DNA of 64,000 nt, taken from positions 372,001 to 436,000 of the forward strand of contig NZ_JAIQZF010000002.1 in assembly GCF_020164585.1 (NCBI RefSeq), in the 5' to 3' direction. The notes below the pieces were generated by a model, which ran no database searches, was not told the origin of the DNA, and saw only the letters and a program-made list of their open reading frames with translations. The position numbers and the translations under genes are program-made. This stretch comes from Psychroflexus curvus (GTDB lineage Bacteria > Bacteroidota > Bacteroidia > Flavobacteriales > Flavobacteriaceae). This document shows, one piece after another, positions 1 to 64,000 of the stretch. Within the stretch, counting starts at the first letter, position 1. Each line of letters starts with the position of its first letter.

Positions 1-590
1 TTATAAAAGACCATTTAGACAAAACACTATCCTATTCAGACTATAAAACTCATGTGGAGGATCTTTTAAAAGAAGGAAAATCTACTGGATTTACTCAAAA
101 TGAAATTTATCTGAATTACTCAAAATTGGGTTTGAGCAGAATGAAGCGCTGGGAGAAGATCGTAGAATTAACTGCAGATCAAATAGAAAACGTTCAAAAT
201 GTCAGCCAAAAGCAAATCTGGCTTGTTATTGCCGAAGGCTGGTGTGGAGATGCTGCGCCAGCACTCCCTGTTATGAAAAAAATGGCTGATTTGAATCCGC
301 TTATAGAGTTCAGAGTAATTTTAAGGGATGGAAACGAAGACTTGATGAATGAATTCCTGACCAACGGAGGTATGTCTATCCCCAAATTGATTGCCTTTGA
401 TCCCGAAGAAGAAAAAGTACTTTTTACCTGGGGACCACGTCCATTAGAAGCTGCTGATATGGTGGCAAAAGAAAAAGCAGAATTCGGAAAATTCAGAGAT
501 GAATTTAAAATTACACTTCAGAAATGGTACAACCAGGATAAGGGCAAAAGCATTGCAGCAGATTTAGTAGATTGTCTAAAAAGGAGATAG
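1..590 (+). CDS. thioredoxin-family protein (5' end off window)
   Basis: The frame is open from the first bases of the window (codons from base 3) into the body of the protein, so the true start lies at or just before the left edge. A GTG at 54 is possible but would cut off a sequence (KDHLDKTLSYSDY) that reads as normal protein. The product has a thioredoxin-like fold. The segment LVIAEGWCGDAAPALPVM occupies the active-site position, with a single Cys (WCGDA) instead of CxxC, so disulfide reductase chemistry is doubtful. A conserved cis-Pro-like GGMSIPKLI follows. There is no signal peptide in the visible part, so it is probably cytoplasmic. It converges with truB, with one base between the stop codons. 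The family assignment is fairly safe; the substrate is unknown. Confidence 0.75.
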   Translation, partial: IKDHLDKTLSYSDYKTHVEDLLKEGKSTGFTQNEIYLNYSKLGLSRMKRWEKIVELTADQIENVQNVSQKQIWLVIAEGWCGDAAPALPVMKKMADLNPLIEFRVILRDGNEDLMNEFLTNGGMSIPKLIAFDPEEEKVLFTWGPRPLEAADMVAKEKAEFGKFRDEFKITLQKWYNQDKGKSIAADLVDCLKRR

Positions 591-591
591 T

Positions 592-1290
592 CTAGTCGTT
601 GAGTAAGTTCTGAAAATCTTCAACAGACAAGGCATCTTCGACCCTGTAATCACCAATTTGAGTTCGTCTCAATTCAGAAAGATAGGCGCCGGAATCCAGA
701 GCTTTTCCAAAGTCATAAGCCAAACTTCGGATGTAGGTACCTTTGCTGCACTGGACTTTAAACTTCAACTTTGGTAAGTTGTTTTCAAGGATTTTAAAGT
801 TATCAATCTTTACCTGGCGCTTAGGGATATCAACCTCTTCGCCTTTTCTGGCAAATTCGTAGAGGCGTTTTCCTTCTTTTTTCAAGGCTGAAAAAATAGG
901 AGGACGCTGCATGATTTCACCTTGAAACTGAGGGAGGACCTGATCTATTAGCTTATCAGTAATGTGGGAACTATCAAAAGTCTCATCAACTTCAGTTTCC
1001 ATGTCATAAGAAGGAGTAGTAGCTCCAAGCGTAAATTCACCAGTATAGACTTTGGTTTGCCCCATTAAAGTTTCAATGGTTTTGGTCGCTTTTCCTGTGC
1101 ATAAAATCACAAGTCCAGATGCTAAAGGGTCCAAGGTCCCTGCATGACCCACTTTTATTTTTTTTAGATCAAATTTTTGTTTGATGAGCCATCTCACTTT
1201 GTTCACCACTTGAAAAGACGTCCAGTGCAAAGGCTTATCAAATAATAAGACCTGACCTTCTTTTATATGTTCTAATGTTAATTTTTCCAT
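592..1290 (-). CDS. truB: tRNA pseudouridine(55) synthase TruB
   Basis: TruB isomerises U55 in the T-loop of tRNAs to pseudouridine. The 232-residue protein starts with the usual flavobacterial N-terminus (EGQVLLFDKPLHWTSFQVVNKVR) and has the catalytic motif GHAGTLDPLASGLV, whose Asp is the nucleophile. Further family signatures are MQRPPIFSALKKEGKRLYEFAR and CSKGTYIRSLAYDFG. It is shorter than the E. coli enzyme (about 314 aa) because the C-terminal PUA extension is absent, which is normal in Bacteroidota. It lies downstream of uppP on the same strand, with about 260 bases between. Confidence 0.95.
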   Translation of the reverse strand: MEKLTLEHIKEGQVLLFDKPLHWTSFQVVNKVRWLIKQKFDLKKIKVGHAGTLDPLASGLVILCTGKATKTIETLMGQTKVYTGEFTLGATTPSYDMETEVDETFDSSHITDKLIDQVLPQFQGEIMQRPPIFSALKKEGKRLYEFARKGEEVDIPKRQVKIDNFKILENNLPKLKFKVQCSKGTYIRSLAYDFGKALDSGAYLSELRRTQIGDYRVEDALSVEDFQNLLND

Positions 1291-1549
1291 TCAATTATGC
1301 TTTGGGTATCTCCTCTCAACTTTTTTGCTGTGAGATTTTATTGGTGAACTCAATATAGTGGTTGTAACTAATATGTCTCTTTAAAACGTCTACAATCTAA
1401 GGTTTACTTCAAGCCAAGGATCGTAAAGTCAAAACGCAAAGCCAGGCAAAAAGCGGATATTAAATTAGTAATATCTAGTGGTTGAACATGTTTTTGATAC
1501 TGATTAGTTACTAGTGATTTAATTGGTTCACCTAACGATGTTAATTTTT
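1291..1549. other. uppP-truB intergenic stretch
   Basis: AT-rich spacer of about 260 bases between two leftward genes. A short open frame crosses it on the minus strand but has no recognisable protein features and overlaps the end of uppP, so it was not called. The stretch probably carries the truB promoter; no clear consensus was identified. Confidence 0.4.
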
Positions 1550-2344
1550 TTATGTCAGTTGAGTGAAAATGATAGCTCCAACACCTACTACAAAACAATA
1601 GATAGCAAAGTACCTGAGTTTGCTTTTCTTTACAATTGAAATCATCCAGGTACAGGCAAATAATCCAGAGATAAAGGCGGTAGCAAATCCAAGACTATAG
1701 GTTAACATGTTAGCATCTTCCAGAGAAATTTCACCTCCAGTGATATCTTTTGTGATTTTCCCCAAAATAAGGGGGACGACCATCAGAAAGGAAAACCGCG
1801 CAGCTTTGGATTTGTCATTTCCTAGCAAAACTGAACTGGCAATAGTTGCTCCACTTCTGGAAATTCCTGGCATGATAGCTATGGCTTGAGCGACTCCAAT
1901 AACTAAAGAATTGGAATATGATACGTTTTTTTGAGTGGCTCTGGCTTTATCTGTAAGCCAAAGCAAAAGCGCAGTAATGATGAGCATAAAGCCAACCAGC
2001 AATAGATTCTCTCCAAAAAGCATTTCCATTTCAGACTCAAAAAAATAACCCACCAAAGCAGCGGGAACCATAGAAATGACAATCTTTAAGGAGAATTTGG
2101 TTTCTTCATTCCATTTAAAGGAAAATAGTCCTTTTAAAATTTCAAAAATATCTTTTCTAAAGATAACAACGGTACTCAGAGCCGTCGCAAAATGAAGAAT
2201 GACAGTTAGTAATAAGGATTCTTTTGGCAAACTATCATCTCCCAAAATCGCTTTTCCCAATTCCAAATGTCCACTGGAAGAGACCGGTAAAAATTCTGTC
2301 AAGCCCTGGATGATCCCAAGGATACTCACATCCCAAACATCCAT
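1550..2344 (-). CDS. uppP: undecaprenyl-diphosphate phosphatase UppP (BacA)
   Basis: Integral membrane phosphatase that regenerates undecaprenyl phosphate from the diphosphate for peptidoglycan and other envelope polymers. At 264 residues it has the normal length. Both family signatures are present: an N-terminal GLTEFLPVSSSGHL and a central PGISRSGATIASSVLLG, which hold the catalytic Glu/Ser/Arg residues. Multiple hydrophobic segments cover most of the chain. Its ATG overlaps the stop codon of the upstream DUF3098 gene by one base (TGATG), which indicates translational coupling within the ftsX-DUF3098-uppP operon. Confidence 0.96.
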   Translation of the reverse strand: MDVWDVSILGIIQGLTEFLPVSSSGHLELGKAILGDDSLPKESLLLTVILHFATALSTVVIFRKDIFEILKGLFSFKWNEETKFSLKIVISMVPAALVGYFFESEMEMLFGENLLLVGFMLIITALLLWLTDKARATQKNVSYSNSLVIGVAQAIAIMPGISRSGATIASSVLLGNDKSKAARFSFLMVVPLILGKITKDITGGEISLEDANMLTYSLGFATAFISGLFACTWMISIVKKSKLRYFAIYCFVVGVGAIIFTQLT

Positions 2345-2607
2345 CAGTTAGAGGATTTAGGCTTTAAAAGAATAGCATAAACTTCAATTGCAAAACCAAT
2401 CAAAACGACTGTAGGGGCAAGACGAATACGTCTCCAGCTAAATATTTCCGGGTTGAACACATTTGGATCATCACTACCGCCACCTGCCATGAGAATAAAT
2501 CCAAGAGCAATTACCCCCAGACCAATAAGCATGAATTTATAATTTTCCTTTTCAAAAATGAATTTTTCACTGGCCTTCGCCTCTTTTTTACGTTTACTTT
2601 CTCCCAT
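2344..2607 (-). CDS. DUF3098 small membrane protein
   Basis: The 87-residue protein has a charged, Lys-rich N-terminus followed by two hydrophobic segments (FMLIGLGVIALGFILMAGG, and APTVVLIGFAIEVYAILL). The family DUF3098 is known from Bacteroidota and usually lies between ftsX and uppP, as here. Its function is not established; the position suggests a link to envelope or cell-division functions. The gene lies one base after the stop codon of ftsX and overlaps the uppP start. Confidence 0.88.
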   Translation of the reverse strand: MGESKRKKEAKASEKFIFEKENYKFMLIGLGVIALGFILMAGGGSDDPNVFNPEIFSWRRIRLAPTVVLIGFAIEVYAILLKPKSSN

Positions 2608-2608
2608 A

Positions 2609-3487
2609 TTAGTAGTACAATTCGTCAGTTTTTAAATTTAAAAAGCGCTGAGTCGCAAAGAACGTACTCAGCCAGGAAATCAGAATACCAAGAATTAAAA
2701 CACCTGCGAAAATAGCTGCCAACAACACCTCGTCGCTTATAAGTTTAAGTTCGGGGAAACTTTTGTCGAGATAATACAGCACGACCGCCATCCCAACCAA
2801 AGAAATCGAAGATCCTATGATGCCAAGTTTTACACTTTTCAGGATAAAAGGACGGCGTATAAAGCGTTTGGTCGCTCCCACCATCTGCATGGTTTTTATC
2901 GTAAACCGCTTGGCATAAACCGAAAGCCGAATCGAGCTGTTGATAAGCAAGACCGCTATAAAAGTCAGCAATCCACTTACCGCCAAAATCCAAAAACTCA
3001 GGCGTTTAATGTTATCATTCAGAAGCGCGATCAGCGGTTTGTCATAGATGATTTCATCCACAAATTCCTTTTCTCCCAGATCTCTGGAAATCTCAGCGAT
3101 TTTTGTTTCAGATACATAATCGGCGTTAAAATACACATCGATCGAATTTTGCAGGGGGTTGTAACCCAAAAATTCCATAAAATCCTCACCGATTTCTTGG
3201 CTATAGGCCTTGGCTGCCTGTTCCTTGGAGACAAATTCTATGCTTTTGGTGTATTCAGAAAGGGCCAGAGACTTCTGCAACTGGTCAATCTCCACTTCCT
3301 TGGCAGTGTCTTTTAGGTAGATAGTTAAGGCGATTTGTTCCTTAAAATGATCGGCAACCTTTTTGGTATTGAGTACCAATAGGGCCAATAATCCGACCAA
3401 AAATAACACCAAGGCGATGCTAATCACCACCGAAAAGTAGGAAGTAATCAGTCGTCGTTTTTGGTATTTTTCAAAAGAAGAAGCCAC
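2609..3487 (-). CDS. ftsX: cell division protein FtsX (ABC-type permease subunit)
   Basis: The 292-residue protein has the FtsX layout: a short cytoplasmic N-terminus, a first transmembrane helix (about residues 18-42), a periplasmic extracellular domain (about 50-150, including SLALSEYTKSIEFVSKEQAAKAYSQE split over this region), and three further transmembrane helices in the FtsX-type permease domain. FtsX pairs with the ATPase FtsE and in model bacteria controls peptidoglycan hydrolases at the septum. ftsE is not adjacent here, which is common in Bacteroidota. It is the first gene of a leftward operon with DUF3098 and uppP. Confidence 0.92.
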   Translation of the reverse strand: MASSFEKYQKRRLITSYFSVVISIALVLFLVGLLALLVLNTKKVADHFKEQIALTIYLKDTAKEVEIDQLQKSLALSEYTKSIEFVSKEQAAKAYSQEIGEDFMEFLGYNPLQNSIDVYFNADYVSETKIAEISRDLGEKEFVDEIIYDKPLIALLNDNIKRLSFWILAVSGLLTFIAVLLINSSIRLSVYAKRFTIKTMQMVGATKRFIRRPFILKSVKLGIIGSSISLVGMAVVLYYLDKSFPELKLISDEVLLAAIFAGVLILGILISWLSTFFATQRFLNLKTDELYY

Positions 3488-3786
3488 GCCGTAAATTTTG
3501 GTAAAAATATAAAACTAAAGCATTATAACGTCACATGCAGATATTAATTTCATGGGCGCTTTCACCCGCTATCCGCTACAACTCCTCAGACCTCACTTTC
3601 AGGTCTGGAGCTTGCAGCGGCTTTTCCTCCGGTCAAGCGCCTCAAGTAAGACCTGGAGCGTTTGGTCTTTCGAGGTTTTCACTCCTATCGGGAGCGCAAC
3701 TAAAACTTAAAATTTAGTTCATAAGTAAGTGCATTCCAAAACAAAATAAAGTTTACATTAGTTATCTGAAATTAACAAAATCAATT
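3488..3786. repeat. GC-rich REP-like composite repeat in intergenic region
   Basis: The spacer between the divergent ftsX and the next gene carries a sharply GC-rich block (about 3550-3705) between AT-rich flanks. It includes a small hairpin CAGACCT...AGGTCTG (around 3588-3608) and segments such as CACCCGCTATCCGCT and CCGGTCAAGCGCC that, from memory, resemble dispersed flavobacterial intergenic repeats. An open frame through it has no protein-like composition and was rejected. The AT-rich right end probably holds the promoter of the next gene. Confidence 0.5.
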
Positions 3787-4338
3787 ATGAAACACCTTTT
3801 GATCGTTTTGAGTCTTTTAATCTTTAGTTTGGGATCGGCTCAGTCTGAAAATTCTGAAACTGAACAATCTTCAATTTTTGATCGCAAACACGAGCTAAAG
3901 CTCGGTGCTATAAAAATGCTTAGCGCAGTGATCTTTGAAACGTCTTATGAAAGAATTCTTAGCAGTAATTCGGGTTATGGAGTTAGCTTGCTTGTCAATT
4001 TGAATCAATCCAACGAGTATTTAGAAAATTATTCGCTAACTCCTTTTTATAGGATGTATTTTCAAACCTATGAAGATTATGGTGCAAAAGGATTTTTTGT
4101 AGAAGGGTTTACTTCCATTTTTGCAGGTAAAAATTACTTCACCTACGATTACATTACTGGTAATTATGAAGATGAGAATTTTGTAGACGCATCCATAGGT
4201 CTGGCTTTAGGTAAAAAGTGGATCAATACCGCAGGTTTTGTATTCGAAATTAAAGCCGGTGCAGGTAGAAATCTTTTTGGGGCTTCAGAATTTGATGCTA
4301 TTTTCAAAGGCGATTTCTATATCGGTTACAGGTTTTAA
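3787..4338 (+). CDS. small outer-membrane beta-barrel-like protein (DUF3575-like)
   Basis: The 183-residue protein has a signal peptide (MKHLLIVLSLLIFSLGSAQS) and alternating amphipathic strands with many aromatic residues. It ends in FYIGYRF, a terminal Phe typical of outer-membrane barrels. The pattern 'KLGAIKMLSAVIFETSYERIL...GYGVSLLVNL' fits the DUF3575-type family seen in Bacteroidota. The gene stands alone and is followed by a bidirectional hairpin. The function is unknown. Confidence 0.65.
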   Translation: MKHLLIVLSLLIFSLGSAQSENSETEQSSIFDRKHELKLGAIKMLSAVIFETSYERILSSNSGYGVSLLVNLNQSNEYLENYSLTPFYRMYFQTYEDYGAKGFFVEGFTSIFAGKNYFTYDYITGNYEDENFVDASIGLALGKKWINTAGFVFEIKAGAGRNLFGASEFDAIFKGDFYIGYRF

Positions 4339-4372
4339 GGATTTTTTAGATTACAATTCAATAAGCAGAAAC

Positions 4373-4405
4373 AGATCTGTTAGGTTTCAAAAACCTAACA
4401 GATCT
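4373..4405. terminator. bidirectional hairpin terminator
   Basis: A perfect 15-base inverted repeat (AGATCTGTTAGGTTT / AAACCTAACAGATCT) with a 3-base loop lies between two convergent genes, with short T and A runs on the two sides. It can serve both transcripts. The core TGTTAGGTTT...AAACCTAACA resembles, from memory, a palindrome often seen between flavobacterial genes. Confidence 0.7.
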
Positions 4406-4421
4406 TTCTAAACTGAAACGA

Positions 4422-5573
4422 TCACTTATTCATCATTTCATAAGCTTCATCGATGTATAGTGAAATATCCCTGGTATAAGCACCAATACCGGCATCAGGA
4501 GATTTTTGATGCCCCAGGCGCACTATAATCACATTATCCTCGGGTTGTACAATGACGTACTGGCCCAGATGGCCGCGCATCATAAAAAAGTCTTTGTCGT
4601 TTTGGGTTTTAAGCCACCAGCCATATCCGTATTCCGGGCTAGAAGGGAAACGTGGTTTTAAGGAGGTTGCCACAAAAGCAGAATCCAGGAGTTGTTCTCC
4701 ATTCCATGTTCCATGGTCTTTGTATAACTTTCCAAAACGCGCAAAATCTTTCGCATTGCTGGCTATACAGCAGTAGGCTTTCACCATATCTTCCTCAGCG
4801 CTATCCACCTGCCATAAGGCTGAATTCTGGCTTCCTAGAGGTTTCCAAAAGCTTTCGCTTAAATAATCGTACATTTTTTTTCCCGTCGCCTCTTCAATAA
4901 GCATGGCCAGCATCTGGGTATCTCCACTGGCGTATTTGAAAGCCTGCCCCGGAGTGGTTTCCATCTCCAGACCATTGATGACTTTACGTAAATCATCATC
5001 AAAATAAGCTCGCGTCGTTATGGATAGAGGCGAATAGTAGGCTTCGTCCCAGTTGGTGCCCGATGCCATGCTCGATAAATCACCCACCGTCATTTTTGCA
5101 GCTTCACCCTCACAAAAGGCTGGTAAAAAATCACAAACCGGTTGCTCTAAACTTTCGATGTGGCCTTCCATAACCGCTTTTCCCAGCAAACCGGACACAT
5201 AACTTTTAGCCATAGAAAAGGAATTCGATTTGGAATTCACATCATACCCACCATAGTAGTTTTCAAACCAGAGGCTGTCGTTTTTAATAATCACATAAGC
5301 AACGGTTCTCCAGTCTTTATTGGCTTTCTGTAATGTTTTGGTTTCAGCAACCAAATTATAGGCTTTGTGTTTTGGCCAGGCCTGGGGTGTTCCTTTTTCG
5401 ATAACCTGATTGTCAAACCGCTCGTAATCCTTTAAAAAGGCCGTGGTATGTCCGCGTAAATAAATGGTTCGCACTGCTTTAATTAGGTAATCGGTGTCGG
5501 TGACATAAAGGGTGACTATAAGTAAGCCAAAAAAGATCAGTAGTACTTTCAAAAGGTTCTTTATAAATTTCAT
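4422..5573 (-). CDS. serine hydrolase, class C beta-lactamase/esterase family
   Basis: The 383-residue protein has one N-terminal hydrophobic segment (LLKVLLIFFGLLIVTLYV), a signal anchor. The beta-lactamase-family catalytic motif SxxK is visible as SMAKSY (Ser nucleophile and Lys base), with YASGDT at the position of the YxN motif and RGHLGQYV at the KTG/HxG position. These features fit the AmpC/EstB-type hydrolase fold (Pfam Beta-lactamase) rather than a true resistance enzyme. The substrate is unknown; members act on esters, D-amino-acid peptides or amides in the periplasm. It is transcribed leftward and converges with the small barrel gene. Confidence 0.85.
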   Translation of the reverse strand: MKFIKNLLKVLLIFFGLLIVTLYVTDTDYLIKAVRTIYLRGHTTAFLKDYERFDNQVIEKGTPQAWPKHKAYNLVAETKTLQKANKDWRTVAYVIIKNDSLWFENYYGGYDVNSKSNSFSMAKSYVSGLLGKAVMEGHIESLEQPVCDFLPAFCEGEAAKMTVGDLSSMASGTNWDEAYYSPLSITTRAYFDDDLRKVINGLEMETTPGQAFKYASGDTQMLAMLIEEATGKKMYDYLSESFWKPLGSQNSALWQVDSAEEDMVKAYCCIASNAKDFARFGKLYKDHGTWNGEQLLDSAFVATSLKPRFPSSPEYGYGWWLKTQNDKDFFMMRGHLGQYVIVQPEDNVIIVRLGHQKSPDAGIGAYTRDISLYIDEAYEMMNK

Positions 5574-5670
5574 TAAAAAAGTTTAGGAAACTAAATATAG
5601 AAATTTAATTCAGAAAGTTGGTTTTGTTTTTGAATTCGAGTTCAAAATGATTTTATTCTTTTTTAACGAT

Positions 5671-5730
5671 AATAGCACAAGCGTGACGCCTGCCTGCCTT
5701 CAAAAGGTAGGCTTGCGCCAGCGGGGGGGT
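5671..5730 (+). repeat. REP-like hairpin repeat, copy 1
   Basis: The unit reads AATAGCACAAGCGTGACGCC then TGCCTGCCTT, and closes with GGTAGGCTTGCGCCAGCGGG. It contains an imperfect hairpin (GCCTGCCTT / AAGGTAGGC). Two further copies lie at 5882-5940 and 6910-6966. Between copies 1 and 2 there are also short GGGCTAAGGCCCCT-type inverted repeats. This is a dispersed non-coding repeat family. Confidence 0.7.
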
Positions 5731-5881
5731 AATCGTCCTAGATTTTGAATCTCATGAAGGGATTTAAAATTAAGATGTCAGGGTTACACCCCTTTTTGTT
5801 CTGTCTCATATTTGTTTTATGAAGATATCAGGGCTAAGGCCCCTAGTTGAATTATACTTTATAAACTACAGCATAATACTA

Positions 5882-5940
5882 TAAAAGCACAAGCGTGACG
5901 CTTGTCTGCCAGCAAAGGCAGGCTTCCAAAATCGGAGGAG
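5882..5940 (+). repeat. REP-like hairpin repeat, copy 2
   Basis: A diverged copy of the 5671 repeat: AAAGCACAAGCGTGACGCTT followed by a CTGCC...GGCAG hairpin and a degenerate tail (TCCAAAATCGGAGG in place of TGCGCCAGCGGGG). Confidence 0.6.
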
Positions 5941-6307
5941 TAATGATTTTGGGGGCATCGCCCTGAAATTTGTGTCTTATAATAAATATGACTTGACTGC
6001 ACTCCTCTATGACCAAAGAAAAAATGGATGCTTGTCTTCTTAATATTACTAAATCGGAAAGCTGTAAGGCGTCATAACATCGACTTTAAGTTGTCAACTC
6101 TATTTAGGGATGTTCATGACTCCTGACTCAAGTAGATCTCATATTTAGCGTGTTATATTTCGGAACACATTTTAAATGATGAATCCAGATCAAGTTGGCT
6201 TAAAATAAGATGACAGTGTTAAACTAATTAGTCAGAATAATGTGTAACTATTTTTTAGTTACATTTGTTTTGTTTCAAATATATTGATTAGTAAAATAGA
6301 AAAGTAA

Positions 6308-6544
6308 ATAGATAAATTTAAGAGTATTCCCAAAGACTTAACATGGGAAGAACTTTTAAAAATATTAAAGTATTTTGGATTTGAGGAAATAAAGACGAAA
6401 GGTAAAACAGGGGGTTCACATGTTAAATTTGTAGATGTAGAAAAAAGAATAATTAATTTACATAAACCCCATCCAAAACCTGTTGTGAGGCAATATGTAA
6501 TAAGACAAATTTTAGAAAAGTTAGAAGTATGGAAAATTATTTAA
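6308..6544 (+). CDS. hicA: HicA-family toxin, start codon abnormal
   Basis: HicA toxins are small double-stranded-RNA-binding-fold mRNA interferases neutralised by HicB. The frame from 6308 encodes about 78 residues: DKFKSIPKDLTWEELLKIL, a glycine turn and catalytic His in GKTGGSHVKFVD, then LHKPHPKPVVRQYVIRQIL. This is the complete family pattern. The frame has no ATG, GTG or TTG before or within the conserved N-terminal helix; it opens after a TAA with ATA GAT AAA, and the next possible weak start is ATT at 6326. Either a rare start codon is used or the start has been lost by mutation (ATG to ATA). It overlaps the hicB start by 16 bases, the normal hicAB arrangement. Confidence 0.75.
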   Translation: MDKFKSIPKDLTWEELLKILKYFGFEEIKTKGKTGGSHVKFVDVEKRIINLHKPHPKPVVRQYVIRQILEKLEVWKII

Positions 6545-6882
6545 AACATAAAAATTACTACGGTTCTGTTGAATTTAGTTCCAGGGATAATATTTTGTTT
6601 GGAAGCATTATTGGGATTAATGATTTAGTTACTTATGAAGCAGAGTCAGTAGATGAATTAAAAAACGCGTTTATAGAGTCTGTTGAGGATTACTTAGAAA
6701 CTTGCAAATCTTTAGGAAAAGAGCCTGACAAATATTTTAAAGGTGTTTTTAATGTGCGTACTTCCAATGAAAAACATAGAGCACTGGCTTTAATCGCAGA
6801 AAAAAACAAGTTAAAATTGAATGAATTAGTCAATAAAGCTTTTGATTATTTAGTTAAAAACGAAGATGACGTCTTAAATTAA
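6529..6882 (+). CDS. hicB: HicB-family antitoxin
   Basis: The 117-residue protein begins with a HicB partial RNase H-like fold (YYGSVEFSSRDNILFGSIIGI followed by VTYEAESVDELKNAFIESVEDYLETC). It ends with a DNA-binding ribbon-helix-helix-type region (FNVRTSNEKHRALALIAEKNKLKLNELVNKAFDYLV) that would autoregulate the operon. It directly overlaps the hicA frame. The two genes are more AT-rich than the leuS and polA genes beside them, which fits horizontal acquisition. If the toxin cannot be translated, this antitoxin would be an orphan regulator. Confidence 0.9.
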   Translation: MENYLKHKNYYGSVEFSSRDNILFGSIIGINDLVTYEAESVDELKNAFIESVEDYLETCKSLGKEPDKYFKGVFNVRTSNEKHRALALIAEKNKLKLNELVNKAFDYLVKNEDDVLN

Positions 6883-6909
6883 ATTTTAAGGTGTCTTGAA
6901 CCTGTCTGT

Positions 6910-6966
6910 AATAGCACAAGCATGACGCCTGCCTGCCGTCCAAGGCAGGCTTGCGCCAGCGGGGAG
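6910..6966 (+). repeat. REP-like hairpin repeat, copy 3
   Basis: Same family as 5671: AATAGCACAAGCATGACGCC, hairpin GCCTGCC...GGCAGGC, tail TTGCGCCAGCGGGGAGG. Copies 1 and 3 flank the hicAB genes in the same orientation, so the toxin-antitoxin pair lies between direct repeats. Confidence 0.7.
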
Positions 6967-7237
6967 GGTGGATATTTGCTAAAGCGAGGAACTCAAAAAC
7001 CCATTCCAGATTAATTCAACCTATTTTCTACATCACACTTTGTCCTTTTAATATCGTATTTCTTCTGTCTTAATCATCAATTCACAGACACAGAAACTCA
7101 CAGGCACAAACGAATAGTGAAGAAAGCATATGAGAATGCAGAACTTTGCTACCTTCTACCGCCTATTTCCTTTTTTATACTTCTAACTTCATCCTTTTAA
7201 TATTGTACTTTGTGCTGGGAGTTAAACCCATATATAT

Positions 7238-7245
7238 TAGTTTTG
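7238..7245 (+). promoter_or_regulatory. candidate leuS promoter -7 element
   Basis: TAGTTTTG fits the Bacteroidota -7 consensus TAnnTTTG exactly and lies 24 bases before the leuS ATG. No well-spaced -33 TTG was identified, so this is a weak call. Confidence 0.35.
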
Positions 7246-7268
7246 CCATTTGAAAATAGCATTTCATT

Positions 7269-10200
7269 ATGGCATACGATTACAAGGCAATAGAACAAAA
7301 ATGGCAGAAGCACTGGGCCAAAGAACAGACTTTCAAAGCCAGGCAGCCACAGGAATTTACAGGAGAACCCAAACCTCCATTTTATGTGTTGGACATGTTC
7401 CCTTATCCTTCAGGGGCAGGACTTCACGTCGGTCACCCCTTGGGTTACATTGCTAGTGATATCTATGCCCGTTATAAACGGCATTCAGGGTTTAATGTCC
7501 TGCATCCGCAGGGCTACGATTCCTTTGGCTTACCGGCCGAGCAGTATGCGATACAAACAGGTCAGCATCCTGCCAAAACCACTGAAACCAACATCAAAAG
7601 ATACAGAGAACAACTCGACAAAATCGGCTTCTCTTTCGACTGGAGCCGGGAAGTGCGCACCAGCGATCCTAAGTATTATAAATGGACACAATGGATTTTT
7701 ATACAGTTGTTTGAAAGCTGGTATGATGAAGCTGCTCAGAAGTCCAAACCGATTTCAGACTTAGTTCAGGTTTTTGAAACTGAAGGAAATTCTAAAGTAC
7801 AGGCGGTTTGTGATGAAGATACTCCACAGTTTTCAGCTGAAGACTGGAAGGCATTTTCAGAGGATGAAAAAGAACAGCATTTACTTAACTATAGATTAAC
7901 CTACCTCGCAGAAACAGAAGTCAACTGGTGCCCAGCTTTGGGAACTGTATTAGCCAATGACGAAATCGTCAACGGGGTCTCCGAACGTGGAGGATATCCC
8001 GTTGTGAGGAAGAAAATGAAACAGTGGAGCATGCGTATTTCTGCATTTGCGGAACGTTTGCTTTCAGGACTGGACGGTTTGGACTGGAGCGAAAGTCTTA
8101 AAGAAACCCAGAAAAACTGGATCGGCAAATCGGTTGGTGCGCTAGTCAAATTCCCCATCCTATCCTTCCCCAAAGGTGAAGAGAATACCAAATCCGGTTA
8201 CATGACAGGGGGTAATAATTCGTATTTACTCCTGGAAAAAGCTAAAGAAAATCGGAATCATCCAACCGAAGCTGAAAAAGCACTTTGGACTCAACTTCGA
8301 GGTAAAAAGCTGTCAGGCTATAAGTTTAGACAGCAACATCTCATAGGAGATTATATTGCTGATTTTGTTTGTTTATCAAAATCTTTGGTGATAGAAGTTG
8401 ATGGTGGATATCACAATGAAACCAAAGAGGACGATGAAGAACGTACTGAATTTTTAAATAGTAAAGGATTTGAAGTTATTCGTTTCAAAAATGAAGAAGT
8501 CATTGGACAAATAGATGAAGTTCTCGAGCAGATCAAATCAAAACTCGATGACTTACCATCATATAAGAAGAATCAAAATTCTAAAACGAGCGAAGCGAGT
8601 ATCGAGAAAAAACCCCTTTCCTTGGGAGAGGGGCAGGGGGAGAGGACTATTTCAGCGTTCACCACGCGTCCCGACACGATTTTTGGAGTATCCTTTATCA
8701 CCCTGGCTCCGGAGCATGACCTGGTGAGTCAGATCACGACCCCGGAACAAAAAGAAGCTGTGGATACCTATGTAAAAGCCGCTGCTAAGCGAAGCGAACG
8801 CGACCGTATGGCGGATGTGAAAAGCATAACCGGTGTCTTTACCGGTGCTTATGCAGAGCATCCTCTGACCCAAAAACCCATTCCGATTTGGATTGGAGAT
8901 TATGTGCTGGCCAGCTACGGAACCGGCGCCGTGATGGCGGTCCCTTGTGGTGATCAACGCGATCATGATTTTGCAAATCATTTCAACATTCCTATTCCTA
9001 ACGTATTTGAAGGCATCGACATTTCTGAAGAAGCTTACGCCGATAAAACCAATGCTACCAAAATCGCCAACTCCGATTTTCTCGACGGTTTAGGCGTTCT
9101 GGAGGCTATTCCTAAAGCCATTGAAGCTCTGGCCAAAATTGGTGCGGGTGAGAAGAAAATCAACTATAGACTACGCGATGCTGTGTTCTCTAGACAGCGT
9201 TACTGGGGAGAACCATTTCCCGTGTATTACGTCAACGGCCTGCCTAAAATGATAGATGAAAAGTATTTGCCGCTAGAGTTACCAGAAGTCGATGAGTACC
9301 TCCCAACCGAAGACGGAGCTCCACCATTAGGCAGAGCTACCGAATGGGCCTGGGATACAAAAGCCAATCAAGTGGTATCTAATAATAAGATCGACCACAA
9401 CATGGTTTTTCCATTGGAATTAAACACCATGCCCGGCTGGGCGGGAAGTTCCTGGTACCTGTTCCGCTATATGGAAGAGCAGGACAACCGCGACCAGCAT
9501 ATCGCTTCAGAAGAAGCTTTGAACTACTGGAAAAACGTTGACTTATACATTGGAGGAAGCGAACACGCCACCGGTCACTTGTTATATTCCCGCTTCTGGA
9601 CCAAATTCCTGAACGACAGAGGGGTTCTGCCGGTAGACGAACCTTTTAAAAAGCTGATCAACCAGGGGATGATTCTGGGAGAAAGCGCTTTTGTAAAAAG
9701 AATAGGAAATACATATTATTCTGAAGGTGTAGATGTAAACGAAGATTTTCAAAAAATTCACGTTGATGTTTCCGTAGTCAACACCTCGAATCAACTGGAT
9801 ATTGAAGGTTTAAAGAAAATAAAACCCGAATTTAGCGAAGCTAAATTCATCTTAAGCAACAGAGAACTTTACGATGCCAACTCCTCCCCTTTGGGGAGGT
9901 CGGGAGGGGATTTTACGGTTTCCCGCGAAGTCGAAAAAATGTCCAAATCCAAATTCAACGTGGTCAATCCGGACGATGTGTGCGAGGAATATGGCGCCGA
10001 CAGCTTACGCCTTTACGAAATGTTTCTTGGTCCCATAGAACAGGCGAAGCCCTGGAATACCGCCGGGCTGTCGGGTGTGCATAACTTCCTGAAAAAGCTC
10101 TGGAAATTGTATTCCCAAGCCTCCCCCGACCCCTCCCAAGGAGGGGAGTCTGACTTTCAGATTTCAGATGAACCTGGAAGTAAGGAATCGTTGAAAACGC

Positions 10201-10643
10201 TGCACAAAACCATCAAAAAAGTCACCCAGGATATTGAAGACTTTAGTTTCAATACCTCGGTGTCTACCTTTATGATTTGTGTGAATGAGTTGAGTCAGCA
10301 GAAGTGCAATTCAAGGGAAATTCTTGAGCCACTGGCTGTTTTAATTTCGCCCTATGCGCCACATATCGCTGAGGAATTGTGGGAAGGTCTGGGGCATTCA
10401 GAAGGTATTTCGGAAGTGGACTATCCTGTATTTGAAGAAAAACACCTGAAGGAAGATTCCAAAACCTATCCGATTTCTTTCAATGGAAAAATGCGATTTA
10501 CGATGGATTTATCGCTGGATCTCAGCAAAGACGACATCGAAGAAATCGTGATGGCCGATGAGCGTACGCAAAAGCAACTAGACGGCAGAACCCCTAAAAA
10601 GGTGATCATCGTTCCTGGTAAGATTGTGAATATTGTAGGGTGA
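7269..10643 (+). CDS. leuS: leucyl-tRNA synthetase with in-frame DUF559 domain insertion
   Basis: Class I synthetase that charges tRNA-Leu. The 1124 residues include HVGH (residues 53-56, the HIGH motif), the editing-domain signature TTRPDT (465-470), KMSKS (890-894) and a C-terminal anticodon-binding region. E. coli LeuRS has 860 residues. Much of the excess is a foreign block at about 296-460, inserted between the strand WIGKSVGALVKF and the editing motif. It contains a DUF559/very-short-patch-repair-like endonuclease domain (about 316-425; NHPTEAEKALW, FRQQHLIGDYIADFVC, LVIEVDGGYH) with the expected D...ExD metal-binding residues. Two short repeat-encoded inserts lie at 871-881 (SSPLGRSGGD, just before KMSKS) and 951-960 (SPDPSQGGES). 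All three keep frame and spare the catalytic motifs, so the enzyme is probably functional. Confidence 0.93.
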   Translation: MAYDYKAIEQKWQKHWAKEQTFKARQPQEFTGEPKPPFYVLDMFPYPSGAGLHVGHPLGYIASDIYARYKRHSGFNVLHPQGYDSFGLPAEQYAIQTGQHPAKTTETNIKRYREQLDKIGFSFDWSREVRTSDPKYYKWTQWIFIQLFESWYDEAAQKSKPISDLVQVFETEGNSKVQAVCDEDTPQFSAEDWKAFSEDEKEQHLLNYRLTYLAETEVNWCPALGTVLANDEIVNGVSERGGYPVVRKKMKQWSMRISAFAERLLSGLDGLDWSESLKETQKNWIGKSVGALVKFPILSFPKGEENTKSGYMTGGNNSYLLLEKAKENRNHPTEAEKALWTQLRGKKLSGYKFRQQHLIGDYIADFVCLSKSLVIEVDGGYHNETKEDDEERTEFLNSKGFEVIRFKNEEVIGQIDEVLEQIKSKLDDLPSYKKNQNSKTSEASIEKKPLSLGEGQGERTISAFTTRPDTIFGVSFITLAPEHDLVSQITTPEQKEAVDTYVKAAAKRSERDRMADVKSITGVFTGAYAEHPLTQKPIPIWIGDYVLASYGTGAVMAVPCGDQRDHDFANHFNIPIPNVFEGIDISEEAYADKTNATKIANSDFLDGLGVLEAIPKAIEALAKIGAGEKKINYRLRDAVFSRQRYWGEPFPVYYVNGLPKMIDEKYLPLELPEVDEYLPTEDGAPPLGRATEWAWDTKANQVVSNNKIDHNMVFPLELNTMPGWAGSSWYLFRYMEEQDNRDQHIASEEALNYWKNVDLYIGGSEHATGHLLYSRFWTKFLNDRGVLPVDEPFKKLINQGMILGESAFVKRIGNTYYSEGVDVNEDFQKIHVDVSVVNTSNQLDIEGLKKIKPEFSEAKFILSNRELYDANSSPLGRSGGDFTVSREVEKMSKSKFNVVNPDDVCEEYGADSLRLYEMFLGPIEQAKPWNTAGLSGVHNFLKKLWKLYSQASPDPSQGGESDFQISDEPGSKESLKTLHKTIKKVTQDIEDFSFNTSVSTFMICVNELSQQKCNSREILEPLAVLISPYAPHIAEELWEGLGHSEGISEVDYPVFEEKHLKEDSKTYPISFNGKMRFTMDLSLDLSKDDIEEIVMADERTQKQLDGRTPKKVIIVPGKIVNIVG
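8152..8645 (+). mobile_element. DUF559 cassette bordered by GC-rich inverted repeats, inside leuS
   Basis: The insert begins with TCCCCATCCTATCCTTCCCC AAAGG (8152-8176) and ends with CCCCTTTCCTTGGGAGAGG followed by GGCAGGGGGAGAGG (8613-8645). These ends are imperfect inverted copies of one another. The same palindrome occurs alone at 9881-9910 and 10121-10148. Between the ends lies a complete DUF559 domain in the leuS frame with no stop codons. The organisation resembles a small mobile element with terminal repeats whose only product is a nuclease-like domain. No transposase motif is present, so mobility is inferred from structure alone. Confidence 0.6.
9881..9910 (+). repeat. solo GC-rich palindromic repeat within leuS (copy A)
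   Basis: CTCCTCCCCTTTGGGGAGG followed by TCGGGAGGGGA. It encodes SSPLGRSGGD in the loop just before KMSKS. It belongs to the same family as the borders of the DUF559 cassette. Confidence 0.75.
10121..10148 (-). repeat. solo GC-rich palindromic repeat within leuS (copy B, opposite orientation)
   Basis: CTCCCCCGACCCCTCCCAAG followed by GAGGGGAG. It is the reverse orientation of copy A and encodes SPDPSQGGES between the catalytic core and the anticodon-binding helices. Confidence 0.75.
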
Positions 10644-10665
10644 TTTTTTCCGAATTTGTTTATGT

Positions 10666-10707
10666 TCGAGCGGAGTCGAGAACTATATGCATCTCGACTT
10701 CGCTCGA
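10666..10707. terminator. bidirectional hairpin between leuS and polA
   Basis: Inverted repeat TCGAGCGGAGTCGAGA / TCTCGACTTCGCTCGA with one mismatch and a 10-base loop, between the convergent stops of leuS and polA. The unit TCGAGCGnAGTCGAGA resembles, from memory, a common dispersed flavobacterial repeat; a related sequence (CGAGCGAAGCGAG) occurs inside the DUF559 insert near 8588. Confidence 0.65.
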
Positions 10708-10760
10708 TGTTTAAACAGTCAACAAAAACTTTATTTATACCCTCTTAAAAGTTGGTCATA

Positions 10761-13580
10761 CTAATGCGCCTCCAGCCAGTTTTGGCCTGTTCCCATATCC
10801 ACGTCTAGCGGTACATCAAGTTTGAAGGCGTTTTCCATTTTGTCTTTCACCAGAGCCTTGAGTTCTTCGAGTTCATCTTTATGCGCATCGAAGATCAATT
10901 CATCATGCACCTGCAGGAGCATTTTCGATTTGAAGTTCTTTTCCTCCAGGGCTTCATATATATTGATCATCGCTACTTTAATGATATCGGCGGCGCTTCC
11001 CTGGACGGGTGCATTCACGGCGTTACGCTCGGCTGCGCTGCGCACCACATTGTTTCTGGCATTGATGTCTTTCAGATAGCGTCTTCTGCCCATGACCGTT
11101 TTGACATAGCCGTTTTCCTTGGCAAATTCGACCTGCTCGTCGATGTAATCTCTGAGTTTTGGGTAGGTTTTGTAGTAAGTTTCAATCAATTCTTTAGATT
11201 CGGTTCTGTTCAGGTCGGTTTGATTGCTTAAGCCGAAAGCGGAAACCCCGTAGATGATTCCGAAGTTGACAGTCTTTGCATTGCTTCGCTGTGCTCTGGT
11301 GACGTCTTCAATGTCGACTCCAAAGACTTTAGCAGCTGTGGAGGCGTGAATGTCTTCTCCATTTTTAAAGGCATCCATCATGTTTTCCTCCTGACTTAAA
11401 GCGGCGATGATCCTCAATTCGATTTGAGAATAATCGGCAGCGAGTAAGACGTGATTTTCATCTCTGGGCACAAAGGCTTTTCTCACTTCCCGACCGCGTT
11501 CTGTTCGGATAGGAATGTTCTGCAGGTTAGGATTATTCGAACTCAATCGCCCGGTAGCCGCCACCGTTTGCATAAACTCGGTATGCACGCGTTTGGTTCT
11601 GGGATGAATTTGTTTGGGCAAGGCATCCACATAGGTGCTTTTCAGCTTGGAAAGCTGTCTCCACTCCAACACCTCCCTAACGATCTTGTGCTCTTTTTTG
11701 AAATCGGACAATACGTCTTCGGCAGTTGAATATTGGCCGGATTTGGTTTTCTTAGGCTTTTTTGCGATTTCCAGCTTGCCAAAAAGAATTTCTCCAAGCT
11801 GCTTAGGAGAACCGATATTGAATTCTTCTTTAGCCTCTTCGTAAACCGATTTTTCTAAACGCTCAATATCCTCATTGAGCTTTTCAGAGATGTTTTCTAA
11901 AGCCGATTTGTCCAGATTGATGCCTTCAATTTCCATGGCTGCGAGCACACGCAATAATGGAATTTCCATGTCTTTGAACAGGGGTTCATTGGAAGCTTCC
12001 TTCAGTTCTTTTTCGAAAAAAGTCTTCAGTTGAAAAGTGATATCCGCATCTTCTACGGCATACTGAGTCTGGTCTTCCAAATCTACCGTACGCATCGACT
12101 TTTGATTTTTACCTTTGCCAATCAGGTCTTCAATGGGCTGTGGTGAATAGTTGAGGTAGGTCTCCGCCAGGATAGTCATGTTATGACGCATGTCTGGATT
12201 GATGACGTAATGCGCCAGCATGGTATCAAATAGGGGGCCTTTGACTTTTAAGTTGTAGTTGGCGAGGACCTTAATGTCATACTTCAGATTCTGTCCGATT
12301 TTCTCAATCGCTTTAGATTCGAAAAAGGGTCTCAGGACTTCTATAAGCCCCTGGGCTTCGTCCCGAACTTCAGGAAAGACGACGTAGTACCCCTTATGAG
12401 CCTCCCATGAAAACGCAATCCCCACCAATTCGGCATCCAAAGTTTTGAGGCTGGTGGTTTCTGTGTCAAAACATACCGAGGTTTGCTTCATGAGCTTGTC
12501 CATAAACAGTTTCACAGACATCTTTCCTTTGACGTACTGGTAGTGATGGTCTGTGGTGTCCAGGGTCTTATAGCCATCAAAATTGGCCGGATCGACGTTG
12601 GCAGCGTCGGTATCATTCCCGAAAAGCGAAAACTGACCCGCGCCTGCGGTTGGCGACGCTGCTTTTGAAGAGGTTTCTTCAGCAGCAGCTTCGCCTTTGT
12701 TATACATTTTGACAAACTGCTCCGTCAGTCTTCGAAACTCCAGATCTTTAAAAATCTCCAGCACCTTTTCCACCTGAGGTGGTGAGACTTCGTATTTGGC
12801 TTCATCGAAGGTGACCTCACAATCGGTAAAGATGGTGGCGAGCTTTTTGGACAGGAGTCCAAGCTCGGCGTTGGCTTCGATTTTCTCTTTCATTTTGCCT
12901 TTCAGCTGGTCGGTGTTTTCCAGTAAAGCTTCCATGGAGCCAAACTGCTGAAGGAACTTTTTGGCTGTTTTTTCTCCTACACCCGGCAATCCCGGAATAT
13001 TATCGGAAGCATCGCCCATCATTCCCAGAAAGTCGATGACCTGCTCCGGACGTTCGACGCCAAATTTCTTCTGAACTTCGGGAATGCCCCACTTCTCAAC
13101 ACCATTGCCCATTCTGGCCGGGCGTTGCATAAAAATATTTTCGGTCACCAGCTGTGCAAAATCCTTGTCTGGCGTGACCATATGGACTTCGTAACCTTCG
13201 GCTTCGGCCTGCTTGGCCAGGGTGCCTATGATGTCATCGGCTTCCATGCCTGAGATTTCCACAACCGGGATTTCCATGGCGTGAAGGATGTCCTGAATGA
13301 TGGGAATCGATTCTTTGATGACCTTTGGGGTTTCGTCGCGATTGGCTTTGTAGTCTTCGTACATTTCCTTGCGCTCCTTGCTTCCGTCTTTATCGAAACA
13401 CACGGCCAGATGGTCCGGGTTTTCACGTTTGATGACATCAAAAAGGGAATTCATAAATCCCATGATGGCTGAGGTGTCCTGCCCTTTGGAATTGATTCTG
13501 GGATTCTTGATGAGGGCGTAATAGCCACGGAAAATCATTGCGTAAGCGTCTACAAGGAAGAGTCGTTTTTTGGAAGCCAT
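10761..13580 (-). CDS. polA: DNA polymerase I
   Basis: Repair and Okazaki-fragment polymerase of family A, 939 residues. An N-terminal 5'-3' exonuclease (about 1-290; FLVDAYAMIFRGYYA, GDASDNIPGLPGVGEKTA) is followed by a linker rich in Ala and Glu. The 3'-5' exonuclease domain keeps its first metal-binding motif, FDTETTSL (Asp about 372). The polymerase domain has DYSQIELRIIAALS (about 710), the O-helix RSNAKTVNFGIIYGVS, and QVHDELIFD near the C-terminus. All three activities appear intact. It converges with leuS and starts a leftward unit; the 400-base region upstream is shared with a divergent phosphoesterase gene. Confidence 0.97.
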   Translation of the reverse strand: MASKKRLFLVDAYAMIFRGYYALIKNPRINSKGQDTSAIMGFMNSLFDVIKRENPDHLAVCFDKDGSKERKEMYEDYKANRDETPKVIKESIPIIQDILHAMEIPVVEISGMEADDIIGTLAKQAEAEGYEVHMVTPDKDFAQLVTENIFMQRPARMGNGVEKWGIPEVQKKFGVERPEQVIDFLGMMGDASDNIPGLPGVGEKTAKKFLQQFGSMEALLENTDQLKGKMKEKIEANAELGLLSKKLATIFTDCEVTFDEAKYEVSPPQVEKVLEIFKDLEFRRLTEQFVKMYNKGEAAAEETSSKAASPTAGAGQFSLFGNDTDAANVDPANFDGYKTLDTTDHHYQYVKGKMSVKLFMDKLMKQTSVCFDTETTSLKTLDAELVGIAFSWEAHKGYYVVFPEVRDEAQGLIEVLRPFFESKAIEKIGQNLKYDIKVLANYNLKVKGPLFDTMLAHYVINPDMRHNMTILAETYLNYSPQPIEDLIGKGKNQKSMRTVDLEDQTQYAVEDADITFQLKTFFEKELKEASNEPLFKDMEIPLLRVLAAMEIEGINLDKSALENISEKLNEDIERLEKSVYEEAKEEFNIGSPKQLGEILFGKLEIAKKPKKTKSGQYSTAEDVLSDFKKEHKIVREVLEWRQLSKLKSTYVDALPKQIHPRTKRVHTEFMQTVAATGRLSSNNPNLQNIPIRTERGREVRKAFVPRDENHVLLAADYSQIELRIIAALSQEENMMDAFKNGEDIHASTAAKVFGVDIEDVTRAQRSNAKTVNFGIIYGVSAFGLSNQTDLNRTESKELIETYYKTYPKLRDYIDEQVEFAKENGYVKTVMGRRRYLKDINARNNVVRSAAERNAVNAPVQGSAADIIKVAMINIYEALEEKNFKSKMLLQVHDELIFDAHKDELEELKALVKDKMENAFKLDVPLDVDMGTGQNWLEAH

Positions 13581-13982
13581 AGGTCAATTTTTGTTGAATG
13601 TAAATTTAGTTGAAATTATGGCTTAGCCAAAATTGAACCTGGTGTTTGTTTGGATTAAAATATGGTTTTCATCTCGGAGTCGTGGAGTATGCCAAGAGTA
13701 AGCTTTGTGTTCTCTGTTTCTTTGTGGTGAATTATAAAACGCTTTAGTCATTTTGATAATTTTGAAAACACTTCTCGATATATCCGATGAGGGTGGACCC
13801 TCGAAGTGACAACGAATATTTTAGTAAAACACGCCTCCAGACATCCGACTGAGTTTTAGAGAAAGGTTTAGTGGTCTGCTACACATCTTATCCAGCAGGA
13901 TCAGGATCAGCATAAATACTTCTAAAACTTTATATAAACTGAAGTCCTGAGAATTGTCGACTTCTATATTTGCAGAAAAAAA
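13581..13982. other. divergent promoter region polA / metallophosphoesterase
   Basis: About 400 bases without a credible open frame. It must contain two outward promoters. On the right, TATATTTG (13966-13973) matches TAnnTTTG and lies only 9 bases before the ATG, so that transcript would be nearly leaderless. The rest shows nothing recognisable. Confidence 0.45.
13966..13973 (+). promoter_or_regulatory. candidate -7 promoter element, near-leaderless start
   Basis: TATATTTG is an exact TAnnTTTG match. Transcription starting about 7 bases downstream would begin only a few bases from the ATG at 13983. No good -33 TTG was seen at the usual spacing. Confidence 0.4.
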
Positions 13983-15209
13983 ATGCGGTGGATCATCTCA
14001 ATAGCCATTTTACTGGCTTTGGAAGTATATGCGTTTCAGGCGTTTAGAACGCTGTTTAAATTCTGGTGGAGCTTATCGGCCTATGTGGCCATTACGGTCA
14101 TCGTGGTGGGCCTGTTGATATATTCGTTTTATCAACCCGCTCCGCATGGGTCTTTGACCGGGTTTCGAGCCTATATGATCGGTATCTTTCTGAGCCTTTC
14201 GGCTTTAAAACTCAGTGTTGTCGTGGTGATGTTTGGTGAAGATATCCTGAGGATCCTGATTTTTATTTACAATAAACTTTTTACGTCATCGGCTGAAAAT
14301 TTTCCTTCACGCCGAAAATTTATAAGCACACTCGCTTTGGGTCTTGGCGCCATTCCTTTTCTGTCTCTGCTTTATGGGATGTATAAGGGGAAATACAATT
14401 TCAAAGTTTTGTCTTACGAGCTGGAATTCGATAATTTGCCGGAGGAATTTGACGGGTATACACTAACGCAGATCAGCGATATACATAGCGGGAGTTTTGA
14501 TAATGAAGAGGAGATTAACTACGCTATAGATCTGGTGAATGAACAGGAGTCGGATGTCATTTTATTTACCGGAGACCTGGTGAATAATCTGGCTGAAGAA
14601 ATGAAGCCCTGGATTCCCGTTTTTTCTCGACTGAAAGCCAAAGACGGAGTTTATTCCATACTTGGGAATCACGATTATGGAGATTATTATCAGTTTGTAA
14701 GCGAGGACAAAAAGCAGGAAAATTTCAAGGATTTAGTGAAAGTGCATTCCGAGTTAGGCTGGGATTTGCTTCGAAATGAGCGCAGAGAAATACAAAGGGG
14801 AGAGCATAAACTGCATGTGATAGGGGTAGAAAACTGGGGCAAAGGCGGCTTCAAAAAAGCGGGTGATTTTGAAAAGGCAGCGGAAGGAGTAGATCCTGAA
14901 GATTTTAAAATCCTGATGAGTCATGATCCCTCGCACTGGGATGAGGTGATCAAAAATCACGAGAAGGATGTGCAACTGACCTTAAGCGGACATACACACG
15001 GGATGCAGTTTGGGATTGAAATCCCGGGCTGGTTCAAGTGGAGTCCTGTACAGTATCGCTATGAACAGTGGGCCGGCCTTTATGAAAATGCCAGGCGCTT
15101 CATCAATGTAAACCGAGGATTTGGCTACCTTGCCTATCCCGGTCGTGTAGGGATATGGCCTGAGGTCACCGTGATTAAGCTGAGACGCAAAACTACTTCT
15201 GAGGCATAA
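13983..15209 (+). CDS. membrane-anchored metallophosphoesterase
   Basis: The 408-residue protein begins with several transmembrane helices (about 1-110), then a calcineurin-like phosphoesterase domain with the canonical metal-binding series: DIHSGSF (about 163), GDLVNN, GNHDYGDY, SHDPSH and SGHTHGMQFG. This is the YaeI/YkuE-type family; members act on phospholipid headgroups such as UDP-diacylglucosamine or on other phosphoesters, so the substrate cannot be assigned from sequence. The gene is monocistronic, divergent from polA, and starts at the ATG just after a good -7 element. Confidence 0.9.
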   Translation: MRWIISIAILLALEVYAFQAFRTLFKFWWSLSAYVAITVIVVGLLIYSFYQPAPHGSLTGFRAYMIGIFLSLSALKLSVVVVMFGEDILRILIFIYNKLFTSSAENFPSRRKFISTLALGLGAIPFLSLLYGMYKGKYNFKVLSYELEFDNLPEEFDGYTLTQISDIHSGSFDNEEEINYAIDLVNEQESDVILFTGDLVNNLAEEMKPWIPVFSRLKAKDGVYSILGNHDYGDYYQFVSEDKKQENFKDLVKVHSELGWDLLRNERREIQRGEHKLHVIGVENWGKGGFKKAGDFEKAAEGVDPEDFKILMSHDPSHWDEVIKNHEKDVQLTLSGHTHGMQFGIEIPGWFKWSPVQYRYEQWAGLYENARRFINVNRGFGYLAYPGRVGIWPEVTVIKLRRKTTSEA

Positions 15210-15421
15210 AAAAAGCAGATCCAAAATATTTAAATGGTTACCTTGTTCAGGTGCTTCGGTAGTGCGATATGGATAAGCCTCTAGTTGTTGTGGTACCTGA
15301 TGTAATTGCTCAAAAGCTTAAGCTTTAATCTTACAAACTTCTGGGATAGCCTGAGCTTAAAGTTAACTAACTTTCCCTATAATTGCTTAACTTACAACAA
15401 AATCAAAAGAAAAAAAGAAGA

Positions 15422-15781
15422 ATGAAAAATGTGTTGGGTACAGAGTTAAAAGCATGTTCTTATGATCCTATGACTGGTGTGTTTCGCGATGGGTTTTGTA
15501 AATATGCTGAGCAGGATAATGGCTTGCATATTGTGGCAGCGAAGGTGACGGAGGGCTTTTTGGAATGGAACAAAGCCAGAGGAAACGATTTGATTTCACC
15601 AAAACCTCAGTGGGGTTTTCCTGGTCTAAAACCAGGTGACTGGTGGTGTGTGTGCATGGGCGTTTGGCTGAAAAGCAAAAAAGCGGGGTATCCATTGTAT
15701 CTCAAGCTGGAGTCCTGCCACGAGAAAATGCTGGACTATGTGCCTATGGAAACTCTCAAAGACTGGGAGTATCATGACTAG
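15422..15781 (+). CDS. DUF2237 family protein
   Basis: A 119-residue protein if started at the ATG at 15422 (MKNVLGTELKACSYDPMTGV), which matches the usual family start. An upstream ATG at 15383 would add 13 Lys/Gln-rich residues unlike family members. Diagnostic segments are TGVFRDGFC, NDLISPKPQWGFPGLKPGDWWCVCMGVW and the ending ALKPGD/ETLKDWEYHD-like. The DUF2237 family has conserved Cys and Trp residues but no known function. A strong terminator follows at once. Confidence 0.9.
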   Translation: MKNVLGTELKACSYDPMTGVFRDGFCKYAEQDNGLHIVAAKVTEGFLEWNKARGNDLISPKPQWGFPGLKPGDWWCVCMGVWLKSKKAGYPLYLKLESCHEKMLDYVPMETLKDWEYHD

Positions 15782-15810
15782 TGCTGCGATTATTTAAGTT
15801 GAGGTATAAA

Positions 15811-15847
15811 AAAACTCCCTTCCGAATTCGATTCGGAAGGGAGTTTT
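15811..15847. terminator. intrinsic terminator, bidirectional
   Basis: A perfect 17-base stem (AAAACTCCCTTCCGAAT / ATTCGGAAGGGAGTTTT) with loop TCG, flanked by A and T runs. It lies between DUF2237 and the convergent alcohol dehydrogenase gene. Confidence 0.9.
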
Positions 15848-16012
15848 AATTCTCTTTATAATGACCAGGTCTTATTTTTTAATAACCTGTAGTTTCAAAT
15901 TCGAGCCTAGTGGAGAACGTTTTGGACACTCCTAATTGGTGCGCTCCCAAAACTTCAGGAGTATCATGTCACCCTGAAAATACTGTTCAATCGAAATCAA
16001 TACAGTTACGGC

Positions 16013-17062
16013 TTACTTTTTAAGTGACTGCATGTCGATGACAAACCTGTATTTCACATCGGAATTGACCACCCTTTCATAAGCGGTATTGATGTTTTGA
16101 ATGTTAATCATTTCCACATCGGAGACGATATTATGTTCTCCGCAAAAGTTTAGCATCTCCTGAGTTTCCTCAATTCCACCGATAAGTGAACCTGCCAGTC
16201 GTTTTCTCTTTACGATCAAGGCACCACCATTCACGCCTTTAAGCGGTTCAATAGCACCAACTAGACACATGGTTTTATCTCGTTTGAGCAAGTTCAAATA
16301 CGGATTCACATCGTGACCTACGGGAACGGTATTCAATATGAAATCAAACGAGTTGGCGTGCTCTTTCATTTGTTTTTCATCTTTTGAAATCAGGACTTCG
16401 TCGGCTCCCAGTCGTTCTGCATCTTCACTTTTTTCAGGAGACGTGGTAATCATTACGACATGTGCGCCAATAGCATGCGCAAATTTGATTCCCATATGAC
16501 CAAGTCCGCCGAGACCAACAACTCCAACTTTATCTCCTTTTTGAACGTTCCATTGTCTAAGTGGGGACCAGGTGGTGATTCCGGCACATAACAGAGGGGG
16601 AACGGCTTGAATGTCTAGGTTTTCTGGAACATTCAATACAAATTTCTCATCTACTACAATTTCTTCAGAATATCCGCCGAAAGTATGTCCGCCAAGGTGC
16701 TCGTCTGGACTGTTGTAAGTTGCCGTCATACCGTTTTCACAATACTGCTCCAGACCTTCATCGCATGCATCGCAGTTCTGGCAGGAATCTACCATACAGC
16801 CTACACCTACTTTCTGTCCTTTTTTGAACCTGCTGACTTCACTGCCAACGGCTATGACGTGACCGATAATCTCATGACCAGGTATAACAGGGTATTTTGA
16901 ATTTTTCCAGTCGTTTCTCACTTGGTGGATGTCGCTGTGACAAACGCCACAAAAATCTATTTCTATATGAACATCTGTAGGTTGAGGTTCTCTCCTTTTG
17001 ATGTCTAACTGTTCTAAATCGGCGTCACTCGCTTTTGCGCCATATGCTTTTACCTGACTCAT
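16013..17062 (-). CDS. zinc-dependent NAD(P)-dependent alcohol dehydrogenase
   Basis: Medium-chain dehydrogenase/reductase of 349 residues that interconverts alcohols and aldehydes. The catalytic zinc ligands are visible in CGVCHSDIH (Cys38) and PGHEIIGHV (His62, Glu63). The structural zinc Cys cluster is CQNCDACDEGLEQYC and the Rossmann nucleotide-binding loop is GVVGLGGLGHMGIKFA. The pattern best fits the cinnamyl-alcohol-dehydrogenase / YahK-type aldehyde reductase branch, which generally uses NADPH. It stands alone and is divergent from the YceI cluster. Confidence 0.93.
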   Translation of the reverse strand: MSQVKAYGAKASDADLEQLDIKRREPQPTDVHIEIDFCGVCHSDIHQVRNDWKNSKYPVIPGHEIIGHVIAVGSEVSRFKKGQKVGVGCMVDSCQNCDACDEGLEQYCENGMTATYNSPDEHLGGHTFGGYSEEIVVDEKFVLNVPENLDIQAVPPLLCAGITTWSPLRQWNVQKGDKVGVVGLGGLGHMGIKFAHAIGAHVVMITTSPEKSEDAERLGADEVLISKDEKQMKEHANSFDFILNTVPVGHDVNPYLNLLKRDKTMCLVGAIEPLKGVNGGALIVKRKRLAGSLIGGIEETQEMLNFCGEHNIVSDVEMINIQNINTAYERVVNSDVKYRFVIDMQSLKK

Positions 17063-17288
17063 AAATTCCTTTTTTATGAATTTAAGGTATAAAACTGAAC
17101 TGCAGGCAGATTTTACTTCATTTTAACCTTGAAGCCGGGTCTAAGTATGAAATAGACCTATTAGCGGTTTTTTTAATCTAAAAAATTTTCATTATATGAC
17201 ATTGCTCATTTTCTAAAGCAACCTTGTTTCTGAACTTTGCATTAACAAATAATTACAGATTGACGAACAATTTTAAATACACACAAAT

Positions 17289-17873
17289 ATGACATTCACA
17301 AAATTAATTTCGGCTTTCGTTCTACTTTTAATTTTCTCTGTAGGACAATCTCAGACCCAGTTTGAAGCGGTTCCAAACGCTGAAAACTCTATCTTGATAG
17401 AAGGCACTTCCAATATTCATGATTGGGAAATTATCGCCAAAGACTTCACAAGTCAGGTAGATCTATCTATGAAAGACGGTAAGCCAGGACAAGTAAATTC
17501 TATTAACCTCTCTATCCCGGTGAAAAGCTTTGATAGCGGAAAAGGTAAAATGGACAGGAATGCTTATGAGGCTATGAACACAGATACTTATAAGCTGGTT
17601 TCTTTTATGTCTTTGGCACCAGCTGAATTGGTAGAAAAATCTTCTGGAGTTTATCAAGGTTCTGTAAAAGGAGAATTAACTATCTCAGGAACTACCAAAA
17701 TGATTGAGATTCCTGTTGAATTTCATAAAACTGAAACGGGTTATACTCTAAAAGCAGATCAGGGACTTAATATGATGGACTATGGAGTAGAACCACCAAC
17801 CGCTTTGTTTGGAGCGATCACAACAGGCGAGATTGTCAACGTAATTTTTAACCTCACACACTATAAATCTTAA
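17289..17873 (+). CDS. YceI-family periplasmic protein (first of a pair)
   Basis: The 194-residue protein has a signal peptide (KLISAFVLLLIFSVGQSQ) and the YceI beta-barrel lipocalin-like pattern: ILIEGTSNIHDWEI, MDRNAYEAMNTDTYKLVSF, GELTISGTTKMIEIPVEF. YceI proteins bind isoprenoid lipids in a hydrophobic barrel; the role here is unknown. It is followed after 12 bases by a porin-like gene and then by a second YceI-type gene, so the three are probably one functional group. Confidence 0.88.
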   Translation: MTFTKLISAFVLLLIFSVGQSQTQFEAVPNAENSILIEGTSNIHDWEIIAKDFTSQVDLSMKDGKPGQVNSINLSIPVKSFDSGKGKMDRNAYEAMNTDTYKLVSFMSLAPAELVEKSSGVYQGSVKGELTISGTTKMIEIPVEFHKTETGYTLKADQGLNMMDYGVEPPTALFGAITTGEIVNVIFNLTHYKS

Positions 17874-17885
17874 ACACTATTAACT

Positions 17886-19148
17886 ATGAAAACTCTAAAA
17901 TTTACTTTATTATTTTGCCTTACACTGGCATTTTCTTTCAACTCTTTTGCGCAAAAGCGAGACTTAGACAACTTTAGGCCAAGAGACCAAAGAGGTATCA
18001 ATGTTTTTGAGGCACCAAAAGACACAGTATCTACTTTTGACGGTCTTAAAGTAAGAATGGGCGGTGCTTCCACCATACAATTTCAAGCTATTGACCATGA
18101 AAATAACGGGGCTGTACCTTTAGTTGCTTTAGGGGATAACTTCAACTTGGCAACTGCGAATTTAGACATTGATGTAGCACTTTACGACGGTGTACGTATG
18201 CACTTAAGAACCTACTTATCTGCACGTCACCACCCTGAAGCCTGGGTAAAAGGTGGATATATGTTGATTGATAAGCTTGAATTTGTTGGAGAAGGCTTTA
18301 TGGCTGAGAGCATGAAATACTTAACCTTCAAGTTTGGTCACATGGAAATCAACTATGGTGATGCACACTTTAGAAGAACAGATAATGCTATGGCGATGTA
18401 TAATCCTTTTATAGGTAATTACCTTATGGATTCTTTTACAACAGAAGTTGGTTTTGAAGGTTACTATAGAAAAAATGGATGGTTAGCAATGCTTGGCGTT
18501 ACTAATGGTAAACTCAATCAGTCTGTAGAAGAAACAAATACTAAAGCAGTATTTCTTGCAAAACTCGGTTACGACAAACAACTTACTGAAGACACAAGAT
18601 TCAGATTGACGGGTTCTTTGTACACGACAAGTGAATCTTCTAAAAATTTCCTTTATGACGGTGATAGAGCTGGGTCTAGATACTATTTTGTAATGGAAGA
18701 AGAAGGTGCATCTGCTTCTGGTGACTTTAGATCTGGACGAGTAAATCCTGGATTTGGTACTGAAGTTACTTCTATAATGATTAACCCTTTTATAAAACAC
18801 AAAGGCTTAGAGTTCTTTGGTCTATACGAAAACTCTACAGGAAAAGGATTTGGTCCTAACCCTCCAAGTAGAACGTATAACCACTATGCTGCAGACTTAA
18901 TTTACAGATTTGGAGCCAATGAAGATGTGTATATAGGAGGCAGATATAGCTATGTCGATGGAGAGCATTCTTCAGGTCAAGATATCAGCGTAGATAGATT
19001 ACAACTTGGAGCTGGTTGGTTTTTGACCAAAAACGTGCTAGCGAAGTTAGAATATGTCAATCAATCTTACTCTGACTTCAACGCAGCAAGTATTTTTGCA
19101 GACGGACAGTTTGACGGACTTATGCTTGAAGCTGTAATTAGTTTTTAG
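17886..19148 (+). CDS. porin-like outer-membrane beta-barrel protein
   Basis: The 420-residue protein has a signal peptide ending at SFNSFAQ. Long runs of alternating hydrophobic and aromatic residues form beta-strands (FEGYYRKNGWLAMLGVTNGKL, YIGGRYSYVDGEHSSG), and the C-terminus MLEAVISF ends in Phe, as in outer-membrane barrels. No plug domain or TonB box is visible, so it is more likely a passive porin or channel than a TonB receptor. It lies between two YceI-type genes. The substrate is unknown. Confidence 0.7.
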   Translation: MKTLKFTLLFCLTLAFSFNSFAQKRDLDNFRPRDQRGINVFEAPKDTVSTFDGLKVRMGGASTIQFQAIDHENNGAVPLVALGDNFNLATANLDIDVALYDGVRMHLRTYLSARHHPEAWVKGGYMLIDKLEFVGEGFMAESMKYLTFKFGHMEINYGDAHFRRTDNAMAMYNPFIGNYLMDSFTTEVGFEGYYRKNGWLAMLGVTNGKLNQSVEETNTKAVFLAKLGYDKQLTEDTRFRLTGSLYTTSESSKNFLYDGDRAGSRYYFVMEEEGASASGDFRSGRVNPGFGTEVTSIMINPFIKHKGLEFFGLYENSTGKGFGPNPPSRTYNHYAADLIYRFGANEDVYIGGRYSYVDGEHSSGQDISVDRLQLGAGWFLTKNVLAKLEYVNQSYSDFNAASIFADGQFDGLMLEAVISF

Positions 19149-19164
19149 ATTAGCCAATTTTTTT

Positions 19165-19197
19165 AGCTTGCCCTTTTCTAAAAGGGCAAGCTTTTTT
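19165..19197 (+). terminator. intrinsic terminator/attenuator after the porin-like gene
   Basis: AGCTTGCCCTTTT / AAAAGGGCAAGCT inverted repeat followed by a run of T. The next gene in the cluster starts 11 bases later, so this would partially terminate transcription before the second YceI gene. Confidence 0.85.
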
Positions 19198-19208
19198 AAC
19201 TTAGGAGA

Positions 19209-19787
19209 ATGAAAATAGTTTATATTTTACTTTTTAGCTTACTCTCGATGTTTTCTCAAAAAAATGATGAAAATAAGATTGAGGTCAAGATTAAAGAAGG
19301 CAGTCACCTATTTATCAAAGGAACATCAAATGTAAATAAGTTCACCTGCAATTATCTAAAACCTATTGAGCCACAAATTTTCACACTTTCTTATCAAGAC
19401 CACAAGAATGGTTGGTTGCTTGATGATGCGAATCTATCTTTAGAGTCAGCTTCGTTTGACTGTGGAGGTAGAAGAATTAACGATGATTTTGAGGAGCTTA
19501 TACAAACAAGCCAATTTCCTGCCATTCGTATTGAAGTTTTTGAAATTATGCCTGAGAAGTCAAATCTTAGGGCGAAAATAGCTGTGTCAATAGCAGGTGT
19601 AACTAAATCACTTCCTGTGCCTGTTACTTTAGAAAAGGGCAAAGATGTCACCTATACCAGTGTTTTAAAATTGAATATCGAAGACTTTAATCTAGATACG
19701 CCTACTAAAATGATGGGATTGATTAAAGTTAATGAAGAAATTTCGATTTATGTAAATCTTCGTCTAGAGCTATCGGTAAAGAGCTAG
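19209..19787 (+). CDS. YceI-like periplasmic protein (second of a pair)
   Basis: The 192-residue protein has a signal peptide (IVYILLFSLLSMFSQ). The pattern SHLFIKGTSNVNKFTCNY, CGGRRINDDFEELIQTSQFPAIRIEV and VSIAGVTKSLPVPVTL is a diverged YceI fold. It has two Cys residues (CNY, DCGG) not seen in the first copy. It follows a terminator-like hairpin after the porin-like gene, so it is probably expressed at a lower level or from read-through. Confidence 0.75.
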   Translation: MKIVYILLFSLLSMFSQKNDENKIEVKIKEGSHLFIKGTSNVNKFTCNYLKPIEPQIFTLSYQDHKNGWLLDDANLSLESASFDCGGRRINDDFEELIQTSQFPAIRIEVFEIMPEKSNLRAKIAVSIAGVTKSLPVPVTLEKGKDVTYTSVLKLNIEDFNLDTPTKMMGLIKVNEEISIYVNLRLELSVKS

Positions 19788-19815
19788 AAATCATTCAAAT
19801 AAAGTTTATATTTAG

Positions 19816-19855
19816 AATCTTATTACTATAAAGAATATAGTGGTAGGATTTTTTT
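19816..19855 (+). terminator. intrinsic terminator of the YceI cluster
   Basis: A 15-base stem AATCTTATTACTATA / TATAGTGGTAGGATT containing three G-U wobbles, 5-base loop, followed by a run of T. The wobbles make it function only on the plus strand. Confidence 0.7.
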
Positions 19856-19949
19856 ATTTTAGCTAAATCAAATCAATAGATAAATATCTTTCTATTCAGT
19901 GCCACTTATTTAAAATATGTTTTCTAATTTGCCCAACAAAAGTTAACTC

Positions 19950-21326
19950 ATGAAGTCAAAGACCTTTTTATTACTTATAACCTCTGTGTCTGCTCTTGGT
20001 GGATTTTTGTTTGGTTATGATACAGGTGTTATCAATGGTGCTCAATATTTTTTAAGTCAGTATTTTGACCTGGACCCGGCTATGAAGGGCTGGGTAGTAG
20101 GTTCAGCTCTCATAGGCTGCCTTGTAGGAGCGATAAGTGCCGGGTATTTAAGTATGAAATTTGGTCGTAAAAATTCTCTGATTATATCTGCCGTTTTATT
20201 CACAATTTCTGCCTGGGGATCCGGACTTCCATCATTCCTGCCTGAATCTGTTTCGCTTCTTGTTATGTTCAGAATTCTTGGGGGTCTTGGCATCGGTATT
20301 GCATCTATGAGTGCCCCGATGTATATTGCTGAAATTGCCCCATCTCATAAGCGTGGTAGTTTAGTCACGTTTTATCAGCTGGCTATAGTTATAGGGTTTT
20401 TTCTTGTGTTTTTAGCAACTTATTTTATTGGAAAAAACCTGAGTATTGAAGAGAATATCGCTTTTGGCTGGAGAAGGATGTTTTGGTCGGAGCTTATTCC
20501 AAGTGTATTATTCCTTGTCTTATTGTTTTTTGTTCCTAAAAGTCCACGTTGGCTTTACCTGATGAACAGATCAGAGGAAGGTTATGGAACTCTTGTCAAA
20601 ATCCATGGATCAGATATAGCAAAAAAAGAAGCTACTCAAATACAGGATTCCATAGATCAAAATACCGAAAAGCCTAAAATCAACTTTTTCTCTAAAGCTG
20701 TGCTTGGTATTATTTTAATCGGTACCATTTTTTCTATGTTACAACAATTCACTGGGATTAATGCGGTACTTTACTATGGGTCAGATATTTTTGAAAAGGC
20801 TCTCGGCTTTGGTAAAGAGGATGTTTTGGAGCAGCAAATCCTGCTTGCTTTTATCAATTTGATATTTACTTTCATCGCTATGTTTTCTGTAGATAAATTT
20901 GGAAGAAAACCTTTAGTGTATATCGGCAGTGTTGGGATGATAGTGGGCTTTGCCCTATTAGGTATTACACTCCAAATGGAAAGTGTAGGACTTTTATCTT
21001 TAATTGGAGTGTTGCTATTTATAGCCTCATTTGCCATGTCTATGGGACCTGTAGTCTGGGTTTTATTATCTGAAATGTTCCCGAATCGCATTCGAAGTGC
21101 AGCGATGTCTATTGCAGTAGCCGCTCAATGGGCTTCCAATTACTTGGTCTCTCAATTTTTTCCTGTGGTTTCTGAAAGCGAAACCAATATGAACGATTTC
21201 TGGAATGGTTCCTTACCTTATTACATTTTCATTGGATTTATAATTATAATTATAATCTTTACCTATAAGTTTATTCCTGAAACCAAAAACAAAACGCTTG
21301 AAGAACTTGAAGATATCTGGGATTAA
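19950..21326 (+). CDS. sugar porter family MFS transporter
   Basis: A 458-residue, 12-helix inner-membrane proton/sugar symporter of the SP family. Signatures are GGFLFGYDTGVINGA (helix 1), GRKNSL, RILGGLGIGIASMSAPMYIAEIAP, PKSPRWLYL, the sugar-binding QQFTGINAVLYY in helix 7, and PETKNKTLEELE at the C-terminus. The family (XylE, GlcP, GalP) imports monosaccharides such as glucose or xylose. It lies just upstream of the beta-glucan locus, so it could import glucose released by the periplasmic GH3. It has its own upstream region after a terminator and is not obviously in the PUL operon. Confidence 0.93.
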   Translation: MKSKTFLLLITSVSALGGFLFGYDTGVINGAQYFLSQYFDLDPAMKGWVVGSALIGCLVGAISAGYLSMKFGRKNSLIISAVLFTISAWGSGLPSFLPESVSLLVMFRILGGLGIGIASMSAPMYIAEIAPSHKRGSLVTFYQLAIVIGFFLVFLATYFIGKNLSIEENIAFGWRRMFWSELIPSVLFLVLLFFVPKSPRWLYLMNRSEEGYGTLVKIHGSDIAKKEATQIQDSIDQNTEKPKINFFSKAVLGIILIGTIFSMLQQFTGINAVLYYGSDIFEKALGFGKEDVLEQQILLAFINLIFTFIAMFSVDKFGRKPLVYIGSVGMIVGFALLGITLQMESVGLLSLIGVLLFIASFAMSMGPVVWVLLSEMFPNRIRSAAMSIAVAAQWASNYLVSQFFPVVSESETNMNDFWNGSLPYYIFIGFIIIIIIFTYKFIPETKNKTLEELEDIWD

Positions 21327-22001
21327 GATTAGCACAGAGTATTATATTTAAAAGTTATGTCCAATTAACATAATTATCAATTCCACAATCGATTTCTGTT
21401 TCTAGATCTATACAGCTACTACAGTGTTTGGTTTTTAAACCTTTTAATTTTATATTTTTAATATTATCTTATTTTCCAGTTAACTGAGATGAATTTGAAA
21501 AGTCAAGGTCTATGGTTTTGTTTTATGTTAATTTACTGGTGTAATTATCAGGTAGTCTCCTTTTGAAAAACACCCTAACAGTGTCGTTACATTTTCATTG
21601 CTAAATATCAAAGAAATCGTATCTGGTTTGCTGTTGAGACTGAGCTGGTAGATGAAATCAATTTTTAAAGATTCACTTTTTTACCTTAACAGCATACTTA
21701 TTTAAATGTTCATATATATCCGTTTTTTATTCAGTTTGACATGATATTTAAGTTGCATTTTTGTCTGCTATGAAAGTTAATGCTTGAATTACTATTTAAT
21801 TTAGAACTAATTTCCAGGTTAATGAACTTTACAATGACCATACGTTTTTAAACTGGCGTGTAGTTTTTATGATAGATTTCTTCTTAAAATTTAGTGCTGA
21901 ATCAATTGTTTTTATTCCATTTTAATAGTAACGTTCAATATTTGTTGTAGTTTTAATTAACAAAAATATCAACATATAAATATCTAGAAACAAGGGCTAT
22001 A
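21327..22001. other. long AT-rich spacer before the PUL regulator
   Basis: About 675 bases, strongly AT-rich, with no open frame of credible composition. It contains only short, weak inverted repeats (GGTTTTTAAACC near 21429). It must contain the promoter of the regulator gene. A stretch near 21946 (TTGTTGTAGTTTTAATTAAC) weakly resembles the promoter block of susC (24974-25000). Confidence 0.4.
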
Positions 22002-24821
22002 ATGAATTGTTTTAAAGCTTATCTTATACTATTATCAGTTGTATTTAGTTTACCCCTTGTAAGTCATTCTCAGGAACTTCCTCCTGTGCTTACGTTCTCT
22101 CCAAAGGACTATCAGGCAGACAACCAAAACTGGTCTATCACACAAGGCTTTAATAACTATATTTATATCGCCAATAATATTGGATTGCTTGAGTATGACG
22201 GTGAGCATTGGAATCAGTACCCTTCTCCTAATCAAAGTATTTTACGCTCTGTTTTTTTTCATGATCAAAAAATCTATACAGGGAGTTATAGAGAATTTGG
22301 GTTTTGGGAAAAGCAGCAAAGCGGTAAGTTGAAATACCATTCACTTTCCGAAGATAGTATAGATTTCATTGGTGCGGATGAGCAATTCTGGAACATTGAA
22401 CATCTTGATAACTGGATTATTTTTCAATCTCTGGATAATATTTACACTTATCATATCAAAAATAAGTCGCTTAAGAAAATAACCATCGACGGCTCTATTA
22501 CAAAAATTTATAAGGTAGGTGGGGATCTTTACTTTCAGATAGTCGATAAAGGACTCTTCAAATTAGAAGAAGGTGAACCTGCTTTGGTTTCAGATCATGA
22601 TGTGTTCAAAAACAATGCTATTATAAACCTTTACACTCATCCTACAGATGTTCTTGTGCAAACTGACACTAAGGGCATTTACACCTTGGAAAAAGAGCCA
22701 AAAAAATGGCCGTCTTCATCTAATGAAATTGATGATTTTACCGTTTACACCAGCCTTCAGTCCAAAAACGATGGTATTGTTTTAGGTACTATTTCAGAAG
22801 GTGTTGTTTTTCTCAATCCGAATGGAACTATCCAAAAGCAAATCACAGAAAAGGAAACCTTATTCAACAATACTGTTCTATCGGTTTTTGAAGACAAGGA
22901 CGCCAATGTCTGGCTAGGCTTAGACAATGGAATTAACTGTGTAAATGTTAACTCACCTATTTCTGTTTTCAATGATGATAATGGAGTACTTGGAACTATT
23001 TATGCTTCATTAGTTTTTGAGGAAAAGCTTTTCATAGGAACTAACCAAGGGCTGTTTCACAGACAATTAAATAATCCTAAAGCTGATTTCAAATTTGTAG
23101 AAGGATCAAAAGGACAGGTGTGGACACTTCGAGAAGCAAACGGTTATTTACTATGTGGCCATAATAATGGTTCCTTTATTTTTTCTGAAGATGAATTCAG
23201 ACAGATTTCAGATTTACTTGGCACCTGGTGTTTCAAAACTATTCCAGAGCAACCAGACCTCCTTTTACAGGGAAACTATAACGGACTCAGTGTGCTTAAG
23301 AAAACTAATGAAGGCTGGGTATTTAGAAACCGATTAGATAATTTCGATTTGTCTTCAAAATTTGTTGAATTTTCTTCTTCAAATGAAATTTTAATCGATC
23401 ATGAATACAAAGGAGTTTACAGACTTTTAGTTAATAGTAGTTTTACTGAAGTGGATACGGTATACCAAATTAAAAAGCTGGATAAAGGCCTCTATTCCAG
23501 TTTAGTTAAATTCAAAGACACTATTTACTACGCTCAAAAAAAAGGAGTCTGGAGGTTTGATTCTAAACAAAATGAATTCTTAAAAGATGATTTTCTGAGT
23601 CGTTTGTATTCTGAAAATGTCTACACTTCCGGTAAACTTTCAACGACTAGTGGTGAGATTGGTCTATGGAGTTTTAATAAAAACAGTATAGACTTTACAC
23701 TTCAGGGAAAAATAAATAATTCCTTTAGATTAGCATCTATACCGATCACTTCGGATATTAGAGGGGCTATGGTGGGTTATGAAAACATTAATCACATCGG
23801 TGATAATAGATACCTGTTGGGACTTACCCAAGGCTATGTGGTTATTGATTATGAAAAGTTTTTGGATTCTAACATAAATGAATCTTTACACCTCACATCA
23901 GTAAAATATTGGCAGACAGGAAAGGAAGCATCTGTTCTTGACCTAGGGACTTCACACGAATTAAAAAATAAAACAAACAATATTCATTTTAACTTCAGTG
24001 TGCCTTATTTTGAAAAGTACTTTATATCTGAGTATCAGTACAGGCTTAAAGGATTTATCGAAGAATGGTCTTCCTGGGATGAAAAGCATGAGGTGGCATA
24101 TAACAACCTCCCTTTTGGAGATTATGAGTTTCAGGTGAGAGCTCGAATTGGAGAGCGTTACCAAACTGAGACTAAATCCTATAAATTTACCATCAATCGG
24201 CCTTTCGTTTTTTCCAATATCATGCTATTGGTTTATCTAATTCTGTTGACCCTTCTTTTTTTCATCATTCATAAAGTCTATCAGAGGTACTACAAAAAGC
24301 AAAAACTAGAGTTGCAGTATCAGGCAAACAGAGAAATTGAATTAAAACAATTAGAAAGTCAGCAAGAAATTATGCAGGTCAAAAACGATCAGCTCAAACA
24401 GGACATAGAAAGTAAAAGCCGTGAATTGGCCGCGTCCACGATGAGTTTGATTAAGAAAAACGAGTTTCTTGGAATTATAAAAGACCAACTCCAACAGTCA
24501 AAGCCACTATCGCCTAATGCTAAAAAGGTGATTAAAATTATCGATAAAAATATCAATAACACTGATGACTGGAAAATGTTTGAAGAAGCGTTCAATAATT
24601 CAGATAAGGATTTCCTAAAAACAATGAAATCTAAGCATCCTTCTTTAACACCTAATGATCTTCGTCTTTGCGCCTACCTCCGTCTTAATCTATCCTCGAA
24701 AGAAATTGCTCCCCTTTTTAATATATCTACCAAGAGCGTAGAAGTGAAACGATATCGTTTGCGTAAAAAAATGGACTTGCCGAGAGAAATCGGCTTAACA
24801 GATTATATTTTAGAAATTTAA
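22002..24821 (+). CDS. triple-tyrosine / LuxR-type membrane-spanning one-component regulator of the PUL
   Basis: The 939-residue protein has a signal peptide (LILLSVVFSLPLVSHSQ), a long periplasmic beta-propeller-like sensor (about 30-640; repeats such as VFEDKDANVWLGLDNGINCV and NYIYIANNIGLLEYDG) and a Y_Y_Y-type domain (about 650-730; YQYRLKGFIEEWSSWDEKHEVAYNNLPFGDYEFQVRA). One transmembrane helix (about 737-759) leads to a cytoplasmic coiled coil (about 760-815). The C-terminal LuxR-type helix-turn-helix (about 870-935; SLTPNDLRLCAYLRLNLSSKEIAPLFNIS then KSVEVKRYRLRKK) would bind DNA. There is no histidine kinase or receiver domain, so sensing and DNA binding are in one chain. It lies directly upstream of susC and probably activates it in response to glucan fragments. 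Confidence 0.9.
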   Translation: MNCFKAYLILLSVVFSLPLVSHSQELPPVLTFSPKDYQADNQNWSITQGFNNYIYIANNIGLLEYDGEHWNQYPSPNQSILRSVFFHDQKIYTGSYREFGFWEKQQSGKLKYHSLSEDSIDFIGADEQFWNIEHLDNWIIFQSLDNIYTYHIKNKSLKKITIDGSITKIYKVGGDLYFQIVDKGLFKLEEGEPALVSDHDVFKNNAIINLYTHPTDVLVQTDTKGIYTLEKEPKKWPSSSNEIDDFTVYTSLQSKNDGIVLGTISEGVVFLNPNGTIQKQITEKETLFNNTVLSVFEDKDANVWLGLDNGINCVNVNSPISVFNDDNGVLGTIYASLVFEEKLFIGTNQGLFHRQLNNPKADFKFVEGSKGQVWTLREANGYLLCGHNNGSFIFSEDEFRQISDLLGTWCFKTIPEQPDLLLQGNYNGLSVLKKTNEGWVFRNRLDNFDLSSKFVEFSSSNEILIDHEYKGVYRLLVNSSFTEVDTVYQIKKLDKGLYSSLVKFKDTIYYAQKKGVWRFDSKQNEFLKDDFLSRLYSENVYTSGKLSTTSGEIGLWSFNKNSIDFTLQGKINNSFRLASIPITSDIRGAMVGYENINHIGDNRYLLGLTQGYVVIDYEKFLDSNINESLHLTSVKYWQTGKEASVLDLGTSHELKNKTNNIHFNFSVPYFEKYFISEYQYRLKGFIEEWSSWDEKHEVAYNNLPFGDYEFQVRARIGERYQTETKSYKFTINRPFVFSNIMLLVYLILLTLLFFIIHKVYQRYYKKQKLELQYQANREIELKQLESQQEIMQVKNDQLKQDIESKSRELAASTMSLIKKNEFLGIIKDQLQQSKPLSPNAKKVIKIIDKNINNTDDWKMFEEAFNNSDKDFLKTMKSKHPSLTPNDLRLCAYLRLNLSSKEIAPLFNISTKSVEVKRYRLRKKMDLPREIGLTDYILEI

Positions 24822-24842
24822 CACCAATACATTACCCTTAAA

Positions 24843-24865
24843 AAACCAAACATTAACTATACAAA
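24843..24865 (+). promoter_or_regulatory. conserved upstream block 1 of susC (candidate operator)
   Basis: A 23-base block beginning AAACCAAACATTA and ending CTATACAAA recurs with one mismatch at 34805-34827, upstream of the second PUL unit. Further conserved bits follow (CGGTnTTTCTA and AACGAYTTAA). The block begins 217 bases before the susC ATG; the other copy begins 218 bases before its ATG. It is a candidate binding site for the LuxR-type regulator encoded next door. Confidence 0.6.
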
Positions 24866-24973
24866 CACTGATTTTAACGGTTTCTACAACGATTAAGTTT
24901 AATATTTTAACAAATGCCTTAAGCCTAATGAAAACAATAGATTCATAGAAAAAAACGCAGTTTATATAGGGTG

Positions 24974-25000
24974 TTTTTTGCGATGTAGTTTTTTTGTAAC
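24974..25000 (+). promoter_or_regulatory. conserved promoter block 2 of susC
   Basis: TTTTTTGCGATGTAGTTTTT followed by TTGTAAC matches 34928-34954 at 22 of 27 positions and is partly shared with 50904-50926. The common core is TGTA-N4-TTTTGTA, 80-91 bases before each ATG. It includes TA...TTTG elements like the Bacteroidota -7 box and is probably the promoter with an overlapping regulator site. Confidence 0.5.
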
Positions 25001-25059
25001 CAAAAATTATCCCAAAGAGATTATCTTAACATTAGATTTACATTAAACAATTTATAGAT

Positions 25060-28000
25060 ATGGTTAAAAACTTTTTAATAGCGACGATGTGTTTATTATC
25101 CATGTGGACGTATGCACAAGAACTAGACATCGAAGGAAGTGTAACAGATGAACAATCTGGCATGCCTCTGCTTGGTGTAAATGTGATTATTGAAGGAACA
25201 ACTAGGGGAACAACCACAGATTTTGATGGTAATTATTCCATTTCCTCTGTTCCTAGTGATGCCACCTTGGTTTTTTCATACCTGGGTTTCCAGACTAAGA
25301 AAATCAATGTAGCTGAAACTTCAGATTTCAATATTAAACTGAAGTCGGACACACAAGCCCTGGATGACGTAGTCGTCATCGGTTATGGTTCTAGTAGTAG
25401 AAGAAAACTAACAGGTGCTGTATCTACAGTAGATGCTCAATCCATTGATGATTTAGAACCAACTAATGTTGGTCAGGCGCTTCAGGGTACTGTAGCAGGT
25501 ATCAATGTCACGCCTCAATCTGGAACCCCAGGGGCACAGGTTAATATTCGTATCAGAGGTGTATCCACAAACGGTGATAACAGACCTCTTATCATCTTAA
25601 ACGGTTTTCAGTATGAAGGTGGTTTGAATTCCATCAATCCAAACGACATTGAATCGTTTACTATTCTTAAAGATGCTGAAGCTGCCATATATGGTGCAAC
25701 AGGGTCTAACGGTGTTATCTTAATTACTACAAAAAGTGGTGAGATTAACCAAAAAGCACAAATTGAATACAAAACTTACTATGGTCTTCAGGAAACCACC
25801 CGTAAATTGCCTCTATTAAATGCAACCGAATATGGTCTGTTACTTAATGAAAGCTATTCAAACGCTGGCCAGGTTTCTCCAATCCAGAACTTAGCACAAT
25901 TAGGTGAAGGAACCGACTGGCAGGATGAGGTTTTTGAAGTTGCTCCAATTACTAACCACAGTTTATCCGTTACAGGAGGTTCAGAGAAAGTGACTTATGC
26001 AGCCAGTGCTTCATTGCTTGAGCAGGAAGGTATAGTTGGTGGTTCAAAATCAAAATTTAGTAGAAGTACAGCAAGATTAAATCTTAATGCTGAACTTAGA
26101 GAAAATATAGACCTTACGACAAATGTTTTTTATAACCACACCGAATCCAATAACTTAAATAGCTTTGGTTTAGGTTCAGTTTTATTTAACGCGATCAATA
26201 TTGCACCAACAATAGATCCGAGTTTGGATGATATAACTGGACAAATCAATTTAGGAAATGAAGTTATCAACCCGCTGCCACAAATAAGAAATACCTACAG
26301 TAAAACTATAAGTGACAGGTTAAGTGGTAATGTGAAATTAAGTATTGACTATCTGGAGAACTTTAATTTAGAAGGTCGGCTAGGGTTCAACTCAACCAAC
26401 ACAAGAAATAGAGATTTTGCGCCAGAATTTATATATGGTCCAAATAAAGTGTTTAACCTTCCTAACAATTCAGTTACGCTAGGTAAAATTTACGATAGCG
26501 ACTTTACCTTCGATTTGTTTAATACCTATGAAAATACCTTTGGTGATAAACATGATGTTAAGTTTATGGTAGGTATGACTGTATATAAGCAGTTTGGTGA
26601 AGGATTATTTGGCTCAAGTACAGGTGTGCCGGCTAATAGTATCGAGTTTGCGGATTTAGGAACTGCGACTGGTACTGGTGACCAAAACACGGCTACGTCC
26701 TACGCCTATGATGTCAGACGTTTGTCTTACTTCTCAAGACTTCAATACGATTACGATGATAAATATTTACTTTCTGCATTAATCAGAAGTGATTCTTCCA
26801 CTCGATTTGGACCTGAAAACAGAACAGGTTACTTCCCGTCTGCATCAGCAGGTTGGGTAGCTTCAGAAGAAGACTTCTTTCCAGAAAATAATTTTGTAGA
26901 TTTCTTCAAAATACGTTCAAGTTATGGTGTATTGGGGAATGATAGAATTGGAGACTTTTTATACCTGTCTGTACTTAGTGGAGAAGCCACCTATGTTTCT
27001 GCAGTGGATGGCAGCCTTATTCAGGGACAGGCTCTTGGGCCACTAGCAAACCCAGAAGTTAAGTGGGAAGAAGCCCGACGTTTTAATATTGGTTTGGACT
27101 CAAGATTTTTTGATAATCAAGTGGGCTTAACGGTAGATTACTTTGTGAATAACCGTGAGGACTTATTGATTGGAAATATACCTGTTTCCGGAATTTTCGG
27201 TATTGCAGCGCCTGGTGCGTCAGGTCCTACTAAAAATGCTGGTTCTGTTAGGAATTCAGGTTTAGAAGTTACATTAGATTATAAGAAAGTCGTGAATGAC
27301 GATTTTAGTTTTAATGTCAACTTCAATATATCTACATTAGATAACGAAGTGACTAACGTAATCGGTGCAGATTTTATAGAAGGAGGTGCTTTTGGAATCG
27401 GTCAACCTGCTCCTGCTCGTATGGAAGTAGGCAAACCTATCGGTTACTTTTATGGCTATGAAAGCGATGGCATTTTTCAATCACAGGCTGAAGTAGACGC
27501 TCACCCATCACAATTAGCTTTGGGTGCAGATGCAAGTCCGGGTGATATTCGTTACAAAGACTTGAATGGAGATGGCGTTATAGATGAAAATGACAGAACC
27601 GATATTGGAAACCCTATCCCTAGTGTAACTGGAGGTTTCAATTTAAGCATGACTTATAAAAGTTTTGACTTTTCGTTATATTCATTTGCTAACTTAGGGA
27701 ATGACATTGTAAGAAATTATGAAAGAAATCAACCTAACGTGAATAGATTGAGTTACAACTTAGAGCGATGGACAGGTCCTGGAACTAGTAATTCAGTTCC
27801 AAGAGTCACTGTTGATCCAACTGCAAATGCAGCGTTTTCAGATTTCTATGTAGAGGACGGTTCATTTTTAAGAGTACAAACCATAAGTCTTGGTTACACT
27901 CTTCCGGAAAACCTTTTGGAAAGTATTGGCGTGAATAGCTTTAGATTATATGCAAAAGTAGATAACGTATTCACATTCACTGAATATTCTGGCTATGACC

Positions 28001-28098
28001 CAGCGGCTTCCACTGGAGCTCCAATAGGTAGTGGTATTGACTTAGGATTTTATCCATCTCCTAGAACATATACTTTAGGCTTAAACGTAAATTTATAA
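25060..28098 (+). CDS. SusC-like TonB-dependent outer-membrane transporter
   Basis: A 1012-residue receptor that imports oligosaccharides across the outer membrane with energy from TonB. It has a signal peptide (to about residue 20), a carboxypeptidase-regulatory-like domain (about 22-105; VTDEQSGMPLLGVNVIIEGTTRGTTTDFDGNYSI), the SusC TonB-box-region motif DDVVVIGYGSSSRRKLTGAVS, a plug domain (RIRGVSTNGDNRPLIILNGF, SIESFTILKDAEAAIYGATGSNGVILITTK-like) and a 22-strand barrel ending in LGLNVNL. It is first in the PUL operon and is paired with susD 12 bases downstream. Glycosidases of the locus point to beta-1,3-glucan (laminarin) oligosaccharides as ligand. Confidence 0.97.
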   Translation: MVKNFLIATMCLLSMWTYAQELDIEGSVTDEQSGMPLLGVNVIIEGTTRGTTTDFDGNYSISSVPSDATLVFSYLGFQTKKINVAETSDFNIKLKSDTQALDDVVVIGYGSSSRRKLTGAVSTVDAQSIDDLEPTNVGQALQGTVAGINVTPQSGTPGAQVNIRIRGVSTNGDNRPLIILNGFQYEGGLNSINPNDIESFTILKDAEAAIYGATGSNGVILITTKSGEINQKAQIEYKTYYGLQETTRKLPLLNATEYGLLLNESYSNAGQVSPIQNLAQLGEGTDWQDEVFEVAPITNHSLSVTGGSEKVTYAASASLLEQEGIVGGSKSKFSRSTARLNLNAELRENIDLTTNVFYNHTESNNLNSFGLGSVLFNAINIAPTIDPSLDDITGQINLGNEVINPLPQIRNTYSKTISDRLSGNVKLSIDYLENFNLEGRLGFNSTNTRNRDFAPEFIYGPNKVFNLPNNSVTLGKIYDSDFTFDLFNTYENTFGDKHDVKFMVGMTVYKQFGEGLFGSSTGVPANSIEFADLGTATGTGDQNTATSYAYDVRRLSYFSRLQYDYDDKYLLSALIRSDSSTRFGPENRTGYFPSASAGWVASEEDFFPENNFVDFFKIRSSYGVLGNDRIGDFLYLSVLSGEATYVSAVDGSLIQGQALGPLANPEVKWEEARRFNIGLDSRFFDNQVGLTVDYFVNNREDLLIGNIPVSGIFGIAAPGASGPTKNAGSVRNSGLEVTLDYKKVVNDDFSFNVNFNISTLDNEVTNVIGADFIEGGAFGIGQPAPARMEVGKPIGYFYGYESDGIFQSQAEVDAHPSQLALGADASPGDIRYKDLNGDGVIDENDRTDIGNPIPSVTGGFNLSMTYKSFDFSLYSFANLGNDIVRNYERNQPNVNRLSYNLERWTGPGTSNSVPRVTVDPTANAAFSDFYVEDGSFLRVQTISLGYTLPENLLESIGVNSFRLYAKVDNVFTFTEYSGYDPAASTGAPIGSGIDLGFYPSPRTYTLGLNVNL

Positions 28099-28110
28099 AA
28101 GATTAGAATT

Positions 28111-29607
28111 ATGAAATATATAAAAAACATAAAATATGTAATCCTCGTGGCACTTTCAGCTCAAATTCTGGGCAGCTGTAGTACGGATTATGTTGAAGTA
28201 GATCCTCCTTATCAAGTTACTTCAGAAAGTTTTTTCAAAAGTCAGGAAGATTATGAAAATGCTTTAATTGGTGCTTACGATTTATTACAAGCCACTTATG
28301 TCAATGTGATATTAGGTGAAATCGCTTCAGATAATACACATGCGGGTGGTGAGAGTGCAACAGATGTTATCGGTTGGCAACAAATCGACCGTATGGTTCA
28401 CACACCGATTAATTCAAACTTAAGAGATGTTTGGAATTTCAATTTTGCAGGGGTTTATCGCGCTTCTTATATCATTGAAAATAAAGACAATATCGAGTTT
28501 GATGGTAAAGATCAACTCTTAGCTGAAGCTTATTTTTTACGTGCTTACTTCAATTTTGAACTTGTAAAATGGTTTGGTGGAATTCCTATTAAACCTGAAG
28601 GACGTTTCGAATTAGGGGAAGAATTAACTTTGCCAAGAGCTTCAGTAGAAGATGTTTATACTTATATCGAGACCGACTTAGGAAATGCGGTTTCAAATTT
28701 ATCGGAAGTGCCAAGCGAACCAGGAAGAGCTACTGTTTATAGCGCTCACGCTTTATTAGGTAAAGTTCATCTATTTCAAAATGAATTTGTTCCTGCGGCA
28801 GAAAATTTAAATGCGGTAATTAATTCAAATCAGTATCACCTTTATGGCACTGAAGCTGATGAAGATTATGAAAACTTATTTGAATACAGCGCAGAAAATA
28901 GCGCAGAGTCTGTATTCGAAATTCAATACACCGGAGTGGAAGGTGCTGGATTCGGATGTCTGCAATGTAGTGAAGGTAATGTTGCCGTTGGTTTTAGCGG
29001 TGTAAGAGGGTATGCAGGTCCAGTTTTTGAATCTGGATATGGATTTAATCTCCCTACCGAAGAAGTTTACAATGACTTTGGAGTAAACGATTTAAGAAGG
29101 GATGTAAGTATTCTTAATATAGATGAATGGGCCGCTGAAACTGGGGCAAGCTATAATATTGGTAATCAGGATCCGGTAACGGGGCACACGGGTTATTACA
29201 ATAGAAAATACCTTCCTAGAAAAAATGACAACCAGGGGGATACCAATTTAACGCAACCCAATAATTACAGAGCCATACGCTATGCTGATGTCCTTTTAAT
29301 GGCTGCCGAAGCTTTAAACCGCGGTAACATTAATGATGACCTAGCGCTCGACTACGTTAATCTAGTTCGTAATAGAGCAGGTCTTATAGACATCAGTCAG
29401 AGTGGTTCACAATTGCTAGATGCTATTTATAGAGAACGCAGATTGGAATTAGTTGGCGAAGGTCATAGATTTTTCGATCTCGTAAGAACTGGAAGAGCTG
29501 AAAGTGCTATCGATGGATTTACAGCTCCAAAAAATAATGTATTTCCAATTCCACTGGAAGAATTACAATTTTCTCAAGGGAACTGGTCACAAAACACAGG
29601 CTATTAA
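28111..29607 (+). CDS. SusD-like surface glycan-binding lipoprotein
   Basis: A 498-residue partner of SusC that forms the lid over the transporter and binds glycan. The lipoprotein signal ends in LGSC-STDYVEVD, with the acidic residues after Cys that favour surface export in Bacteroidota. Typical SusD/RagB features are SFFKSQEDYENALIGAYDLLQ, tetratricopeptide-like helices (LLAEAYFLRAYFNFELVKWFGGIP) and the C-terminal YRAIRYADVLLMAAEALNR ... IYRERRLELVGEGHRFFDLVR. It is at the normal length. Confidence 0.97.
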   Translation: MKYIKNIKYVILVALSAQILGSCSTDYVEVDPPYQVTSESFFKSQEDYENALIGAYDLLQATYVNVILGEIASDNTHAGGESATDVIGWQQIDRMVHTPINSNLRDVWNFNFAGVYRASYIIENKDNIEFDGKDQLLAEAYFLRAYFNFELVKWFGGIPIKPEGRFELGEELTLPRASVEDVYTYIETDLGNAVSNLSEVPSEPGRATVYSAHALLGKVHLFQNEFVPAAENLNAVINSNQYHLYGTEADEDYENLFEYSAENSAESVFEIQYTGVEGAGFGCLQCSEGNVAVGFSGVRGYAGPVFESGYGFNLPTEEVYNDFGVNDLRRDVSILNIDEWAAETGASYNIGNQDPVTGHTGYYNRKYLPRKNDNQGDTNLTQPNNYRAIRYADVLLMAAEALNRGNINDDLALDYVNLVRNRAGLIDISQSGSQLLDAIYRERRLELVGEGHRFFDLVRTGRAESAIDGFTAPKNNVFPIPLEELQFSQGNWSQNTGY

Positions 29608-29608
29608 T

Positions 29609-31207
29609 ATGAAAGTTATGAATTTAAAGAACACGATAAGAATCAGTGCTTTGATGCTTGTATTTATAAGCATGATTAGTTGTACTGAAGATGAAGGTTT
29701 AACGACAGTTAACCTTGCAGAGCCAAGCAATATTGATGCTTCAATTAGCATGACACAGGATAACTCAGGCGAAGTTACTTTTACTCCAACAGGACAAAAT
29801 GCTAATGAGTTTTTTATGAACTTTGGGGATGGAAGTGAACTCTCTGATACAATTGCTAGTGGAGGATCATTTACTCATACCTATGCCGAAGGCAATTATG
29901 ATGTGGAAGTTTTTGCTTTAAATTTTGCTAAAGAAATGAGTCAGGCTACAAAGCCTTTGGTCGTCTCTTTTAACCCTCCAGAGAATTTGGATATTACAGT
30001 TGAAAATGATGGCGTTATTTCTAATACCGTTAATGTTACTGCAGAAGCAGATTTTGCTACTACTTTTGAAGTCGATTTTGGTGAAGATGGAGTTGATTCT
30101 GTTGTTTCAGGCGACATAGGCTCTACAGTATCATATACCTATCAAAACCCAGGCTTTTATGATATTGTTGTTACTGTGGCAGGTGCAGCAGCTCAAACAA
30201 CAACTTATGTTGAAGAGAATTTTGCAGTCACAGAAATATTAGAACCTACTGTTTCAGCTCCTGAGCCTACTCAGCCATCTCAAGCTGTTATTTCGATTTA
30301 CAGCGATTCGTATGACCCAATTACTGTAAATGAATTTCCAACGGAGTGGTCTGATACAGACTTTGAAGAAATACAGTTAGAAGGAAATAACACTGTTAAG
30401 TATTCAAATCTTGCATTTACAGGTATTGTTACAGATTATGGAAACGCTACCGACTTATCAAATATGGATTATGTTCATTTCGATTACTGGACTCCAGATG
30501 CTGCGAGTTTAGGTTTTAAAATGGTAAACACGACAACAGATCCAGCTCAGGAAGATATTGCAAATATTGGAACACCAATTCAAGGCGAGTGGGTGAGTGT
30601 CGATATCCCGCTTAATGACTATAATATGGATCGTTCCAATGTTACTCAGCTCTTATTTGATGCGCTGGGCAATAGAGCAACAGTGTACATAGATAACCTT
30701 TATTTTTACAAAGAAATCCCTCAGCAACCTACAGTTGCTGCTCCAGCACCATCACATGATGCTGCTAATGTAATTTCAATTTATAGTGATGCGTATACTT
30801 CTATTACGGTTACCGAATTACCAACTTCTTGGTCTGGTTCAAGTTACGAGGAAGTTTCTGTATCAGGTAATAGTGCTATGTTATTCACTAATTTTGACTT
30901 CTTAGGTATTGTTACAGATTATGGTAATCCTACTGATTTAACAGGAATGACGCATGTTCATTTTGATTATTGGACTCCTAATGCTGCGAGTATAGGACTC
31001 AAATTGGTCAACACAGCCTTAGACCCTGTTCAAGAAGATTTAGAATCAGTTGGAGATGTTAGTCTTGGACAGTGGGTGAGTGTAGATATTCTTTTATCTG
31101 ATTTTAATATGGATAAGTCTCAGGTAACCCAACTTATTTTTGATAATTTGGTTGCAGGAGACGCTGATGATACCGTATATATTGATAACTTTTACTTTTA
31201 TAACTAA
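29609..31207 (+). CDS. surface glycan-binding lipoprotein with two PKD-like and two tandem C-terminal modules
   Basis: Started at the ATG one base after the susD stop, giving 532 residues with a lipobox (LVFISMISC-TEDEG); a longer frame overlapping susD lacks a signal sequence. Two PKD-like Ig folds (about 40-205) keep FGDGSELSDT and DFGEDGVDSV motifs. Then come two homologous modules of about 150 residues, each starting SIYSD and ending VYIDNxYFY, with VTDYGN...VHFDYWTP in the middle. The layout is that of SusE/F-position glycan-binding proteins of laminarin loci; the tandem modules are probable carbohydrate-binding units. The ligand is inferred from the neighbours. Confidence 0.85.
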   Translation: MKVMNLKNTIRISALMLVFISMISCTEDEGLTTVNLAEPSNIDASISMTQDNSGEVTFTPTGQNANEFFMNFGDGSELSDTIASGGSFTHTYAEGNYDVEVFALNFAKEMSQATKPLVVSFNPPENLDITVENDGVISNTVNVTAEADFATTFEVDFGEDGVDSVVSGDIGSTVSYTYQNPGFYDIVVTVAGAAAQTTTYVEENFAVTEILEPTVSAPEPTQPSQAVISIYSDSYDPITVNEFPTEWSDTDFEEIQLEGNNTVKYSNLAFTGIVTDYGNATDLSNMDYVHFDYWTPDAASLGFKMVNTTTDPAQEDIANIGTPIQGEWVSVDIPLNDYNMDRSNVTQLLFDALGNRATVYIDNLYFYKEIPQQPTVAAPAPSHDAANVISIYSDAYTSITVTELPTSWSGSSYEEVSVSGNSAMLFTNFDFLGIVTDYGNPTDLTGMTHVHFDYWTPNAASIGLKLVNTALDPVQEDLESVGDVSLGQWVSVDILLSDFNMDKSQVTQLIFDNLVAGDADDTVYIDNFYFYN

Positions 31208-31219
31208 AATACTTGTTAA

Positions 31220-32131
31220 ATGAAAAATTATAAACATATTATGTTCAGCTTTTTGGCACTTATCTTCATGAGTTGCCAGGATGATGACCAACAGTTTGGA
31301 GAAATTGTTGCCCCTTCAAATTTATCAATAACTGCTGATATAGTAGGGGCAGATGATGCCAATCCTAATGGGGACGGTACAGGAGTTGTTACATTTACTG
31401 CAACAGCAGATAATGCTATTTCCTATAGCTTTATCTATAACTCTAATAAAAAAACAGAGGCCTCAGGAACCACCTCTTTTATATTTTCAGATTTAGGTGT
31501 CAACACGTATACTGTGACAGCTGTTGCTTATGGCACTGCTGGGGCCACCTCCTCAAAAACAATTGAAGTTGAGGTCTTAGCCACCTATGCTCCACCACCA
31601 GAATTAGTAAACAAGCTGATCGGTGATGGTACCAAAACCTGGAGAATTAAATCAAGTCAAGCCGGGCATTTTGGCGTAGGCCCTCCCGGAGGAACCATTC
31701 CAGCAGAGTGGTATGGTGCCGGACCTAATGAAAAAGCGGGTGTAGGTATGTATGATGATAGATACATCTTCAGTGAGGATGGAACGTTTACGTTCATTAC
31801 TAATGCTAACAATGATGCCGACGGAACTGATCCAACGGGAACTGTGTTTGGTCGTGCTGGTTTAATAGATCAATTAGGCGGCTCTGGTGGAGAACAGGTA
31901 GGTGATGATATTTTAAATTATCCCTATAACGATTTTCAATCAACCTGGAACCTGATCGGACCAGGAGGTGTAGAAACTATCAGCCTGTCTGGAAACGGAT
32001 TTATAGGTTATTATGCTGGTGGTTCTCATAACTACAGAGTATTCGACTGGTCTGTACCTAATGAGCTCGTTCTGAGCACCCTTGACGGGAGTGGTGAATT
32101 AGAGTGGTGGTTTATAATCACTTCTGAATAG
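31220..32131 (+). CDS. SusE/F-position lipoprotein, PKD-like plus C-terminal binding domain
   Basis: The 303-residue lipoprotein has the lipobox FLALIFMSC-QDDDQQ. A PKD/Ig-like domain follows (about 30-125), then a distinct domain (about 130-303) beginning KLIGDGTKTWRIKSSQAGHFGVG, rich in Trp, Tyr and Gly, and ending ELEWWFIITSE. Similar proteins, by memory, occur in flavobacterial laminarin loci and are sometimes labelled glucanases, but no catalytic acid pair is evident; binding is more likely. It is the fourth gene of the susC unit and is followed by a strong hairpin. Confidence 0.7.
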   Translation: MKNYKHIMFSFLALIFMSCQDDDQQFGEIVAPSNLSITADIVGADDANPNGDGTGVVTFTATADNAISYSFIYNSNKKTEASGTTSFIFSDLGVNTYTVTAVAYGTAGATSSKTIEVEVLATYAPPPELVNKLIGDGTKTWRIKSSQAGHFGVGPPGGTIPAEWYGAGPNEKAGVGMYDDRYIFSEDGTFTFITNANNDADGTDPTGTVFGRAGLIDQLGGSGGEQVGDDILNYPYNDFQSTWNLIGPGGVETISLSGNGFIGYYAGGSHNYRVFDWSVPNELVLSTLDGSGELEWWFIITSE

Positions 32132-32148
32132 CCGTAACCAACTTGCTA

Positions 32149-32194
32149 ACGATTAAACTCATATATTTCTAATGAAATATATGAGTTTAATCGT
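32149..32194 (+). terminator. long hairpin between the SGBP gene and GH3
   Basis: A perfect 21-base inverted repeat (ACGATTAAACTCATATATTTC and its complement) with loop TAAT. There is no good T run, so it may be an mRNA-stabilising or partially terminating structure within the operon that lowers GH3 expression relative to SusCD. Confidence 0.65.
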
Positions 32195-32291
32195 TTATGC
32201 ATTTTATTTTTGTTGATGGGATTATCTCGAAAATTTTATATTCACATATTAATCCATAACAGAAAATTATTAATATTAGAAAAACAGATAC

Positions 32292-34565
32292 ATGAAATCA
32301 ATTTTATTCGGTCTTGTTGGTGTCCTCCTTATGGGATGTCAGCAAAATCCTCCCTCAAACAATACAACTAACGAATCAAATATTGATCAAAAAGTGGAAG
32401 AACTCCTTTCTAAAATGACTTTGGAAGAAAAAATCGGTCAGATGAATCAATATAGCGGGTTTATGGATTTTACAGGTCCTCAGCCCGATAAAGGCAGGGC
32501 AGCTAATAAATTAGAACACATTAAGAATGGTTTGGTTGGTTCCATGCTGAATGTTCATGGAGTTGAAAATGTAAGAGCTGTTCAAAAAATTGCTGTAGAA
32601 GAATCCAGACTTGGCATTCCGCTTATATTTGGGTTCGATGTTATACACGGCTATAAAACCATTAGCCCAATTCCTCTTGCAGAAGCTGCGAGTTGGGATC
32701 TTGAAGCTATGAAGCGCTCTGCCGAAATTGCGGCAGAAGAAGCTTCTGCAGCTGGAATAAACTGGACCTTTGCACCTATGGTAGATATTTCAAGAGACGC
32801 CCGATGGGGTCGTGTAATGGAAGGTGCTGGTGAAGATCCTTACCTCGGCAGCCAAATCGCCAAAGCCAGAGTTAACGGTTTTCAAGGGGATGATTTATCA
32901 GCTACTCATACAGTTGCGGCTACAGCCAAACATTTTGCAGCCTACGGGTTTGCAGAAGCAGGCAGAGAATATAATACAGTAGATATAGGAACGTCAACGC
33001 TTTACAATGTCGTTTTTCCTCCGTTTAGAGCTTCAATAGAGGCTGATGTCAAAACCTTTATGAGTGCTTTCAATGTCCTTAATGGCATTCCTGCCACGGG
33101 AGATGAGTTTCTTTTGAGAGATATACTTAAGGACAAATGGGATTTTAACGGCTTTGTGGTTACAGATTGGGATTCTGCAGGCGAAATGGTGGCTCACGGA
33201 TTTGTCAAAGATGGACGAGCTGCTGCCAAACAAGCTGTTATTGCCGGATCTGATATGGATATGGAGTCTTACCATTATATAGAAGAGCTCAAAGCCTTAG
33301 TTGAAGATGGTGAAGTCGAAGAGAAATTAATCGATGATTCTGTGAGACGTATTTTAAAAGTCAAATTTGAACTTGGTTTATTTGAGGATCCTTATAAATA
33401 CTGTTCAGAAGAACGAGAGAAAGAAACCTTGTATAACGCAAAATTTAGAGAAGGTGTGCGTGACATGGCTAAAAAGTCGATTGTTTTGCTTAAAAATAAA
33501 AATGAGTTGCTTCCTTTAAAATCCTCCGGTCAACGTATTGCCGTCATTGGAGCTTTAGCCAACGATAAGACGTCCCCACTTGGAAGTTGGAGAATCGGAG
33601 CCGATGAAGAGACGGCAGTTACTGTACTTGAAGGTTTAGAAAAGTATGATCAAAACACCTACTCATATTCAAAAGGTGCTGATGTGGTAACCGGGGAAAC
33701 CTCTTTTACTCAGGAACTCAATATAAATACGACTGATAAAAGTGGTTTTGCAGAAGCTGTTTCAACTGCAAAATCAGCACATGTTGTGATTATGGTTTTA
33801 GGTGAACACGGTTTACAAAGTGGTGAAGGGCGAAGCAGAACCAGAATTGATTTGCCAGGGGTTCAGCAGGAACTCTTGGAAGAAGTTTACAAAGTCAATA
33901 AAAATATAGTATTGGTTTTACAGAATGGAAGGCCGCTTGCTCTGCCCTGGGCAGATGAACATATTCCAGCTATTGTTGAAGCCTGGCAACTTGGTACTGA
34001 AAGCGGTAATGCTATCGCAGAAGTACTTTATGGTGATTATAACCCAAGTGGGAAATTACCGATGTCATTTCCACGTCATGTAGGGCAGGTGCCAATTTAT
34101 TATAATCAAAAATCAACAGGAAGGCCTTTCCTTCCATCTCCAGGAGAAGTGTTCTGGTCGCATTATACAGATGAGAAAAACTCACCTTTATACCCTTTCG
34201 GTTACGGATTAAGTTATACGACTTTTGACTTAAAAGACTTAACTGTTGAAAACACCTATGCAGACGATGGTACTGTAACTGTATCTGTAAGCCTGACCAA
34301 CACAGGGAAGCGAAAAGGTAAATCTACTGTCCAATTGTACATCAGAGATGAGTATGCCAGTGTAACGAGACCTGTAAGAGAACTCAAAAGTTTTGAGCAG
34401 GCCGAATTAGAAGCTGGAGAAAGCCGGAAAATCACATTTCAGTTAACAGATAAAGATTTAGGGTTTTACGATAATAATGGGAAATTTACAGTAGAGGAAG
34501 GAAGCTTTCAGGTTTTTGTCGGAGAAGATTCTCAGGCTCAACTTTCCGGTGAATTTCAACTATAA
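32292..34565 (+). CDS. GH3 beta-glucosidase lipoprotein
   Basis: A 757-residue exo-acting glucosidase that removes glucose from oligosaccharide ends. The lipobox is VLLMGC-QQNPP. The GH3 N-terminal barrel has DVIHGYKTISPIPLAEAASWD, FAPMVDISRDARWGRVMEGAGEDPYLGS and KHFAAYG, with the catalytic nucleophile in VVTDWDS (Asp292). The C-terminal half has the alpha/beta sandwich (SIVLLKNKNELLPL) and a fibronectin-like domain (VSVSLTNTGKRKGKSTVQLYIRD). It resembles BglX. In this locus it probably trims beta-1,3- and beta-1,6-linked glucosides in the periplasm or on the membrane. It ends the first PUL unit. Confidence 0.95.
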   Translation: MKSILFGLVGVLLMGCQQNPPSNNTTNESNIDQKVEELLSKMTLEEKIGQMNQYSGFMDFTGPQPDKGRAANKLEHIKNGLVGSMLNVHGVENVRAVQKIAVEESRLGIPLIFGFDVIHGYKTISPIPLAEAASWDLEAMKRSAEIAAEEASAAGINWTFAPMVDISRDARWGRVMEGAGEDPYLGSQIAKARVNGFQGDDLSATHTVAATAKHFAAYGFAEAGREYNTVDIGTSTLYNVVFPPFRASIEADVKTFMSAFNVLNGIPATGDEFLLRDILKDKWDFNGFVVTDWDSAGEMVAHGFVKDGRAAAKQAVIAGSDMDMESYHYIEELKALVEDGEVEEKLIDDSVRRILKVKFELGLFEDPYKYCSEEREKETLYNAKFREGVRDMAKKSIVLLKNKNELLPLKSSGQRIAVIGALANDKTSPLGSWRIGADEETAVTVLEGLEKYDQNTYSYSKGADVVTGETSFTQELNINTTDKSGFAEAVSTAKSAHVVIMVLGEHGLQSGEGRSRTRIDLPGVQQELLEEVYKVNKNIVLVLQNGRPLALPWADEHIPAIVEAWQLGTESGNAIAEVLYGDYNPSGKLPMSFPRHVGQVPIYYNQKSTGRPFLPSPGEVFWSHYTDEKNSPLYPFGYGLSYTTFDLKDLTVENTYADDGTVTVSVSLTNTGKRKGKSTVQLYIRDEYASVTRPVRELKSFEQAELEAGESRKITFQLTDKDLGFYDNNGKFTVEEGSFQVFVGEDSQAQLSGEFQL

Positions 34566-34639
34566 ATCTTATTGCTGAATCTGATAATTTTGTTGTTGAT
34601 ACGCTGCAAATTGTCAGAGTTAAACTACTTTCAAATTAA

Positions 34640-34682
34640 TCATGACAAAATCCAAGGAAGTGAGCCTTGGATTTTGTCATGA
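34640..34682 (+). terminator. terminator of the first PUL unit
   Basis: An 18-base perfect stem (TCATGACAAAATCCAAGG and its complement) with loop AAGTGAG, 75 bases after the GH3 stop. Only a weak T tail follows. It separates the two PUL transcription units. Confidence 0.75.
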
Positions 34683-34804
34683 ATTGTATTAAATCTTAAA
34701 AAGTCTGCTAACCGATAACGATTGCGAAAAAATAAAAAGTTTAGGATGAATTCACAAATATCAAAGAAATCAATATTCAATACGACCTCTACAATTGGCT
34801 TTTT

Positions 34805-34827
34805 AAACCAAACATTAGCTATACAAA
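34805..34827 (+). promoter_or_regulatory. conserved upstream block 1, second copy
   Basis: It matches the block upstream of susC (24843-24865) at 22 of 23 bases and begins 218 bases before the ATG of the next gene. This is a candidate operator for coordinated induction of both units. Confidence 0.6.
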
Positions 34828-34927
34828 ACTAAGGCTTAACCCTTAAAATCGGTATTTCTATTTTGCTCAAACGACTTAATTCAAGGGTTTTACTGGTTCT
34901 TTGAGAATTTCTTTAAAAACCTGAATA

Positions 34928-34954
34928 TTTTTTGAGATGTATATTTTTTGTAGT
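34928..34954 (+). promoter_or_regulatory. conserved promoter block 2, second copy
   Basis: TTTTTTGAGATGTATATTTT followed by TTGTAGT; 22 of 27 positions match the susC block. It lies about 90 bases before the ATG. The segment 34566-35022 otherwise holds the terminator at 34640 and no gene. Confidence 0.5.
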
Positions 34955-35022
34955 GTAATTTTTTAAAGAATTCTTAAATCAATCCTTTAAGTTTATAAGA
35001 TTGATTACTTAAATTCTTTAAC

Positions 35023-38000
35023 ATGAAAAAAATTCTTTTTGCAATCGTGTATTTACTCATAGCCTCTGTGGGCTTTTCGCAAGGCCATGATGTAAAAGTC
35101 ATATCCAACGAGGAAGGGACGAAGCTTCAGGTAGATGGCAGGGATTTTATGGTAAATGGCATGAATTGGGATTATTTTCCAAGAGGAACTAATTTCAGTT
35201 ATAGTCTTTGGGAACAGCCTGATGACATCATTAAAGCAGCATTAGATGCTGAAATGGGTCTTCTTAAAAATATGGGTGTTAATACGATTCGACTTTATAC
35301 GGGTATTCAGCCTAAATGGATTACCTATATTTATGAAAATTATGGTATCTATACCATGTTGAATCATTCTTTTGGTCGGTACGGACTAACTATAGATGGT
35401 GTTTGGACACCTGTCACAAAATATGATGATACAGCTACACAAGAACTACTTCTATCTGAGGTAACCGAATTGGCTGAAGATTACAAAGGAACTCCGGGTC
35501 TTTTGCTTTTCCTTTTAGGAAATGAGAATAACTATGGATTGTTTTGGGCAGGGGCCGATACCGAAGATTTCCCTGATGAGGATGATCAGATTAATGCTAT
35601 AGGAGAAAATCGAGGCAGACCGATGTATCGATTGATGAATGAAGCCACCAAGAAAATTAAGTCCATAACTGATTCGGTGCCTGTTGCTATTTGTAATGGA
35701 GATGTTTTGTTTTTAGATATTATCGCAGAAGAGTGTCCGGATGTTGATATTTATGGAACCAACATGTACAGGGGTAAGTCATTTGGAGATGCTTTTCAAA
35801 AAGTTAAAGAAGTGTATGGTAAACCTATCCTGTTTACAGAGTTTGGTGCCGATGCCTTTAATGCGATAGAAATGCAGGAAGACCAAAAGTCTCAGGCTTA
35901 CTATATGGTCAATAACTGGAAAGACATTTACGAAAATGCTGCAGGTCTTGGTCTTGCTGAAAACTCGATAGGTGGATTTACATTTCAGTTTAGCGATGGC
36001 TGGTGGAAATATGGCCAAACTGAAAACTTAGATGTTCATGATAGCAATGCATCATGGTCTAATGGTGGGTATGACAGAGATTTTGTAGAGGGCAAAAACA
36101 ATATGAATGAAGAGTGGTTTGGAGTTTGCGCAAAAGGACCTACAAATGCAAGAGGTCTTTATGATTTATATCCCAGAGCATCCTATTATGCCTTAAAAGA
36201 AGTTCATAAATTAGATCCTTACGCTGAAGGTATCAGTTTGGCATTTGTCGATAACTATTTCGATAATATTTCACTTATGGAGGCCGTTCTAAAGGCAAGA
36301 GGAGATAAAGCAGCTCTGGGCGGCGGAGATTCAGAAAAAGTCGGGATTAGCAGACTAGCGGCTCATTTGTCTACTTTTTATACGGGAGGCAGCCTGATCA
36401 CAACACCAGATAATCCAGATCCAAATAGCAATTCATATCCGAACCAGCTTGGGTTCGATCAGATGCAATCATATTTCATAGGAGTGGGTGGTAAACCAGC
36501 TGCAAATGTAAGGTTCAATGTTGATTTTAACTTTGTAAGTGATGTTGCTGAAAACCCTATTAATGAAATCTTTTATGAAAATAGAGTCAGACCCATAACT
36601 GTTACAACTCCGGATGGTGAAGTAATCATTCAGGACAGTAATAATTTGCAGGTATATCAGGCAGAATTTGAATGGAATAATGAATTATTCGATTTAAGAG
36701 GGTTTTATAGAACAGGTCATTACCACTGGGGTTACGAAGGTGACTTTTTTGGGCTTTATCCAGAAGCTAATTATGGCCCAAACCTGGATATTTACGGAGG
36801 TGTAATTTCAGGAATTGAGATTGACGCCAAAGGAAGTTTAGAGGGTCTAAAAGCGGCTATTGGACCGCAATTGTGGTGGGGTACAAATCCAACGATGCTT
36901 TATAAATACAGCAAAACAATTAAAAATTGGGATGTTACTGGGATATACCATAGAGATTTAGAAACCGAATTAGAATTTGATGAAAATGGACGTCGGGTAT
37001 TAGATCAAAATCAAGTGCGTAGTGGTGTGATTCCGCCATGGCCACAAGAAAGAGCTACCCTGGCTCTGGAAAGAGATTTCGGTAAATTTGGGTTAAGCCT
37101 CGGTGGAATCTGGGCAGGAAGCCCGCTTAATGGAAGTACTTATCAGGATGTAGATGATAACGGTAACATAGTTGTAGATAAAGTTAACTCTGATGACAAC
37201 TGGGGTGGGAAAGCCAAAATAACTTATGCCGGCGGAAAATTCAACTGGTATGCTCAGGGTTCTGTTAAGGGAATTGTAGCTGACGGAGGAGCAGATCCAA
37301 CCTTAACATTTACAGGCTGGAAACTCAAAGATAATGGGAGCGGTAACCAATCTAATTTCTTATCTGGTTTTACTTATAATGTAGGCAAGTGGCAAATTGC
37401 TCCTAACTTTTTATGGCAAAAGCCTTTGGTAGATCCTATGCCAAATAACGTGGATGCACCAGGACGATTAAGGAATGTAATTGATGACCCATTTGCCGTA
37501 AGATGGAACCGAGAAACCACCGCTGCAGAAATTCTGTTTACTTATGACCCTACTCCAGGAACCTATATGTATGATTGGGATAACAACAGGACTGAAGATG
37601 CAGAATTTGCTATGAGTGCCGGTTTTGTCTTTAGGCACTTGCCTACTGCGATGGATGCTCACATTGGTTTTTTAGATACGCGTGAGTTTTTTGCTTTTAC
37701 CAATTCTGTACCAGCAGAAGATCTTTGGGAGGCACATGCTAAAATTGTTTCCAAGCTAAGTCCGGATATCCGTTTGGTAGGAACATTTTATTATGGTAAC
37801 GGTCAGGCCCGAGGTGATTCTGAGAGGCTGGTCACCGACAGATTTGGAGCAAATTTAGATGTAAGGTATAAGAATTATTGGATTAAAGCAGATGTTAAAG
37901 TCAACGATTGGGGGCCTTATGATTATCACAGAGATTTTAACTTAACATTCCCTCTGCAAACCATGCTGGATATGTCTACTACCTTAAGTAAGCCAGAGTG

Positions 38001-38193
38001 GTTTATTTTACCGACAACACAAATCGGTATACGAGGAATATGGAGATCTTTGAATGAATTTTCACCGAGATACTCTCCTAATGCAACGCCAATTGGTTCG
38101 TTTAATGCAGACCCGGTACTTAGTCCGGTTGGATTTCCTAACGGATCTGAGTGGGAAATAATGACATACATTAGATTTAACATAGGTAAATAA
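35023..38193 (+). CDS. secreted clan-A glycosidase fused to an outer-membrane barrel-like domain
   Basis: The 1056-residue protein has a signal peptide (MKKILFAIVYLLIASVGFS). Residues about 30-395 form a TIM-barrel glycosidase resembling the catalytic domain of GH2 and related clan GH-A enzymes: VNGMNWDYFPRG, GVNTIRLYTGI, acid/base candidate in FLLGNENN (Glu168), nucleophile candidate in LFTEFGADA (Glu273), and WWKYG. Residues about 430-1056 are quite different: alternating aromatic strands (VYQAEFEWNNELFDLRGFYR, KFNWYAQGSVKGIVAD, ANLDVRYKNYWIKADVKV) ending WEIMTYIRFNIGK, as in outer-membrane barrels. It is the first gene of the second PUL unit. A barrel anchor would place the enzyme on the outer membrane without a lipid. 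I cannot assign a CAZy family with certainty. Confidence 0.75.
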   Translation: MKKILFAIVYLLIASVGFSQGHDVKVISNEEGTKLQVDGRDFMVNGMNWDYFPRGTNFSYSLWEQPDDIIKAALDAEMGLLKNMGVNTIRLYTGIQPKWITYIYENYGIYTMLNHSFGRYGLTIDGVWTPVTKYDDTATQELLLSEVTELAEDYKGTPGLLLFLLGNENNYGLFWAGADTEDFPDEDDQINAIGENRGRPMYRLMNEATKKIKSITDSVPVAICNGDVLFLDIIAEECPDVDIYGTNMYRGKSFGDAFQKVKEVYGKPILFTEFGADAFNAIEMQEDQKSQAYYMVNNWKDIYENAAGLGLAENSIGGFTFQFSDGWWKYGQTENLDVHDSNASWSNGGYDRDFVEGKNNMNEEWFGVCAKGPTNARGLYDLYPRASYYALKEVHKLDPYAEGISLAFVDNYFDNISLMEAVLKARGDKAALGGGDSEKVGISRLAAHLSTFYTGGSLITTPDNPDPNSNSYPNQLGFDQMQSYFIGVGGKPAANVRFNVDFNFVSDVAENPINEIFYENRVRPITVTTPDGEVIIQDSNNLQVYQAEFEWNNELFDLRGFYRTGHYHWGYEGDFFGLYPEANYGPNLDIYGGVISGIEIDAKGSLEGLKAAIGPQLWWGTNPTMLYKYSKTIKNWDVTGIYHRDLETELEFDENGRRVLDQNQVRSGVIPPWPQERATLALERDFGKFGLSLGGIWAGSPLNGSTYQDVDDNGNIVVDKVNSDDNWGGKAKITYAGGKFNWYAQGSVKGIVADGGADPTLTFTGWKLKDNGSGNQSNFLSGFTYNVGKWQIAPNFLWQKPLVDPMPNNVDAPGRLRNVIDDPFAVRWNRETTAAEILFTYDPTPGTYMYDWDNNRTEDAEFAMSAGFVFRHLPTAMDAHIGFLDTREFFAFTNSVPAEDLWEAHAKIVSKLSPDIRLVGTFYYGNGQARGDSERLVTDRFGANLDVRYKNYWIKADVKVNDWGPYDYHRDFNLTFPLQTMLDMSTTLSKPEWFILPTTQIGIRGIWRSLNEFSPRYSPNATPIGSFNADPVLSPVGFPNGSEWEIMTYIRFNIGK

Positions 38194-38201
38194 TACTCGA
38201 A

Positions 38202-40118
38202 ATGATACATAACAACTATTTTCAATTACTAGGACTTGTTATACTATCTGCGATAGTGATCACAAGCTGCGAAAGAGATCTTTCAGATGACGCTATTTTA
38301 GCTACTTTTCCTAGCAATGGGCAAGTTTTTGATGATGCACCGGCTGGACTTACAGATGAGTTTTTCATATCGTTTGACCCAGCAGGAGGAGCAAATGTAA
38401 ACGGTTTTGGTACAGATGACTCTGAAGCTTACGAAGGAACAACGTCAATAAGAATTGATGTTCCGGCACCTAACGATCCAGATGGAGGATTTATAGGAGG
38501 CATATTTAGAGACAGAGGCGAAGGAAGGGACTTGACAGGTTACGATGCGTTAACCTTTTGGGCTAAAGGTTCTACAACAGGACTTATGGAAGCTGGTTTT
38601 GGAAGTGACTTTATTGAAGATAAATACAGAACGGCTACTAATGTGCAATTATCAACCGATTGGAAAAAATACATTATCCCTTTACCAGACCCCTCCAAAT
38701 TAGTTCAGGAAAGAGGAATGTTTACATTCTCTGCTGGAACACAAAATACCAATGGGTTGGGATTTACGATTTGGATAGATGAAATTAAATTTGAAAATTT
38801 AGGCACCCTTGCCCAGCCTAGACCAAGAACCCAAAAGGGAGACGACATTTTTGCACAAACCTTTATAGGAGGAAACTTGCAAGTAGATGGTTTAACCCAA
38901 ACCTTTAATACATTACAAGGAGATGTCACTACTAATGTAACTCCAAATTACTTCGAATTCTCCTCGTCAGATGAAAGTGTGGCTACCGTCACAGGACTTG
39001 GTCAGGTCAATATTGTTGGAACAGGAATAGCTGAGATTACAGCTACCTTAAATGGAGATAAAGCGGAAGGCTCACTGACTGTAGAATCCTTAGGAGAATT
39101 TACTCCAGCACCAGTTCCCACCAGAGATCCTGAGAGTGTGATTTCAATTTTCAGCAACGCCTATCAGAATCGACCCGTTGATTTTTATAATGGGTTTTAT
39201 CAACCTTTCCAAACCACAACTTCTGCAGATTTCACAGTTGGCGGTGACAATGTACTTTATTATTTGAATTTCAATTTCGTAGGAATTGAATTTAATCAAA
39301 ACGTGCCAACTATTAATGCCAAACTAGCTACTCACCTCCATTTTGATATTTTTATTCCTAATGCACCACCTGCAAACACCAGCCTAAGAGTGGATGTGGT
39401 TGATTTTGGTGCAGATGCTGCATTTGATGGCGGAGATGATACTACAGAGTCTCAGGGATTTACTAGTGGTTTGGTAGCAGGAGAATGGATCTCACTGGAT
39501 GTAGATATATCAAACTTATCTCCTAAAACCAATTTAGGTCAGATTATACTTGCTGATTTTAACGGAATACCACCTCCTGAAGAATTTTATGTCGATAATA
39601 TTTATTTTTACAGAGAAGACGGAGAAGATATTACACCAGAAGTTGTTGCGCTTCCTCTCGATTTTGAGTTATCTAATCCTGCAAACTACAGTTTCCAAGG
39701 TTTTGAAGGAGCTGTAACCACATTGGAAGATAATCCATTTTCTAGTGGAATCAATACTTCTGCTACCGTTATGCAATCTATTAAAACTAATGGATCCCAA
39801 TTTTTTGCAGGAACTTTGTTAAACTTAGACCAGCCTGTAGATTTTACAACATCCCAAACGATAAGCATAAAAGTCTATTCACCTAAAGCTGATATTCCTA
39901 TACGCTTAGCCATAGAAACAGCTGGAGGGGGCAATCAAGTCTTTGTAGATGTAAGTACGACAACCTCTAATGAATGGGAAGAAATTGAATTTGACTTAAG
40001 CGGAGTTTATGATAGTAATCTCGAGTATCAGCGCTTAGTTATATTCTTTGAGTTTATTCCAGATCTTGCTGGTGATGGAAGCACCTATTATTTTGACGAT
40101 ATTCAAGTAATTGATTAA
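38202..40118 (+). CDS. four-module surface glycan-binding lipoprotein
   Basis: The 638-residue lipoprotein has the lipobox LSAIVITSC-ERDLSDD. Module order: a galactose-binding/CBM-like beta-sandwich (about 45-205; YEGTTSIRIDV, DALTFWAKG, WIDEIKFENLG), a BIG2-type Ig domain (about 225-300; SSDESVATVTGLGQVNIVGTG), a module related to the tandem repeats of the 29609 gene (about 308-475; SIFSNAY ... EFYVDNIYFY) and a final sandwich starting LPLDFELSNP (about 485-638; TYYFDDIQVID). No catalytic residues are apparent. It lies between the barrel glycosidase and GH16, with short spacers, so it probably binds the same glucan at the surface. Confidence 0.8.
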   Translation: MIHNNYFQLLGLVILSAIVITSCERDLSDDAILATFPSNGQVFDDAPAGLTDEFFISFDPAGGANVNGFGTDDSEAYEGTTSIRIDVPAPNDPDGGFIGGIFRDRGEGRDLTGYDALTFWAKGSTTGLMEAGFGSDFIEDKYRTATNVQLSTDWKKYIIPLPDPSKLVQERGMFTFSAGTQNTNGLGFTIWIDEIKFENLGTLAQPRPRTQKGDDIFAQTFIGGNLQVDGLTQTFNTLQGDVTTNVTPNYFEFSSSDESVATVTGLGQVNIVGTGIAEITATLNGDKAEGSLTVESLGEFTPAPVPTRDPESVISIFSNAYQNRPVDFYNGFYQPFQTTTSADFTVGGDNVLYYLNFNFVGIEFNQNVPTINAKLATHLHFDIFIPNAPPANTSLRVDVVDFGADAAFDGGDDTTESQGFTSGLVAGEWISLDVDISNLSPKTNLGQIILADFNGIPPPEEFYVDNIYFYREDGEDITPEVVALPLDFELSNPANYSFQGFEGAVTTLEDNPFSSGINTSATVMQSIKTNGSQFFAGTLLNLDQPVDFTTSQTISIKVYSPKADIPIRLAIETAGGGNQVFVDVSTTTSNEWEEIEFDLSGVYDSNLEYQRLVIFFEFIPDLAGDGSTYYFDDIQVID

Positions 40119-40128
40119 AAAAGAAACC

Positions 40129-40956
40129 ATGAAGAAGACTAAAATGATATGTTCAATGTTAGTTACCAGCGTTATTGCAGCTAGCTTGTTTAGTTGTGAT
40201 TTAGACGAAACTCAAACTGTGACTACTCTTGATAACTTGGTAATGCAAGAAGACTTTGACGGAACCGAGTTAAATTCAGAACTCTGGTCTTTTGAGCTTG
40301 GAGATGGCTCTGAAGAAGGTCTTCCAGGCTGGGGAAATAATGAACTTCAATATTATACCGATAGAGAAGAAAATCTAAAAGTTGAAGAGGGTGTGATGAC
40401 CATAACCGCTCGGAAGGAGTCGTTTCAAGGATCTAATTATACCTCCGCTAGAATTATTACCAAAGCAAAATTTGAAAAGCAGTATGGTCGTATAGAAGCA
40501 CGCATGAAATTACCCTGGGGAACCGGTCTTTGGCCAGCGTTTTGGATGCTGGGTACAGATATAGACCAGGTAGGCTGGCCGCAAACCGGGGAAATTGACA
40601 TTATGGAATACGATGGAAGTGAACCTAATGTAGTGCATGGAAGCGTGCATGGACCTGGCTATTCTGGAGGAAACGCTGTGACAAAGAGTTATGAATTTAT
40701 AAATGATAGGCTAGATACAGGTTTTCACACTTATGGTATAGAATGGGGAGAAAATTATATCAATTATTATGTGGATGATGTGCTTTACAACCAAATCACT
40801 CCAGAAAACGAAGATGTAACTGGCGAATGGGTATTCAATAAACCTTTCTACATCATCATCAATATGGCAGTTGGTGGATCTTTTGTAGGACCTCCAAATG
40901 CTGACACTGTTTTTCCTCAAACCTTAGAAGTGGATTATGTGAGGGTTTACGAGTAA
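40129..40956 (+). CDS. GH16 endo-beta-1,3-glucanase (laminarinase) lipoprotein
   Basis: An endo-acting glucanase of 275 residues if started at 40129 (MKKTKMICSMLV), which gives a proper lipoprotein signal (IAASLFSC-DLDE); an ATG at 40111 would overlap the preceding gene. The GH16 catalytic signature GEIDIMEYDG is present, with Glu155 nucleophile, Asp157 and Glu160 acid/base. Other family features are WPAFWMLG, VHGSVHGPGYSGG and the extra Met in the active-site strand (EIDIME), which marks the laminarinase-type (GH16_3-like) group. It cleaves laminarin to oligosaccharides for SusCD. Confidence 0.95.
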   Translation: MKKTKMICSMLVTSVIAASLFSCDLDETQTVTTLDNLVMQEDFDGTELNSELWSFELGDGSEEGLPGWGNNELQYYTDREENLKVEEGVMTITARKESFQGSNYTSARIITKAKFEKQYGRIEARMKLPWGTGLWPAFWMLGTDIDQVGWPQTGEIDIMEYDGSEPNVVHGSVHGPGYSGGNAVTKSYEFINDRLDTGFHTYGIEWGENYINYYVDDVLYNQITPENEDVTGEWVFNKPFYIIINMAVGGSFVGPPNADTVFPQTLEVDYVRVYE

Positions 40957-40987
40957 TACATTAAAAAAAGCTAAAAACAATTATATA

Positions 40988-41016
40988 AGCGGTAAACTGA
41001 AGTTTTATTGCTTTTT
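40988..41016 (+). terminator. weak hairpin between GH16 and GH149 genes
   Basis: AGCGGTAAA / TTTATTGCT stem of nine pairs with two G-U wobbles followed by five T. It may act as an attenuator before the cytoplasmic phosphorylase gene. Confidence 0.4.
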
Positions 41017-41054
41017 CAACTAAATAAAAATTTAAAGAAACTAATTAAATATCT

Positions 41055-44000
41055 ATGACTCAAGATAAGATAGCAGATCATCAAAACTCTAAAAAAAGTG
41101 AATTGGAGCAAGTAAGATTAAACGGTGAGAAATTTCTAAAAATCACCAACAATGATTCACTGAGACCTTTTTTTATGAGCGTTGTAAGCGATTCCAATCA
41201 CTGGATGTTCATATCCAGCAATGGAGGCTTAACTGCTGGAAGAAGAAATGCTGAATATGCCTTGTTTCCGTATTACACAGACGATAAAATCACTGAATCT
41301 GCACATTACACAGGAAGCAAAACGATTTTCAAAGTTTATTCTAAAGACGCAATCAACTTTTGGGAGCCGTTTTCAAATCGGTTTGTTGAGCAATATGAAA
41401 TTACAAGGAACCTCTACAAAAACATCTACGGGGATAAATTGATTTTTGAAGAAATCAATCATAGTTTAAAACTGAAATTTTCTTACCGATGGTCTACCAG
41501 TGACCGTTTTGGTTTTGTAAAGGAAGCTCAGCTTTATAACCTCGATACAGACACAGTCAAAGTTGAAGTTTTAGATGGACTCCAAAATGTGTTGCCAGCA
41601 GGTGTGGTTAGCGATCTGCAAACCCAAAGCAGCAACTTAGTGGATGCTTATAAGCGCAGCGAACTCGATAAAAAATCAGGTCTGGGTATTTTTGCCCTTA
41701 GTGCTGTACCTGTGGATAAAGCTGAACCCAGCGAAGCTTTAAAAGCCAATGTGGTTTGGTCTCTGGGTATTGAAAACCCAACTCGTTTACTGTCTTCTTT
41801 ACAGCTCGAAAACTTTAGATCTGGAAAAAACATTACCGAGGAAACCGATGTTAAAGCCGAAAAAGGCGCCTACTTTATTCATGAAACACTGCAAATGGGA
41901 GCAGAAGCAGGTAAGACCTGGCACATCATTGCAGATGTGAATTATAACCATGCTTCCGTTGTAAAACTCCAGCAAGATTTAAAACAAGATGATCTGTTGG
42001 ATTTAATTGAAAAAGACATTCAGTTAGGTACCGGAAAATTAATTCAGCTGAATGGAGCTGCAGACGGACTCCAACGTTCTAATGACAACTTAAGAGATAT
42101 TCGTCATTATGCCAATACCATGTTTAACATCATGCGAGGTGGTATTTTTGACGACAATTATCAGATCGAACGCTGGGATTTTAAAGAGTACCTCAACAAG
42201 GCAAATAAGCCTCTAGCTATAAAATTTGCTTCTGAAATTAAGTCCCTGGCAGAGCGTTTTTCATTAAGTGACTTAAAAGCCTTGGCTAAGTCTAAAAATG
42301 ACAAGGACTTTACACGTCTTGCTCTTGAATATTTACCGCTAAAATTTAGCCGACGACATGGTGATCCAAGCAGACCCTGGAATCAATTTTCTATAAATAC
42401 AAAAGACGACGACGGTTCTAAAATCTTAGATTATGAAGGCAACTGGCGAGACATCTTCCAAAACTGGGAAAGCCTTGCGCATTCGTATCCTGAGTTTATA
42501 GAAAGCATGATTTATAAGTTTCTAAACGCCACTACATTTGATGGTTATAACCCTTACCGGGTTACCAAAGACGGCTTTGACTGGGAAACTATTGAGCCAG
42601 ACGATACCTGGTCGTATATCGGGTACTGGGGCGATCATCAGATTATTTATTTGCTGAAGTTTTTGGAATTTTGCGAAGATTACAAACCAAACAGTTTAGC
42701 GACATTATTTAACAAATCAGAATTTGTTTACGCCAATGTGCCTTACCTAATTAAGCCGTATCAGGACATTTTAAAAGACCCGAAAGACACCATAGAATTC
42801 GATCATAAAGCGGATGCTAAAATCCGAAAAAAGCGTGCTCAAATCGGTGCAGACGGTGCTTTGCTTCTGGATAAAAACGGTGACATCATTCACGTCAATT
42901 TTATCGAAAAAATATTAGCTACAGCCTTAGCTAAGTTATCCAACTTCATTCCTGAAGCTGGGATTTGGATGAATACCCAACGTCCGGAATGGAACGATGC
43001 CAACAATGCTTTAGTGGGTAACGGCGTTTCTATGGTGACCTTATCTTATCTCAGACGTTTTTTAGCCTTTTTTGAAACAGTTTTTGAAGACGTTAATGCT
43101 TCAGAACGCTATGAAATTTCAGAAGAACTGGCTTCCATGTTCACCAAAATGGAAGCTGCGTTTACTAAATATCAGGAATTAACTGAAGGTGAATTTAACG
43201 ATCACCAGCGTAAAGAAATGTTAGACGAACTAGGCGAAGCAGCTAGTTTATATAGAACTGAAGTTTATAAATCTGGTTTTTCAGGTAGCAAAACTGAAGT
43301 TTCAGCTGGGCAAATCAATGACTTTATAAAATCGAGCTTAGTTTATCTTGAACATGCCATTGAAGCTAATAAACGAACAGATGATTTATACCACGCGTAT
43401 AATTTAATGACGGTCAATAAAGATGAGGTTTCAATAGATTATCTATCTGAAATGCTGGAAGGTCAGGTTGCTGTTTTAAGTTCGGGTTATTTGAATTCAA
43501 ATCAAGCCCTGAGCCTGCTCGATGCCCTGAGACAAAGCAAGCTATTCAGGTCCGACCAGTACAGCTATTTATTGTATCCGAATAAAGAATTGAAGGGCTT
43601 CCTGGAACGCAACCATATTTCAGAAGCATCTGTGAAATCGTCTCAATTACTTCAGAAAATGATAGAAGATGGAAACAGAAAAATCGTCGAAAAAGATGCT
43701 CAGGGGGACTATCACTTCAATGCCAACTTCAATAATGCGAAAAAATTAAAACAAGCCTTAACCTCTCTCGAAGACGAAGACTATTCATCTTTAGCGGATA
43801 AAGAGCAGGATAAAATTCTTCAGATTTACGAAGAAGTTTTCAATCACAAGTCCTTTACAGGGCGTTCAGGAACCTTTTATGGGTACGAAGGCTTAGGTTC
43901 TATTTATTGGCATATGGTATCTAAACTGCAGTTGTCGGTTTTAGAAACCTGTACTCGAGCGATAGATGCTGACGCCTCTGCTGAAGTCATTGGCCGCCTG

Positions 44001-44507
44001 CTGGAACATTATTACGAAATCAATGAAGGTATTGGCGTACACAAATCGCCAAAACTTTACGGAGCATTTCCAACAGATCCGTATTCGCATACACCGCAAG
44101 GGAAAGGAGCGCAACAACCAGGTATGACCGGTCAGGTGAAAGAAGATATTTTGAGTCGTTTTGGTGAACTGGGTGTAAGTATCAAAAAAGGAAAGCTTCA
44201 GTTTAAGCCACACTTGCTTAGAAAAACTGAATTTCTAGATGAAAAGCACATTTTTAGATATGTAGATGTTGCTAACAAAAAGCATCAACTTCAATTGGAT
44301 AAAAAATCATTAGGATTTACGTTCTGCCAGGTGCCGGTAATTTATTCCATTTCAACACAAAACAAAATTGAAGTTAAATTCTATGAGGGTGATTCAGAGC
44401 AAATGGAGGGGCTTCAATTGCCTAAGGAAATAAGTCAGGATGTTTTTAACAGGTCGGGTAAAATTCAAATTATCCACGTTCAAATAAAAGATTCAATTTT
44501 AAAATAA
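41055..44507 (+). CDS. GH149-type beta-1,3-oligoglucan phosphorylase, cytoplasmic
   Basis: The 1150-residue protein has no signal peptide. It belongs with the GH94-like inverting phosphorylases: an N-terminal beta-sandwich (WMFISSNGGLTAGRRNAEYALFPYYTDDKI), then a large (alpha/alpha)6 barrel with RHGDPSRPWNQFSI, EGNWRDIFQNWE, TFDGYNPYRVTKDGFDWE and GYWGDHQIIYLL, and a C-terminal region with GTFYGYEGLGSIYWHMVSK and PYSHTPQGKGAQQPGMTGQ. The length well exceeds GH94 (about 800) and matches GH149, whose known members phosphorolyse beta-1,3-oligoglucans to glucose-1-phosphate. Within a laminarin locus it would conserve energy by avoiding ATP-dependent phosphorylation. The GH17 lipoprotein gene begins six bases after its stop. 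Confidence 0.85.
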   Translation: MTQDKIADHQNSKKSELEQVRLNGEKFLKITNNDSLRPFFMSVVSDSNHWMFISSNGGLTAGRRNAEYALFPYYTDDKITESAHYTGSKTIFKVYSKDAINFWEPFSNRFVEQYEITRNLYKNIYGDKLIFEEINHSLKLKFSYRWSTSDRFGFVKEAQLYNLDTDTVKVEVLDGLQNVLPAGVVSDLQTQSSNLVDAYKRSELDKKSGLGIFALSAVPVDKAEPSEALKANVVWSLGIENPTRLLSSLQLENFRSGKNITEETDVKAEKGAYFIHETLQMGAEAGKTWHIIADVNYNHASVVKLQQDLKQDDLLDLIEKDIQLGTGKLIQLNGAADGLQRSNDNLRDIRHYANTMFNIMRGGIFDDNYQIERWDFKEYLNKANKPLAIKFASEIKSLAERFSLSDLKALAKSKNDKDFTRLALEYLPLKFSRRHGDPSRPWNQFSINTKDDDGSKILDYEGNWRDIFQNWESLAHSYPEFIESMIYKFLNATTFDGYNPYRVTKDGFDWETIEPDDTWSYIGYWGDHQIIYLLKFLEFCEDYKPNSLATLFNKSEFVYANVPYLIKPYQDILKDPKDTIEFDHKADAKIRKKRAQIGADGALLLDKNGDIIHVNFIEKILATALAKLSNFIPEAGIWMNTQRPEWNDANNALVGNGVSMVTLSYLRRFLAFFETVFEDVNASERYEISEELASMFTKMEAAFTKYQELTEGEFNDHQRKEMLDELGEAASLYRTEVYKSGFSGSKTEVSAGQINDFIKSSLVYLEHAIEANKRTDDLYHAYNLMTVNKDEVSIDYLSEMLEGQVAVLSSGYLNSNQALSLLDALRQSKLFRSDQYSYLLYPNKELKGFLERNHISEASVKSSQLLQKMIEDGNRKIVEKDAQGDYHFNANFNNAKKLKQALTSLEDEDYSSLADKEQDKILQIYEEVFNHKSFTGRSGTFYGYEGLGSIYWHMVSKLQLSVLETCTRAIDADASAEVIGRLLEHYYEINEGIGVHKSPKLYGAFPTDPYSHTPQGKGAQQPGMTGQVKEDILSRFGELGVSIKKGKLQFKPHLLRKTEFLDEKHIFRYVDVANKKHQLQLDKKSLGFTFCQVPVIYSISTQNKIEVKFYEGDSEQMEGLQLPKEISQDVFNRSGKIQIIHVQIKDSILK

Positions 44508-44513
44508 AATGTC

Positions 44514-45797
44514 ATGAAGCCTATAGTACAAGCCATTTTAATAGTATGCCTAGTTATACTGGCTTCGTGTAATCAAACAACGAAAGAGAAAAAATCAATG
44601 CAAAATAACCGCAATTTAACCGCAAAAGAAATTCTGAATAAACCAGATTATCTAGCCATATCCTATGGTGGCTATCGTAAAAAAACACGCGACTCGCAAC
44701 CAACACTAAAAGAACTCAAAGCCGATTTAAAAATTCTTCACGCGATGGATGTTCGTGTATTGCGTACCTACAATGTGCGTTTACCACATGCGGCCAACAT
44801 ATTAAAAGCAATAAAAGAACTCAAAGCAGAAGATGAATCTTTTGAAATGTATGTCATGCTAGGGGCCTGGATAGATTGCAAAAATGCATGGACGGAGCTA
44901 CCGCTAAATCACAACGAGGAAAGCACGAACAATGCAGCTGAAATTGAGCGTGCCGTTGAGTTGGCTAACTTATTCCCAGACATTGTAAAGATCATTGCTG
45001 TGGGTAACGAAACTATGGTGAAATGGGCGTCGGCTTATTTTGTTCAGCCCCACATTATTTTAAAATGGGTAAAACACCTTCAACAGATAAAGAAAGAAGG
45101 AAAATTAGATAAAAATGTATGGGTCACCAGCTCAGATAACTTTGCGTCCTGGGGTGGCGGAGAAAGTGAATACCACACACCAGAACTCGAAGAGCTTATC
45201 AAAAGCGTGGATTATCTTTCTATACACACCTATCCAATGCATGACACCCATTACAATCCAATATTTTGGGGAATTCTGCCCAGGGAGGCGAAACTGAGTA
45301 ACACCGAAAAACTGGATAAAGTCATGAATCGTGCACTCAGTTATGCGGTGTCGCAATACGACAGCGTGGCGAGTTATGTGAAAAGTTTAGGGGTGAAAAA
45401 ACCAATTCATATTGGTGAAACAGGCTGGGCAAGTGCGTCTAGCGGATTTTATGGACCGAATGGTTCTAAAGCCAGTGATGAATACAAGCAATCTCTGTAT
45501 TATCACAAAATGCGTGAATGGGCTACTGAAAACAAGATCAAATGTTTCTATTTTGAAGCCTTTGATGAACCCTGGAAAGACGCACACAATCCCAAAGGTT
45601 CCGAAAACTTCTTTGGCTTATTTACTGTTGATGGTAAAGCTAAATATGCACTTTGGGACGCTGTAGATAAAGGAACCTTTGAAGGTTTGAAACGCGGTAA
45701 AACCAAAATCACTAAGACCTACGACGGAAAATTGATCAATCTTCTTTTGGATGTGCAAATGCCTCCAGTCAAAAATGAAATTATGCCTGACCATTAA
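44514..45797 (+). CDS. GH17-type beta-1,3-glucanase lipoprotein
   Basis: The 427-residue lipoprotein has the lipobox LVILASC-NQTTK. Its TIM barrel follows GH17: YGGYRKKTRDSQPTLKELKADLK, DVRVLRTYNV, acid/base in IAVGNETMVKW (Glu166), and nucleophile in HIGETGWASASS (Glu302), followed by YFEAFDEPWKD. GH17 enzymes cleave or transglycosylate beta-1,3-glucans. This is the envelope-located member of three GH17 domains in the locus; its exact linkage preference cannot be read from sequence. Confidence 0.88.
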   Translation: MKPIVQAILIVCLVILASCNQTTKEKKSMQNNRNLTAKEILNKPDYLAISYGGYRKKTRDSQPTLKELKADLKILHAMDVRVLRTYNVRLPHAANILKAIKELKAEDESFEMYVMLGAWIDCKNAWTELPLNHNEESTNNAAEIERAVELANLFPDIVKIIAVGNETMVKWASAYFVQPHIILKWVKHLQQIKKEGKLDKNVWVTSSDNFASWGGGESEYHTPELEELIKSVDYLSIHTYPMHDTHYNPIFWGILPREAKLSNTEKLDKVMNRALSYAVSQYDSVASYVKSLGVKKPIHIGETGWASASSGFYGPNGSKASDEYKQSLYYHKMREWATENKIKCFYFEAFDEPWKDAHNPKGSENFFGLFTVDGKAKYALWDAVDKGTFEGLKRGKTKITKTYDGKLINLLLDVQMPPVKNEIMPDH

Positions 45798-45820
45798 ATC
45801 AATCATGAAAAACACTGTTT

Positions 45821-47314
45821 ATGAAAAGTTTAAAATTTTTATCTATCACCTTAATAGCACTTATGTTAGTTAGTTCTTGTGTTCAAAAACAAACTGAATT
45901 AGAAATAGAAGTAGTTGAAACTTCCAGAAGTGGGAATAAACTTTCTAAAATTGACACTTTTAGTCAGGTTGAGTCCACATCCAAAATCAGCTTAAACCCT
46001 AAGAAAACCTTTCAAACCTTTACGGGTTTTGGCGGTTCTTTTACAGAATCCTCAGCCTATTTATTGAATCAATTAAGTGAGGAAAATCGTCAAAAAGTCA
46101 TTGATGCTTATTTTGCGGATAGTGGTGCACGCTATTCTTTAACCAGAACCCACATGAATTCAAGTGACTTTTCACTTGGTCAATATTCCTATGCTCCAGT
46201 GGAAGGGGATACTTTATTGAAAAACTTCAGTATCGAAGAAGATAGAGATGATATTATTCCTATGATTAAAGATGCTATGGCAGCTTCTTCAGAGGGATTC
46301 GATATTATTTCATCACCCTGGACGGCTCCGCCATGGATGAAAACCAACAACGAGTGGGTTGGGGGAGAATTGAAACGAGAGCATTATGATACCTGGGCAT
46401 TATTCTTTTCAAAATATGCAGATGCTTACAAAGCTGAAGGTATCGATATTTGGGGGTTTACTGTTGAAAACGAACCTCACGGAAACGGCAATAACTGGGA
46501 AAGTATGCATTATACGCCGGAACAAATGACCGAATTTGTAAGAGATTATCTCGGTCCTCAGCTTGAAAAAGACGGCAAAGGAGACTTGAAAATTCTGGGT
46601 TACGATCAAAACAGAAAGGGCATTAAAGAATGGGTGGACGTGATGTATAAAAATGAAGCAAATGCTAAATATTATGATGGAACTGCGATTCATTGGTACG
46701 AAAGTACATTCAAAGTTTTTCCGGAAGCCTTGCAATATGCTCACGAAAAAGCGCCGGATAAATACCTGATACAAACTGAAGCCTGTGTGGATGCGGAAGT
46801 TCCGAAATGGCAGGATGACGACTGGTACTGGCAAAAAGAAGCCACCGACTGGGGCTGGGACTGGGCGCCGGAAGACCAAAAGCATTTACACCCCAAATAC
46901 CGTCCTGTGTATCGCTATGCCCGAGATATTATTGGTTGTATGAACAACTGGGTAGACGGTTGGGTAGACTGGAATATGGTGTTAAATCGCCAGGGAGGAC
47001 CCAATTGGTTCGAAAACTGGTGTGTAGCTCCAGTGATTGTCGATCCAGATCAGGATGAAGTTTACTTTACGCCATTGTATTATACCATGGCACACTTCAG
47101 TAAGTACATAAGACCAGGAGCAAAGCGCATTGATTTTGAATCCACCGATAAAGATTTACAGGTGAGTGCTGCAACTAACCCAGACGGAAGCCATGTGGTC
47201 ATTGTATTCAACCCTTCAGAAGAAGAAAAAGTATTTGACCTTACTTTGGAAGACGTTACGAAAACGATTTCTATTAGTCCGCAGGCCATCCAATCTATTA
47301 CTATCACTAACTAA
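45821..47314 (+). CDS. GH30 beta-1,6-glucosidase/glucanase lipoprotein
   Basis: The 497-residue lipoprotein has the lipobox LMLVSSC-VQKQ. GH30 features are FTGFGGSFTESSAYLLNQL, SPWTAPPWMKTN, acid/base in VENEPHG (Glu218), nucleophile in IQTEACVD (Glu320) and WVDWNMVLNRQGGPNWFENWC. A C-terminal beta-sandwich follows (VSAATNPDGSHVVIVFNPSEEEKVFDL). GH30 enzymes of this subgroup remove beta-1,6-linked glucose, which would debranch laminarin before GH16/GH17 action. It is in the middle of the second PUL unit, 23 bases after the GH17 lipoprotein. Confidence 0.93.
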   Translation: MKSLKFLSITLIALMLVSSCVQKQTELEIEVVETSRSGNKLSKIDTFSQVESTSKISLNPKKTFQTFTGFGGSFTESSAYLLNQLSEENRQKVIDAYFADSGARYSLTRTHMNSSDFSLGQYSYAPVEGDTLLKNFSIEEDRDDIIPMIKDAMAASSEGFDIISSPWTAPPWMKTNNEWVGGELKREHYDTWALFFSKYADAYKAEGIDIWGFTVENEPHGNGNNWESMHYTPEQMTEFVRDYLGPQLEKDGKGDLKILGYDQNRKGIKEWVDVMYKNEANAKYYDGTAIHWYESTFKVFPEALQYAHEKAPDKYLIQTEACVDAEVPKWQDDDWYWQKEATDWGWDWAPEDQKHLHPKYRPVYRYARDIIGCMNNWVDGWVDWNMVLNRQGGPNWFENWCVAPVIVDPDQDEVYFTPLYYTMAHFSKYIRPGAKRIDFESTDKDLQVSAATNPDGSHVVIVFNPSEEEKVFDLTLEDVTKTISISPQAIQSITITN

Positions 47315-47325
47315 ATCTTACTTGT

Positions 47326-49893
47326 ATGTCTGTAATAAAAACTCCTGATAAAGATAAAGTGCCATTAGGTCAGAAGGCGGCTTTTGGATCAGGCCATTTT
47401 GTTCTTAATTTGTTACCTGGCGCCTTAGCAGTTTTCATGTTCTTTTTAGTAACTGCTTTCGGAATGGACCCTTTTTTAGCGGGTTTGTTAGGTGGTTTAC
47501 CAAGAATATTTGATGCTCTTACAGACCCAATCATGGGTTTTATTTCTGATAACACAAAATCTAGATTTGGAAGGCGAAGGCCTTATATATTTTTTGGAGC
47601 TATTTTAAGTGGTATTCTGTTTGCGCTGTTATTTCAGTTAAGTGAGGACAACTCTGTGTTGTTTAACTTTTGGTACTTTCTGATGATGTCTTTGTTTTTT
47701 CTTGTTGGAAACACCATGTTTGCTACCCCTTTGGTTGGGTTGGGTTATGAAATGACTCCAGATTACAATGAGCGAACTCGTTTAATGGCTTTTGGAAATA
47801 CTGTTGCTCAAGTGGCTTGGATGTTGGTGCCCTGGTTTTGGGTGGTTATCGCAGATCCTACCGCATTTCCTATCAGTGAGCAAGTTTTAAGATCGATTGG
47901 AGAAATGGGGCTTTCTGGAAATGAATTACAAAAGATAACAGATGAAAAGCTTCAAGCGACAGGCGTACGTCAATTGTCTTTATGGGTTGGGCTCACGTGC
48001 GCAGCTTTAGGAATTCTGCCTGCTCTATTTTGTAAAGGTATGGACGCTGGTGAAATGGAAAACAGAAAGAAAATAAGTTTAAAAACCTTATCGTCTACCT
48101 TTAAAGATTTAGTACAAAGTATCAAGGAAGTTTCACAAAGCAAGCCTTTTATGAAGCTATGTGGGGCCACTTTCTTAGTATTCAATGGGTTTCAAATCGT
48201 TGCTTCGTTTAGCTTTTTTATAATCGTTTTTTATATTTATAATGGAGATTATGGCCAAGCTCAGACCTGGCCTGCATGGTTCGCGTCCATTACAGCGCTT
48301 GTAACCGCTTTTATGGTTATTCCTATCATTTCTAAAATCGCAAATAAATATGGAAAGCGTAACGCATTTCTCATATCTACAGTGATTTCTATCCTAGGTT
48401 ATGCACTTAAGTGGTGGGGATTTGATAATTCTTTAAATGCTAAATTCAATCAATCTACTGTTGGTCAGGGTTTAAACAATTTTGTTGCCTCAGTATTTGA
48501 ATCGATAAATCCATTTTTAGATAGCATTGGAATGTCTTGGTTTAGTATAGATGTAAGTCAGGGTGGCCCCTGGTTAATGTTTGTTCCTATTCCATTCATG
48601 GCTTTTGGATTAGGAGGCTTATTTACCTTGATGATGAGCATGACGGCCGATGTCTGTGATTTGGATGAACTGGAAAATGGATTACCTCGAAAAGAAGGTA
48701 CGTTTGGTGCGATTTACTGGTGGATGGTCAAAGTGGGTCAGGCTCTGGCGTTGGTATTGAGTGGTACGATTTTAACTTTAGTTGGTTTTGATGAATCTCT
48801 GGTTTCTCAATCCTTAGAAACCATGAACCGACTTAGAATAGCAGATATTATTGTCCCCGTATCCACTGCGGCACTAGCGTTTATTGTGATGTGGCGTTAT
48901 GATCTTGGTGAAAAACGCGTCAGAGAGATAGGGGCTGCACTTAAGAAAAGGAAAGCCCTGCCAAAAAGATCAAGTTCTTCTTACCATGGTCAAAACCTTG
49001 TTTCTTTGACTTCTTCGGAATTTGCTCCAGATTCAAAATATGATATTGATTTTTCATCAAAATCAATGGAAGACATAAAAGCTCTTTTCTCGACAACGCT
49101 CAACAAAGGAATGCATGGACTGTGTTTTAGCCCTTACACCGATGAGCAGGATATTGATGACACACTTTCTGAAGAACAAATCAAAAGGCGTGTGGATATC
49201 GTTAAGCCTTATACCAATTGGTTAAGATCTTTTTCATGTACTAGAGGAAACGAGCATATCCCTAAAATCGCCAAACAAAACGGTTTGAAAACTATGGCTG
49301 GGGCATGGATAAGCGAAGATAAAGCTCAGAACCGAATAGAAATAAATCAACTCATAAAACTGGGCAAAGCCGGGCTGGTGGATGTAGCTGCGGTTGGTAA
49401 TGAAGTTTTACTACGGGAAGAACTTAGCGAAAAAGAACTTTTGAATTATATCCAGGAAGTTAAAACCGCTTTACCAGATATACCTGTTGGGTATGTGGAT
49501 GCTTATTCCGTCTTCTATGAGCGTCCGACACTCATCGAGGCCTGTGATGTTATTTTGATCAACTGCTATCCGTTCTGGGAAGGTGCAGATATAGAAATTT
49601 CGACAGCCTATTTACGTGAAATGCACTCATTGATTGTAAGCAGAGCAAAAGGAAAACCAATTATGATTGCTGAAACTGGCTGGCCAAGTCAGGGAGAAGC
49701 CAATGAAAAAGCAGTGCCGACTAATATTAACACTATGAAATATTTTATCAATGTAAATAATTGGGCACAACAGGAAAACATAGACTTATTTTATTTCTCA
49801 TCATTTGACGAATCTTGGAAAACGCGTCACGAAGGAGACGTGGGTCAACGTTGGGGAATTTGGGATAAACATGAAAAATTAAAATACAAGTAA
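47326..49893 (+). CDS. GPH/MFS sugar transporter fused to a C-terminal GH17 domain
   Basis: The 855-residue protein is a natural fusion. Residues about 15-535 form a 12-helix transporter of the glycoside-pentoside-hexuronide type (PRIFDALTDPIMGFISDNTKSRFGRRRPYIFFG, FMVIPIISKIANKYGKRNAFLIS, TADVCDLDELENGLPRKEGTFGAIYWWMVK). After a polar linker rich in Ser and Lys (about 540-575) comes a GH17 domain (about 580-855) with acid/base in AAVGNEVL (Glu693), nucleophile in MIAETGWPSQGE (Glu783) and FYFSSFDESWK. Both termini of such transporters face the cytoplasm, so the GH17 domain would act on substrate as it enters. The domain is closely similar to the separate GH17 encoded three bases downstream. 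Confidence 0.92.
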   Translation: MSVIKTPDKDKVPLGQKAAFGSGHFVLNLLPGALAVFMFFLVTAFGMDPFLAGLLGGLPRIFDALTDPIMGFISDNTKSRFGRRRPYIFFGAILSGILFALLFQLSEDNSVLFNFWYFLMMSLFFLVGNTMFATPLVGLGYEMTPDYNERTRLMAFGNTVAQVAWMLVPWFWVVIADPTAFPISEQVLRSIGEMGLSGNELQKITDEKLQATGVRQLSLWVGLTCAALGILPALFCKGMDAGEMENRKKISLKTLSSTFKDLVQSIKEVSQSKPFMKLCGATFLVFNGFQIVASFSFFIIVFYIYNGDYGQAQTWPAWFASITALVTAFMVIPIISKIANKYGKRNAFLISTVISILGYALKWWGFDNSLNAKFNQSTVGQGLNNFVASVFESINPFLDSIGMSWFSIDVSQGGPWLMFVPIPFMAFGLGGLFTLMMSMTADVCDLDELENGLPRKEGTFGAIYWWMVKVGQALALVLSGTILTLVGFDESLVSQSLETMNRLRIADIIVPVSTAALAFIVMWRYDLGEKRVREIGAALKKRKALPKRSSSSYHGQNLVSLTSSEFAPDSKYDIDFSSKSMEDIKALFSTTLNKGMHGLCFSPYTDEQDIDDTLSEEQIKRRVDIVKPYTNWLRSFSCTRGNEHIPKIAKQNGLKTMAGAWISEDKAQNRIEINQLIKLGKAGLVDVAAVGNEVLLREELSEKELLNYIQEVKTALPDIPVGYVDAYSVFYERPTLIEACDVILINCYPFWEGADIEISTAYLREMHSLIVSRAKGKPIMIAETGWPSQGEANEKAVPTNINTMKYFINVNNWAQQENIDLFYFSSFDESWKTRHEGDVGQRWGIWDKHEKLKYK

Positions 49894-49896
49894 ACC

Positions 49897-50814
49897 ATGT
49901 CATTTAGAAAAGAACAACAAATCACCGATCAACAAGAACAATTTTTTGCTTCTATACAAAACTTAGATTTTGTACCAGAGGTTCCGATAGAAGAACTTCA
50001 TGATGTTTTTAATTCCATAATGAAAGAAGGCTTTCATGGGATTTGTTTTAGCATGTATGAAGACGGGCAGGAACCTGGCGATCATATCACAGAAGAACAG
50101 GTTATGCGTAGAATGAAAATTCTACAGCCACACATCAAGTGGGTACGCTCCTTTTCCTGTATTGAAGGCAACGAATTTGTTCCAAAAATCGCAAAAGAAC
50201 TCGGTATTAAAACTTTGGTTGGAGCCTGGATTAGCGATGATAAGGAAAAAAACAGAGAAGAATTAGATGCGCTTATTGAAATGGCTAATAATGGTCTGGT
50301 TGATATTGCAGCGGTTGGAAATGAAGTTTTGTATAGAAATGATATACCGCTGGAAGAACTGAAAGCCCATATTGAAGAAGTGAAACGATCTATTCCTTCA
50401 CATATCCCGGTAGGCTATGTGGATGCGTATTACGAGTTTGCAGTGCATCCGGATTTGACAGATATGTGTGATGTTATTTTATCTAATTGCTACCCGTTCT
50501 GGGAAAAATGTCATCACGAGTATTCATTAACGCATATGCAGCAAATGTACGGACAGGCTTTAAATGCGGGTAGAGGTAAAAAAGTGATCATTACCGAAAC
50601 CGGCTGGCCAAGCAAAGGAGAAAACCTGGGTGGAGCCGAACCTTCTGCTGAAAATGCTTTGAAGTACTTTATCAACACGCAGTTATGGTGTAAAAAAGCG
50701 GGGATTGAAAGTTTTTATTTTTCATCCTTTGATGAATCCTGGAAAGTGGGAGCTGAGGGTATTGTTGGCGCTTACTGGGGAGTTTGGGATAAAAAGGAAA
50801 AATTGAAGTATTGA
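49897..50814 (+). CDS. soluble cytoplasmic GH17 enzyme
   Basis: A 305-residue stand-alone GH17 barrel without signal peptide. Acid/base is in AAVGNEVLYRND (Glu143) and nucleophile in IITETGWPSKGE (Glu234); DESWKVGAEGIVGAYWGVWDK ends the chain as in the fused homologue. It shares long stretches with the GH17 part of the preceding gene, which points to a tandem duplication followed by fusion or fission. Its position and lack of export signal place it in the cytoplasm with the GH149 phosphorylase. It could shorten imported oligosaccharides or transfer glucan units. It ends the second PUL unit. Confidence 0.9.
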   Translation: MSFRKEQQITDQQEQFFASIQNLDFVPEVPIEELHDVFNSIMKEGFHGICFSMYEDGQEPGDHITEEQVMRRMKILQPHIKWVRSFSCIEGNEFVPKIAKELGIKTLVGAWISDDKEKNREELDALIEMANNGLVDIAAVGNEVLYRNDIPLEELKAHIEEVKRSIPSHIPVGYVDAYYEFAVHPDLTDMCDVILSNCYPFWEKCHHEYSLTHMQQMYGQALNAGRGKKVIITETGWPSKGENLGGAEPSAENALKYFINTQLWCKKAGIESFYFSSFDESWKVGAEGIVGAYWGVWDKKEKLKY

Positions 50815-50903
50815 TATGGGGTTAACGCTATAAGCTTAACATCAATAACACATGCTAAGGAAATATTTTTAAACCCCTTTATTTATAGAATGTGTTAAAA
50901 ATT

Positions 50904-50926
50904 GAGTTGTATGAATTTTGTAGTGG
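50904..50926 (+). promoter_or_regulatory. promoter block 2, third (degenerate) copy
   Basis: GAGTTGTATGAATTTTGTAG TGG matches 18 of 23 positions of the block upstream of the barrel glycosidase and lies 91 bases before the next ATG. This suggests the T9SS-targeted gene has its own promoter under the same control. Confidence 0.4.
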
Positions 50927-50994
50927 TCTTGTTTTGAATATGTTACAATTTTTTATGTATATTTTATAGCTTTTTTTAACCAAAAATAAAAATT

Positions 50995-52287
50995 ATGAAA
51001 AAAATTACAACTTTTTTAATGATGTTGCTAATGGTAACATTTTCTTATGGTCAGTCCCTGCCTTTAGACTTTGAGGTTGCAGAAGACGACGCTTTTAATG
51101 CATTCAATGGTGCTACAGCAAACGTGGTTACAGATCCAACAGATAACACTAATTCTGTTTTAGAATTAGTCAGTAATGGAGCAGATTTTGATGGAGCAAC
51201 AATCACTCTAGATACTTATATTGATTTATCAAATGATTCGAATAATACGATTACGATGCAATTCTGGACAACAGATGCAACCTCAAGGACTCATTTATTA
51301 AAACTTGAGGGTAGTTCTACAGGTGCTACCGAAAAATATTTTGAAACAAATGTGTCAGGATGGCAAACTATAAGTGTTGATTTTGGTCCAGATTTAGGCA
51401 ATGATTATCCAACATTAACAATTTTTGCAGACTCAGGAGTTGGAAATACCGCTACAGGAACTTATTATATTGATGATATTGATGGTCCTAATGGTGCTGT
51501 TATTCCTGTAGATCCAATCCCATCTACTCCTGCTCCAGTTCCAACTGCAGCAGATGAAGATACTTATAGTATCTACAACGATACTAATAATTATTCTACT
51601 GTTTTTCCAGTAAGCTACTCATTTGGTACGCTTTCTGGAGAGCCGGATTTAGATGACTCTGATACTGATAATAAGGCTCTGAAATTTAATTTTGGTATTG
51701 CAGGATGGGGCCAAGGTGAAGGTGGCCCTGATGATGTTTCTTCATATGATTTTGTTTCATTCTATTATTGGGCTGGAGCAAATTTGATTAACGGGTTTAG
51801 ATTTGTAATGATAAGTAATGATGGTACCGTATCCGAATATGTATACCAAGTTGGTACGCAAACCACATTAGTTAAAGAACAATGGACTCGAGTTGAAATA
51901 CCTATGTCTTACTTTACAGATCTAGGTTTTGCTAATTCAGCTCTTTTTCAATGGAAAGTTAGTCCCTACGAAGATAGTGTAGATAATTCTGGTATAGTTT
52001 ACATTGATAATATATTACTAACTAAGGCTGCCTTGACCAACGATTCATTTAGTAGAGCTGAATTCAAAGCTTATCCTAATCCAACTCAAGACGTCTGGAA
52101 TATTAAAACAACTGAAAATATTCAATCGATTCAGGTGTTTAATATCACAGGGCGTTTAGTGAAAGATATGAAGGTCAATGGTTCAGGCGCAGTTATAAAC
52201 ACCAGTGGCTTATCAAAAGGAGTGTATTTGGCTAAAATCTCAAATGAATTCGATCAAACGAAAACGATTAAATTAATAAAAGAATAA
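50995..52287 (+). CDS. T9SS-secreted protein with two glycan-binding-type modules
   Basis: The 430-residue protein has a classical signal peptide (FLMMLLMVTFSYGQS), not a lipobox. A first sandwich module (about 20-170; LPLDFEVAEDDAFNAFNG ... GTYYIDDIDG) is related to the last module of the 38202 lipoprotein. The second (about 190-350; YSIYNDTNNYST ... IVYIDNILL) is related to the tandem modules of the 29609 protein. The last 75 residues (FKAYPNPTQDVWNIKT ... GLSKGVYLAKI) are a type A sorting domain of the type IX secretion system. It is probably a secreted or surface-attached glucan-binding protein. No catalytic residues are apparent. Confidence 0.82.
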   Translation: MKKITTFLMMLLMVTFSYGQSLPLDFEVAEDDAFNAFNGATANVVTDPTDNTNSVLELVSNGADFDGATITLDTYIDLSNDSNNTITMQFWTTDATSRTHLLKLEGSSTGATEKYFETNVSGWQTISVDFGPDLGNDYPTLTIFADSGVGNTATGTYYIDDIDGPNGAVIPVDPIPSTPAPVPTAADEDTYSIYNDTNNYSTVFPVSYSFGTLSGEPDLDDSDTDNKALKFNFGIAGWGQGEGGPDDVSSYDFVSFYYWAGANLINGFRFVMISNDGTVSEYVYQVGTQTTLVKEQWTRVEIPMSYFTDLGFANSALFQWKVSPYEDSVDNSGIVYIDNILLTKAALTNDSFSRAEFKAYPNPTQDVWNIKTTENIQSIQVFNITGRLVKDMKVNGSGAVINTSGLSKGVYLAKISNEFDQTKTIKLIKE

Positions 52288-52307
52288 ATTCATTAATTTA
52301 TTAAAAT

Positions 52308-52343
52308 AGCGTATGTTTGATAATCAAGCATACGCTTTTTTTT
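52308..52343 (+). terminator. intrinsic terminator overlapping the lacI start region
   Basis: A 13-base stem (AGCGTATGTTTGA / TCAAGCATACGCT, one G-U pair) with loop TAA and eight T. The T run ends on the base before the LacI ATG at 52344. Confidence 0.9.
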
Positions 52344-53339
52344 ATGGTTACTTTAAAAGAACTTGCCAAACAACTCAACGTTTCTGTATCTACCGTTTCC
52401 AAAGCATTGCACGATGCCAAGGACATAGGGGAAGACACCAAGAAACGCATAAAAGAAGCCGCAGAGCTCTATAATTATAGACCCAATAAAACCGCTCTTG
52501 CCCTAAAAGTCAATAAAACCAATACCATTGGTGTGGTTGTCCCCGACATACTCAACCCTTTTTTCGCCAAAGTCCTTCACGGCATCGAAGAATATGCCAC
52601 TGCTAAGGGCTATGACACGATTATCTGTGTAAGTAATGAACAGCTTAAAAAAGAAGCTAAAAGCGTCGAATTGATGTTGCAGGGACGTGTAGATGGCTTT
52701 ATTGCTTCACTGTCAACCGAGACCCTTTCCAAAGAAAATTTCGTTCATTTAGATCAAATCAGCCTGAATAAGAAAGGCTTGGTTTTATTTGACAGGACTA
52801 CCTCTGAAATTGACTGCGATAAAGTGGTAATCAATGATCAAAAGGCAATATACGATGCGACTCGAATTTTGATTTCTAAGAAGAAAACCAAGATAGCCTT
52901 CGTCAGTACAATAGAAGACTTACCCATTGGCTTATTGAGGAAAGGGGGATACCAACAGGCGCTTGTGGATCATGGCATAGAACCAGATCCTAATTTGGTA
53001 CTGGACCTTACAGGTTCTCCGCAGCCTCATGGCTTGATAAAATCTTTTTTGTCTTTGCATGAATTTGATGCAGTCATTTCTGCGGACAATACCTCTTCGC
53101 TTATGTTTCAAAGTATCGTAAAGTCTGAAAAGCCAGAATTGATAAAGGAGATCATGCTCATCGGATTTTCAGATGAGAAAAATGCTTTATTGAGTTACCC
53201 CAGGTTAAACTACATCGATCAAAAAGCGATGAAAATTGGCGAAAAAGCAGCCGAAATGTTGATAAGCCGTTTAGAAGCCAAAGATCCCGATGCAAAGCCC
53301 AAAACCTTCGAGATGCCCTTCGAAATCCATATTGCTTAA
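52344..53339 (+). CDS. LacI-family transcriptional regulator
   Basis: A 331-residue repressor/activator with N-terminal helix-turn-helix (MVTLKELAKQLNVSVSTVSKALHDAKDIGEDTKKRI), hinge helix (NYRPNKTALALKVNKTNTIGVVVPDILNPFFAKVLHGIE) and a periplasmic-binding-protein-like ligand domain. The ATG at 52344 gives the family start; a TTG at 52317 would add nine residues encoded by the terminator hairpin. It is at the end of the beta-glucan locus in the same direction, so it may respond to an intracellular sugar or phosphate from this pathway, a second input next to the triple-tyrosine regulator. Confidence 0.92.
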   Translation: MVTLKELAKQLNVSVSTVSKALHDAKDIGEDTKKRIKEAAELYNYRPNKTALALKVNKTNTIGVVVPDILNPFFAKVLHGIEEYATAKGYDTIICVSNEQLKKEAKSVELMLQGRVDGFIASLSTETLSKENFVHLDQISLNKKGLVLFDRTTSEIDCDKVVINDQKAIYDATRILISKKKTKIAFVSTIEDLPIGLLRKGGYQQALVDHGIEPDPNLVLDLTGSPQPHGLIKSFLSLHEFDAVISADNTSSLMFQSIVKSEKPELIKEIMLIGFSDEKNALLSYPRLNYIDQKAMKIGEKAAEMLISRLEAKDPDAKPKTFEMPFEIHIA

Positions 53340-53456
53340 ACAGCTAGTTTAATTTTATATCGGAATGAAATATCTGGATGAAACCAACATAGAAGCTTGC
53401 ATGTGTCCGACTGAGCCATTCAGGCGGGTGTGACCATAACCCATAAACATACACAC

Positions 53457-53882
53457 ATGAAAATCATTAAAGAATTTAAAGAGTTTGCCGTCAAAGGGAA
53501 TATGTTTGATATGGCTATTGGTATCGTTATTGGCACGGCTTTTAGCAAGATTGTCACTTCTTTAGTCAATGATTTGTTTATGCCCTTACTGGGTTCTATT
53601 TTGGGCAATGTCAATTTTAAAGCCTTGAAAATCGTTCTTAAAAATAAAGTTGAAAAAGACGGCGTCATTATCCAGCCGGCCATAGAATTGACCTACGGGA
53701 ATTTTATTCAGACGGGTATAGATTTTCTAATTATCGCAGTCTGTATTTTTCTGGTGGTTAAAGGCTTAAATCGTCTAAGAATTAAATCAGAAGATGAAAC
53801 CAATCCCAAAGTGGCTACGCCAAAAGATATTGAGTTATTAGCAGAGATTCGGGATTTGCTGAAACAGCAGAAGAATTCTTAA
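53457..53882 (+). CDS. mscL: large-conductance mechanosensitive channel MscL
   Basis: Pressure-release channel of the inner membrane, 141 residues with the start ATG at 53457 (MKIIKEFKEFAVKGNMFDMAIGIVIGTAFSKIV); a GTG at 53430 would add nine His/Thr-rich residues not found in the family. The first transmembrane helix with the pore glycines, the periplasmic loop, the second helix (FLIIAVCIFLVVKGLNRL) and a cytoplasmic C-terminal helix (EIELLAEIRDLLKQQ-like) are all present. Confidence 0.96.
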   Translation: MKIIKEFKEFAVKGNMFDMAIGIVIGTAFSKIVTSLVNDLFMPLLGSILGNVNFKALKIVLKNKVEKDGVIIQPAIELTYGNFIQTGIDFLIIAVCIFLVVKGLNRLRIKSEDETNPKVATPKDIELLAEIRDLLKQQKNS

Positions 53883-53971
53883 ACTTCACTATCATTTAAC
53901 CCTTTAGAAAGCGAAACATTCCCTAACAAAATCCCAAACTTTAGTATCTTTACTCTCAAAATAAAATCAAT

Positions 53972-55774
53972 ATGGGATTTGTTACTGCTGCTGAAATTGC
54001 CAAGGGTCTTAATTTGTCCAAGTTTGGGGTACTCGGTAATGTCATGGGCAGCTTTATTATGCAAACGACACGGATTTCAGAATTGAATGGAATCTATGAC
54101 CAATATGCGCATTTAGAAGGTCTGGAGTTTATAAATGCAGTCCTGCTCCACCTTGATGTTCAGTTTGAAATTCCTGAAAAGGACCTTAAGCGTATCCCTA
54201 AAACAGGTCCTTTTGTGACCATCTCCAATCATCCGCTTGGGGCTATAGATGGATTGATTTTACTTAAATTACTTTTAGAACAACGACCAGATTACAAAGT
54301 GGTGGCCAACTTTCTGCTGCATCGCTTAGTGCCTTTGAAGCCTTATGTGATGCCCGTCAATCCCTTCGAATCTAGAAAAGACGCCAAGTCGAGCGTTTCA
54401 GGAATAAAACAGGCCTTGTCTCATATTCAGTCAGGAAGCCCCTTTGGTGTTTTTCCCGCGGGTGAAGTGTCTACCCATTTGGCAGGGCGTAAAGTGGTGG
54501 ACAAGTCCTGGTCCAATGAAGCGATGAGGTTGATAAAAAAAGTCCAGGTTCCTGTGATTCCTGTGTACTTTCATGCTAAAAATTCAGCCTCGTTTTACCG
54601 TTTAGCTAAGTTAAATGATAATTTGAGAACCGCTAAGCTTCCCGGTGAAATGCTTAAACAAAGCCATAGACCTATCCGCGTCAGGATTGGAAATTCAATA
54701 TCGGTTAAAGATCAAAATGAATTTGAAGATCTTACAGACTATTCCAATTTTTTAAGACGCAAAACCTATTTTTTAGCCAATTCTTACGAAAAGAAGAATC
54801 TGCTGGAAAACTTACCTAAGCAAATCAAATTTCCGATTAAACGACCTCCAAAGTCCATCGCCGATGAAATAGACTGTGAAGCTCTGGCGGGTGAAGTGCA
54901 AGACTGCAGGGATAAATCCCGAAGGTTGCTTGTTAGCAATAACTACGAAGTCTTTATTGCCGAAAGAAAAGATATCCCCAACATTGTTTTGGAAATAGGA
55001 AGGCTTCGGGAAATCACCTTTAGATCGGTAGGAGAAGGCACTAACAAATCTGTGGATTTAGATAAATATGATGATTATTATCAACACATGTTTTTGTGGG
55101 ATAACCAAGCCCAAAAACTGGTGGGAGCCTACAGAATGGGCTTAGGCAGCGAGATTTTTAAAAATCATGGCATTGAAGGCTTTTACCTCAATGAGTTGTT
55201 CCGTTTTGAGCCTGAGCTTTATAAAACCATGAGCGAGTCTATTGAAATGGGCAGAGCCTTTATCACTGCTGAATATCAACAAAAACCAATGCCTTTGTTC
55301 TTACTTTGGAAAGGAATTGTACATTGCACCCTGAGGTATCCGGAGCACAAATACCTTATTGGCGGAGTGAGCATCAGTAATAAGTTTTCAAAATTTTCTA
55401 AGTCGATGATGATTGAGTTTATGAAATCCAATTATTATGATCCTTACATGGCACAGTACGTCAGGCCTAAAAAAGAATTTAAAGTCAAGCTGAAGGATGT
55501 TGACAAGGATTTTATCTTCGATTCTGCCAAAGCTGACTTGTCCAAATTCGATAAAATCATAGATGAAATAGAGCCTGGAAACCTAAGACTTCCAGTATTG
55601 ATCAAAAAATACATCAAGCAAAATGCAAAAGTGGTAGCCTTCAATGTGGATCCCCTTTTCAACAACTCCGTAGATGGTTTGATGTACATTCGTATAGAAG
55701 ATATTCCTGAAAGTACTGTAAAACCAGTCATGGAAGAGTTTCAGGCCGAGCTAGAGAAACAGAATAAGAATTAA
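53972..55774 (+). CDS. OlsF-like bifunctional acyltransferase (aminolipid synthesis)
   Basis: The 600-residue protein has two acyltransferase parts. The N-terminal half (about 60-300) is a lysophospholipid-acyltransferase domain with the motif NHPLGAID (86-93) and FPAGEVSTH. The C-terminal half (about 315-510) is the GNAT-like N-acyltransferase of the OlsB/hemolysin family (FIAERKDIPNIVLEIGRLREITFR, FYLNELFRFEP, EMGRAFITAEYQQKPMPLFLLWKGI). The same two-domain architecture is known as OlsF, which makes ornithine lipids in Serratia and Flavobacterium; ornithine or glycine lipids are the likely products. The H-x5-D spacing (H PLGAI D) deviates from the textbook Hx4D. Confidence 0.7.
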   Translation: MGFVTAAEIAKGLNLSKFGVLGNVMGSFIMQTTRISELNGIYDQYAHLEGLEFINAVLLHLDVQFEIPEKDLKRIPKTGPFVTISNHPLGAIDGLILLKLLLEQRPDYKVVANFLLHRLVPLKPYVMPVNPFESRKDAKSSVSGIKQALSHIQSGSPFGVFPAGEVSTHLAGRKVVDKSWSNEAMRLIKKVQVPVIPVYFHAKNSASFYRLAKLNDNLRTAKLPGEMLKQSHRPIRVRIGNSISVKDQNEFEDLTDYSNFLRRKTYFLANSYEKKNLLENLPKQIKFPIKRPPKSIADEIDCEALAGEVQDCRDKSRRLLVSNNYEVFIAERKDIPNIVLEIGRLREITFRSVGEGTNKSVDLDKYDDYYQHMFLWDNQAQKLVGAYRMGLGSEIFKNHGIEGFYLNELFRFEPELYKTMSESIEMGRAFITAEYQQKPMPLFLLWKGIVHCTLRYPEHKYLIGGVSISNKFSKFSKSMMIEFMKSNYYDPYMAQYVRPKKEFKVKLKDVDKDFIFDSAKADLSKFDKIIDEIEPGNLRLPVLIKKYIKQNAKVVAFNVDPLFNNSVDGLMYIRIEDIPESTVKPVMEEFQAELEKQNKN

Positions 55775-55786
55775 AAAAAATAACTT

Positions 55787-56182
55787 ATGTCAACTATTTT
55801 TTCAAAAATTATTTCAGGAGAAGTGCCTTCTCATAAAGTAGCAGAAACCGATGAGTTTCTTGCTTTTTTAGATATCAACCCCAATGCTAAAGGCCATACG
55901 CTTTGTATTCCGAAGAAAGAAGTCAACAAGATATACGACCTGGATGAAAAGACGTATTTAGATTTAATGACGTTTTCCAGAAAAGTTGCTGTTGCCTTAG
56001 ATGCCAGTATCGATTGTAAACGTGTAGGAATGGCTGTGGTTGGCCTGGAAGTGCCTCATGTTCATGTTCACCTTATACCGATTAAAACAATGGATGACAT
56101 GCGTTTTGAGAAGAAAGACTCCTTTTCTGAAGATGAGTTTAAAGCCATCGCAAAATCTATTAGTGAAAACGTGAGTTTGTAA
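55787..56182 (+). CDS. HIT-family nucleotide hydrolase/transferase
   Basis: The 131-residue protein has the histidine triad HVHVHLIP (His91, 93, 95) and the HinT-like N-terminus IFSKIISGEVPSHKVAETDEFLAFLDINP. HIT proteins hydrolyse nucleoside phosphoramidates and similar compounds. Its stop codon is directly followed by the ATG of the CYTH gene, so the two are translationally coupled. Confidence 0.93.
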   Translation: MSTIFSKIISGEVPSHKVAETDEFLAFLDINPNAKGHTLCIPKKEVNKIYDLDEKTYLDLMTFSRKVAVALDASIDCKRVGMAVVGLEVPHVHVHLIPIKTMDDMRFEKKDSFSEDEFKAIAKSISENVSL

Positions 56183-56653
56183 ATGCAGGAAATTGAGCGT
56201 AAATTTTTAGTCAGTTCTGATGCTTTCAAAAAAGAAGCTTATAAAAGCACTAGGATTTCTCAAGGATTTTTAAATTCCAACAAATTACGAACAGTTAGAA
56301 TTCGCGTTACCGATGATAAGGGCTTTCTTACCATAAAGGGAAAGAGCTCGGCTTCTGGTCTTTCCAGACTGGAATGGGAAACGGAGATTCCTAAAGAAGA
56401 AGCAGAGACCTTGCTAGAGCTTTGTGAACCAGGTCAAATTGAAAAAACGCGTTACTATGTGAATGCAGGCCAGCACGTTTTTGAAGTGGACGAATTTTAT
56501 GGCAAAAACCAGGGACTAATCGTCGCCGAAGTCGAACTGTCCTCTGAAGAGGAGGTGTTTGAAAAGCCATACTGGCTGGGTGACGAGGTGACTGGTGATG
56601 CGAAGTATTATAACTCCATGCTTTCTAAGCGACCTTATACTGATTGGAAATAA
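56183..56653 (+). CDS. CYTH-domain protein (triphosphate-tunnel fold)
   Basis: The 156-residue protein carries the CYTH signature ExExK at its start (MQEIERKFLV), followed by RISQGFLNSN, VRIRVTDDKGFLTIKGKSS, LEWETEIPKEEA, KTRYYV and FEVDEFYGKNQGLIVAEVEL. Bacterial CYTH proteins of this size act as inorganic triphosphatases or related enzymes. It is encoded immediately after the HIT protein. Specificity is not decidable. Confidence 0.92.
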   Translation: MQEIERKFLVSSDAFKKEAYKSTRISQGFLNSNKLRTVRIRVTDDKGFLTIKGKSSASGLSRLEWETEIPKEEAETLLELCEPGQIEKTRYYVNAGQHVFEVDEFYGKNQGLIVAEVELSSEEEVFEKPYWLGDEVTGDAKYYNSMLSKRPYTDWK

Positions 56654-56758
56654 AAAAACTGTTTCAAAACCTATCTTATTGTCATTTCTGATAATTAAAT
56701 TATTATCAGGTCTGAAACAAGCTCAAGGTGACAATTTCAATGTTTTGAAACAGTTTTT
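56654..56758. terminator. nested inverted-repeat structure between convergent genes
   Basis: An outer perfect 17-base repeat (AAAAACTGTTTCAAAAC at 56654-56670 and its complement at 56742-56758) encloses a second pair (ATTGTCA 56678-56684 / TGACAAT 56729-56735) and an inner hairpin (CTGATAAT 56688-56695 / ATTATCAG 56702-56709). It can fold as one long multi-part stem in either strand. It lies between the CYTH gene and dksA/traR, so it at least acts as a bidirectional terminator. Confidence 0.65.
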
Positions 56759-56764
56759 AAAACC

Positions 56765-57151
56765 TTACTGCTTATTTTTTGCCTCGATGCTTAAGGTCGC
56801 ATGAGGGACCAAAATCAATCGTTCTTTTCTGATTAATTTTCCGGTTTCACGACAAATGCCATAAGTTTTATTTTCGATACGAATCAAGGCATTTTTAAGA
56901 TCACGAATAAATTTACCCTGTCTAATCGCTAGCTGAGAATTAGCCTCTTTGCTTAAAGTATTGCTGCCATCATCAAAAGATTTGAAGGTTGGAGCGGTGT
57001 CCTCAGTATCGTTTTCACTTCCATTTCTGTAAGCGTCTTCGTAAAGGTCCAGTTGCTTTTTAGCTTTCTCTATTTTGTCTAAAATCAATTTTTTGAATTC
57101 TGCAAGGTCATCATCAGAATAGCGCTCTTTATGTGTAGTTTGTTCTGCCAT
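56765..57151 (-). CDS. DksA/TraR-type RNA polymerase-binding protein
   Basis: The 128-residue protein starts at 57151 (MAEQTTHKERYSDDDLAEFKKLI), which is one base after the ileS stop; a further ATG at 57169 would overlap ileS. A coiled-coil part (KKLILDKIEKAKKQLDLYEDAYRN) precedes the finger region YGICRETGKLIRKERLILVPHATL. Only one Cys of the usual four remains, so zinc is probably not bound; DksA-family proteins without zinc cysteines are known. It would act in the secondary channel of RNA polymerase to tune stringent-response transcription. It is cotranscribed with ileS. Confidence 0.85.
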   Translation of the reverse strand: MAEQTTHKERYSDDDLAEFKKLILDKIEKAKKQLDLYEDAYRNGSENDTEDTAPTFKSFDDGSNTLSKEANSQLAIRQGKFIRDLKNALIRIENKTYGICRETGKLIRKERLILVPHATLSIEAKNKQ

Positions 57152-57152
57152 T

Positions 57153-60100
57153 TTACTTTTGTTTTTCAATTACTAAAACGGTACTGATATCGTCGAACTC
57201 TATCTGTAAACCGTCTTTTAAATTTGGATTAAGGTTGATAGTATTAGTTAGTGTTTCTGTTTTGATATAGTCAAGATTCTGATGAATAGCCTCAGAAAGT
57301 TTCCCGCTGTCCTGGAGCTCAATATTAATTCTGTCTGTGACTTCAAGCCCGGAATCTTTTCTCAGGTTTTGAATTCTGTTGACCAGTTCTCTGGCTATGC
57401 CTTCGTTCACTAAGTCCTCGTTGAGCGTGACATCCAAAGCTACCGTTAGTCCATTTCCACTAGCTACCAGCCAGCCTTCGATATCCTGAGAAAGAATCTC
57501 TACTTCTTCAAGACTAATAGCTGTTGGTTCGCCGTTCACTTTTAATTCAATAGTTTTAGCTTTCTCTAACTCGGCTATGTCTCTGGCTTCCATTTTTTGG
57601 ATAGCCTGTGCCACATGCTTCATATCTTTTCCAAAACGAGGCCCCAAAACTTTAAAATTAGGTTTGATGTCCTTCACTAAAATACCTGAAGTATCATCAA
57701 TAAATTCAATGGTTTTGACATTTATTTCTGATTTAATCAGTTCTGAAACTTCTGCAATTTGTTCTTTAATTGCTGGATCCAAAACAGGAATCATTATCCG
57801 TTCCAGCGGCTGTCTCACCTTGATCATTTCCTTTTTTCTCAAGGATAAAGCTAAAGAAGATATGCTTTGTGCCATCTGCATTTTATGTTCCAAATCTTTA
57901 TCAATCAACTCAGGATTTTGCTTTGGAAAGTTGGCTAAATGTACGCTCTCTTTATGTTCCTCGAGGCTTGTTGATGTTAAATCTTTATACAGTCTGTCAG
58001 AGAAGAACGGCGCGACAGGCGCAGAGAGTTGAGCAATAGTCTTTAAGCATGTAAACAGAGTTTGGTAAGCCGATATTTTATCGGTTTTGTAGTCGCCCTT
58101 CCAGAAACGTCTTCTGCTCAAGCGCACATACCAGTTACTCATGTTTTCCTGAACGAATTCTGAAATCGCTCGCGTTGCCTTGGTTGGTTCGTAGTTGGCA
58201 TAAAACTCATCTACAGTCTGGATAAGCGTGTTCAATTCTGAAAGAATCCAGCGATCAATCTCTGGTCGCTCTTTTCTGCCAATGTCTTTTTCTTTATACT
58301 GAAAGTGATCCAGGTTCGCGTACATGGAAAAGAACGAGTAGGTGTTGTAAAGCGTCCCGAAGAACTTGCGTTGCACTTCACCTATGCCTTCCAAATCGAA
58401 TTTCAAATTATCCCATGGGTTGGCATTGGAAATCATATACCAGCGCGTTGCATCCGGGCCATAGGTTTTTAAAGTTTCAAAAGGATCTGCCGCATTGCCA
58501 AGACGCTTGGACATTTTCTGTCCGTTTTTATCTAAAACCAAGCCGTTGGACACTACATTTTTGTAAGCTACATCATCAAAAATCATGGTGCCAATCGCAT
58601 GCAAGGTGTAAAACCAGCCTCTGGTCTGGTCAACACCTTCTGCAATAAAATCTGCAGATCTCCAGGTGTCTTCCACTTTTTCTTTGTTCTCAAAAGGATA
58701 ATGCCATTGGGCGTACGGCATGGATCCGGAGTCGAACCATACGTCTATCAAGTCGGCCTCGCGTCTCATGGGTTGACCCGAAGGAGACACTAAAGTGATT
58801 TGATCGACTGTATTTTTATGTAAATCTACCTTATCGTAGTTTTCTTCGCTTAAATTATCCACCTCAAAACCCTCAAAAGGATCTTTATCCATAACACCAG
58901 CTTTTACTGCTTTTTGGATTTCTTCCTTAAGCTCTTTAATAGAGCCTATGATGATTTCTTCTTTGCCTTCTTCGGTTCTCCAGATAGGCAATGGAATGCC
59001 CCAGTAACGGGATCTGGATAAGTTCCAGTCGTTGGCATTGGCAAGCCAGTTTCCAAAGCGACCTTCTCCGGTTGCTGCGGGTTTCCAGTTGATGGTTTTA
59101 TTGAGTTCGTGCATTCTATCCTTGAACTCGGTTACTTTTATAAACCAGGAATCTAAGGGATAATACAAAATAGGCTTGTCGGTTCTCCAGCAATTTGGAT
59201 AGGAGTGCACGTATTTTTCAACCAAAAAGGCTCTGTTTTCCTCTTTCAGCTGAATAGCGATTTCCACATCTACAGATTTTTCTGGAGCTTCACCATCTTC
59301 GTAATATTCATTTTTGACGTATTTGCCAGCCAAATCACCAGCTTCCGGGCGAAATTTTCCTTTTAGATCTACTAAAGGCACCAGATTCTCATTGTCATCT
59401 TTAACGAGAAGTCCTGGAACTTCGGGCTGGACCTGCTTACAAACCATCGCATCGTCTGCACCAAAGGTTGGCGCTGTATGAACGATTCCTGTACCATCTT
59501 CTGTAGTAACAAAGTCTCCGGCAATCACTCTAAAGGCATTTTCTGGAGTATGGTAGGGCAGAGCAAACTTCATCAGTTGCTCATATCGAGATTCAATGAG
59601 GCTCTCACCTTTAAAAGATTGGTCGATGTAGTAAGGAATTTTCTTATCGCCTTCTTTGTAATTTTTAAGTTCTTCTTCAGAGTCAACTTTTACAAACTTC
59701 TTTTTGAAAAGAGAAGGAATGAGGGCTTTAGCAGCAATGACATTGTTTGGTTCAAAGGTGTATTGGTTGTAAGATTTTACCAGTACATACTCTATTTTCT
59801 TACCGACGGTAAGTGCGGTATTACTAGGCAAGGTCCATGGTGTTGTCGTCCAGGCCAGGAAGAAAATGTCACCCTCCACCTTTTGAAGTGTTTCTGGTAA
59901 GGTCTCTTTTATAGCTTTAAACTGAGCTGTGACTGTCGTATCCGACACATCCTGATACGTCCCGGGCTGGTTGAGCTCGTGAGAACTCAAACCTGTTCCT
60001 GCTTTTGGTGAATAGGGCTGAATGGTATAGCCTTTATAAATCAAGCCTTTCTTGTAAATTTCTGAAAGCAGCCACCAAACGGTTTCCATGTATTTGGACT

Positions 60101-60560
60101 TGTAGGTCACATATGGGTTTTCCATATCCACCCAATAGCCAATTTTTTTGGTGAGGTCGTTCCACACATCGGTGTAACGCATGACTGCTTCCTTACAGGC
60201 TTTGTTGTAATCTTCAATTGAAATTTTGGTACCTATGTCTTCTTTGGAAATGCCGAGTTCTTTCTCAACTTTAAGCTCTACGGGGAGTCCGTGAGTATCC
60301 CAGCCAGCTTTTCGCTTGACTTGAAATCCCTTCTGAGTTTTATACCGGCAAAAAATATCCTTGATGCTTCTGGCCATCACGTGGTGAATACCAGGCATGC
60401 CGTTAGCAGATGGAGGACCTTCGAAGAAGATGAAAGGCTCTGCGCCCTCGCGCTCGTCCATGCTTTTATCGAAAATGGCATTTTCATCCCAAAAACGCGT
60501 GATGTCTTCTGCGACTTTTGGAAGGTCAAGTCCTTTATACTCAGGAAATTTCTTGCTCAT
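57153..60560 (-). CDS. ileS: isoleucyl-tRNA synthetase, eukaryote-like (type 2)
   Basis: Class I synthetase of 1135 residues. The HIGH motif lies in PPSANGMPGIHHVMARSIKD and KMSKS as KMSKRLGNA. The motif GWDTHGLPVE (instead of GWDCHGLPIE) and the sequence NPWDNLKFDLEGI mark the eukaryote-like IleRS2 group, which is generally less sensitive to mupirocin. The editing domain (TTPWTLPSNTALTV) is complete. The C-terminal part is the type 2 extension. It is followed by dksA/traR on the same strand with a one-base spacer. Confidence 0.96.
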   Translation of the reverse strand: MSKKFPEYKGLDLPKVAEDITRFWDENAIFDKSMDEREGAEPFIFFEGPPSANGMPGIHHVMARSIKDIFCRYKTQKGFQVKRKAGWDTHGLPVELKVEKELGISKEDIGTKISIEDYNKACKEAVMRYTDVWNDLTKKIGYWVDMENPYVTYKSKYMETVWWLLSEIYKKGLIYKGYTIQPYSPKAGTGLSSHELNQPGTYQDVSDTTVTAQFKAIKETLPETLQKVEGDIFFLAWTTTPWTLPSNTALTVGKKIEYVLVKSYNQYTFEPNNVIAAKALIPSLFKKKFVKVDSEEELKNYKEGDKKIPYYIDQSFKGESLIESRYEQLMKFALPYHTPENAFRVIAGDFVTTEDGTGIVHTAPTFGADDAMVCKQVQPEVPGLLVKDDNENLVPLVDLKGKFRPEAGDLAGKYVKNEYYEDGEAPEKSVDVEIAIQLKEENRAFLVEKYVHSYPNCWRTDKPILYYPLDSWFIKVTEFKDRMHELNKTINWKPAATGEGRFGNWLANANDWNLSRSRYWGIPLPIWRTEEGKEEIIIGSIKELKEEIQKAVKAGVMDKDPFEGFEVDNLSEENYDKVDLHKNTVDQITLVSPSGQPMRREADLIDVWFDSGSMPYAQWHYPFENKEKVEDTWRSADFIAEGVDQTRGWFYTLHAIGTMIFDDVAYKNVVSNGLVLDKNGQKMSKRLGNAADPFETLKTYGPDATRWYMISNANPWDNLKFDLEGIGEVQRKFFGTLYNTYSFFSMYANLDHFQYKEKDIGRKERPEIDRWILSELNTLIQTVDEFYANYEPTKATRAISEFVQENMSNWYVRLSRRRFWKGDYKTDKISAYQTLFTCLKTIAQLSAPVAPFFSDRLYKDLTSTSLEEHKESVHLANFPKQNPELIDKDLEHKMQMAQSISSLALSLRKKEMIKVRQPLERIMIPVLDPAIKEQIAEVSELIKSEINVKTIEFIDDTSGILVKDIKPNFKVLGPRFGKDMKHVAQAIQKMEARDIAELEKAKTIELKVNGEPTAISLEEVEILSQDIEGWLVASGNGLTVALDVTLNEDLVNEGIARELVNRIQNLRKDSGLEVTDRINIELQDSGKLSEAIHQNLDYIKTETLTNTINLNPNLKDGLQIEFDDISTVLVIEKQK

Positions 60561-61047
60561 TTTTGCTTTTTTTCAAATGATTTGCGAAAATAAGGATTTT
60601 ATCCAAATTGACCCCTAGTCTTGGGAAAATCTGAAATGAAGTTAGCGTTAAATACTAACAGGTATGTTTTTCTTAACCCTGTTTTGGATAACAATATTTT
60701 GAAAGCACTGTTTTTTTTGGGGGTGCAGGATTTCCACGTCTATCCCTAAGCCGGAGTGAAGATGATTTTGTGTTTTGAAATTTGTTTTATTTTTTATGAC
60801 CTCACATTTCAGACCTCACAGTCCCCAAAGCATTGGGGACTGTGAGGTCTGATCTTAGTTAAATATTAACGTCAAACTTTATTCGGATTGGTACTGCCTT
60901 AAAGCGCGTTTAAAGTTTCAAAATTCAAGCTTCCGCAAAACCTTCAGTTGTATCTTTAAACCAGTCCCTTCGCATTAAGTTAACTCATAACGTAAAGCCA
61001 TGTATCGCTAAACTTGAAAGTCAACGTAGGCAAAATCAATTTAAAAA
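60561..61047. other. intergenic region upstream of ileS / downstream of radA
   Basis: About 490 bases with no credible gene. It includes a long palindrome at 60809-60852 and, near 60700-60720, T-rich sequence. The right half should contain the radA terminator and the left end the ileS promoter. Confidence 0.45.
60809..60852. repeat. perfect 20-base inverted repeat with 4-base loop
   Basis: TCAGACCTCACAGTCCCCAA with loop AGCA and its exact complement. The half TCAGACCTCAC also occurs as a partial hairpin at about 3587-3608, so this is a member of a dispersed palindrome family; it may terminate radA transcription. Confidence 0.75.
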
Positions 61048-62409
61048 CTAAAAAAGCGCATCCACGACGTCTTCAATTTTGGCCACGCGAATGACATTGA
61101 TTTTATAATCACTTCGGGGTAATTTGCTTTGTTTGGAGATAAGAATAGAGGCAAAGCCTAGTTTCTCGGCTTCCATCACACGCTGCTCCACCCGGGTGAC
61201 CGGGCGAATTTCGCCTGCCAGACCCACTTCTGCTGCAAAGCAGATGTCTTTGGAAATGGAGACGTCTTCGCTGGACGATAAAATAGCTGCGACCACCGCC
61301 AGATCGATGGCGGGATCGTCTATGCTGATGCCACCAGTGATGTTGAGAAACACATCTTTGGCACCAAGTCGGAAACCTGCTCTTTTTTCCAAAACAGCCA
61401 AAACCATATTAAGTCGTTTTAAGTTATAGCCCGTCGCCGAACGCTGAGGAGTCCCGTAAACCGCAGAACTTACCAAAGCCTGTATCTCGATCATCATAGG
61501 ACGCATGCCTTCCAGAGTCGCTGCGATGGCCGTGCCGCTTAAGTGGGTATCGGTTTTGGAAATCAGCAAGTCTGATGGGTTAGAAACTTCCACTAGACCG
61601 CCTGCCTGCATCTCGTAAATGCCGAGTTCGTGGGTAGAACCAAATCTGTTTTTATGCGCTCTTAAGATTCTGTAAGCGTAATTTTTGTCGCCTTCAAACT
61701 GAAGAACGGTGTCGACCATGTGCTCCAAAACCTTGGGTCCAGCAATGCTGCCTTCCTTGTTGATGTGCCCGATAAGAATAATGGGTACATTGGTTTCTTT
61801 GGCGTATTTGATAAGCTCCGAGGTGCATTCCCGAATCTGAGAAACACTTCCCGGAGAACTTTCGACGTAGTCGGTATGAAGGGTTTGTATGGAATCTATG
61901 ATTAAAATTTCAGGTTCCAGAGCTTCAATTTGTGTAAAGATGAGCTGGGTTTTGGTTTCTGAAAGAATGTAGCAATTGGACTCTTCTTTCTGGATGCGTT
62001 CTGCTCGCATTTTGATTTGCTGCTGACTTTCTTCTCCTGAAACGTAAAGTACTTTTTGATTGAAACTCAAGGATAACTGAAGCAATAAAGTACTTTTCCC
62101 CACACCAGGTTCTCCGCCAAGCAAAGTTATGCTGCCGGGCACGATGCCACCCCCCAAAACACGATTGAATTCCTGATTGGAAGTGGGGATTCTGATCTCT
62201 TTTCCAATCTTGATATCATTGATGCGCTGAGGTTTTGAAATGCGTTTCGGCGCTGAAGAATTAGCTGGTTTCCAGGTCTTTTCTGGTTTGGTATCAATCA
62301 CTTCTTCTACCAGTGTATTCCACTCTTTGCAGGCGTTGCACTGGCCTTGCCATCTGGCATGCTGCGCTCCGCAGTTTTGACAGAAAAAGGTTGTTTTGGT
62401 TTTTGCCAT
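61048..62409 (-). CDS. radA: DNA repair protein RadA
   Basis: A 453-residue RecA-like ATPase that promotes branch migration in recombinational repair. The N-terminal zinc finger has Cys10, 13, 24 and 27 (FFCQNCGAQ ... CNACKEW). The Walker A motif GGEPGVGKST is at 98-107 and the RadA-specific KNRFG motif is present. A Lon-like C-terminal domain carries GYNLKRLNMVLAVLEKR and GGISIDDPAIDLAV. Length and motifs are normal. It starts just 3 bases after the stop of the upstream hydrolase-like gene. Confidence 0.97.
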   Translation of the reverse strand: MAKTKTTFFCQNCGAQHARWQGQCNACKEWNTLVEEVIDTKPEKTWKPANSSAPKRISKPQRINDIKIGKEIRIPTSNQEFNRVLGGGIVPGSITLLGGEPGVGKSTLLLQLSLSFNQKVLYVSGEESQQQIKMRAERIQKEESNCYILSETKTQLIFTQIEALEPEILIIDSIQTLHTDYVESSPGSVSQIRECTSELIKYAKETNVPIILIGHINKEGSIAGPKVLEHMVDTVLQFEGDKNYAYRILRAHKNRFGSTHELGIYEMQAGGLVEVSNPSDLLISKTDTHLSGTAIAATLEGMRPMMIEIQALVSSAVYGTPQRSATGYNLKRLNMVLAVLEKRAGFRLGAKDVFLNITGGISIDDPAIDLAVVAAILSSSEDVSISKDICFAAEVGLAGEIRPVTRVEQRVMEAEKLGFASILISKQSKLPRSDYKINVIRVAKIEDVVDALF

Positions 62410-62412
62410 AGT

Positions 62413-63558
62413 TTAGTTTCCGTAAATTCTTTTTAGTTCATCTGCTTTGCTAAGCAGCACATCACTGTTAAGGTGACCTGCATTTTTAAGCCCGTAAGCA
62501 GACTGGTATTCTTTTATAGCACGCTTTGGGTCGCCTATTTTTTCAAAATAAAGTCCCTGGAAATAGTTGTGTAAAACAGTGCCAGAAGTTGCTTTTCTAG
62601 CGAGCTTACTCAGGTGTTGATAATCTTCCCAGACTTCTAATTCTTCTATAGCTTCAGCGGTTTTTAGAAAGTCTACTATACGAATTGGAACTTCAATTGT
62701 ATAAAGTTCCTGGATAAGTAAGTATTTGTCCTCCAAAGTATTAGAAGGTGATTTGGCAGTTAGAAAATCAGTTTCATATTCAAGCTCAGAAATAGGTCCA
62801 TAGGTAGAAAAAATAAAAAGTAATGCTCTGGGAATCGCATGTGCTACAAAACTAAAATGATCTGCGTTTTCAAAAACGCGATAGGTATACTTTAAATTAG
62901 GATTATCACAGTCTGAAAGATAAGAATCCAGGGTTTTGGCTTTAGTCTTAAGCTCAGGGATATCATGTTCTGAAGTTGCTAAATAATACCATATTTTTTG
63001 ATCGATTTTATTTAGTTTTCTTTTAAGGCGTTCGGGTAGTTTTGGGGAGATATCCGGGCTTAAACTCATAAAACCATTAAATAGAGATTTTTCTTTTAGT
63101 AAATAAAAACTGGAAAAATTAGCCATATCATCTAAGCCGCCAATTATTGTAAAAGGAGCTGTTCTAAAGTTATCTTCGATATAGGATAGCACCTCGTATG
63201 CTATAAAATCAAAAAAGTCTTCGCCTGTGGTAGAGGGTAATTCGCTGCCTGGGTCTATGTTTCCATCCTGCTCTCTGAATCCAGCCTGGTTGATCCCGAC
63301 TACGATAGATTCTGGAATAATTTCCCAATAACTTAGATAGTCGATATCCCCCGCAAAAGGCTCGAACAAGTAATCGCCATCCAACACAATGACAACTGGA
63401 TATTTTTTTTTACCAGACTCGTAATTCCTGGGGAGTTGGAGTTTAATTTGCCTGGTTTCTTTTAGGATGGAAGAATTGACTTCGATGTACTGCGTTTGAG
63501 AATAAGAAGGGGTTTGAAAAGCAAAGGAGAAGAAAAACAAAAGTAGGGCGAACTTCAT
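62413..63558 (-). CDS. alpha/beta-hydrolase-fold protein, probable pseudoenzyme
   Basis: The 381-residue protein has a signal peptide (LLLFFFSFAFQTPSYSQ) and an esterase-D/YieL-like hydrolase fold (about 20-250: RQIKLQLPRNYESGKKKYPVVIVLDGDYLF, IVVGINQ, YIEDNFRTAPFTIIGG, FNGFMSLSPD). At the nucleophile elbow, where GxSxGG is expected, the sequence is GGLDDMANF with no Ser. The last third (about 290-381) is helical, TPR-like. The catalytic serine is apparently lost, so a binding or scaffold function is more likely. It is followed 3 bases later by radA. Confidence 0.75.
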   Translation of the reverse strand: MKFALLLFFFSFAFQTPSYSQTQYIEVNSSILKETRQIKLQLPRNYESGKKKYPVVIVLDGDYLFEPFAGDIDYLSYWEIIPESIVVGINQAGFREQDGNIDPGSELPSTTGEDFFDFIAYEVLSYIEDNFRTAPFTIIGGLDDMANFSSFYLLKEKSLFNGFMSLSPDISPKLPERLKRKLNKIDQKIWYYLATSEHDIPELKTKAKTLDSYLSDCDNPNLKYTYRVFENADHFSFVAHAIPRALLFIFSTYGPISELEYETDFLTAKSPSNTLEDKYLLIQELYTIEVPIRIVDFLKTAEAIEELEVWEDYQHLSKLARKATSGTVLHNYFQGLYFEKIGDPKRAIKEYQSAYGLKNAGHLNSDVLLSKADELKRIYGN

Positions 63559-63590
63559 GAGCTTTGGTTTAAGCCGCTAATGTACTAAAA

Positions 63591-64000
63591 TTATCTTCTG
63601 TTCATCAGTGGCAGAATTAAGAAAGAGAGCCCGCCCAACAGGATAACAAGTCCGGTTTGAGTTCCCCACATCACCCATCCAAAGGCTTCTCCTGTAGCAG
63701 AGGAAACTCCGAATGTGCTGAAGGCAATCCCTATGGCTATAGGATAAAGTCCAATGCCTCCATTGGTTACCGACATGGCAAATGCGCCAAAAATAAAAGC
63801 AACAAATGTGGCTTCCAGACCAAGAGCCTGCGTGTCTGGGAAGGCAAATTTCAAAACGTAAAACATGCCGACATAAAGTCCCCAAATGATAAAGGTGTGA
63901 ATAAGGAAATACACCTTTTTCTTCATTGAAAATACGCTTTTCATACCCTTAAAAAGCTCTTCTATGAAGTTTTTTAGTTTTTGAAATAGGAGTAGTTTAC
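63591..64000 (-). CDS. flippase-like integral membrane protein, partial
   Basis: The reading frame is open from the last bases of the window (KLLLFQKLKNFIEELFKGMKSVFSMKK...), so the ATG at 63944 is internal and the gene begins beyond the right edge. The visible 136 residues contain about four transmembrane segments and the pattern EATFVAFIFGAFAMSVTNGGIGLYPIAIGIAFSTFGVSSATGEAF (split by loops), characteristic of the C-terminal end of the lysylphosphatidylglycerol-synthase transmembrane / UPF0104 family. Members are thought to be lipid flippase-like. It precedes the hydrolase-like gene on the same strand. Confidence 0.78.
   Translation of the reverse strand, partial: KLLLFQKLKNFIEELFKGMKSVFSMKKKVYFLIHTFIIWGLYVGMFYVLKFAFPDTQALGLEATFVAFIFGAFAMSVTNGGIGLYPIAIGIAFSTFGVSSATGEAFGWVMWGTQTGLVILLGGLSFLILPLMNRR

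Follow-up and report, generated by a model that had tools for sequence, protein, structure and literature searches.

Inteins that carry a homing endonuclease sit in frame in essential genes at conserved sites, are patchily distributed and are translated with their host. To our knowledge, Rickettsia palindromic elements and intragenic REPs are short and encode no nuclease or other enzyme gene. Palindromic repeats of this sort lie in frame in housekeeping and DNA-repair genes, and solo palindromes in genes are already in print (PMC3733652). A cyanobacterial DUF559 gene was assigned to the EDxHD homing family in 2022 (PMC9403480), and the homing endonuclease I-Bth0305I possesses long additional DNA-binding regions (PMC3943268). 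Here, we describe a DUF559 nuclease read in frame within leuS, together with its relatives in Bacteroidota. We consider it likely that these form a family of palindrome-bounded, homing-like mobile elements resident in frame without splicing, with nuclease activity and mobility being inferred. Among the titles and openings of abstracts listed from the open-licence literature, with preprints and subscription journals outside the scope, none describes an in-frame element that carries a nuclease in this way.

The window, i.e., the whole 64,000-nucleotide stretch of DNA analysed, carries leuS at 7269..10643 on the plus strand as one open frame of 1124 aa, which the leuS_bact profile matches in three stretches. 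A profile search identified the product as a bacterial leucyl-tRNA synthetase (LeuRS) over its length, interrupted at residues 323-426 by DUF559 (E 8e-37; PF04480 score of the insert 125.8 bits against a cut-off of 20.6). The nuclease domain, at 8235..8546 (+) and with a Vsr / I-Bth0305I-like fold, contains all of the D, E-x-D and H residues, which bears out an earlier sequence-only reading of the locus as an in-frame DUF559 nuclease with its D and E-x-D residues in place. Upon comparing filled and empty LeuRS sites in the genus, we placed the whole element at 8154..8645 (+), starting directly after AAATTC and ending at about 8645. The limits first proposed, 8152-8645 without a stop codon, needed correction at the left end, as the frame from 8152 contains stops, while the frame from 8154 is open. 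The insert takes the place of an 8-residue editing-domain loop (KIQNSKFG in genome G009) between a strand ending KF and ISAFTTRPDT, and relatives with an empty site thus confirm that a short loop before TTRPDT had been replaced. Outside the nuclease domain, it comprises only short linkers and repeats, among them a degenerate left border hairpin, CTTCCCCAAAGGTGAAG (8165..8181, +), and a right border repeat (8613..8645, +) made up of the imperfect hairpin CCCCTTTCCTTGGGAGAGGGG (8613-8633) and a G-rich tail. Two solo palindromic repeats, also proposed beforehand, are real and in frame in leuS at 9881..9909 (+; perfect core 9883-9899) and 10120..10149 (+). A second palindrome family (CGAGCGAAGCGAG...) was observed in the insert's C-terminal tail (8587-8606) and once more just downstream of leuS (10666-10708); in the insert tail, one repeat family is nested inside another.

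The insert resembles inteins in residing in frame in essential genes at conserved sites, in its homing-type nuclease, in its patchy distribution and in being translated with the host, but no splicing domain was found in it, and it stays in a loop and is bounded by palindromic repeats. A Pfam scan of the whole LeuRS and of the insert returned no Hint splicing domain at E <= 1, and the suggested likeness to an intein without splicing is apt for the lifestyle of the element. As with Rickettsia palindromic elements, the palindromes of the family are read in frame in host genes, whereas the present family, found in another phylum, has a complete nuclease enclosed by two inverted repeats. With REP-RAYT units (REPtrons), the family shares an enzyme gene between REP-like repeats and solo repeats elsewhere; it differs in that the enzyme is DUF559 rather than a Y1 transposase (the leuS insert matched DUF559 and gave no Y1_Tnp match at E <= 1) and in that it resides inside host reading frames. 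Terminal inverted repeats, present at the family level while not significant in the window copy, recall a MITE, from which the element is set apart by encoding a nuclease. Nor does it look like a group I/II intron, as Rfam gave no match at E <= 1 in 7000-11000 and the insert keeps an open frame under codon constraint (dN/dS well below 1). We regard it as an in-frame selfish element, close to a kind of its own.

On the predicted structure of the insert (pLDDT 81.6), the nearest characterised fold is that of I-Bth0305I, whose catalytic domain (3r3p) was matched with a Z of 13.7 and an rmsd of 2.2 over 94 residues. Further matches were to 3hrl, a solved endonuclease-like protein (Z 16.7), and to Vsr 1cw0 (Z 10.6), and a profile of 40 inserts matched 3r3p at E 1.9e-07. 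The E, D, E-x-D, H and D residues are conserved, with a residue-by-residue equivalence to I-Bth0305I only partly seen in the profile match. While the catalytic-domain fold is shared, the insert consists of the catalytic domain and linkers only, without the long DNA-binding regions reported for I-Bth0305I. The AlphaFold model of the whole LeuRS was poor (pTM 0.39) and served only for the layout, in which the insert appears as a folded block flanked by low-confidence linkers at 301-315 and 433-457.

Relatives of the insert reside in frame in many unrelated hosts. DUF559 was found in 148 of 397 genomes of the taxonomic family and in 149 of 395 in a search of the class. Among the best 150 family matches listed, 59 lay in open frames of 300 aa or more and 91 in frames of at most 213, with none between, while among the best 150 class matches listed, 80 lay in frames of at least 300 aa; 4 of these belong to the taxonomic family of the window, and we retrieved 60 of the remaining 76. 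We read 58 family stretches (57 with long frames, and L099 without), the free-standing loci L126 and L127, and 60 class stretches. In nearly all of them the host protein directly adjoins the block, on one side only in end fusions (L235 includes a withheld stretch), and the peptides at the borders, such as PPKSPKGG, PSPKERG or LPFGEDLGG, are palindromes read in frame; the borders lie within open frames in nearly all copies, as do the solo repeats of leuS.

By NCBIfam, the hosts were named RecG, MetH, RecJ, IleRS, acetate-CoA ligase, HisD, ValRS, RecB-like helicase, PurQ, CaiB-type CoA transferase, HsdR, IcmF, RluA-type pseudouridine synthase, HutG, HisF, MetRS, IspF, UvrA, PaaZ, CinA, alpha-xylosidase, guanylate kinase, ABC-F protein and adenine deaminase; the RecB-like, PurQ, CaiB-type, RluA-type, alpha-xylosidase and HutG names are approximate since their matches fell below the curated cut-off. 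Some 22 named host families, LeuRS counted, fall within the main nuclease clade described below, and HsdR, HutG and HisF fall outside it. Judged by these assignments, about 20 proteins besides LeuRS, mostly housekeeping enzymes, carry close relatives of the insert. A set of named strains added 80 loci with 81 domains, all from Bacteroidota, including Gillisia mitskevichiae, Gillisia marina, Hyunsoonleella ulvae, Cellulophaga baltica DSM 24729, Flavobacterium cucumis and Prevotella; because this set was retrieved by a profile of in-frame copies, its in-frame share is no estimate. The closest named insert to that of the window, from Gillisia, is 68% identical, and plasmid and phage collections held only relatives of less than 60% identity (40 and 5 records, respectively). 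One genome, G420, holds in-frame copies in metH, leuS and ileS together. The metH gene of G240 (L069) contains two DUF559 elements, at oriented positions 3732 and 4962. In G427, two genes that, judging by their motifs, are presumably phosphatases (L230 and L232) carry near-identical inserts at seemingly the same site, and their host parts diverge downstream of the right palindrome.

The DUF559 domain elsewhere is tied to the palindrome, as the sequence-only reading had anticipated. We scored a border as positive if a hairpin core with a C/T arm occurred within 150 bases and used windows of the same genes as controls. Of the 117 in-frame copies, 6 of which fall outside the main clade, 99 had a core on both sides, as compared to 65 of 1613 control windows; the left side was positive in 103, the right side in 110 and neither in 3. 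The C/T-arm test was chosen after viewing the hairpins of a first score, which had AT-rich stems mixed in and placed 56 of 117 copies above the 95th percentile of controls on both sides. Repeated unchanged on 70 named copies outside the first set, it gave cores on both sides in 56 (controls 22/937) and on neither in 2. Of the 25 free-standing copies, 11 had a left core, 18 a right core and 8 had both. Left and right borders matched better as inverted than as direct copies in 84 of 116 cases, with 5 ties, and the best inverted matches reached 41/42, 35/35 and 32/32 bases. Inverted repeat ends, claimed at the outset for the window copy itself, are strong in the family and weak in that copy: its hairpins are imperfect, it is one of the 3 in-frame copies without a perfect core on either side, and 160 of 1000 shuffles paired its borders equally well, i.e., no better than chance. 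The border repeats mark the limits of the unit. The two copies in G240 metH have similar DNA from AGCCCCCC..CCCCCAAAGGGGGAG through CCCCTTTGGGGGCGGGGGGGGCT and no evident similarity beyond, and, being alike from border to border only, they define a unit of repeat, nuclease and inverted repeat. Co-variation of borders and nucleases between hosts was weak (rho 0.10; 1 of 500 permutations as high), and as the two L069 copies shared one row in this test, we give the signal no weight.

The in-frame copies form one specialised clade, although the short domain left many forks of the DUF559 trees unresolved. The tree of 151 domains placed 111 in-frame copies, spanning 23 family codes, in one group (SH-aLRT 95) with none of the 25 free-standing copies among them; host labels on this tree, one of which lumps rarer hosts, changed at least 33 times against a minimum possible of 14. 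In the tree enlarged to 225 domains by the named set, the clade (SH-aLRT 97) comprised 181 of the 187 in-frame copies and only 4 free-standing ones. These four (L294, L297, L299 and L341) are all from Bacteroidales, three of them titled Prevotella or Prevotellaceae, and have possibly returned to independent life. A more careful tree, of 84 domains from the taxonomic family, split the LeuRS inserts into at least 2 groups, of which one stands closer to the inserts of HisD and MetH (98/88, 99/94), so that repeated entry into this LeuRS site is probable. A separate DUF559 clade (9/9: L072, L083, L086, L092, L100, L101, L102, L104 and L110) is fused N-terminally to an apparent uroporphyrinogen-III synthase, often with a palindromic peptide between; we take this host to be HemD, a name that rests on its motifs. 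Two free-standing DUF559 genes of another clade (L035 and L036) lie inside arrays of dispersed repeats, with recurring peptides in translation.

The nuclease domain is under strong purifying selection with intact active-site residues, as far as can be judged from codons and alignments: E, D, E-x-D and a later D are conserved in 117 of 117 in-frame domains and H in 116, and dN/dS was 0.04-0.28 in 14 of 16 pairs, with dS saturated in the other 2. An ATG within 21 codons upstream of the domain was present in 51 of 111 clade members and in 22 of 25 free-standing copies, in each class with only 2 cases of a ribosome-site-like 4-mer. The 4-mer thus does not discriminate between them, which leaves room for some copies being translated separately.

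Within the genus, the element comes and goes. We examined 27 genomes and obtained LeuRS from 24, of which 5 had a filled site, 18 a short native loop and one (G010) the left-type palindrome only, FPILSFPKREG; the empty sites expected in close relatives are hence present, and the insert is not common to all. IleRS carries its own DUF559 insert, at a different site, in 4 of 21 genomes, a count that leaves out 3 further loci not meeting the motif. In G020, sister (100/100) of an insert-bearing species, IleRS shows a scar-like EPQGGL. We infer that the residues in G010 and G020 are scars of loss rather than fresh solo insertions. On host trees built without the insert, LeuRS required at least 4 presence changes across 24 species, all forced by well supported branches, and IleRS required 3. 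Sister pairs in the LeuRS tree include G002 (filled) with G013 (empty; 98/96) and G021 (filled) with G024 (empty; 99/97). A target-site duplication, for which a check at the insert ends had been proposed, was not seen at the LeuRS and IleRS sites compared within the genus, where the native loop is replaced instead. The empty LeuRS sites of G009, G013, G007 and G016 (L129, L131, L134 and L139) are AAATTC repeats (AAATTCAAAATTCAAAATTC), as though a second, AT-rich repeat also settled in this loop.

The solo repeats at the two other leuS sites are likewise shared in a patchy manner, with the core at the first site (9881-9909) in 4 of 20 LeuRS genes of the genus (G000, G013, G025 and G001) and at the second (10120-10149) in 4 of 18 (G000, G002, G013 and G007); G016 was not found, and the second site was unreadable in G024 and G014. 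The notion that these repeats are private to the window's genome was rejected in this full genus comparison. The position just before REVEKMSKSK stands out as a repeat hotspot in LeuRS, with palindromes in the four genomes of the first site (L359, L365, L350 and the window) and a repeat-like peptide, SFGEDLGEAS, in G021 (L363).

Solo palindromes that lack a nuclease appear and disappear in leuS of the genus, so the repeats may be moved in some other way. The hairpin repeats could themselves be what is mobile, with Y1 (RAYT-type) transposases acting on them in trans and DUF559 serving as cargo or as a repair helper. In keeping with this, the solo palindromes are in frame and patchy at two other leuS sites in the genus, and a Y1_Tnp match occurred in 24 of 25 genomes with in-frame copies, although these matches were not separated into RAYTs and other IS200-type enzymes and some were weak. 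Intragenic REPs have also been described in other bacteria (PMC3733652). Against transposition in trans stand G420, which was assembled as one contig and carries in-frame copies in three genes yet has no Y1_Tnp match at E <= 1e-5, and a nuclease under strong purifying selection whose active site is invariant. We consider this explanation unlikely, while it remains the most serious competitor to a homing-like element.

We compared third-position differences of insert and host in 123 same-site pairs, which are not independent and were not corrected for multiple tests. The insert was far less diverged than its host in IleRS of G010/G012 (0.04 vs 0.38; p 1.5e-15), LeuRS of G000/G002 (0.08 vs 0.26; p 1.4e-5) and RecJ of G576/G435 (0.14 vs 0.40; p 5.9e-8), and it was less diverged in 8 of 8 of the closest pairs (host difference up to 0.31). 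Over the 97 pairs with a host difference below 0.5, it was less diverged in only 52 (significantly lower in 4, higher in 0), so that most copies look vertically inherited since entry, and a general deficit of divergence in inserts was rejected. Around the site, LeuRS and IleRS of the genus showed no consistent long co-conversion tract, and co-conversion was dropped as a proof of homing. In MetH of G637/G440, the hosts are 87% identical and the inserts only 48%, a pattern that would be as expected if the site had been emptied and then refilled, or overwritten. Fairly read, these sequence comparisons suggest that copies enter a site, are inherited vertically for long periods, get lost, and have occasionally been exchanged at the same site in recent time.

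Another possibility is that DUF559 is a domesticated domain useful to the host enzyme (e.g., as a sensor or moonlighting nuclease) and inherited with it, for which both the low dN/dS and the divergence of insert in step with host in many deeper pairs could be taken to speak. Yet members of the same clade occupy unrelated enzymes, are patchy between sister species and are bounded by repeats, and hosts that are close relatives may contain inserts that are related only distantly, leaving us with little credence in domestication. We doubt even more strongly that the insert is an inert old insertion, tolerated in the loop and no longer able to move or cut: the degenerate borders of the window copy would fit, whereas active-site residues invariant in 117 of 117 copies and a dN/dS well below 1 do not. 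An assembly or gene-calling artefact, for which we found no evidence, is hardly conceivable, given that the same structure occurs in many genomes, some in one contig (G025, G240 and G420), and in named strains.

We suggest that the unit, as a homing-like element, enters housekeeping proteins in frame, in loops or at the ends, and would stay there as a translated domain. It would be read as part of the host protein, as supported by codon constraint and the absence of a splicing domain or intron match, and there is no sign of removal at the DNA, RNA or protein level. By inference, the nuclease would cut an insert-less allele or the target loop, with repair from the filled copy as in homing, and rarer jumps to new genes would carry both hairpin repeats as ends. 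Loss, the partly observed step, would leave a repeat or scar as in G010 LeuRS and G020 IleRS, and recombination at the borders could cause it, with solo palindromes like the observed ones left behind. An essential gene would protect the element that resides in it because only in-frame loss is tolerated. The original proposal of a mobile repeat/nuclease unit resident in frame is well supported and reaches far beyond leuS, with present mobility and DUF559 as the driver being inferred, and neither of the two outcomes that were set beforehand to refute it occurred, since LeuRS relatives are not all filled and DUF559 elsewhere is tied to the palindrome.

These findings suggest an origin for PSPKERG-type border peptides and a role for DUF559. 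We lean, if only slightly, towards a broader hypothesis that Bacteroidota harbour a large class of autonomous selfish palindrome-bounded nucleases that have given up excision and home into loops of essential proteins, where they remain for good as translated domains ("splice-less inteins"), moving between such unrelated enzymes as tRNA synthetases, methionine synthase and DNA helicases, with the host gene providing promoter, start codon and a shield against loss. If true, nuclease elements would have, next to inteins and introns, a third route to residence in essential genes, one that needs no splicing. It would also offer many natural experiments on where essential enzymes accept large folded domains, and a probable parasite would be counted in the annotated length and domain map of many tRNA synthetases, helicases and metabolic enzymes of Bacteroidota.
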